A stretch of 39,619 nucleotides of DNA. It comes from Comamonadaceae bacterium. GTDB taxonomy: Bacteria; Pseudomonadota; Gammaproteobacteria; Burkholderiales; Burkholderiaceae_C. The position numbers were made by a program, and so were the translations under genes. The first letter of the stretch is position 1. Every line of letters begins with the position of its first letter. Positions 1-39,619 of the stretch are shown here, in pieces. Below the pieces are notes generated by a model that was given only the letters and a program-made list of their open reading frames with translations, was not told where the DNA came from and did no database searches. The DNA is taken from positions 1 through 39,619 of the forward strand of contig JAJTGH010000050.1 of assembly GCA_021299555.1 (NCBI GenBank), in the 5' to 3' direction.

Positions 1-2
1 AG

Positions 3-1009
<1,007 letters not shown>

Positions 1010-1013
<4 letters not shown>

Positions 1014-1999
1014 GTACCTGGCCTGAACGCATGCTCAGCACGCCCGCCCTGGCTCTGGCCGTGGCTGTTTTTGTAGCCTTTTTGCTCCTGCTCGAAGGCC
1101 TGTACCTGTTGTGGCAATCCGCTTTTGGTGCACAGGCCAGGCGCCGCACGCAGCGCTTGCAGGCACTGGCCTGGGAGCGCGGCCGCTCGCGGGCGGTGGT
1201 GCGCAAGCAAACAGCGGCGGCCGGTCCCCTGACCCGGTGGATCGAAAGTGGCTCGGTCTTGTCCTGGACCGAGCGCTTGCTGCAGCAGGCCGATCTGCGC
1301 TGGCCTGCTGCGCAGCTGCTCACACTGAGCCTGTTGGGCGGTATGGCAGGCGGATTGCTGGCGCGGCTGTTGCATGCGCCCGCTGGCGTGTCGGGCGCAT
1401 GTGCCGTTGGGGTGGGACTGATGCCGTGGATCTACGTGGCCGTGCGCCGTCGGCGTCGCCTGCGGCTGATGCAACGGCTGCTGCCCGATGGCTTGGACAT
1501 GCTCGCGCGGGCCCTGCGTGCGGGCCACGCCTTTTCCTCGGCGCTGCAAATGGCTGGCCAGGAAATGACCGAGCCCATGGGCACAGAACTGCGCCTGGTG
1601 CATGAAGAGGTCAACTTTGGACTGTCGCTGCCGCAGGCGCTGGCCCACCTGGTCGAGCGGGTGCCCTTGGCGGACCTGCGCTACTTTGTGGTGGCCGTCC
1701 TGATTCAGCGTGAGTCGGGTGGCAACTTGGCCGAGGTGATGGGCAAACTGGCACAGCTCATCCGTGCCCGTCTGCGTCTGCTCGATCGGGTGCGGGTGCT
1801 CTCTAGCGAGGGGCGCTTGTCGGCCTGGATCCTGGGGCTGATGCCCTTTTTGCTGGGCGGTTTGCTGGCCGCCTTCAACCCCCGTTTCATGCAGCCGCTG
1901 TGGAGTGATCCCTTGGGCCTTCTCATGCTCAAGTGGATGCTGGGCATGATGGTCGTGGGTGTGTTTTTGATCGCACGCATCGTGCGCATCCGAGTTTGA
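1010..1999 (+). CDS. tadB: TadB-like type II secretion F domain protein
   Basis: Overlaps tadA stop (ATGA); '[29 protein letters not shown]...[23 protein letters not shown]' T2SSF domain; multiple TM segments. Confidence 0.9.
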
Positions 2000-2009
2000 G
2001 GAGAACCTG

Positions 2010-2948
2010 GTGCTTTTGCCCATATTGATATTTTTGGTCGTGAGTCTGGGCCTGGCCGGGCTCTATCTGTGGTGGGTGCCCACCACCGCGCAGCGCAGGG
2101 TGCGGCGGCTGAGCCAGACCGGTGGCCCCGCGCACGGCCACCGGCCATCCATGGCGGCCCAGACGCCCGATTGGAGTGCCAGGATCGCACGCCTGGCAGC
2201 GCCGCTGGCGCGCTGGTCTGCGCCTGCCCGCGCTTGGGAAAATTCGCCCCTGCGGCTGCAGTTTTTGCAGGCCGGCATTGCGCGCGATGATGCGCGGCTG
2301 ATTTATTTTGCCGCCAAGACCGTCTTGCCTTTGCTGATTTGCACCGCCTTGTTTTTTTCGCTGCAGGCCAGGGTCGAACCACTGAAATTGCTCCTGTGTC
2401 TGTGTCTGGCTGCGCTTTGCGCCTCTTATGCGCCCAATCTGGTTGTACAGGCGATGGGGCGGCGTCGCAGGCGCGAGATTTTTGAACACTTCCCCGATGC
2501 CACCGACATGCTTTTGGTGTGCATGGAGGCCGGTCTGGGCATGGACGCGGCCTTCAACCGAGTGGCGCTTGAAATGAAATTGAGCAGCGCGGATTTGGCC
2601 CAGGAGCTGCAGACGTCGGATCTGGAGTTGCGCGCCGGGGTCTCGCGCGATCAGGCCCTGCGCAACCTGGCTTTGCGCTGCGGGGTCGAGGAAATCGCCT
2701 CCTTTGCACTCATGCTCAAGCAGGCCGATCGTTTTGGCACCAGCATGGGTGATTCCTTGCGCGTGTATTCGGACGAGTTGCGGCACAAACGCATGGTGCG
2801 TGCCGAAGAGTTGGCCGCCCGCGTGCCCACCAAGATGCTGCTGCCGCTGGTGCTGTGCATCTTCCCGTCCGTCATCCTGGTCATTTCGGGGCCGGCAGTC
2901 ATTCAGGTGGTGCGCACCCTTGCGCCCATGCTCGGGGGCGGCTCCTGA
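2010..2948 (+). CDS. tadC: TadC-like type II secretion F domain protein
   Basis: 'FPDATDMLLVCMEAGLGMDAAFNRVALEM...FALMLKQADRFGTSMGDSLRVYSDELRHKRMVRAEELAARVPTKMLLPLVLCIFPSVILVISGPAVI' typical of TadC. Confidence 0.9.
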   Translation: MLLPILIFLVVSLGLAGLYLWWVPTTAQRRVRRLSQTGGPAHGHRPSMAAQTPDWSARIARLAAPLARWSAPARAWENSPLRLQFLQAGIARDDARLIYFAAKTVLPLLICTALFFSLQARVEPLKLLLCLCLAALCASYAPNLVVQAMGRRRRREIFEHFPDATDMLLVCMEAGLGMDAAFNRVALEMKLSSADLAQELQTSDLELRAGVSRDQALRNLALRCGVEEIASFALMLKQADRFGTSMGDSLRVYSDELRHKRMVRAEELAARVPTKMLLPLVLCIFPSVILVISGPAVIQVVRTLAPMLGGGS

Positions 2949-2959
2949 TGGCCGGGCGT

Positions 2960-3646
2960 TTAGCTGAACAGGTCGCCGCTGATCGGGTCGGGGTCGCCCA
3001 GTCGGTGCTTGAGCGCGTAGACGTAGAGCTCGAGCCGGTTGCGCACGCACAGTTTGTGATAGATCGAGCTCAGGTGGTTGCGCAGCGTGTGCTCCGAGAT
3101 GAACAGGCGGTCGGCCAGCAGCTTGTTGGCTGCGCCGTGGCCAGCCAGGATCACCTGGATGATCTTGCGCTCGCGACGGGTCAGGGTGCAATGCCGGGCC
3201 TGTTCGGGGGTCTGCGGCGTGCGATGGTTCATCCCGCCAAGCACGCGCGCCATGCTGACCCGATCGAGCCAGATTTCGCCGGCATGCACTTTTTCGATCG
3301 CTTTGATCACGCTCTGGGCGCTGGCATCCTTGCGCAAGATGCCGCGTGCGCCCAGTCGCACGGCTTCGTCGAGTACTTGTGGCCGGCGCTCGCCGGTCAA
3401 CACCAGCACCCGGCAGGCCTTTTGGTTGCTCAGGGCGGGAACGATGTCCAGGCCGCTGCGGCCGTCCAGGTCGAGATCGAGTAACACCACATCGGGTCGG
3501 TCCGTACTGGCCTTGTTCAGAGCCTCCTGGGCATGGGTTGCAGTGGCGACCACTTGCATGCGCGGACTTTGGGTCGCAATCAGTTGCTCGATGCCCCAGA
3601 CCAAGGTGGGGTGGTCGTCGACGACCATGATGCGCATGGGTGTCAC
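2960..3646 (-). CDS. LuxR/NarL-family response regulator
   Basis: Receiver motifs 'MRIMVVDDHPTLVWGIEQL', 'DVVLLDLDLDGRSG' and C-terminal LuxR HTH 'LTRRERKIIQVILAGHGAANKLLADRLFISEHTLRNHLSSIYHKL'. Confidence 0.92.
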   Translation of the reverse strand: MTPMRIMVVDDHPTLVWGIEQLIATQSPRMQVVATATHAQEALNKASTDRPDVVLLDLDLDGRSGLDIVPALSNQKACRVLVLTGERRPQVLDEAVRLGARGILRKDASAQSVIKAIEKVHAGEIWLDRVSMARVLGGMNHRTPQTPEQARHCTLTRRERKIIQVILAGHGAANKLLADRLFISEHTLRNHLSSIYHKLCVRNRLELYVYALKHRLGDPDPISGDLFS

Positions 3647-4806
3647 AGAGGAATGTGCACATGCACGGCAGTTTGGCCATTGGGCTGGGTATACACCTTC
3701 GCCTGACCGCCCAGCGCGGCCGCTCGCTGGCTGATCGAGTGGGGCGTGAATCGCGCGGCGGGTATGCCTTCATTGGCGATGCGCAGGCCCAGCCAGCGTC
3801 CGTCACAGTGCAGATGCACCTCACCGCGGCGCGCTGGCGTGTGTTTGCGGATATTGCTCAACCCTTCGCGAACCATCTGTACGACTTCGTGGCGCAGGCG
3901 CTGACTCAAGGGCTCCTGGGTGTGTGCGTGCACGGCAATGCGTACGCCATGGAGCTGATGCAGCGCGTCGGCCTGCTGCTGCAGTTCCAGGCAAAGGGCT
4001 TGCTGCGGGTTTTGTGGCGCTTCGATGGCCCGGTTGAGGCTGCGCAGGTCTTCGATCACTTGTTGCGCCATGTTCACGATGTTGCGCAGGGCCGGCTGCA
4101 AGGGGTGGTCGGGCTCCGTGCGCAGATGCAGCGCCTCCAGGGCAAGCTTCAGGCCGATGTAGGGTTGCAGCGCGCTGTCGTGCAGATCGAGCGCCAGGCG
4201 CTGACGCTCGCGCTGGGCCGTTTGTTCGCCCAGCCGCTCGAGCTGATCGAGGCGCTCGAGCATTACAAAGGCCCGGTGGGCGATTTGCCTGAGCAAGCGG
4301 CCCTCGTGACGGCTCCAGGGGCGCTGGCGCCTCAAACACAGGCGCACGTGCTTGCCTTGCCAGGGCACGGCTGCGCTGATCTGCTGATCAGCCGACAGCC
4401 TGTGGGCTGTCCGGCTCGCGTCGGTTCTCGCTGCACTTGAGCAGGCCGGCGGCAGCTCAAGGGTACAGCTGCTTGCACCAAAAAATTCTTGCGTGATCTG
4501 GCACATGCGAGACAGGCTGTGCGCCAGGCCCAGGTGCGGGTTGGCAACACGGTTTAACGCTTCGAGCAGCATCAACTCCTGTTGCCTGCGGCGCTGATGC
4601 CAGGTTTGCAGCGCGGCGGGCAGGCACAGCAGCAGCGCCAGTGGAATGAACGGGCCGGCTGATGCGATGCCGGTGGCCTCCAGCGCGCCGCTGGCGCCCA
4701 GCGCCCAGGGGGCGACAGACGCCCCGGTGGCCAGCAGCATCAGCGCCGCAGGCCAGTTGCGACCGCGCTCCAAGCCGGGCTCGGGCGCTTTGTGGGTGTT
4801 GGGCAT
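3643..4806 (-). CDS. NarX-like sensor histidine kinase (HisKA_3)
   Basis: 'RQRLALDLHDSALQPYIGLKLALEALHLR' HisKA_3 phosphoacceptor, 'EVVQMVREGLSNIRKHTPARRGEVHLH' ATPase N-box; N-terminal hydrophobic segments; overlaps the response regulator gene by 4 nt. Confidence 0.9.
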   Translation of the reverse strand: MPNTHKAPEPGLERGRNWPAALMLLATGASVAPWALGASGALEATGIASAGPFIPLALLLCLPAALQTWHQRRRQQELMLLEALNRVANPHLGLAHSLSRMCQITQEFFGASSCTLELPPACSSAARTDASRTAHRLSADQQISAAVPWQGKHVRLCLRRQRPWSRHEGRLLRQIAHRAFVMLERLDQLERLGEQTAQRERQRLALDLHDSALQPYIGLKLALEALHLRTEPDHPLQPALRNIVNMAQQVIEDLRSLNRAIEAPQNPQQALCLELQQQADALHQLHGVRIAVHAHTQEPLSQRLRHEVVQMVREGLSNIRKHTPARRGEVHLHCDGRWLGLRIANEGIPAARFTPHSISQRAAALGGQAKVYTQPNGQTAVHVHIPL

Positions 4807-4983
4807 GGGTCATACAGGCCGGTCAGGCTCAATGGGTTGTGAAGCACGGTTCAGGAACGGTGCATGGGACTGTGACCCATCCTTCGCGCTGCGAGCGTCA
4901 CCGGCCATCGACAACCGGCGTAGGACCGCACTGATGTCCATGCCCCATGGACGATTTGGCCGCGTTAGGCCGTGCCTGGCCGC

Positions 4984-5008
4984 AAAAAAGCCGCCCTGGG
5001 GCGGCTTT
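4984..5008 (-). terminator. Rho-independent terminator downstream of the liv-type operon
   Basis: On the minus strand: AAAGCCGCCCCAGGGCGGCTTTTTT, i.e. GC-rich stem-loop followed by a T run, just after the stop of the substrate-binding protein gene. Confidence 0.8.
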
Positions 5009-5044
5009 GGAGGTTTTCATGGCCCGCTGCTGCAGGCAGATGCC

Positions 5045-6256
5045 TCACTTCATGTAGTCGGACACAACCTTCCAGCGGCCGTCTTGGATTTGCGACATGC
5101 GCGAGAGGTTGCTGCCCAGCCGCTGCTGAGCTGTAAAGCGCATTTCGGGGCTGCCAAAGATGTCGGGCGGGATCACCATGGAGTCCATGGCCTTGACAAA
5201 GGCATCGGTGGTCAGGTTGTTGCCCGCCTTCTGTGCGGCACGGATGAAGGAGTCAACCACCATGTAGCCGTAGACCGAGAACACGGTGGGATCGTCATTG
5301 AACTTGGTCTTGTACTTGTTGGCCCAGAAGCGAATTGGCTGTGAGGCTTCGTCAAGGTAGGGGTTCTGCACCGTCATGGTGGCATACAGCCCGTTCATGG
5401 CCGGTCCGCCGAGCTTGTGGATCAGGTCCGTGTAGGCGCCGCTCGAGCCGATGAAGGTCGGGTTATAGCCGCTGCGGCGGGCCGTGGCAATGGTGCCTAT
5501 GGTCTCGCGGATCAGGGTACCGAGCACCACGAAGTCGCATTCAGCAGCCTTCAGGCGAGCCACTTGCGAGGCAAAGTCGGTGGCACCACGCTTGAACGTG
5601 GTTTTTTCAGCCATGGTGACGTTGATGGTCTTCAGTCCCTCTTCAGCGCCGCGTTGCACCTCCAGGCCAAACTCATCGTCCTGGTAGAGGGAGCAGACCT
5701 TCTTGGCGCTTTTTTCCTTGGCCAGTTTGGGAACGGCCAGGCGCATTTGGTCGTAGTAGGTCGCGGCAAAGGAGTACTTGAGCCGGTGGAAAGGCTCGTA
5801 CATTTCGCGCGCTGCAGTGACCGGGAAGAAGTTGACCACGTTTTTCTCAAACTGGACGGGCATGGCGGCCAGGTTCGATGCGGTGCCAATGTGGCCGACC
5901 ATGGCGAAAATCTTGTCCTGGTTGACCAGTTTTTGGGCACCAAGCACGGCGCGTTTGGGGTCGTAGCCAGAGTCTTCAACCAGCAAATTGATGCGCCGGC
6001 CATTGACGCCGCCTTGCTCGTTGAGCTCTTCAACCCGCAGTTGCATGCCGGCACGGATTTGCTTGCCAAAACCAGCCAGGGGTCCGGACAGGTCCTGGAT
6101 GCTGCCCAGGGTGATGGTGTCTTTGCTCACGCCTTGGCTCTGGGCCTGGGCCGCGCCGGTGGCCAGCGAGAGCCCGAGCGCGCAGAGCGTGGCGGCCAGG
6201 GCCTGGGTGCGTTGGGTCATGGGTGTCTCCTTCTGATGGTGTTGCAATGGGCTCAC
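5045..6256 (-). CDS. Branched-chain amino acid-type ABC transporter substrate-binding protein
   Basis: Signal peptide, then 'ITLGSIQDLSGPLAGFGKQIRAGMQLRVEELNEQGGVNGRRINLLVEDSGYDPKRAVLGAQKLVNQDKIFAMVGHIGTASNLA' = Peripla_BP_6. Confidence 0.93.
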   Translation of the reverse strand: MSPLQHHQKETPMTQRTQALAATLCALGLSLATGAAQAQSQGVSKDTITLGSIQDLSGPLAGFGKQIRAGMQLRVEELNEQGGVNGRRINLLVEDSGYDPKRAVLGAQKLVNQDKIFAMVGHIGTASNLAAMPVQFEKNVVNFFPVTAAREMYEPFHRLKYSFAATYYDQMRLAVPKLAKEKSAKKVCSLYQDDEFGLEVQRGAEEGLKTINVTMAEKTTFKRGATDFASQVARLKAAECDFVVLGTLIRETIGTIATARRSGYNPTFIGSSGAYTDLIHKLGGPAMNGLYATMTVQNPYLDEASQPIRFWANKYKTKFNDDPTVFSVYGYMVVDSFIRAAQKAGNNLTTDAFVKAMDSMVIPPDIFGSPEMRFTAQQRLGSNLSRMSQIQDGRWKVVSDYMK

Positions 6257-8106
6257 TTGTACATGGCCTCGATCTGGGGGGCGTATTTCTTTTCAACGAG
6301 CTTGCGCTTGAGTTTCATGGTGGGCGTGAGTTCCTCGTCTTCTGCGCTCAGTTGCTTGTCGAGCAAGAAAAATTTCTTGATCTGCTCGACCCGGGCAAAT
6401 TTCGCATTGACCCGGTCCATTTCGAGTTGAACCAATTCTTGCACCTCTGGCGCCCGCGTCAAGCTGGCGTAATTACTAAAGGGGATTTCCCGATCTTGGG
6501 CGAATTTTTCGACGTTATCCTGGTCAATCATGACGATGGCCACCAGGTAGGGGCGCCGATCGCCGATGACCACCGCGTCCGTGATGTAGGGCGAAAACTT
6601 GAGCTCGTTCTCCAGCTCGGTCGGGGTGATGTTCTTGCCGCCGGCGGTGATGATGATGTCTTTCATCCGGTCGGTGATGCGCAAATAGCCGTCTTCGTCC
6701 ATCAGGCCCACGTCGCCGGTATGCAGCCAGCCCTGGTCGTCAAGTGCCTCGGCCGTCTTGTCGGGCAGGTTCAGATAGCCCTTGAAGACGTTGGGCCCCT
6801 TGACCAGGATTTCCCCGGTGGCTGGGTCGATCTTGACCTGGTTGAAGCCGGCCGCCGGCCCGATAAATCCCGGCTTGATCCGGCCGGGCGGGTTGCCGGT
6901 GGAGGCGCCGCAGGTCTCGGTCATGCCCCAGACCTCGAGCATGGGCACGCCCAGTGCCATGTACCAGCGCACCAGTTCTGGGGAAATCGGCGCAGCCCCG
7001 GTGACGCAATAGCGCGCCCGGTGTATGCCGATGAGCTTGCGCGTGTTGTCCAGGGCTAGCAGCCGGGCCAGCCGGAACTGCAGGCGCAGCCCGGCGCCCA
7101 CGCTGCGGCCGGCAATCACCGCATCGGCGACCCGCAAGCCCACCGAGATGGCCCAGCCGTAGATCAGTTGTTGCAGCCGGCTTGACTCCTTGAGCGCAAT
7201 CATCACACCCGAGTAGAACTTCTCCCAGACGCGCGGTACCGCCGTGAAGACGGTGGGCGCGATTTCCCGCACGTTTTCAGGCACGGTCTCCGGGTTTTCC
7301 ACAAAGTTCAGTTTGCAGCCCGTGTAGAGCGAAAAATACTCCCCGCCGACGCGCTCTGCAATGTGACACAGCGGCAGGAAACACATGGATTCGTCGGCTT
7401 GCGTGCGCGAGATCAGGGTGTTGTAGCCGCGCACGGTATAGACCAGCGCCTCGTGCGTGTGCATGGCGCCTTTGGGCTTGCCAGTGGTGCCCGAGGTGTA
7501 GACCAAAATCGCCAGATCGCCAGGCTGCACGTGTGCCAGACGCTCTTGGAGCGCCTGCGGGTGTTCGGCCAGGTGGGTGCGGCCGATCTCGCACAGCTGC
7601 TGCAGGCTCATCACCATGGGGTCGTGGAGTCCGCTCAGCCCCTCGTCGTCAAAGACGATGATGTTGCGCAGGCGCGGCAGCTGCCCACGCACTTCCAGGG
7701 CTTTATCAAGCTGCTCGTCGTCTTCCACGAAGAGCACGGTCGTGCCCGAGTCTTCGCACAGATACTGCACCTGGGCCGCAGCGTCGGTGGGGTAGATGCC
7801 GTTGGCCACCGCACCGCAGCTCAAAACGGCCAGATCGGTCATGACCCATTGGCGGTTGGTATTGGCCAGAATCGAGACCACTTCACCATGGGCCAGCCCC
7901 AGGTGCAGCAGGCCAGCGGCGATTTCCTGAACGTTTTGGCCCACCTGAGTCCAGGTGTGGGCTTGCCAGATGCCCAGCTCTTTTTGCCGCAGCCACACCC
8001 CCGGGCCGCGTTCGCGCACGGCGTTCCAGAACATGGCGGCGATGGTGTCACCCTCGAGCACCACACGGGTCTCGGGGAGAATCTGATGTGCTTGCCAGAG
8101 GTTCAT
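6253..8106 (-). CDS. AMP-dependent synthetase/long-chain acyl-CoA ligase family protein
   Basis: 'ILVYTSGTTGKPKGAMHTHEAL' AMP-binding P-loop, 'GWLHTGDVGLMDEDGYLRITDRMKDIIITAGGKNITPTELEN'. Start placed at MNLWQAHQ (8106) rather than the 8163 ORF extension. Confidence 0.92.
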   Translation of the reverse strand: MNLWQAHQILPETRVVLEGDTIAAMFWNAVRERGPGVWLRQKELGIWQAHTWTQVGQNVQEIAAGLLHLGLAHGEVVSILANTNRQWVMTDLAVLSCGAVANGIYPTDAAAQVQYLCEDSGTTVLFVEDDEQLDKALEVRGQLPRLRNIIVFDDEGLSGLHDPMVMSLQQLCEIGRTHLAEHPQALQERLAHVQPGDLAILVYTSGTTGKPKGAMHTHEALVYTVRGYNTLISRTQADESMCFLPLCHIAERVGGEYFSLYTGCKLNFVENPETVPENVREIAPTVFTAVPRVWEKFYSGVMIALKESSRLQQLIYGWAISVGLRVADAVIAGRSVGAGLRLQFRLARLLALDNTRKLIGIHRARYCVTGAAPISPELVRWYMALGVPMLEVWGMTETCGASTGNPPGRIKPGFIGPAAGFNQVKIDPATGEILVKGPNVFKGYLNLPDKTAEALDDQGWLHTGDVGLMDEDGYLRITDRMKDIIITAGGKNITPTELENELKFSPYITDAVVIGDRRPYLVAIVMIDQDNVEKFAQDREIPFSNYASLTRAPEVQELVQLEMDRVNAKFARVEQIKKFFLLDKQLSAEDEELTPTMKLKRKLVEKKYAPQIEAMYK

Positions 8107-8110
8107 GCCA

Positions 8111-8902
8111 TCACCGCCAGTTCTTCTTTTTCTTCCAGCGCCGCTCGCCGCGCACACCGGCATCTTTCATGCCCAGGTAGAACTCGCGGATGTCGTCCTT
8201 CTCCCGCAGGCGGTCGCAGCTGTCTTCCATGACGATGCGACCGTTTTCCAGCACGTAGCCGTAGTCTGAGGCGTTGAGCGCCATGTTCGCGTTTTGCTCG
8301 ACCAGCAAGATGGTGGTACCCCTTTCGCGGTTGATGCGCACCACGATTTCGAAGATCTCTTTGGTCAATTTGGGGCTCAGGCCCAGGCTGGGCTCGTCGA
8401 GCAAGATCAATTCGGGCTGTGCCATGAGGGCCCGGGATATGGCCAGCATTTGCTGCTGCCCGCCCGAGAGCAGGCCAGCGTCTTGAGCGGCGCGCTCGCG
8501 CAGGATGGGAAAGTAGTCGAACACACTTTCTATGTCGCGGGCCACGCCATCGCGGTCGCTGCGGGTATAGGCACCCATGAGCAGGTTGTCACGCACGCTC
8601 AGCAGTGGGAAGACCTCACGTCCTTCGGGCACATGCGACAGGCCCTGCTGGACAATCAGGGCCGGGTCTTGCGCCGTGATGTCGCGTCCGCGAAAGTGCA
8701 CCTGCCCCTTGCGTGGGTCGATGATGCCGGAGATGGTCTTCAAAATGGTGGTTTTGCCTGCGCCGTTGGAGCCCAGCACGGTGGCGATCTGGCCGCGCAG
8801 GACCTTCAGGCTCACCCCCCGAATGGCGCGGATCGGCCCGTAGGCGCTCTCCACATTGGCCAGCTCGAGCACCACCTGCTCGCTGATTGCTGCCTCGCTC
8901 AT
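8111..8902 (-). CDS. livF: ABC transporter ATP-binding protein, LivF type
   Basis: Walker A 'GSNGAGKTTILKTISG', signature 'LLSGGQQQMLAISRALMAQPELILLDEPSLGLSP'. Confidence 0.9.
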   Translation of the reverse strand: MSEAAISEQVVLELANVESAYGPIRAIRGVSLKVLRGQIATVLGSNGAGKTTILKTISGIIDPRKGQVHFRGRDITAQDPALIVQQGLSHVPEGREVFPLLSVRDNLLMGAYTRSDRDGVARDIESVFDYFPILRERAAQDAGLLSGGQQQMLAISRALMAQPELILLDEPSLGLSPKLTKEIFEIVVRINRERGTTILLVEQNANMALNASDYGYVLENGRIVMEDSCDRLREKDDIREFYLGMKDAGVRGERRWKKKKNWR

Positions 8903-9726
8903 GGCTGCGCTCCGGCGGTTTTGGGTCTGCGCAGCAACGCCACGTCGTCCACCGAGCCCAGATAGGCCTCGATCACGCCCGGGTCGTTTTGCACCTGCGC
9001 GGGCGTGCCCAGGGCCAAGACCTGTCCCTGATTCATGGCCAGTACCCGGTCGGAAACGCGCGAGACCAGCGACATGTCGTGCTCGACCATCAGCACCGTG
9101 ATGCCCAGCTCATGGCGGATGTCCTGGATCCAAAAAGCCATGTCGTCGGTTTCTTCGACATTCAGACCCGAGGACGGTTCGTCGAGCAGCAGCAGGCGCG
9201 GCTGTGTGCACAGGGCGCGGCCGAGCTCGACCACCTTGCGAACGCCATAGGGCAGGCCCGCCACCAGGGTGTCGCGGTGGTGCTGCAGGTCAAGGAAGTC
9301 GATGACTTTTTCGGCCTGCTCGCGCGCCTGCAATTCGGCCTGCCGAACGCCGCTGGTAAACAGCACGTCCTGCCAGGGCGAGCTGCGCCTGTGGGTGTGG
9401 CAGCCGATGAGCAGGTTGTGCAAGACGGTGGCGTGCTCGAACAATTCGATGTTCTGAAAAGTGCGCGCGATCCCCAGGCCGGCAACCCTGTGCGGTGGCT
9501 GGTCGGTCAGCGTGATCAGGCCTTGGGGACTCTGGTAGCCGATGGTGCCGCTGCTGGGCGTGTAGATGCGGCTGATCAGGTTGAAAACGGTGGTCTTGCC
9601 TGCGCCGTTGGGCCCAATCAGGGTGAACACTTCGCCGCTTTGAACATCAAAGCTCACGTCGTTGACGGCCAGCACGCCGCCAAAGCGCACGCTCAGGTGG
9701 CTGGCCTGCAGCAGGGGCGCATTCAT
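8899..9726 (-). CDS. livG: ABC transporter ATP-binding protein, LivG type
   Basis: 'LIGPNGAGKTTVFNLISRIYTPSSG', 'VRKVVELGRALCTQPRLLLLDEPSSGLN', BCA_ABC_TP C-terminal region; start at MNAPLLQASHLSVRFGG (9726). Confidence 0.9.
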   Translation of the reverse strand: MNAPLLQASHLSVRFGGVLAVNDVSFDVQSGEVFTLIGPNGAGKTTVFNLISRIYTPSSGTIGYQSPQGLITLTDQPPHRVAGLGIARTFQNIELFEHATVLHNLLIGCHTHRRSSPWQDVLFTSGVRQAELQAREQAEKVIDFLDLQHHRDTLVAGLPYGVRKVVELGRALCTQPRLLLLDEPSSGLNVEETDDMAFWIQDIRHELGITVLMVEHDMSLVSRVSDRVLAMNQGQVLALGTPAQVQNDPGVIEAYLGSVDDVALLRRPKTAGAQP

Positions 9727-9778
9727 GGGCGGCCTCCCGGGGCACAGCGCCATTTGCGCCAGAGGGTGGGGCGGGTTT

Positions 9779-10825
9779 TCATTTGAGCCGGTCTGATTTC
9801 TGGAAGGACTTTTGCCGCTTGAACATACCCCGGCGGTAAAAGGGAAACAGCTGCAGATAGCCCATGGGCTCAAACAGCACAAAGGCCACCAGCACCGCGC
9901 CATAGACGACGGCCTTGAGTCCGGGTGCACTGCCCACCGCCTCAGGCAGGAAATCCTTGACCACCGCGATGGCTTGCGGCAGGCCGATCAGGAAGATCGC
10001 GCCCAGGAATACGCCGTGGATGAACCCCAGTCCGCCGATGACCACCATCAGCAGCAGATCGATCGACTGGATGATGTTGAATTGGTCCGGGGTGAGAAAC
10101 CGGATTTGGTGCGCATACAGCGCCCCGCCTATGCCGGCCAGGGCTGCTGAAATGGCAAAGCTCAGGGTCTTGTAGTAGGCCAGGTGTATGCCCATGCTCT
10201 GCGCTGAAATCTCCGAGTCGCGGATGGCCACGAACGCACGGCCGGTGGGCGATCGCAGCAGGTTCAGGCAGGCCAGCGTGGCCAGCACAGTGACCACCAA
10301 ACAGACAAAGTAGAACGAACTGCCGGTGTCGGCGGTCCAACCGAAGGCCTGGGGCGCGCCCACGGTCTTGCCGGTGTTGCCGCCGGTCACGCTGTCCCAG
10401 CGGGCAAAGATTTCTTCGACGATGAAGCCAAAGGACAGCGTGGCAATGCCCAGGTAAATGCCTTTGACGCGCAGGGCGGGCAAGCCCACCACAATCCCGA
10501 CGGCGGCCGACAGCAAGCCAGCGACCGCCATGGCCAGGGGAAAGGGCCAGCCCATTTGTGTGAGCACGGCCTGCGTGTAGGCGCCAACACCCAGAAAGGC
10601 CGCATGGCCGATGGAGAACAGTCCGGTAAAGCCGGCCAGCAGCATCAGACCCAGGCCGACCACCGAGTAAATCAGGATGAAGGTCAGTTGGGCCAGCAGG
10701 TATTCCGACAGCAGCCAAGGTGCGCCCAGCAGCAGCAGGCCGAGCAACCCGTACCAAAACCGGTGACCGCCATGTTTGGCCAGGCTCAGGTCTTGCTCGT
10801 AACTGGTCTTGAAGATAAAGCGCAT
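9779..10825 (-). CDS. livM: ABC transporter permease, LivM type
   Basis: 'VGLGLMLLAGFTGLFSIGHAAFLGVGAYTQAVL', 'GRAFVAIRDSEISAQSMGIHLAYYKTLSFAISAALAGIGGALYAHQ'. Confidence 0.92.
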   Translation of the reverse strand: MRFIFKTSYEQDLSLAKHGGHRFWYGLLGLLLLGAPWLLSEYLLAQLTFILIYSVVGLGLMLLAGFTGLFSIGHAAFLGVGAYTQAVLTQMGWPFPLAMAVAGLLSAAVGIVVGLPALRVKGIYLGIATLSFGFIVEEIFARWDSVTGGNTGKTVGAPQAFGWTADTGSSFYFVCLVVTVLATLACLNLLRSPTGRAFVAIRDSEISAQSMGIHLAYYKTLSFAISAALAGIGGALYAHQIRFLTPDQFNIIQSIDLLLMVVIGGLGFIHGVFLGAIFLIGLPQAIAVVKDFLPEAVGSAPGLKAVVYGAVLVAFVLFEPMGYLQLFPFYRRGMFKRQKSFQKSDRLK

Positions 10826-11700
10826 CAGACTTTCTTCCTCAAGCGTTCGCCAAACAGCCCATTGGGCTTGACCATGAGCATGATCAGCACCACCACGTAG
10901 GCGGCAATGTCCTTGAAGCCCTCGGGCAGATAAAAGCCCGACAGCGATTCAACCACCCCAATGATGATGCCCCCCACGATGGCGCCGGGCAGGCTGGTGA
11001 AGCCGCCCACCACGGCAGCCGGGAAGGCTTTGAGTCCGATGAATCCCATGTTGGCGTGCACGAAGGTGATGGGCGCCAACAGCAAGCCGGCAATGGCTGC
11101 GACCACGGCGGCCAATGCCCACACCAGCCCGTTGAGCCGCTTGACGGGGATGCCCATGTAGTAGGCGGCCAGCTGGTTCTGCGAGGACGCCTGCATGGCA
11201 ATGCCCAGCTTGGTGTAGCGAAAAAGGGCGAACAGGGCCGCGCAGAGCAAGGCGGTCAGCACCATGACGACCAGTTGCTCCATGGGGATGATCAGCCCGC
11301 CGGCTTGCCACAGCTGGTCTTTGTAGGGCACGGCCAGCACATGGGTGTCAGTCCCCATGCCAGGGATCATGGTGATCAGCCCGCGGGCCACATAGCCCAC
11401 GCCGATGGTGAGCATGACGATGGAAAAAGCCGGCTGGCCCAGAATGGGACGGATCAGGGCGCGTTCGACCAGCAGGCCAAACAGCGCCATGCCCGCGATG
11501 GCTGCGAGCACAGACAGCCAAAATCCAAAGCCCAGCACCGTCATGCAGACCAGGCCGCCAAAGGCGCCGAGCATCATGAGTTCGCCCTGTGCGAAGCTCA
11601 CGGTTTCGGTGGCTTTGTAGATGAGCACGAAGCCCAGGGCGATCAGTCCGTAGATGCACCCCAGGGCGATGCCGCTGATGACCAGCTGCGCGAATTGCAC
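10825..11700 (-). CDS. livH: ABC transporter permease, LivH type
   Basis: 'QLVISGIALGCIYGLIALGFVLIYKATETVSFAQGELMMLGAF', typical LivH sequence; start codon region abuts livM. Confidence 0.92.
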   Translation of the reverse strand: MQFAQLVISGIALGCIYGLIALGFVLIYKATETVSFAQGELMMLGAFGGLVCMTVLGFGFWLSVLAAIAGMALFGLLVERALIRPILGQPAFSIVMLTIGVGYVARGLITMIPGMGTDTHVLAVPYKDQLWQAGGLIIPMEQLVVMVLTALLCAALFALFRYTKLGIAMQASSQNQLAAYYMGIPVKRLNGLVWALAAVVAAIAGLLLAPITFVHANMGFIGLKAFPAAVVGGFTSLPGAIVGGIIIGVVESLSGFYLPEGFKDIAAYVVVLIMLMVKPNGLFGERLRKKV

Positions 11701-11858
11701 GAATCAAGTCTCCGAGGAAAACCGGGTTTATATCCCTTGGGTCTGTGGCCTGTCTTTAGGGATTGATACGAACAGGGTAGACCCGGGCGAAAGATGCACG
11801 ATTTTTGACGATCTTGCGCGAATCTGTGATTCTTTGGTACCCGAATTTTTCAGCTTTT

Positions 11859-12710
11859 TCAGAACTCCAGACTGTCGATCAGACGGGTTTTGCCCAGCCG
11901 GGCCGCGCCCAGGGCCACCAGGGCTTGCCCGTGCAGGGCGCCTTCGGGCGCGAGCAGATCGCTGCGCCTGCGCACCGTCAGGTAGTCGGGCCGCCAGCCA
12001 CGCGCAGCCAATGCCTGCTGTGCCCTGGCCTCGATTTCAGGCAGCGCCCCGGCCTGCGCGGCCTGGGCAGCCGCAAGGCTCAGGCTGTGCAGTGCCTGGG
12101 ACAGGGCCACCGCCTCACGCCGCTCGGCTTCGCTGAGGTAGCTGTTGCGCGAAGACAGGGCCAGTCCGTCGGCAGCGCGCTGCGTTTTGCCGGTCACGAT
12201 TTCGATGGGCAAGGCAAACTGTCGGACCATGCGGCCGATCACCAGTTGCTGCTGGTAGTCCTTCATGCCAAACAGCGCGACCCCCTGCGCCCGGCCAGCG
12301 AAAACAGCCTGAAACAGCTTCATCACGACGGTGCATACACCGGTGAAAAACCCGGGACGAAAGTGGCCCTCCAAGATGTCACCCAGAGCCGGGTCGGGCT
12401 GGATTTTGAAGGTCTGTGGCTGCGGGTACATCTCGCGCTCGTTGGGTGCAAACAGCAGGTCGCAGCCGGCCGCAGACAGCTGATCGGCGTCCGCTTGCAG
12501 CGTGCGCGGGTAGCTGTCAAAGTCTTCGTGCGGTGCAAACTGCAAGCGGTTGACGAAAATGCTCGCGACGGTCATGTCACCGAGGTTTCGGGCTTGCCGG
12601 ACCAGCTCAATGTGGCCCGGGTGCAAATTGCCCATGGTCGGTACAAAGGCGGGGCGCTGGCTCGCTGAAAGGGCCGCGCGCAGTTCGGCGATGGTGTGAA
12701 CTGTCTTCAT
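11859..12710 (-). CDS. panC: Pantoate--beta-alanine ligase
   Basis: '[53 protein letters not shown]', '[16 protein letters not shown]'. Confidence 0.96.
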
Positions 12711-12812
12711 GTTGGTTGTGCTTGCTTGTTGCCCGCCCTAGGGGTCGAGCACCTGCCTGAAGGCCTGGCTCAATGGCTCTGGCCGAGCGAACTGTAACCG
12801 CAGCCGCAGCGC

Positions 12813-13694
12813 TCACCAGCCGTGGACATCATCAACGGGGAAGCTGCCCTCCTTGACAGCGCGCACATAGGCCCTCATGGCATCTCGCACATTGCCGGCG
12901 TCTTCCATGAAGTTGCGCACAAACTTCGGGTTCTTTCCCAGGTTGATGCCCAGCATGTCGTGCATTACCAGCACCTGACCGGCCGTGCCTTTGCCCGCTC
13001 CGATTCCGATGGTCGCGCAGCGTGTGAGCTCGCCCGTGAGTTCGGCCGACAGCCTGGCCGGCACCATCTCGAGCACCATCATGGCCGCGCCAGCGTCCTC
13101 GAGTTCGTGCGCATGGCGTTTGAGCAAGGTGCCTGCTTCGTCGCCCCTGCCCTGGACCCTGTAGCCACCCAGGGCGTGTACGGTTTGAGGCGTCAGCCCC
13201 AGGTGGGCGCACACGGGGATGCCGCGATCGACCAGAAAGCGCACCACCTCGGCCGTCCAGCCACCGCCTTCGAGCTTGACCATGTGGGCGCCCGCCTGCA
13301 TCAGCACCGCGGCGCTGCGCAGGGCCTGCTCGCGCGACTCGTGGTACGAGCCAAAAGGCAGATCGCCGATGACCCAGGCTGTGCCCTGCACACGGTGCAG
13401 GCCACGCACCACGCATTCTGTGTGGTAGCGCATGGTCTCCAGGGTCACGCCCACGGTGCTGCTCAGCCCCTGACAGACCATGCCCAGCGAATCGCCCACC
13501 AAGATCGTCTCGACGCCAGCGGCGTCTGCCACGGCCGAGAAGGTGGCGTCGTAGGCGGTGAGCATGACGATCTTTTCGCCGCTTTGGTGCATCTCGCGCA
13601 GGCGCGGCAGACTCACCGGACGGCGCGTCGCAGGGGCGCTGGCCGGCGGCAGCGTACCGTAGGGTGAAGCTGGATTGGACGAACTTGGGTTCAC
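12813..13694 (-). CDS. panB: 3-methyl-2-oxobutanoate hydroxymethyltransferase
   Basis: '[35 protein letters not shown]', '[23 protein letters not shown]', '[22 protein letters not shown]'. Confidence 0.96.
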
Positions 13695-13807
13695 GCGGTC
13701 TCTTGGGTCAAAGCTTTGGGGACGGCCGTTTATACATGCAGGCGGCGGTCGGCGAGGTCAAAAAAGTGTCAACGGCCCTGACGCCAACCTGGGGTTGGGC
13801 ACTGCGC

Positions 13808-14728
13808 TCACGCGGGCGTATAGGCCAGCCGCACGTAGATGGGCGCAAAGGCTTCGGCCTGGGTCACATCGATCAGGCCTTCCTTGGACAGCTCAAGCAA
13901 TGCCACGAAGGTGACCACCAGCACCGGCATGCCACGCGAGACATCGAACAGGTTCTCGAACTCGACGAAGCGCCGGCCTTGCAGCGCGCGCAGCACGATG
14001 CTCATGTGCTCGCGCACGCTTAGTTGCTCTCGGCTGATCACGTGGTGTTGCACCAGCTTGGCCCGTTTGACGATATCGCGCCAGGCCTCTTGCAGGTCGA
14101 CCACACTCACATCGGGAAAGCGCGGCTGCAGGGCCTGCTCGACATAGACCTGGGCGCGCACGATGTCGCGGCCGAGCTGGGGCAGATCGCTCAGACGCTG
14201 GGCCGCCAGCTTCATCTGTTCGTACTCGAGCAGGCGGCGCACCAGCTCGGCGCGCGGGTCTTCGGGCTCTTGCCCCTCGGCCGTCTTTTTGGGCGGCAGG
14301 AGCATGCGCGATTTGATCTCGATGAGCATGGCAGCCATGAGCAAATATTCCGCCGCAAGCTCCAGATTGGTCGAGCGGATCTCCTCGACATAGCTTAAAT
14401 ACTGCCGTGTGACGGCAGCCATCGGGATGTCCAGGATGTTGAAGTTCTGCTTGCGGATCAGATAGAGCAGCAGGTCCAGCGGACCCTCAAAGGCTTCGAG
14501 AAAAACCTTCAGCGCGTCAGGCGGGATGTACAGGTCCTGCGGCAGGGCAAACAGCGGTTCTCCGTACAGGCGGGCCAGGGCCACCTGATCGACCACCTCG
14601 GGCATGGGCGGGATGACGGGCTCGTCGCTGTCCATGGCCGGTATGGGCAGGAGCATGGGCAAGTCGCTCTGGCCCCCGGGCATGCCTTCGGCCGGGATAG
14701 GAGAGCTTTCGGGCAGGTCGGCGTTCAA
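13808..14728 (-). CDS. scpA: Segregation and condensation protein A (kleisin)
   Basis: 'FEGPLDLLLYLIRKQNFNILDIPMAAVTRQYLSYVEEI...LELAAEYLLMAAMLIEIKSRMLLP'; C-terminal 'FVALLELSKEGLIDVTQAEAFAPIYVRL'. Confidence 0.93.
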   Translation of the reverse strand: MNADLPESSPIPAEGMPGGQSDLPMLLPIPAMDSDEPVIPPMPEVVDQVALARLYGEPLFALPQDLYIPPDALKVFLEAFEGPLDLLLYLIRKQNFNILDIPMAAVTRQYLSYVEEIRSTNLELAAEYLLMAAMLIEIKSRMLLPPKKTAEGQEPEDPRAELVRRLLEYEQMKLAAQRLSDLPQLGRDIVRAQVYVEQALQPRFPDVSVVDLQEAWRDIVKRAKLVQHHVISREQLSVREHMSIVLRALQGRRFVEFENLFDVSRGMPVLVVTFVALLELSKEGLIDVTQAEAFAPIYVRLAYTPA

Positions 14729-14799
14729 GGTGTGGTCAGGCCGCTGGACGGTGGCGTCCCTCGTGGCAGATTTGGGGGCTGTAGCGGACCGGCTCGGTG

Positions 14800-15018
14800 T
14801 CAGCGGCTGTTGGGGTGGCCGCTGGTCTGGTAGACGTAGGCTTTTTGGGCCACCCGCGCCTGCTGCATGTCCTGCTGCTCGCTGCGGTCAACCGGCTGCT
14901 CCCACCAGATCGATCGTCCCTGGCGTTGCCGAGCCTCTAAACCGGGTTTGCTGGCGCGCAGTTGCTCAATGAAATCGGTGATGCCGGAGGTGTAGTCTGG
15001 ACGGCGAAAAATGGGCAT
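14800..15018 (-). CDS. DUF3460 family small protein
   Basis: 'MPIFRRPDYTSGITDFIEQLRASKPGLEARQRQGRSIWWEQPVDRSEQ' resembles betaproteobacterial DUF3460; located by scpA as is common in Burkholderiales. Confidence 0.75.
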   Translation of the reverse strand: MPIFRRPDYTSGITDFIEQLRASKPGLEARQRQGRSIWWEQPVDRSEQQDMQQARVAQKAYVYQTSGHPNSR

Positions 15019-15137
15019 GGCGCTGGCTTCAGGTGGATGGAACGGCGCATTTTAGGCCCTGGCAGCCGGCAGCCCTCTGCCCCGCGGATGACCGGACCGG
15101 GCCCTGGCGGCGCAAACCCCGTGCGATGCACCAGCGC

Positions 15138-17183
15138 TCAGTGAATCCGCATGCCGGGCTGCGCCCCCGGCCAGGGCTCGAGCACATGAATGCCAGGCTG
15201 TGATTTTTCGTCCGCGTGGCTGGCGGCCAATACCATGCCCTCACTGATGCCAAACTTCATTTTTCGCGGCGCCAGGTTGGCCACCATCACGGTGAGCTTG
15301 CCGCGCAGGTCTTCGGGCTTGTACATGCTGGCGATGCCGGAAAATACATTGCGCAGGCGGCCTTCACCCACGTCCAGGCTCAAGCGCAGCAGCTTGGTCG
15401 AGCCTTCCACCGGTTCGCATTCAACGATTCTGGCGATGCGCAGGTCGATCTTGGCGAAGTCATCGATCGTGATGACCGGGGCGATTTCCTCGCCGCCGGG
15501 CAGCACCTTCTCGGGTTCGGGCGTGGCCGGTGGCTCAAAGAGGGCAGCCAGCTGCTCGGGTGTGACCCGCTGCATCAGGTGCTGGTAGGGCGTGATCGAT
15601 GTCACGTCCTGTCCATCGTCCCAGCGGCCAAGTTGGAGCCCGGTGAGCTTTTCGACGTCTTGCGCGAGCGATGGCAGCACCGGCGCGAGGTAGCGACTGA
15701 GTATCGCAAAGGCATTGATCAGCACCGAGCAGACCTGGTGGAGCTGGACATTGTTGGCCTCGTCCTTGGCCAGCTCCCAGGGCTTGTTCTGATCCACATA
15801 GGCATTGACCTGATCGGCCAGGGCCATGATTTCGCGGCTGGCTTTGCCGTATTCGCGGCTGTCGTAATGTTCGGCGATGCAAGCGCCCGCATCGCGCAGG
15901 GCCTGCAGCAATGCGGCGCCCTGCGGATCGAAGGCGTGCGTGAGCTGGCCGCCAAAGCGTTTGGTCAAAAAGCCGGCCGCCCGGCTGGCGATGTTGATGT
16001 ACTTGCCCACCAAGTCGCTGTTGACCCGCAGCATGAAGTCGTCGGCATTGAAGTCGACGTCTTCATTCTTGGCGTTGAGCTTGGCGGCCAGGTAATAGCG
16101 CAGCCACTCGGGGTTCATGCCCAGGCTCAGGTACTTGAGCGGATCGAGCCCCGTGCCGCGGCTCTTGCTCATCTTCTCGCCGTTGTTGACCGTCAGAAAC
16201 CCGTGCACGTACACCGCGTTGGGCACCTTGCGACCGCTGAAGTGCAGCATGGCCGGCCAGAACAGCGTGTGGAAGGTGATGATGTCTTTGCCGATGAAAT
16301 GGTATTGTTCGACGGCCGGATCGGCCATGAAGGCGTCGTAGTCGCGCCCGCTCTTGCCAAAATAGTTTTTCAATGAGGCCAGGTAGCCGATCGGTGCGTC
16401 CAGCCACACGTAAAAGTACTTGCCCGGCGCGTCCGGAATCTCGATGCCGAAGTAGGGTGCATCGCGCGAGATGTCCCAGTCGCCCATCTTAGGCTTGCCG
16501 TCTTCGCCTGGCGCGATCCACTCGCTGATCTTGTTGAGCACCTCCGGCTGCACGGCGCCGCTGGTCGTCCACTGTTTGAGGAACTCGATGCAGCGCGGGT
16601 CAGACAGCCTGAAGAAAAAATGCTCTGAGTTTTTCAGCACCGGCCTGGCGCCCGAGAGTGCCGAATACGGGGCTTTGAGCTCGGTTGGCGAATACACCGC
16701 ACCGCAACTCTCGCAGTTGTCGCCGTACTGGTCTTTGGCGCCGCATTTGGGGCACTCGCCCTTGATGAAGCGGTCGGGCAGGAACATGTTCTTCTCGGGA
16801 TCGAAGAACTGCTCGATGGTGCGCGTCTCAATCAGGCCGGCCTTTTTGAGGTCCAGGTAGACCTGCCCGGCCAATTCGTGGTTCTCCGCGCCATCTGTGG
16901 AGTGCCAGTTGTCAAAGGCAATGTGAAAGCCGTCCAGGTAGGGCTTGCGGCCGGCGGCGATGTCGGCCACAAATTGCTGCGGGGTCTTACCCGCTTTTTC
17001 AGCCGCGATCATGATGGGCGCCCCGTGCGCGTCATCGGCGCAGACGAAGTTCACCTCATGGCCACGCATGCGCTGATAGCGCACCCAGATGTCGGCCTGG
17101 ATGTACTCCATGATGTGGCCGATGTGGAACTTGCCGTTGGCATAGGGCAAGGCGGTGGTGACGAACAGGCGGCGCTGGGGCAT
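15138..17183 (-). CDS. metG: Methionine--tRNA ligase with C-terminal tRNA-binding domain
   Basis: '[33 protein letters not shown]' HIGH motif, '[16 protein letters not shown]' KMSKS motif, C-terminal '[33 protein letters not shown]'. Confidence 0.96.
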
Positions 17184-17351
17184 GGCAGGTGCAGGCAGAA
17201 GGGGCTTGCTGCAGGCCCCAAGGGCCAGGTGCAGGCGAAGGACTGATTTTATGCGTCAGTCTGGCGCCGCATTACCATTGGTGCTTTGATCCGGCCCCAG
17301 TTCGTCCTCAGCCTGGGCCCACTGGCTTTGCTTGAACCACCAAACCTTGGC

Positions 17352-18047
17352 ATGTCCACCTCAGTTCCTCCACCGTCTGCGCCGACTCTGGCCACCGTGA
17401 GTCTGGAGAGCCTGCGGCGCACTGGCAAGCGCCATGCCCGCCTCAAAGGCCGCCAGAGCGATGACCTGTCTACGGATCAGGTGCGTGCGCTGCTTGGCCC
17501 TCGGCCTGAAGGTGGCCATCGACGTGACCTGCTCATCGAGTACCTGCATCTTTTGCAGGACGCCTACCTGGGTTTGCATGAGCGGCACCTGGTCGCACTG
17601 GCCTGCGAGATGAACATCCCCATGGCCGAGGTCCATGAGGTCGCGAGCTTTTATCACCACTTTGACCTCCTGCGCGAGGGCCAGGATGCGGCTGCGCTCA
17701 CGGTGCGCGTGTGCGATGGCCTGGCCTGTGAATTGCAGGGCGCGCAGCAGCTGCTGGACAAGCTGCCCGCGATATTGGGCGATGGCGTGCGGGTGATTGC
17801 AGCGCCGTGCATTGGCCGCTGCGAACAGGCGCCCGCGGTCGCCGTGCACCAGAGCGCGGTGGCCCAGGCGAGCCTGGAAAAAGTGGCCCAGCTTTGCGCC
17901 GGGGCGCCCGGCCGAGCTCGCGCTGCAAAGCATCACCAGCGGCACGCCTGCCAACCCGCCGGCGGCGGTGGACCTGCTGGCCTACCGTGCGCACGGCGGC
18001 TACGAACTGCTGCGTCGCATCGCCCAAGGCCGGTTGCCGGCCGATGA
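17352..18047 (+). pseudogene. NAD-dependent formate dehydrogenase, NuoE-like (gamma) part; reading frame lost after about 17900 (frameshifted E/F fusion)
   Basis: 'DLLIEYLHLLQDAYLGLHERHLVALACEMNIPMAEVHEVASFYHHFDLL...VRVCDGLACELQGAQ...CIGRCEQAPAVAV' = 24 kDa thioredoxin-like 2Fe-2S domain. After '..VAQLCAG' the frame becomes nonsense while the 17797 frame continues the NuoF-like part. Confidence 0.75.
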
Positions 18048-19122
18048 CGTGATCGCCGCCCTCGAAGACTCCGGTCTGCGTGGTTTGGGGGGTGCAGGCT
18101 TTCCGGCCGGGCGCAAGTGGCGCATCGTGCGCGAGCAAGCTGCGCCTCGCCTGCTTGCTGTCAATATTGACGAGGGCGAACCCGGCACCTTCAAGGACCG
18201 CACCTATTTGGAGCGCGACCCGCACCGCTTTCTCGAGGGCATGCTCATTGCCGCGCAGGTGGTGGGCGCTGAGGTCTGTTACATCTACTTGCGTGACGAA
18301 TACCACGACGCCCGGCGCCTGCTGGCCGCAGCGATTGCCCACTTGCAGGCCGATCCGCCTTGCTTGCTGCCGCGCATCGAATTGCGCCGAGGCGCGGGGG
18401 CTTACATCTGCGGCGAGGAATCTGCCATGATCGAAAGCATCGAGGGCAAGCGCGGTGAGCCTCGCATGCGGCCGCCCTACATTGCGCAGGTCGGTCTGTT
18501 TGGCCGGCCCACGCTCGAGCACAACTTTGAGACGCTGTATTGGGTGCGCAGCATCGTCGAGCGTGGGCCGCAGTGGTTCTCATCGTTCGGAGCCCACGGG
18601 CGCAAGGGCCTGCGCTCCTTCAGCGTCAGCGGTCGGGTTAAAAACCCCGGGGTCAAGCTTGCGCCGGCGGGCATCACCCTGCGCGAACTCGTGGCCGATT
18701 ACTGTGGCGGCATGGCCCCCGGTCACGAGTTGTATGCCTATTTGCCCGGTGGTGCATCGGGCGGCATCTTGCCAGCGACCATGGCCGACATTGCCCTGGA
18801 CTTTGACACCTTGCAGCCGCATGGCTGCTTCATCGGGTCGGCTGCGGTGATCGTGCTCAGCCAGCATGACCGGGCCCGCGACGCCGCACTGAACATGATG
18901 CGGTTTTTTGAGCACGAAAGCTGTGGGCAGTGCACACCCTGCCGGGTGGGTACTGCCAAGGCGGCTCAATTGATGGTCACGCCGGTGTGGGACGAGGACA
19001 CTTTGCGCGATCTCGCACAGGTCATGGAGGACGCCTCGATCTGCGGTCTGGGCCAGGCAGCGCCCAACCCGCTGCGCAGCGTGCTCACGCATTTTGCGCA
19101 TGAAGTCGGAGGTGGATCATGA
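17797..19122 (+). CDS. fdsB: NAD-dependent formate dehydrogenase, NuoF-like (beta) part, downstream of the apparent frameshift
   Basis: 'GLRGLGGAGFPAGRKWRIVREQAAPRLLAVNIDEGEPGTFKDRTYLERDPHRFLEGM...AGAYICGEESAMIESIEGKRGEPRMRPPYIAQVGLFGRPTLEHNFET', 'ESCGQCTPCRVGT'. No credible start codon or RBS at the ORF start; likely translated as an E/F fusion if the frame is corrected. Confidence 0.85.
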   Translation: MQRRALAAANRRPRSPCTRARWPRRAWKKWPSFAPGRPAELALQSITSGTPANPPAAVDLLAYRAHGGYELLRRIAQGRLPADDVIAALEDSGLRGLGGAGFPAGRKWRIVREQAAPRLLAVNIDEGEPGTFKDRTYLERDPHRFLEGMLIAAQVVGAEVCYIYLRDEYHDARRLLAAAIAHLQADPPCLLPRIELRRGAGAYICGEESAMIESIEGKRGEPRMRPPYIAQVGLFGRPTLEHNFETLYWVRSIVERGPQWFSSFGAHGRKGLRSFSVSGRVKNPGVKLAPAGITLRELVADYCGGMAPGHELYAYLPGGASGGILPATMADIALDFDTLQPHGCFIGSAAVIVLSQHDRARDAALNMMRFFEHESCGQCTPCRVGTAKAAQLMVTPVWDEDTLRDLAQVMEDASICGLGQAAPNPLRSVLTHFAHEVGGGS

Positions 19123-22013
19123 ATGCCCGTATCCGCGCCGACCAGATGGCGCCTTCGGTGATCGAGTTTGGGCTCGACGGCCGCACGGTTCAAGCCCACT
19201 CGGGTGAGACCATTTTGCAGGCTGCTCAGCGTCAAGGCGTGGAGATCCCGCACCTGTGTTTCAAAGAGGGCCTGCGCCCCGATGGCAACTGCCGCGCCTG
19301 TTTGGTTGAAATTTCCGGCGAGCGTACGCTGGCACCGAGCTGTTGCCGGGTCGCCACTGCAGGCATGCAGGTGCGCACCAGCAGCGAACGCGCCTTCAAG
19401 AGTCAGAAGATGGTGCTCGAGATGTTGCTCTCGGACGTGCCAGACCAGGGGTACAAGTGGAACGACGATGGCATGGCCCTGAACCCGGCTGCAGCGCCGG
19501 GTCAACATGGCGAGCTCAGTTTTTGGGCCGAGCGCCTTCAGGTCAGTGTGCGTCCCCAATTGCGCGCCTTGCGCCGCGAGCAGCCGGCGGCAGACCTTTC
19601 CCATCCGGCGATGGCGGTCAACCTCGACGCCTGCATCCAGTGCACCCGCTGTGTGCGCGCCTGCCGCGAGGAGCAGGTCAATGATGTGATCGGCTATTCA
19701 GGCCGTGGGTCGCACAGCCAAATCGTGTTTGATCTGGCCGACCCCATGGGCCAGAGCACATGCGTGGCCTGCGGTGAATGTGTGCAGGCCTGCCCCACCG
19801 GTGCGCTCAGTCCCAAGACGCAAATCGGCTCGCAGCAGGTCGACAAGAAGGTCGATTCGGTTTGCCCATTTTGTGGCGTGGGCTGCCTGCTCACCTACAA
19901 CGTGAAGGATCAGCAGATCGTCAGTGTCGAGGGCCGCGATGGCCCGGCCAACCATGCGCGCTTGTGCGTCAAGGGTCGCTTTGGTTTTGACTATGTGCAC
20001 AGCCCCCAGCGTTTGACGCAGCCGCTGATTCGCCGACCTGGCGTGCCCAAGGACCCCGCGGCTCTGGAGGGCCTGAACCGCAACAGTGCCGATTGGTCGC
20101 AGGTGTTTCGCCCGGCCACATGGGACGAAGCCCTGGCCTTGGCCGCTGGCGGTCTCAAGCACCTGCGCGACGCCCACGGCCCCCGATCGCTGGCCGGCTT
20201 TGGCTCGGCCAAGGGCAGCAACGAAGAGGCCTACCTGTTTCAAAAGCTGGTGCGCACCGGCTTTCACAGCAACAACGTGGACCACTGCACGCGGCTGTGT
20301 CACGCCTCGAGCGTGGCTGCGCTGCTCGAAGGTGTGGGGTCGGGCGCGGTGAGCAATCAGGTCGCCGACGTGGCGCAGGCCGAGCTGATTTTCGTGATCG
20401 GCTCCAACCCCACGGCCAACCACCCGGTGGCGGCCACCTGGATGAAAAATGCGGTCAAGGCCGGCACGAAATTGGTGCTTGCTGATCCACGCATCACCGA
20501 CATTGGCAAGTACGCCTGGCGCACGCTGCAGTTCAAGCCCGACACCGACGTGGCCATGCTCAACGCGATGATCCACACTGTGATCGAAGAGGGCCTGGTC
20601 GACGCCGACTTCATTGCCCAACGCGTCAGTGATTACCAGGCTCTTTGTCAGCGGGTTCGGCCTTACAGCCCTGAGGCCATGGCTCCCATTTGCGGCATTG
20701 ACGCGGGCGCATTGCGCGAAGTGGCGCGTGCCTTTGCCAGGGCGAAAAGCGCCATGATTTTGTGGGGCATGGGCGTGAGCCAACATGTGCACGGCACCGA
20801 CAATGTGCGCTGTCTCATTGCTCTGTCGACCATCACCGGCCAAATTGGCAAGCCCGGCTCGGGCCTGCATCCGCTGCGCGGCCAGAACAATGTGCAGGGC
20901 GCCAGCGATGCGGGCCTGATCCCCATGATGTTTCCCAACTACCAGCGTGTCAGCGATGAATCTGCGCACGCCTGGTTCGAGCAGTTTTGGGGCACCCCAC
21001 TGGACAAGACGCCGGGCTACACCGTCACCGAGATCATGGACAAGGCCCTGGCCGACGACGGCGATCCGCACAAGGTGCGCGGGCTCTACATCATGGGCGA
21101 AAACCCGGCCATGAGCGACCCCGACTTGCACCACGCACGTGCCGCCTTGGCCGCCCTGGAGCACCTGGTGGTGCAGGACATCTTCATGACCGAGACCGCC
21201 TGGCTGGCTGACGTCGTGCTGCCGGCGACCGCCTGGCCTGAAAAAACCGGCACGGTGACCAATACGGACCGCATGGTGCAATTGGGCCGGCAGGCCATTG
21301 AGCCGCCTGGCGATGCCCGCGCCGACCTGTGGATCATCGAGCAAATGGCCGCCGGCCTTGGACTGGACTGGCGCTATGCGGGCGAGCACCATGGCGTGGC
21401 CCAGGTCTACGAAGAAATGCGGCAGGCCATGCACGCGAGCATTGCGGGCATCAGCTGGCAGCGGCTCGAACAGCACTCGAGCGTGACCTATCCCTGCCTC
21501 AGTGAAGATGACCCTGGGCAGGCGACGGTGTTCACCGAACACTTTGACACGCCTGACGGCCGGGTCAAGTTGGTGCCAGCCGATCTGATCCACGCCGACG
21601 AATTGCCCGATGCGCAATTTCCTTTTGTGCTGATCACCGGCCGGCAGCTCGAACACTGGCACACCGGAAGCATGACGCGGCGCGCGAGCATGCTCGATGC
21701 CATCGAGCCGGTGGCCACCGCCAGTTTGTGCGGCGCCGATCTGGCCGCGCTCGGTCTTGAGCCCGGCGATGTGGTCACCCTGCGATCGCGGCGTGGGGCC
21801 GTGACCTTGCAATTGCGCCGTGACGACGGCACGCCGCGCGGAGCGGTCTTCATGCCCTTCGCGTACCACGAGGCTGCGGCCAACCTGATGACCAACGGGG
21901 CGATCGATCCCTTTGGCAAGATCCCTGAATTCAAGTACTGCGCCGTACAGGTCAGCCCGGGCGGTCTGCTGCCGGCTGAGCGGGGTTACCGCGGCGATCT
22001 GGGACTGCCATGA
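19119..22013 (+). CDS. fdsA: NAD-dependent formate dehydrogenase alpha subunit (molybdopterin/tungstopterin, [2Fe-2S] and [4Fe-4S] N-terminal domains)
   Basis: N-terminal 2Fe-2S ferredoxin domain, 'CIQCTRCVRACREEQ...CVACGECVQACPTGAL', 'CPFCGVGCLLTYNVKD', 'NNVDHCTRLCHASSVAALLEGVGSGAVSNQVADV', 'GLHPLRGQNNVQGASDAG'. Confidence 0.95.
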   Translation: MNARIRADQMAPSVIEFGLDGRTVQAHSGETILQAAQRQGVEIPHLCFKEGLRPDGNCRACLVEISGERTLAPSCCRVATAGMQVRTSSERAFKSQKMVLEMLLSDVPDQGYKWNDDGMALNPAAAPGQHGELSFWAERLQVSVRPQLRALRREQPAADLSHPAMAVNLDACIQCTRCVRACREEQVNDVIGYSGRGSHSQIVFDLADPMGQSTCVACGECVQACPTGALSPKTQIGSQQVDKKVDSVCPFCGVGCLLTYNVKDQQIVSVEGRDGPANHARLCVKGRFGFDYVHSPQRLTQPLIRRPGVPKDPAALEGLNRNSADWSQVFRPATWDEALALAAGGLKHLRDAHGPRSLAGFGSAKGSNEEAYLFQKLVRTGFHSNNVDHCTRLCHASSVAALLEGVGSGAVSNQVADVAQAELIFVIGSNPTANHPVAATWMKNAVKAGTKLVLADPRITDIGKYAWRTLQFKPDTDVAMLNAMIHTVIEEGLVDADFIAQRVSDYQALCQRVRPYSPEAMAPICGIDAGALREVARAFARAKSAMILWGMGVSQHVHGTDNVRCLIALSTITGQIGKPGSGLHPLRGQNNVQGASDAGLIPMMFPNYQRVSDESAHAWFEQFWGTPLDKTPGYTVTEIMDKALADDGDPHKVRGLYIMGENPAMSDPDLHHARAALAALEHLVVQDIFMTETAWLADVVLPATAWPEKTGTVTNTDRMVQLGRQAIEPPGDARADLWIIEQMAAGLGLDWRYAGEHHGVAQVYEEMRQAMHASIAGISWQRLEQHSSVTYPCLSEDDPGQATVFTEHFDTPDGRVKLVPADLIHADELPDAQFPFVLITGRQLEHWHTGSMTRRASMLDAIEPVATASLCGADLAALGLEPGDVVTLRSRRGAVTLQLRRDDGTPRGAVFMPFAYHEAAANLMTNGAIDPFGKIPEFKYCAVQVSPGGLLPAERGYRGDLGLP

Positions 22014-22909
22014 TGCATGTGCGCTCGGTGGCCAGCCGTGCCGGCGCCTTGCCACACCTGAGCCAGGCTCGGCTGCCGATGACTTGTCCGATCACGGCGG
22101 TTGACGAAAACGGGCAGCCGCGCGAGTTGTCCATTCCCGTTGAGCGGCCCTTGACGCTTTATGTGGACAAACGCGAGTTGGTCACGCTCATGACCCTGGG
22201 CGCGCGACCCGAATGGCTGGCCCTGGGCTATTTGCACAACCAGGGCTTGATCGCATCGGCTCAGGAGGTGCAATCCATCACGGTCGATTGGGAAGTGGGC
22301 GCAGCGGCGGTCAAGACTCACCGCGGCATTTCGAATCTGGATGAGAAAACCGCCCATCGCGTGGTGACCACAGGCTGTGGTCAGGGCAGCGTGTTTGGCA
22401 GCCTGATGGAAGGCGTGGCCCAGATGCAATTGCCGCCAGACGCATGCATCACGCAGCAGCAGGTGCACAGCCTGGTCAACACCATACGCCTGACCGACAG
22501 CACCTATAAGTTGGCCGGATCGGTGCATTCCTGCGCGCTGTTCAGTCTGGCGTCGCAAGAGCCGGACATGCTTGTTTTTGTCGAGGATGTGGGCCGCCAC
22601 AATGCGCTCGACACCATTGCCGGCTGGAGCCTGCTCCATGAGGCGACGGCGCCGCTGGCGCTCTACACCACAGGCCGGTTGACCAGCGAGATGATCATCA
22701 AATCGGCTCAGATGCGCGCACCGTTTGCCATTTCGCGCAGTGGCATCACCCAGATGGGCCATCAGGTGGCGCAGCAAGTGGGGCTGTGCACCATCGGCCG
22801 CGCCACCCACAACCGCTTCCTGTGCTTTAGCCACCCCGAGAGGCTGCGCATGGATCCGCGCGATCGCGCGCAAGGCAGTGCGGCTGCGGGCGGCCTGGCC
22901 GTCACCTGA
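22010..22909 (+). CDS. fdhD: Formate dehydrogenase accessory sulfurtransferase FdhD
   Basis: 'VTTGCGQGSVFGS', 'VHSCALFSLASQEPDMLVFVEDVGRHNALDTIAGW', 'LYTTGRLTSEMIIKSAQMRAPFAISRSGIT'; start overlaps the alpha subunit stop. Confidence 0.94.
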   Translation: MMHVRSVASRAGALPHLSQARLPMTCPITAVDENGQPRELSIPVERPLTLYVDKRELVTLMTLGARPEWLALGYLHNQGLIASAQEVQSITVDWEVGAAAVKTHRGISNLDEKTAHRVVTTGCGQGSVFGSLMEGVAQMQLPPDACITQQQVHSLVNTIRLTDSTYKLAGSVHSCALFSLASQEPDMLVFVEDVGRHNALDTIAGWSLLHEATAPLALYTTGRLTSEMIIKSAQMRAPFAISRSGITQMGHQVAQQVGLCTIGRATHNRFLCFSHPERLRMDPRDRAQGSAAAGGLAVT

Positions 22910-23094
22910 CCCCTGCCTTCACCCCAATCCTCTCCCAGAGTTGCCGGATACATGCTGTCCTGCGCCCTGTCCGAGGGGCAGAGTGGGAAATACTGCCGCA
23001 TCCCACGTTGCGGTTGTGGGAACGGCGCGCTTGCAGCGATAGGGCAATGCCCCGAGCCCATTGCGGGTTCATGGCTTTGCGCTATGGTGTGGGG

Positions 23095-25632
23095 ATGAAA
23101 TTTTGGGAACTCGGTTTAAAAAATGCCTGGCGCGACTGGCGTGCTGGGCAGTTGCGCCTGCTCCTTGTGGCAGTGTCCCTGGCTGTGGCGGCCCTGACGG
23201 CGGTGGGTTTTTTTGCTGACCGATTGCAAGGCGGTCTGGAGCGCGATGCCCGCCAATTGCTCGGTGGCGATGCGGTGATCAGCAGCGACCGCCCCATGCC
23301 CGCAGCCTTTGTTGACCGAGCCCGTGGTCTGGGCTTGAGCATGACCCAATCGGTGAGTTTTCCGACCATGGCTCGGGCCAGTGAGCGAGACGGGGGCGAC
23401 AGCAAGCTGGTGGCCTTCAAGGCGGTTGAGTCTGGTTATCCGCTGCGCGGCAAACTGCGCATTGCCGCCGGCCCTGGCCAGGCTGAGGAAGTCGCCCGGG
23501 ATGTGCCAGCGCCGGGGCAGGTCTGGGTCGATCCCTCCCTGCTCGATGCCTTGGACCTCGATGTTGGCAAGAGCCTGCTGCTCGGCGATGCCAGCTTTCG
23601 CATCGACCGGCTGATCATCCAGGAGCCAGACCGTGGTGCCGGATTCATGAGCTTTTCGCCGCGCGTCATGATCAACCAGGCCGACGTCGCAGCCACCGGC
23701 CTCATTCAGCCGGCCAGCCGAACCAATTACCGCTTGGCTGTGGCTGGCAGCGATGCCCAGGTGCGTGATTTCAGCCGCGCTGTGCAGTCTCAGATCGATG
23801 GGGACAAGCTGCGCGGCATCCGGGTCGAATCGCTCGAGGGCGGGCGACCGGAGATGCGTCAAACCCTGGACCGCGCTGGCAAGTTTCTCAGTCTGGTGGC
23901 TTTGCTGGCTGCGCTTTTGAGCGCCGTGGCCGTGGCCATCGTGGCGCGTGGCTTTGCGGCCAGCCACCTGGACAGCTGCGCCATGCTGCGGGTCCTGGGG
24001 CAAAGTCAACGCAGCATCGCGCTGGCCTATGCCTTTGAGTTTTTGCTCGTCGGTTTGATCGCCAGCTTTGTGGGCGTGGGGTTGGGCTACGCGGTTCACC
24101 ATGTGTTTGTGTTGCTGTTGGCCGGGCTGGTGGAGTCAACGTTGCCCATGCCCGGCTTGGCCCCGGCCCTCCTGGGTTTGGGGATGGGCCTGACCTTGAT
24201 GCTGGCCTTTGGTTTGCCGCCGGTGTTGCAGCTGGCTCAGGTGCCGCCGCTGCGGGTGATGCGCCGCGACATTGGGAATTTGCGCCCTGTTTCTCTGGCT
24301 GTTTTGCTGTTGGGTGTGGCCGGTTTCGCAGGCTTGCTGCTGGCCGTCAGCAGCGATCTCAAGTTGGGCTTGATCGCGGTTGCTGGCTTTGCCGCGGCCG
24401 TGTTGTTCTTTGCGCTGATCAGCTGGCTGGGCGTGTTGGCCCTGCGCGCCAGCGTGAACGAATCGACCGCCCCGCGCTGGCTGGTGCTGGCCACGCGGCA
24501 GGTGGCCGCGCGACCCGGTTATGCGGTGGTGCAGGTCAGTGCGCTGGCTGTGGGCTTGTTGGCCCTGGTCTTGCTGGTGCTGCTGCGCACCGATCTGATA
24601 CGCAGCTGGCAGCAGGCCACGCCGCCCGACGCGCCCAATCGCTTTGTCATCAACGTGCAGCCCGAGCAGGGTCAGGACTTTCAGCAGGCCCTGCGCGATG
24701 CGGGCGTGCAGCGCTTTGACTGGTTTCCGATGATCCGCGGCCGCCTGGTGGCGGTCAATGACAAGGCCATAAGCCCCCAAAGCTATGGTGATGACCGTGC
24801 CCAGCGCCTGGTCGAGCGCGAATTCAATTTGTCGCACGCGGCCGAACTGCCGCCGCACAACGAGCTGGTTGCAGGGTTGTGGACGGCCAACGACAGCCAG
24901 GGCCTGAGTGTCGAGGACGGCCTGGCCCGCACGCTGGGTCTCAAACTTGGTGATCGTTTGACCTTTGACATTGCCGGGCAAAGCACCAGCGCGCGCATCA
25001 CCAGCTTGCGCAAGGTCGACTGGGGTTCGATGCGGGTCAATTTTTTCGTGATCTTTCCGCTTGCGCAAATGCAGGATGTGCCGCTGACTTATATCTCGGC
25101 ATTTCGTGCCCCGGAGGGCGGCGCGCGCGTCGAGCAGGGCCGGCGTGTGAGCTTTGACAACCAGTTGGTGCGGCGCTTTCCCAACATCACGAATGTTGAC
25201 ATGACCGCGACCATTGCTCAGGTGCAGCGTGTGCTCGGTCAGGTGATCCGGGCGGTGGAGTTTTTGTTTGGGTTTACCCTGGCCGCCGGCTTGGTGGTGC
25301 TGTTTGCGGCAGTCACGGCCACTCGCGAGGAGCGCACACGTGAATTTGCCATCATGATGGCCTTGGGCGGGCGCGCCTCGCTGCTGCGACAGGTGCAGCG
25401 GGCCGAGCTGCTGGGCGTAGGTTTGTTGGCCGGTTTTTTGGCCTCTTCAGTGGCTTCGGCTGTGGGCTGGGCGCTGGCGCACTTCGTGTTTGACTTTGAA
25501 TGGACCGCTTCGCTCTGGGTCCTGTTGGCTGGCAGTGCGGCGGGCGCGGTGTTGGCCCTGGCTGCGGGCTGGTGGGGCTTGCGCTCGGTGCTGACCACTC
25601 CGGTGGTGCAGACGCTGCGGCGGGCGCAGTAA
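23095..25632 (+). CDS. FtsX/MacB-like ABC transporter permease (YbbP-like)
   Basis: 'MKFWELGLKNAWRDWRAGQLRLLLVAVSLAVAALTAVGFFADRLQGGLERDARQLLGGDAVI', multiple TM segments in two FtsX domains, 'ATREERTREFAIMMALGGRASLLRQVQRAELLGVG'. Start moved to 23095 from the 23008 ORF start. Confidence 0.85.
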   Translation: MKFWELGLKNAWRDWRAGQLRLLLVAVSLAVAALTAVGFFADRLQGGLERDARQLLGGDAVISSDRPMPAAFVDRARGLGLSMTQSVSFPTMARASERDGGDSKLVAFKAVESGYPLRGKLRIAAGPGQAEEVARDVPAPGQVWVDPSLLDALDLDVGKSLLLGDASFRIDRLIIQEPDRGAGFMSFSPRVMINQADVAATGLIQPASRTNYRLAVAGSDAQVRDFSRAVQSQIDGDKLRGIRVESLEGGRPEMRQTLDRAGKFLSLVALLAALLSAVAVAIVARGFAASHLDSCAMLRVLGQSQRSIALAYAFEFLLVGLIASFVGVGLGYAVHHVFVLLLAGLVESTLPMPGLAPALLGLGMGLTLMLAFGLPPVLQLAQVPPLRVMRRDIGNLRPVSLAVLLLGVAGFAGLLLAVSSDLKLGLIAVAGFAAAVLFFALISWLGVLALRASVNESTAPRWLVLATRQVAARPGYAVVQVSALAVGLLALVLLVLLRTDLIRSWQQATPPDAPNRFVINVQPEQGQDFQQALRDAGVQRFDWFPMIRGRLVAVNDKAISPQSYGDDRAQRLVEREFNLSHAAELPPHNELVAGLWTANDSQGLSVEDGLARTLGLKLGDRLTFDIAGQSTSARITSLRKVDWGSMRVNFFVIFPLAQMQDVPLTYISAFRAPEGGARVEQGRRVSFDNQLVRRFPNITNVDMTATIAQVQRVLGQVIRAVEFLFGFTLAAGLVVLFAAVTATREERTREFAIMMALGGRASLLRQVQRAELLGVGLLAGFLASSVASAVGWALAHFVFDFEWTASLWVLLAGSAAGAVLALAAGWWGLRSVLTTPVVQTLRRAQ

Positions 25633-25685
25633 GGCTTGAATTGGACTGCCCCTGAACGGCGCCGGCCCGAACGACAATTGCGCCC

Positions 25686-26105
25686 ATGCAGAGTGAACAG
25701 CCGCCAGGCGATCCCCCTTTGAAGACTCCCTTTGAATGGATGGGCGGCGAGGACAAAGTTCGCGCCTTGGTCGATCGCTTCTACGACCTCATGGACCTTG
25801 AGCCCGACTACGCCGACCTGCGTCGCGCGCACGGCAGTGAGCTGACGCAGGCGCGCCAGCGGCTATTTTGGTTTTTGTGCGGCTGGATGGGCGGGCCTGA
25901 GCACTACACGGAACGCTTTGGCCACCCGCGCCTGCGCATGCGCCACATGCCGTTTTCAATCGGTCTGTCAGAGCGCGACCAGTGGCTTGCCTGCATGGAT
26001 CAAGCCATGCAAGAGACTGGCGTCGACGACACCTTGCGGCGGCGCCTGAACAGCTCGTTTTTTCAAACAGCCGACTGGATGCGCAACCGGGGCGTTGCGC
26101 AGTAG
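25686..26105 (+). CDS. Group II truncated haemoglobin
   Basis: 'PFEWMGGEDKVRALVDRFYDLMDLEPDYADLRRAHGSELTQARQRLFWFLCGWMGGPEHYTERFGHPRLRMRHMPFSIGLSERDQWLACMDQAM'. Confidence 0.92.
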   Translation: MQSEQPPGDPPLKTPFEWMGGEDKVRALVDRFYDLMDLEPDYADLRRAHGSELTQARQRLFWFLCGWMGGPEHYTERFGHPRLRMRHMPFSIGLSERDQWLACMDQAMQETGVDDTLRRRLNSSFFQTADWMRNRGVAQ

Positions 26106-26108
26106 GAC

Positions 26109-26131
26109 CGCCTCTTTGTCTGTAAGAGGCT
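26109..26131. terminator. Possible bidirectional stem-loop between the globin gene and the Smr gene
   Basis: GCCTCTT-TGTCTGT-AAGAGGC perfect 7-bp stem immediately after the globin stop; no long T run. Confidence 0.35.
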
Positions 26132-26224
26132 TGTGGTGAGGGCACACGAGCAGTCTTCACGACAGGCTGCTTCGGCCTGCGTTCAGCCCAGGCCGAATTC
26201 CCCGACGAACCTGGCACTACACCG

Positions 26225-26932
26225 TCAGGGCGTGGCCGATGGCGCCAACAGCACCACCAAGGCCCCAGCGCCGCCCTCTGCTGGCCGCGCCTGAACAAAA
26301 GCCAGCACCTCTTTTTTTTGCACCAGCCAGCTCTGCACCCGGCCCTTGAGCACCGGGGTCTTGCCCGGTGACCCCAACCCCTTGCCGTGCACCACGCGCA
26401 CGCAGCGCCAGCCGGTTTTGTGCGCCTCGCGTATGAAGTCGGCCAGCGCTTGCCGGGCGTCCTCGCGCCTGAACCCGTGCAGGTCGATCTGCCCCTGCAA
26501 ACGCCAGCCGCCGCGTCGCAGTTTGCGCACCACATCCGGCCCCAAGCCGGGGCGCCTGTAGCTCAATGCCTCGTCGGTGTCGAGCAAGGTCTCGACATCG
26601 AACTCGTCGGACAGGGCCTCGCGCATCACGGCCTGATCGTCTAGCCGCTGCTGAACCGGCACCGGCTGTGGCCTGGGTGCTGCGGGCGGTTTTTTGTTTC
26701 GGTGCTTGTCGGCCAGCGGCCGCACCGCGCCCACGCTCTGGCTGAACAACTGCTGCTCGGCCTGCTGACGCCGCTGAGCCTCGATGCGGGCGGCCTCCTG
26801 CTCGGCCCGAATCTGGGCTTGGCGCTCGATCTGCTTTTTAAGCCCCTTGAGCTCGCGCAGGTCTTTGATGGGCTCAGCTTTCATGCTCAGCACTGTAAGC
26901 CAAGGATCTATCGGCTTGCGTTTTAAGGTCAA
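26225..26932 (-). CDS. Smr/MutS2 C-terminal domain protein
   Basis: 'LQGQIDLHGFRREDARQALADFIREAHKTGWRCVRVVHGKGLGSPGKTPVLKGRVQSWLVQKKEVLAFVQARPAEGGAGALVVLL'. Confidence 0.9.
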   Translation of the reverse strand: MTLKRKPIDPWLTVLSMKAEPIKDLRELKGLKKQIERQAQIRAEQEAARIEAQRRQQAEQQLFSQSVGAVRPLADKHRNKKPPAAPRPQPVPVQQRLDDQAVMREALSDEFDVETLLDTDEALSYRRPGLGPDVVRKLRRGGWRLQGQIDLHGFRREDARQALADFIREAHKTGWRCVRVVHGKGLGSPGKTPVLKGRVQSWLVQKKEVLAFVQARPAEGGAGALVVLLAPSATP

Positions 26933-26944
26933 GACGCGCAGCGC

Positions 26945-27619
26945 TCAGATCAGCCCCATTTCAGCCATGGACCGCGCTTGATTGGCGGTGACCACAAAAT
27001 GATCGAGCACCCGCACATCGACCAGAGCCAGCGCGCTTTTGAGGCTCTGTGTGAGCACCTCGTCGGCGCGCGATGGCTGGGTCGAGCCACTGGGGTGGTT
27101 GTGCGCCAGCACCACAGCAGCGGCGTTCAAGCCCAGGGCCCGCATGACCACTTCGCGCGGGTACACGCTCGTTTGCGTGAGCGTGCCGCGAAACATTTCC
27201 TCCAGCGCAATGAGCCGGTGCTGGCTGTCGAGAAACATCACCGCAAACACCTCGTGTGGTCGGGAGCCCAGTTGCAGCTGCAGGTACTGGCGCACCGCCT
27301 GCGGGCTGTCAAACAGGGGCCTGGCCTGCAACTGCTGGGCCAGGCCCCGGCGTGAAATCTCGAGCACTGCCAGCAATTCGGCCTGCTTGGCAGGCCCCAG
27401 CCCCTTGATCCGCTTGAGCGCCTGGGCCTCGGTGTGCAGCAGACCGGCCAGACCCCCAAAGGTCTGCAGCACCTCCTGAGCCAGCATCAGCACGCCTTTG
27501 CCCCGCAGACCACTGCGCAGCAGCAAGGCCAGCAGTTCGGCGTCGCTCAGCGATGCCGGCCCGCGCGCCAGCAATTTCTCGCGCGGCCGAGCATCAATAG
27601 GTAGTTCTTTAATACTCAT
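26945..27619 (-). CDS. radC: RadC/JAB-domain DNA repair protein
   Basis: '[51 protein letters not shown]', JAMM '[45 protein letters not shown]'. Confidence 0.95.
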
Positions 27620-27734
27620 TTTTGCGAGCATAGCGCCGATGTCCCATTCCTCCTAGACCCCAGCGCCGCCTGCGGTGGTCTGCCGTCCTCGGCTTTGGGC
27701 CGCCGGGCCGGGGCTGCCTACAATCGATCGGTCT

Positions 27735-28211
27735 ATGACCGCTTCAGCCACCCTGCCCGTCGTACAAGCCGACTCTTTCCTCACCCTGCACTACCGTCTG
27801 GCCGCTTTGGGGCCGGCCGGGGAGGGCGCGCAAATCATCAACACCTTTGCCGACAAGCCCGCCACCCTGAGCCTGGGCACAGGTGAGTGGTCGCCTGCGC
27901 TGGAAGCGCGTTTGCTGGGCTTGGCCGAAGGCAGTCGCACCCGCTTTGAGTTGCCCGCCGGCGAGGCTTTTGGCCCGCGCAATCCAGACTTGCTACAGTG
28001 GGTCGCGCGCAAGTTGCTCAATGAATTGGGCGATCCGCAGGAGCGCTATGTTCCGGGCGATGTGGTGCAATTTCCCACGCCCAACGGCCAGGGGCAATAC
28101 GCCGGAGCGGTGCTGCAAGTGGGCGCCGACGGTGCGGTGCAATTTGACTTCAATCACCCCCTGGCAGGCCAGGCCGTGGTGTTTGAGGTGCAGGTGATTG
28201 GAGTGTTATGA
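27735..28211 (+). CDS. FKBP-type peptidyl-prolyl cis-trans isomerase (SlpA-like)
   Basis: '[67 protein letters not shown]'; C-terminal '[20 protein letters not shown]'; upstream of ispH as is typical. Confidence 0.9.
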
Positions 28212-29179
28212 ATTTCTCAGCTTCCAAGCCGGTGCGCCAAGTTCTTTTGGCTGAACCCCGTGGTTTTTGTGCCGGTGTCGACCGTGCGATCGACATTGTG
28301 GAGCGTGCTTTGATCAAGTTTGGCGCGCCCATTTATGTGCGCCATGAGATCGTGCACAACACCCACGTTGTCGAAAATCTCAAGTCGCGTGGCGCCATCT
28401 TCATTGAAGAGCTTGACGATGTTCCGGCCGGGGCCACCTTGGTCTTCAGTGCGCATGGCGTGAGCAAGGCGGTGCAAGAGGAAGCCCAGGCGCGCGGCTT
28501 TCGCATTTTTGACGCAACCTGCCCCTTGGTGACCAAGGTGCACGTGGAAGTGGCCAAGCTTCACCGCGAAGGCTATGAGTTCATCATGATCGGCCACAAG
28601 GGCCACCCTGAGGTTGAAGGCACCATGGGCCAGCTGTCTGACGGCATCTACCTGGTTGAAGACGTGCACGACGTGGCCAAGGTGCAGCCGCGCCAGACCG
28701 ATCGTCTGGCCGTGGTCACACAGACCACGCTCAGTGTGGACGATGCCGCTGAGATCACCGCCGCCGTGCAGGCACGATTTCCCCAGGTGCGCCGGCCCAA
28801 GCACCAAGACATCTGCTACGCCACGCAGAACCGGCAAGACGCGGTCAAGCTGCTCAGCCCGCAGGTTGATATTTTGATCGTGGTGGGCAGTCCCACCAGC
28901 TCCAACAGCAACCGTCTGGCCGAGCTGTCCAATCGCCTGGGCACCGAAGCCCACATGGTCGACAGCCCGGCCGACGTCAAGTCGTCCTGGTTCGAAGGCA
29001 AGCTGCGCGTGGGCCTGACGGCGGGCGCCTCGGCCCCCGAGGTGCTGGTGCAGGCGGTGATCCAGCGCATCCGCGCCCTGGGTGCCATTTCCGTTCAAAA
29101 AATGGACGGTATCACCGAGACGCTCAAATTTCCGTTGCCCAAAGGCCTCAAGCTTGACGAGCCGGCGTCTCCGCTCTGA
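28208..29179 (+). CDS. ispH: 4-hydroxy-3-methylbut-2-enyl diphosphate reductase
   Basis: '[40 protein letters not shown]', '[39 protein letters not shown]'. Confidence 0.96.
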
Positions 29180-29224
29180 TCTGGGCCTGGCATGGGCCCA
29201 GAGCGTGGGTACTAAAATCGTTCG

Positions 29225-30802
<1,578 letters not shown>

Positions 30803-30880
30803 GCCAGACGCTCAGCGCAATCGGTCAGCCCTGCGCTGCGCCTGCCCTCTGATAGAATTTAGGACTCGAGTCGACGCAGG

Positions 30881-30970
<90 letters not shown>

Positions 30971-31013
30971 ATAAGACCTGCTAACTCGCTCAGTCGGGTT
31001 GTCAGGCGCTCAG

Positions 31014-31037
31014 AGCCCCGCACCACGCGGGGCTTTT
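31014..31037 (+). terminator. Rho-independent terminator downstream of tRNA-Ser
   Basis: AGCCCCGC-ACCAC-GCGGGGCT followed by TTTT. Confidence 0.88.
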
Positions 31038-31084
31038 TGCTATGGGCTCCTGACTGACCCCATGGCCACCCACCCCCGAAATCC

Positions 31085-31196
31085 GTCTCAAACCCCGTTT
31101 CGTCTCAGAACCTCCTGACTTTCTGACCGTAGTACGGCAGGAGGGGGTTGGCGAAAAATCAGAGTTTTGGCGCCGTACCGATTAGCGTTTTGAGAC
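31085..31196. repeat. Nested inverted repeats in the non-coding spacer after the tRNA-Ser terminator
   Basis: Outer GTCTCAAA (31085-31092)/TTTGAGAC (31189-31196); inner CCTCCTG (31111-31117)/CAGGAGG (31138-31144) enclosing CCGTA-G-TACGG (31127-31137); alternative pairing GTACGGC (31132-31138) with GCCGTAC (31172-31178). Confidence 0.6.
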
Positions 31197-31207
31197 TCTC
31201 AGAAGAG

Positions 31208-31543
31208 TCACATCTTCATGATTGCGCGAGCTGCTTGGATCGTTTCTCTGCATAAATTTTCTTGCTTGTCGTTCAAAAGTTGAACCGCAAGACGTCGAAT
31301 GGACCTTACTTGGTTGATTTCCTTTTCCGTGACCTTCGCGTCGGGACGCAGGTCTAATACCCGTAGCGCCCCTTTTCCGTACTGCGAGGTAATTGCCGCA
31401 TCCACCTCAGCAATTTGCCGTTCGCACAGGCTCTTGTAGACAGGAGGCTCCGGCTTCAAGTGGACCCTGTAGTAATAGTTGCCGGCCGCTAAGATTGAAA
31501 CGAATAGCGTGGCTGAAATCGAAATGGCAATTCTGGGATTCAT
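31208..31543 (-). CDS. Hypothetical protein with N-terminal membrane anchor/signal segment
   Basis: 'MNPRIAISISATLFVSILAAGNYYYRVHLKPEPPVYKSLCERQIAEVDAAITSQYGKGALRVLDLRPDAKVTEKEINQVRSIRRLAVQLLNDKQENLCRETIQAARAIMKM'; no recognised family. Confidence 0.6.
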   Translation of the reverse strand: MNPRIAISISATLFVSILAAGNYYYRVHLKPEPPVYKSLCERQIAEVDAAITSQYGKGALRVLDLRPDAKVTEKEINQVRSIRRLAVQLLNDKQENLCRETIQAARAIMKM

Positions 31544-31663
31544 CTGCTTCGCAAGAGCGCATTACTAGGTTCAAACGCACCTGGCTCAGCTTAGCAACCC
31601 ACTGTTGCGAAGAGTCTCATTCGATTTGCCGGAAGTCCTGTTGTGCCAATCTCTTGACAACGG

Positions 31664-32299
31664 TTACCAGCGCATCACCTTAGGCCCTAGCCACTGCCCG
31701 ACCCATCCAGTCAGTGCGATTCCGAGCGAGTACCAAACTGCCACGAAGGCAACAGACGTCTCGGGGCAGGCCAATGAATACCCCATCGCACCCACTACGC
31801 CAGCGACCAATCCAGCCGCAAAACCTGCTTGCCTCAGCCGAGTCGGCGCGAGGCTGCGCATAGCCCAAAGAATTGCAGACAGCGCGGGTAACGAGAGCAT
31901 CATCAGCATCCAAGGACAGATCCACCACGTCTGCCCCAACAAAGCGGACCATCGCTCGCCCTCCGGAGTTGCGATCAAAGTCACAGCGCCAGCGAGCAGC
32001 ATCAGTAGGAAAACACCAACGACCGCCGCACGAGCCGTGATCGTCGAAGAAACGGGGCGGGACAGTCTCGCGGCCAAGGCGCTCGCCCCAGCCAGTAGCA
32101 GCACCGCGTAGACAAACTTGATCCACGGAGCTGCCGTGTAAAAAGCCGCCGCAGGCAAAGGGCCGATCAGAACCAGGGCAAGGACGCTGCTGGCCAGAAA
32201 CCCCAGGGCAGCAGCTGCCGCCAATCGGCGTCTCACAGGAAAGTCTGGCGCCGGGCCAGCCTGCCTTGCGAGCATTTCAATCAGAGTGTCGGTTTTCAC
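31664..32299 (-). CDS. NrsF/DUF1109-family membrane anti-sigma factor
   Basis: About six TM segments, 'TDTLIEMLARQAGP' N-terminus typical of DUF1109, two Cys-Pro sites ('WWICPWMLMM' and 'SLACPETSV'); starts by ATGA overlap with the upstream ECF sigma gene. Confidence 0.85.
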   Translation of the reverse strand: MKTDTLIEMLARQAGPAPDFPVRRRLAAAAALGFLASSVLALVLIGPLPAAAFYTAAPWIKFVYAVLLLAGASALAARLSRPVSSTITARAAVVGVFLLMLLAGAVTLIATPEGERWSALLGQTWWICPWMLMMLSLPALSAILWAMRSLAPTRLRQAGFAAGLVAGVVGAMGYSLACPETSVAFVAVWYSLGIALTGWVGQWLGPKVMRW

Positions 32300-32862
32300 G
32301 TGGGCTCCTTGCGGACGAGGGCCGCCAGACGCTTGAGGCCCCGATGAACCTGGACTTTGATCGCCGATTCCGAGACACCTGTCCGTATTGACGCCTGGGC
32401 AACACTCAAGCCTTCAAGTTTGGTCATCTCAATTGCAATGCGTTGGGCCTTTGGCAACTCTTGGAGGAGGCTGTGCAGATCAACGTTAGCCAGAGTTTCG
32501 CCTGGATCCTCGGCTGCCAGGTGTTCTTCCAACCCGTCAATCGGCTCATGCAGGGCTTCACGCCGTCCACGTCGGCGGTAAAGGTCCATCAATTTGTGGC
32601 GGGAAATGCCCAGCACCCAAGCTGACACGGGCTGTGTCGGGTCATAACTGCCACGGTGCAAATGCAGCGCTAGCAAAGTCTCCTGCACGAGGTCCTCTAC
32701 GTCGTCCGGCAGGTTCATCAGATGGCGACGAAAGTAGGAACGCAGTCGCCCCGCAATCAACCGAAGAGCTTTTTGGTACGACAACTCATCTCCTGATTGG
32801 GCGCGCAACCACAGCGGCTTCAGGCCGGACTCGAAGTCACTGTGTTGCGCGTCGTTCTTCAA
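32296..32862 (-). CDS. ECF RNA polymerase sigma factor (SigF-like, paired with NrsF); start codon uncertain
   Basis: Region 2 'DDVEDLVQETLLALHLHRGSYDPTQPVSAWVLGISRHKLMDLYRRRGRR', region 4 'LPKAQRIAIEMTKLEGLSVAQASIRTGVSESAIKVQVHRGLKRLAALV'. The called ORF extends to 33279, but that extension overlaps a divergent gene and two promoter elements; TTG candidates at 32862 and 32784. Confidence 0.85.
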   Translation of the reverse strand: MKNDAQHSDFESGLKPLWLRAQSGDELSYQKALRLIAGRLRSYFRRHLMNLPDDVEDLVQETLLALHLHRGSYDPTQPVSAWVLGISRHKLMDLYRRRGRREALHEPIDGLEEHLAAEDPGETLANVDLHSLLQELPKAQRIAIEMTKLEGLSVAQASIRTGVSESAIKVQVHRGLKRLAALVRKEPT

Positions 32863-32889
32863 TTCGTCGGAGATGATGGTTTGGTTACA
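32862..32889 (-). promoter_or_regulatory. ECF sigma (SigF-type) promoter, autoregulatory copy
   Basis: Minus strand reads TGTAAC-CAAACCATCATCTCCGA-CGAAT: -35-like TGTAAC, 17-nt spacer, -10-like CGAAT; same architecture as two other sites in the window. Confidence 0.75.
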
Positions 32890-32941
32890 CCCATCCAGTA
32901 CGGGCGGTATCTTTTTGCTGATCGGCTTCTGATCACCGTTA

Positions 32942-32969
32942 TGTAACCTTTGCCTTGTCCAGTGCGAAT
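32942..32969 (+). promoter_or_regulatory. ECF sigma (SigF-type) promoter upstream of DUF3047 gene
   Basis: TGTAAC-CTTTGCCTTGTCCAGTG-CGAAT, spacer 17 nt. Confidence 0.75.
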
Positions 32970-32979
32970 TATGGAGGAC

Positions 32980-33834
32980 ATGGACATCCTCCTGGTACCA
33001 CTCGATCGCAAGCGACCCGGCTTGGGGGCGGACATACGATTTCCGCTTGCCACCCTTAAGCCGCTGCACTCTCATCTTGTCCTTCCGGTCGTGTTTTCGG
33101 CCTTGATCGCATTGGCCGCACCGGTGTGTGCGAGCGTTGGCGCTGTGCCGCTTACGGATCCGGTATGGGTTCAGTGGGTGGGGCGATTCGATCTTGGTCT
33201 GGTTCCCTGGCAGGAGGTTCGGCTGAAGTCCGGCCAACGTCCCAACAGCTTCAGATTGACCCAGTGGGAGGGTGTCCACTCGGTCGAGGTCATTTCCCAG
33301 TCCAGCATGTCGCTGCTGGCCCGCCCCATCAGCGTTGACCTCGATGCCACCCCCGTCTTGTGCTGGCGTTGGCGCGTAGGCGCCTCATTGGCTCAGGCCG
33401 ACATGACGCGTAAGGAGGGTGACGATTACGCAGGAAGGGTTTATGTGAGCTTTCGGTTGCCTGCCTCCTCCATTGGCCTTGCGTTGCGTGCCCAACTGGC
33501 GGTGGCGCGGGCCATGTGGGGGCAGGACGTCCCCGATGCTGCGATCAATTACGTCTGGGACAACCGACAACCCGTCGGCACCACCCGCCCCAACGCTTAC
33601 ACAGATCGTGCTCAGATGGTTGTCTTGCGCAGCGGCGATCAGGATGCCGGGCGATGGGTCTGGGAGCGGGTTGACGTGCGCCGTGACGTGACCCGGCTCT
33701 TTGGGGCTGGAGCGCAGCCCATTCAATTGGCGATCACCGCTGATACCGATAACACCCAGTCTGCCGCGCAGTCAGGGTTTGCAGACCTCCATTTCGTGCC
33801 TGCAGACAAACCGTGTAATCGGCAGCACGGTTAG
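32980..33834 (+). CDS. DUF3047 family protein; start codon uncertain
   Basis: 'CWRWRVGASLAQADMTRKEGDDYAGRVYVSFRLP...AINYVWDNRQPVGTTRPNAYTDRAQMVVLRSGDQDAGRWVWERVDVRRDVTRLFG' matches DUF3047 style; hydrophobic export signal 'LVLPVVFSALIALAAPVCAS' near the N-terminus. Confidence 0.8.
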   Translation: MDILLVPLDRKRPGLGADIRFPLATLKPLHSHLVLPVVFSALIALAAPVCASVGAVPLTDPVWVQWVGRFDLGLVPWQEVRLKSGQRPNSFRLTQWEGVHSVEVISQSSMSLLARPISVDLDATPVLCWRWRVGASLAQADMTRKEGDDYAGRVYVSFRLPASSIGLALRAQLAVARAMWGQDVPDAAINYVWDNRQPVGTTRPNAYTDRAQMVVLRSGDQDAGRWVWERVDVRRDVTRLFGAGAQPIQLAITADTDNTQSAAQSGFADLHFVPADKPCNRQHG

Positions 33835-33851
33835 GACCCGGGAGTCGAGTT

Positions 33852-33879
33852 TGTAACTTTTCAGTCCGGCCCGACGAAT
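33852..33879 (+). promoter_or_regulatory. ECF sigma (SigF-type) promoter upstream of arsS cluster
   Basis: TGTAAC-TTTTCAGTCCGGCCCGA-CGAAT, spacer 17 nt; 32 nt between the -10-like element and the arsS ATG. Confidence 0.75.
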
Positions 33880-33911
33880 AGCCTAGGACACCAATCCTTT
33901 GATTGAGCAGC

Positions 33912-34919
33912 ATGCGACCCACCCTACCTCTTCTCGTCAAGACTGACTTTCCTGCGTTGCAGCGCAAGGTTTTGGAAACGCTGCAGATCAACCTGGGCTA
34001 CAAGTGCAACCAGACCTGTCTGCACTGCCATGTGAACGCAGGGCCCCATCGCACCGAAATGATGGACGAAGACACGGTCAAGTTGGTGCTGGCTGTTTTG
34101 AAGACACGCCACATCAAGACGGTGGATTTAACTGGTGGGGCGCCCGAGCTTAATGTCAACTTTCGCGCGCTCGTGCAACAGGCGCGCCAAATGGGGGCGC
34201 GGGTGATCGATCGCTGCAACCTGACCATCCTCTCGGAGCCTGGGCAGGAAGGGCTGGCAGAGTTCCTGGCCGAACAGGGCGTCGAAGTAACGGCTTCTCT
34301 ACCTTGCTATTCGCCTTCGAACGTGGATCGCCAGCGCGGAGATGGGGTGTTCGAGCGCAGCATCGCGGGCCTGCAATTGCTCAATGAACTGGGCTATGGA
34401 CAACCCGGTTCTGGCTTGACGCTCAACCTCGTCTACAACCCACAGGGTCCCGTGCTGCCACCCGCACAAGGTCCCCTCGAGGCCGACTACAAGCGGGAGC
34501 TGTGGCAGCACTTCGGCATCCGCTTCAATCAGTTGTTTGCCATCACCAACATGCCGGTGCAGCGTTTTGGCAGCACCCTCGTCAGCAAGGGTAGCTTTGA
34601 GGGCTACATGCGCCTGCTCAAGGACTCCTATCGCCCTGAAAATCTTGAGACGGTGATGTGCCGAACCCTTCTGAGTGTGGATTGGCAGGGTTACCTCTAC
34701 GACTGCGACTTCAACCAGATGCTGGGCATACCGGCTACGCTGGGGCCCGCATCAAGGCCGCACCTGCGCGACCTCCTTGGTGCCGATGTGACCGGCACCC
34801 CGATCCGCGTGGCGGACCATTGCTACGGTTGCACGGCTGGACAAGGCAGCAGTTGCGGTGGCGCCCTGGAAACTGAACCCAGCGGCCAGAAGCTCGCGTG
34901 CGCCGCCGGAGAGTCATGA
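33912..34919 (+). CDS. arsS: Arsenosugar biosynthesis radical SAM protein ArsS (radical SAM plus C-terminal DUF3641)
   Basis: 'LQINLGYKCNQTCLHCHVNAGPHRTEMM' CxxxCxxC, 'VDLTGGAPELN', 'CYSPSNVDRQRGDGVFERSI', C-terminal 'CRTLLSVDWQGYLYDCDFNQMLG...DHCYGCTAGQGSSCGGA'. Confidence 0.93.
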   Translation: MRPTLPLLVKTDFPALQRKVLETLQINLGYKCNQTCLHCHVNAGPHRTEMMDEDTVKLVLAVLKTRHIKTVDLTGGAPELNVNFRALVQQARQMGARVIDRCNLTILSEPGQEGLAEFLAEQGVEVTASLPCYSPSNVDRQRGDGVFERSIAGLQLLNELGYGQPGSGLTLNLVYNPQGPVLPPAQGPLEADYKRELWQHFGIRFNQLFAITNMPVQRFGSTLVSKGSFEGYMRLLKDSYRPENLETVMCRTLLSVDWQGYLYDCDFNQMLGIPATLGPASRPHLRDLLGADVTGTPIRVADHCYGCTAGQGSSCGGALETEPSGQKLACAAGES

Positions 34920-37084
34920 TGAGTGCGCCCCGACTTTGGGTCCGGTGGCTCTTGCTGTTGCTAGGTGGTCTGGTCCTGTGGATGGCCTACCGGCACTGGG
35001 ACCTAGGCCAGTGGCTGACCCTGGATCAGCTCAAGGCCAGCCGAGATACGCTGGCCAGCCTCTACACGAATCATCCGCTGCAGACGGCCCTTGCCTTTTT
35101 TGGGGTGTATGTTCTGGCTGCCGCGCTGTCATTTCCGGGCGCATCCATCCTCACCCTGGCTGCGGGTGCTATGTTTGGCTGGGCGCTGGGTCTTCTGCTG
35201 GTGTCGTTCGCCTCCAGCGTGGGTGCGCTGCTGGCTTTCTGGGTATCGCGTTACTTGCTGCGCGACTTCTTCCAGCAGCGCTTCGGCAAGCTGCTGCGGC
35301 CCATCAACGACGGGCTGGCCAAGGATGGCACGTTCTATCTCCTGACGCTGCGGCTGGTGCCCGTGTTTCCGTTCTGGCTGATCAACCTGCTGATGGGCCT
35401 GACCACGCTGGGGGCACGCAAGTTCTACATCGTCAGTCAGGTTGGGATGCTGGCGGGCACGGCGGTCTACGTCAACGCGGGCACCCAACTGGCGGCGATC
35501 GAATCGACGAGCGAAGTGCTGTCTCCCGGCCTGCTGGGGAGCCTGGCACTTCTGGGGGTGTTTCCGCTGCTGGCGAAGTTCGTGGTGGGCGCGCTGCAAA
35601 GGCGCAAGCTGTATGCGCGCTGGGAACGTCCCAAGCGTTTTGACCGCAACCTGGTGGTCATCGGGGCAGGCGCGGGCGGCCTGGTGTCGGCCTATATCGC
35701 CGCTGCCGTGAAGGCCAAGGTGACGCTGATTGAAGGCCACAAGATGGGCGGCGACTGCCTGAACTACGGCTGCGTGCCGAGCAAGGCCCTCATTCGCTCG
35801 GCCAAGGCGATCAAGCAACTGCGAAAGGCGCAGACCTTTGGGCTGCGGGACGCCCAGGGTACGGTGGACTTTGCCGCTGTGATGCAGCGGGTACACAGCG
35901 TGATTCGTGAGGTCGAGCCGCACGATTCGGTGGAGCGGTACACGGGGCTGGGGGTGCAGGTGCTGCAAGGACATGCGCGCATCACTTCGCCCTGGACCGT
36001 CGAGATGACGCTGGCCGATGGAGGCACCCAGACCCTGAGTACCCGCAACATCGTCATTGCCGCCGGGGCCAGCCCTTTCGTTCCGCCCATTCCTGGTTTG
36101 AAAGAGGCAGGCTTTCTGACCAGCGACACGGTATGGAACCTGACTGAACTGCCCCGCCGGCTGGTCGTGCTGGGCGGCGGCCCCATCGGCAGCGAACTGG
36201 CACAGAGCTTCGCGCGCCTGGGTAGCGAGGTGACACAGGTGGAGATGGCGCCGCGCATCATGGTGCGCGAAGACCCTGAAGTCAGCGAGTTGGTTGCAGC
36301 TTCGCTGCGCGCCGACGGGGTGAACATCCTGACCCGGCACCAGGCGGTGCGTGTGGAGATGGCCAATGGTGAAAAGCGCCTGATCGTCCAGCACGGTGGC
36401 GAGGAACTTGCCGTGCCTTTCGATGAACTGCTCTGTGCCGTAGGCCGCAGCCCGCGCGTCAGCGGTTATGGACTGGAAGAACTGGGCATTTCGCTCACGC
36501 CGCGCAAGACCATCGAGACCAACGACTACCTGCAAACGCTCTACCCCAACATCTACGCGGTGGGCGATGTGGCGGGTCCGTTCCAGTTCACCCACACGGC
36601 TGCACACCAGGCCTGGTATGCGGCGGTTAACGCCCTGTTTGGACGCTTCAAACGCTTCAAGGCCGACTACTCGGTCATCCCGTGGGCCACCTTCACCGAT
36701 CCGGAAGTGGCCCGCGTGGGCCTGTCGGAAACCGAAGCACAGGACAAAGGCATTGCCTTCGAGGTCACGAAATACGGCATCGACGACCTGGATCGTGCCA
36801 TTGCCGACGGCACCGCAGACGGTTTCGTCAAGGTTCTGACGGTGCCTGGCAAAGACAAGATTTTGGGCGTGACCATCGTCGGGGAACACGCGGGCGATCT
36901 TCTGGCTGAGTACGTGCTGGCCATGAAGCACGGCTTGGGCCTGAACAAGATCCTGGGCACCATCCACACCTACCCCACGCTCTCTGAAGCCAACAAGTAC
37001 GCAGCCGGCGAGTGGAAACGTGCACACGCGCCGCAGAGGGTCTTGGGCTGGTTGGAAAGGTTTCACGCTTGGGAGCGCGCATGA
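34916..37084 (+). CDS. Fusion of TVP38/TMEM64 membrane domain with mercuric reductase-like FAD/NAD(P) disulfide oxidoreductase
   Basis: N-terminus 'FFGVYVLAAALSFPGASILTLAAGAMFGWALGLLLVSFASSVGALLAFWVSRYLLRD' (TVP38); C-terminus 'NLVVIGAGAGGLVSAYIAAAVKAKVTLIEGHKMGGDCLNYGCVPSKALIRSAK' with redox CxxxxC and 'TIHTYPTLSEANKYAAGEWKR'. Confidence 0.93.
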   Translation: MMSAPRLWVRWLLLLLGGLVLWMAYRHWDLGQWLTLDQLKASRDTLASLYTNHPLQTALAFFGVYVLAAALSFPGASILTLAAGAMFGWALGLLLVSFASSVGALLAFWVSRYLLRDFFQQRFGKLLRPINDGLAKDGTFYLLTLRLVPVFPFWLINLLMGLTTLGARKFYIVSQVGMLAGTAVYVNAGTQLAAIESTSEVLSPGLLGSLALLGVFPLLAKFVVGALQRRKLYARWERPKRFDRNLVVIGAGAGGLVSAYIAAAVKAKVTLIEGHKMGGDCLNYGCVPSKALIRSAKAIKQLRKAQTFGLRDAQGTVDFAAVMQRVHSVIREVEPHDSVERYTGLGVQVLQGHARITSPWTVEMTLADGGTQTLSTRNIVIAAGASPFVPPIPGLKEAGFLTSDTVWNLTELPRRLVVLGGGPIGSELAQSFARLGSEVTQVEMAPRIMVREDPEVSELVAASLRADGVNILTRHQAVRVEMANGEKRLIVQHGGEELAVPFDELLCAVGRSPRVSGYGLEELGISLTPRKTIETNDYLQTLYPNIYAVGDVAGPFQFTHTAAHQAWYAAVNALFGRFKRFKADYSVIPWATFTDPEVARVGLSETEAQDKGIAFEVTKYGIDDLDRAIADGTADGFVKVLTVPGKDKILGVTIVGEHAGDLLAEYVLAMKHGLGLNKILGTIHTYPTLSEANKYAAGEWKRAHAPQRVLGWLERFHAWERA

Positions 37085-37908
37085 GGCTCACACGGCGTCA
37101 ATGCATGTCAGTGCTCGGCGTCACCGCGTTCGCCCCCCTGGTGCTGGCGCAGACTTTCGACCACACCCACGCAGCCTGGAACCGCTTGGTCAAATCGCTC
37201 GTGGTGGTGCAACGTGGCGGCCGCGCCTCCCAGGTACGTTACGCCGGGTTCCTGGCGCAAAGGGGCGCGTTGCAGGACTACCTACGTCAACTCTCGGCGG
37301 TGCCTCGGGTGAATTTCGAGGCATTCACCCGGGCGCAGCAAATGGCGTTCTTGATCAACGCCTACAACGCCTTCACCGTCGAGTTGATCCTGACGCGCTA
37401 CCCGCGTCTCGCATCCATCAAGGACCTGGGCAACTGGCTGTCCACCCCCTGGAAGTTGCGCTGGATTGCGCTGTTGGGTGAGACGGTCTCGCTCGACGAT
37501 ATCGAACACGGCATGCTTCGCAAGCGCGGCGTGTACAACGATCCACGCATCCACTTTGCGGTGAACTGTGCCTCCATCGGCTGCCCCATGCTGCGCGAGG
37601 AAGCTTACGTTCCCGAGCTGATTGACCAGCAGCTGGATGCGCAAATGCAGCGCTTCATGGCTGACCGGGAACGCAACCGCTGGAACCCGAAGACTGAACA
37701 GCTAGAACTGTCACGCATCTTCGACTGGTATGCCGAGGACTTCCGGCTGGGCCACCAAGGCATCTATTCCTTGCATGGGTTGGCGGCTCGCTTCGCCGAC
37801 GCTCTGGCTGACGTCGAAGCCGACCGCGCCCGCATCCGCTCCACCCAGGTGTTGATCACCTACCTGGACTATGACTGGCGCCTCAATGACGCCAAGGGAA
37901 CGCCATGA
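37081..37908 (+). CDS. DUF547 domain protein with signal peptide
   Basis: 'RAQQMAFLINAYNAFTVELILTRYPRLASIKDLG', 'DDIEHGMLRKRGVYNDPRIHFAVNCASIGCPMLREEAYVPELIDQQLDAQMQRFMAD'. Confidence 0.92.
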   Translation: MRLTRRQCMSVLGVTAFAPLVLAQTFDHTHAAWNRLVKSLVVVQRGGRASQVRYAGFLAQRGALQDYLRQLSAVPRVNFEAFTRAQQMAFLINAYNAFTVELILTRYPRLASIKDLGNWLSTPWKLRWIALLGETVSLDDIEHGMLRKRGVYNDPRIHFAVNCASIGCPMLREEAYVPELIDQQLDAQMQRFMADRERNRWNPKTEQLELSRIFDWYAEDFRLGHQGIYSLHGLAARFADALADVEADRARIRSTQVLITYLDYDWRLNDAKGTP

Positions 37909-38585
37909 GCGCAGTCGCCTTGTCGATCATTGTCCCGGTACTGAACGAGGCCGCTGGCATTGAAGCCACCCTGCGTGCCTTGGCTCACCTGAGGCAACAG
38001 GGCGCCGAGGTGATCGTGGTGGACGGCGGTAGCCACGATGACACCTTCCATCAGGCCCAGGCGCATGCCTCGGTCGTACTCACCGCGCCGCGTGGCCGGG
38101 CGAGGCAAATGAATGCGGGGGCGGCGAAGGCACGGGGCGAGGTGTTGCTGTTCCTGCATGCCGACACCCAACTGCCGCCACAGGCCGACCGGCTTGTGCT
38201 GGACGCTATCGCAGCCGGTGCGGTGTGGGGGCGCTTTGACGTCCGGATCGTCGGCTCCGCCTGGATGTTGCGCGTCGTCGCGGCGCTCATGAATGCCCGC
38301 TCTCGTCTGAGCGGGATCGCCACCGGCGACCAGGCCCTGTTCGTGCGGCGCGACACCTTCGAACGCATCGGCGGTTTCCCCGAGCAGCCACTGATGGAGG
38401 ATATCGAACTCTCCAAGCGGCTACGCCAATGGGCGCGACCGGCCTGCCTGCGTGCCCAGGTGGCCACCTCTGGCCGGCGTTGGGAAAGCCGCGGCGTGTG
38501 GACGACCATCCTTCTGATGTGGCGCCTGCGCTGGCGCTATTGGCGCGGCGAATCCCCCGAGCGACTGGCAGAGGCTTACCGATGA
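37905..38585 (+). CDS. TIGR04283-type (arsenosugar-associated) family 2 glycosyltransferase
   Basis: 'LSIIVPVLNEAAGIEATLRALAHLRQQGAEVIVVDGGSHDDT...ARQMNAGAAKARGEVLLFLHADTQLP', 'GDQALFVRRDTFERIGGFPEQPLMEDIELSKRLR'. Confidence 0.92.
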   Translation: MSAVALSIIVPVLNEAAGIEATLRALAHLRQQGAEVIVVDGGSHDDTFHQAQAHASVVLTAPRGRARQMNAGAAKARGEVLLFLHADTQLPPQADRLVLDAIAAGAVWGRFDVRIVGSAWMLRVVAALMNARSRLSGIATGDQALFVRRDTFERIGGFPEQPLMEDIELSKRLRQWARPACLRAQVATSGRRWESRGVWTTILLMWRLRWRYWRGESPERLAEAYR

Positions 38586-39205
38586 CCACCGCCCTGATCG
38601 TCTTTGCCAAGGCCCCTGTGGCCGGGTTGGCCAAAACCCGCCTGATCCCTGCACTGGGCCCTGAGGGCGCTGCCAATCTGGCTGAGCGTTTGCTGGAACA
38701 CACCCTGCAGCAGGCGCGGGCCCTGCCCGTCGAGCACCTCGAGTTGTGCGTTTCGCCCAACGACCAGCACCCGGCGTTCGGTCGTGCCTGCGACGTGTCG
38801 GGTGACCGTTTGCATCTCACGCTGCAGGGCGAAGGCGATCTGGGCCAGCGCATGTACCGGGCCTTGAGCCGGGTGCTGTCCGTACACCGCCGTGCCTTGT
38901 TGATCGGTACCGACGCCCCGGCGCTCGATGCCCGCATCTTGGCGCAGGCCGAACAGGCGCTCGATCTGGCTCCTGCCGTGTTCGTGCCTGCACTCGATGG
39001 GGGTTACGCACTCGTCGGCCTGACGCGCCCCGTACCAGAGCTGTTCCTGGACATGACCTGGAGTACGCCCCAGGTCATGCAGGACACCCGTGCCAGGGCT
39101 CGAAAGATCGGTTTGCCCTGGACGGAACTGCCGGCCGTGCCAGACATCGACGAGCCGGCAGACCTGGCGCACTTGCCGGAGGGCTGGCTGCCATGCAACG
39201 CGTGA
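38582..39205 (+). CDS. TIGR04282-type (arsenosugar-associated) DUF2064 glycosyltransferase/nucleotidyltransferase-like protein
   Basis: 'ALIVFAKAPVAGLAKTRLIPALGPEGAANLAERLLEHTL', 'LIGTDAPALDARILAQAEQAL...VFVPALDGGYALVGL'; overlaps preceding gene (ATGA). Confidence 0.92.
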   Translation: MTTALIVFAKAPVAGLAKTRLIPALGPEGAANLAERLLEHTLQQARALPVEHLELCVSPNDQHPAFGRACDVSGDRLHLTLQGEGDLGQRMYRALSRVLSVHRRALLIGTDAPALDARILAQAEQALDLAPAVFVPALDGGYALVGLTRPVPELFLDMTWSTPQVMQDTRARARKIGLPWTELPAVPDIDEPADLAHLPEGWLPCNA

Positions 39206-39619
39206 TATTGGCCGGTGCGGGCCATGCCCATGCCCAGGTACTGCAAGCCTGGTCGCAGGAGCCTCTGGCCGGCGTCGATCTGGTGGTGGTGTCGCCCCAG
39301 GCGCTGGCCCCCTATTCGGGCATGGTGCCCGGATGGCTGGCAGGCACCTATGGGTTCGAGGAGATCGTCATCGACTTCCCGGCCCTGTGCGGTCGAGCGG
39401 GTGCGCGCTGGGTGTCGGCAGCCATTGACCGCCTGGACCCTGATACACAGTGCGTGCACCTGGACAACGGTGAATCGCTCCGCTACGACTGGTTGTCGCT
39501 CAACACCGGCTCGACACTGACCCCGCCGGAAGGCGAGTCTTCGGCCCATGTGTTGTCCATGCGGCCCTTGTCTCAATTGCGAACCCGCTACGACCGGCTC
39601 CTTGAGGACTGGCGCAAGG
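39193..39619 (+). CDS. FAD-dependent pyridine nucleotide-disulfide oxidoreductase resembling the SelD-associated (TIGR03169-like) family; truncated by window end
   Basis: Own translation from ATG 39193 with no stop to the window end: 'MQRVILAGAGHAHAQVLQAWSQEPLAGVDLVVVSPQALAPYSGMVPGWLAGTYGFEEIVIDFPALCGRAGARWVSAAIDRLDPDTQ'; absent from the ORF track because it is open-ended. Confidence 0.82.
   Translation, partial: MQRVILAGAGHAHAQVLQAWSQEPLAGVDLVVVSPQALAPYSGMVPGWLAGTYGFEEIVIDFPALCGRAGARWVSAAIDRLDPDTQCVHLDNGESLRYDWLSLNTGSTLTPPEGESSAHVLSMRPLSQLRTRYDRLLEDWRK

Follow-up and report, generated by a model that had tools for sequence, protein, structure and literature searches.

The window, a stretch of 39,619 nucleotides from a Comamonadaceae bacterium, encodes an ECF sigma factor with an adjoining NrsF anti-sigma factor and, on the opposite strand, a DUF3047 protein followed by an arsS-type cluster. 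The question raised by this arrangement is which genes the sigma factor serves. An earlier note on this DNA had proposed that three promoters of identical architecture join the sigma factor to the DUF3047 gene and the arsS operon, and that the sigma factor autoregulates. Our analysis makes it highly likely that the locus represents an ECF16 (SigF/NrsF) stress regulon with the DUF3047 gene and the arsS-VTT/reductase-DUF547-GT-GT-FAD cluster as targets; the autoregulation step calls for a different assessment.

Genes of the locus

The features of the locus are compiled in Table 1. The sigma/anti-sigma pair shows the characteristics of ECF16 (SigF/NrsF) systems, i.e., sigma regions 2 and 4, an adjoining NrsF, two cysteines approximately 50 residues apart, and consensus promoters at its own operon and at the targets. 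NrsF is a multi-helix membrane protein whose two sensor cysteines are C128 and C178; in the published ECF16 systems, the conserved anti-sigma cysteines are C129/C179 and C131/C181, the latter pair being that of Caulobacter. With the stricter NCBIfam equivalog model, NrsF of the window reaches 129.6 bits, which is below the cut-off of 300 bits.

Table 1. Coordinates of the predicted genes and promoter sites within the window
Feature	Position	Strand	Description
NrsF anti-sigma factor	31664..32299	-	PF06532, 4.1e-54, full length; GTG start
ECF sigma factor gene, ECF16/SigF type	32296..32862	-	Sigma70_r2 and Sigma70_r4_2 (Pfam), above cut-off; clade with 12 relatives, support 99/96; probable start TTG 32862, alternative in-frame TTG 32808
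ECF16-type promoter site 1, sigma side	32862..32889	-	TGTAAC-N17-CGAAT; -10 abuts probable TTG start codon of sigma gene
ECF16-type promoter site 2, divergent, before DUF3047	32942..32969	+	TGTAAC-N17-CGAAT
DUF3047 protein	32971..33834	+	PF11249, 5.3e-66; start ATG 32971 or 32980; signal-peptide-like hydrophobic N-terminal stretch
ECF16-type promoter site 3	33852..33879	+	TGTAAC-N17-CGAAT; 60 bp 5' of arsS ATG
ArsS-family radical SAM protein	33912..34919	+	TIGR04167, 1.4e-139, 464.6 bits (curated cut-off 300)
VTT (TVP38-like) membrane domain fused to FAD-dependent pyridine nucleotide-disulphide reductase	34919..37084	+	PF09335, PF07992, PF02852
DUF547 protein	37081..37908	+	PF04784
TIGR04283 family glycosyltransferase	37905..38585	+	NCBIfam match
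TIGR04282 family glycosyltransferase	38582..39205	+	NCBIfam match
FAD oxidoreductase related to SelD-fused proteins	39193..39619	+	TIGR03169-like; cut by contig end at 39619

The DUF3047 protein belongs with the arsS cluster, because its gene lies within arsS-type clusters in G056 and at locus L050, where no sigma gene is nearby, and directly 3' of nrsF in G339. Its predicted structure is a confident β-sandwich (pLDDT of 87). The comparison of this model with PDB folds returned distant carbohydrate-binding jelly-roll matches with TM scores by query of at most 0.43, which was too weak for a functional assignment.

The description of the cluster as arsenosugar-type in the earlier note was borne out for the enzyme family, as ArsS exceeds the cut-off of TIGR04167, a radical SAM family that it has in common with the ArsS of oxo-arsenosugar biosynthesis. 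Beyond this point, "arsenosugar" is here only an NCBIfam family name, so that an arsenosugar is no more than a putative product of the cluster; no ArsM partner exceeded the curated cut-off of the single model used (NF008823) in the 11 genomes tested, the window's own genome being 83% complete. The latter contains a second arsS gene at a contig end (G000:C7:62-1018, L341), with only 61 bp of upstream sequence.

Outside this region, the seryl-tRNA synthetase gene of the window (29225-30365) is broken, with model positions 238 to 304 missing and a frame shift at about 29987. Since it is the only substantial serS match in the genome and serS of the related genome G400 is intact, an assembly deletion is likely.

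Three promoter sites and their conservation

A pattern search for TGTAAC-N15..19-CGAAT returned exactly three matches in the window, all with a spacer of 17 nucleotides and with the coordinates and strands reported previously. Site 2 is located 2 to 11 bp from the first possible start codons of DUF3047. The motif equals the consensus of known SigF-type promoters, as had been suggested: Caulobacter SigF uses GTAACC-N16-CGAA, whose spacing is identical to that in the window (PMC3511200), and the ECF16 consensus is (T/C)GTAAC-N17-CGAA (PMC8315932). Among 39 sites from many loci, preferences beyond the selected words were found for C or T after TGTAAC and for T or C followed by T after CGAA.

That the three sites are similar words without function, produced by chance or base composition, has a practically negligible probability. 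Shuffled versions of the window contained on average 0.02 matches, none of the 100 shuffles contained three, and the number of TGTAAC-N17-CGAAT matches expected from base composition in 1018 bp is 1.4e-4. In the entire genome (2.97 Mb in 217 contigs), the window sites are the only N17 copies, one extra match having a spacer of N15; a background frequency of the motif, which would have counted against the earlier proposal, was not observed. A general over-representation in the genome was rejected, as the relaxed pattern GTAAC-N17-CGAA is rarer than its reversed control (10 versus 25 matches). What is special is therefore the clustering at this locus, with three of the 10 relaxed matches packed within 1 kb. 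The other seven sit elsewhere without a visible link, a point in favor of chance; against chance stand, besides the shuffles and the expected number, the conservation of the sites across families with unrelated spacers and the order-wide association with arsS described below.

Conservation at orthologous loci, which the note had named as a check, was evident. Genome G400, of the same genus and with a 90% identical sigma factor, matches the window in gene order and has each of the three sites in exact form (L197); in its DUF3047-arsS gap, the -35 element and CGAAT are kept and bases inside the spacer are changed. In G008, three sites are present, two of which are altered (GGTAAC...CGAAG at DUF3047 and CGTAT at arsS). 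In G390, which retains the order sigma-DUF3047-arsS, both divergent sites read TGTAAC-N17-CGAC (CGACA). Counterparts of site 1 were found in these three genomes (CGACA variant in G390), in G275, G305, and G277 (CGACA variant), and in others. In more distant families, the divergent gene is arsS itself (G275, G305, G277, G339, and G167), and in G336 the motif still precedes arsS, even though the latter is 3.5 kb away. Sites approximately 60 to 70 bp 5' of arsS occur in G275, G305, G277, G336, G217, G335, and G041. Across these other families, the -35 and -10 elements are constant, whereas the spacers are wholly different. The motif is absent from DUF3047 homologues of near relatives at large and present only at orthologues adjoining the sigma gene, so that DUF3047 alone was discarded as a marker of the motif.

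The association with arsS was analyzed in an order-wide sample of 299 genomes, of which 26 contain relatives of the sigma factor (E ≤ 1e-30) and 94 contain arsS. The 300 bp upstream of all arsS genes were searched for [TC]GTAAC-N17-CG[AT][ACG]. This motif was present at 7 of 18 arsS loci in sigma-positive genomes versus 1 of 79 in sigma-negative genomes, the latter being a weaker match (Fisher p = 1.8e-5, ignoring shared ancestry; among the seven motif-positive genomes, two pairs share a genus). The reversed control pattern occurred once in the same regions. In six of the seven sigma-positive loci, the motif is positioned 60 to 68 bp before the ArsS start, and in G167 this distance is 246 bp. 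As the remaining 11 arsS loci of sigma-positive genomes are without the motif, arsS is not always a target. A betaproteobacterial metagenome-assembled genome likewise has a site, TGTAAC-N17-CGAC, at a distance of 59 bp 5' of arsS (L105:8780).

In G275, G305, and G336, the arsS promoter alone matches TGTAAC-N17-CGAAY in the entire genome. A thioredoxin/DsbD pair adjoins the sigma gene of G217, where the second of only two exact matches in the genome precedes an arsS gene located on another contig. A bufferin operon adjoins the sigma gene in both G335 and G041, and arsS, again on another contig, carries the motif. Because the motif is found at arsS with the sigma gene elsewhere, neighborhood alone does not explain the association. 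The recurrence of the same sigma-arsS link in other families, even without gene adjacency, argues for a real regulon.

The sites might also be real promoters read by another ECF sigma factor of the genome. In favor of this, ECF promoters can be common to several sigma factors, and the genome is 83% complete. This explanation is nevertheless most improbable, given that the motif is the ECF16 consensus, that its occurrence at arsS is confined, bar the one weaker match, to genomes with this sigma family, and that site and sigma gene remain together in many families.

We therefore prefer SigF as the regulator: the identity with the ECF16 consensus (PMC3511200, PMC8315932, PMC3420878), the synteny in G400, the arsS association, the cases in trans, the sigma tree presented below, and the NrsF cysteines all indicate that SigF very probably switches on the neighboring DUF3047 gene and the arsS-type cluster. 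The comparative data thus support the regulon proposed in the earlier note. By analogy with described relatives, NrsF, itself a membrane protein with two conserved cysteines, would hold the sigma factor until envelope stress caused by metals or thiol-reactive agents releases it. RNA polymerase with SigF would then initiate at TGTAAC-N17-CGAAT, divergently at DUF3047 and sigF-nrsF and also inside the DUF3047-arsS gap, from where the arsS operon would be driven.

A probable sigma start codon within its own promoter

The autoregulation claim is upheld only in part: a conserved site is present at the sigma operon itself, but the probable sigF start codon, TTG 32862, overlaps the -10 element of site 1 (region 32806-32889, minus strand), which makes simple autoregulation of SigF doubtful. 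Judging from this geometry, the SigF-driven transcript probably begins downstream of the sigF start codon, and the operon may be subject to transcriptional autoregulation that yields no additional SigF. In 9 of 13 members of the sigma clade described below (G008 read by eye), the start codon is positioned exactly 4 nucleotides after the C of CGAA or CGAC; it is ATG in this geometry, with TTG in the window and in G400, and the base after CGAA is often A rather than the usual T or C.

It is thus a realistic, if tentatively held, possibility that the sigma-side site does not raise SigF, the transcript giving mainly NrsF as a negative feedback and SigF being supplied from an upstream constitutive promoter. 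Besides the conserved geometry, no Shine-Dalgarno sequence was seen before sigF in the window, whereas AAGGAG precedes the GTG start of nrsF as a good ribosome-binding site; a transcript that lacks the sigF start codon and carries such an nrsF makes feedback via NrsF plausible. Similarly, the mapped start site of ecfF of Bradyrhizobium japonicum, 6 bp after the -10 element, overlaps the annotated ATG (PMC3420878), and Caulobacter sigF was reported not to be strongly autoregulated (PMC3511200). On the other hand, a downstream start codon could serve, as was proposed for ecfF (PMC3420878), and in G217 the transcript would include an in-frame ATG located 14 nucleotides past the -10 C. Negative feedback would alter only the autoregulation step of the SigF regulon outlined above and is compatible with the rest of it. 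If confirmed, such an overlap of start codon and promoter would represent an unusual feedback design.

The sigma tree and known ECF16 systems

In the sigma tree, most arsS-linked sigma factors fall into one supported clade, which consists of the protein of the window and 12 others (support 99/96). Eleven of these 13 genes adjoin arsS, DUF3047, or the VTT-reductase gene, and two adjoin thioredoxin/DsbD genes. The arsS-linked sigma factors of G167 and G354 are placed inside a bufferin branch outside this clade, which points to repeated origins, or to a regain, of the link with arsS. Elsewhere, the divergent promoter precedes DUF2282-MNIO-DUF2063-DoxX (bufferin) operons, genes for a molybdopterin oxidoreductase (YedY) and cytochrome b561, or thioredoxin-DsbD genes.

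The described NrsF/ECF16 systems control known stress operons (PMC3511200, PMC8315932). Among the closest, SigF-NrsF of Caulobacter crescentus has the same promoter, the same order of an ECF sigma gene followed by DUF1109/NrsF, and an equivalent cysteine pair (C131/C181), whereas it controls two DUF2282-DUF692-DUF2063 operons of the bufferin type plus a YedY-like gene, with neither DUF3047 nor arsS among its targets (PMC3511200). BcrS-AbcS of Brucella melitensis likewise combines (T/C)GTAAC-N17-CGAA with an adjoining target operon, which differs in being bcrXQP, encoding a methionine-rich MXKDX peptide and an MsrPQ-like reductase, and is induced by hypochlorous acid (PMC8315932). EcfF-OsrA of B. 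japonicum shares the cysteine-dependent anti-sigma factor and an ecfF start overlapping the annotated start codon, as is predicted for the window, but responds to H2O2 and singlet oxygen, with targets including periplasmic thioredoxin and DsbD-like genes (PMC3420878). Sigma and NrsF genes were also reported in Buf1 clusters (PMC12452194), and at the loci analyzed here, operons of this type have the identical divergent motif in front of them; these clusters encode copper-binding RiPP peptides with MNIO enzymes and, unlike the window, no ArsS.

In a literature search that stopped short of the large ECF classification papers, no link of ECF16/NrsF with arsS or DUF3047 was found. This agrees with the earlier suggestion of an undescribed ECF-controlled arsS cluster, and we provisionally regard the target set as new for a known type of regulator. 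Elsewhere, the regulator type found at the arsS cluster controls copper-binding bufferins, YedY-like enzymes, and periplasmic thioredoxins, which suggests a role of the cluster's product in defending the envelope from stress by metals or oxidants. A more far-reaching reading, which we consider rather unlikely, is that a separate ECF16 branch is dedicated to the arsS-DUF3047 cluster as an envelope redox/metal defense and not (only) to arsenic metabolism, with the start codon fused to the -10 element such that SigF-dependent transcription would make anti-sigma and not sigma factor. With arsS in 94 of the 299 sampled genomes, the cluster is widespread in the order, and the small regulon with its known promoter makes the inducing signal directly testable.

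Two further arrangements were noted. One sigF locus (L175:9255-10000) contains two nrsF genes and, in front of its subsequent genes, additional copies of the motif. At L170:7821 and L172:4374, the motif occurs after sigF-nrsF, before genes including one for a protein of HD-type sequence and a DsbD-like gene, which may represent a further target set.
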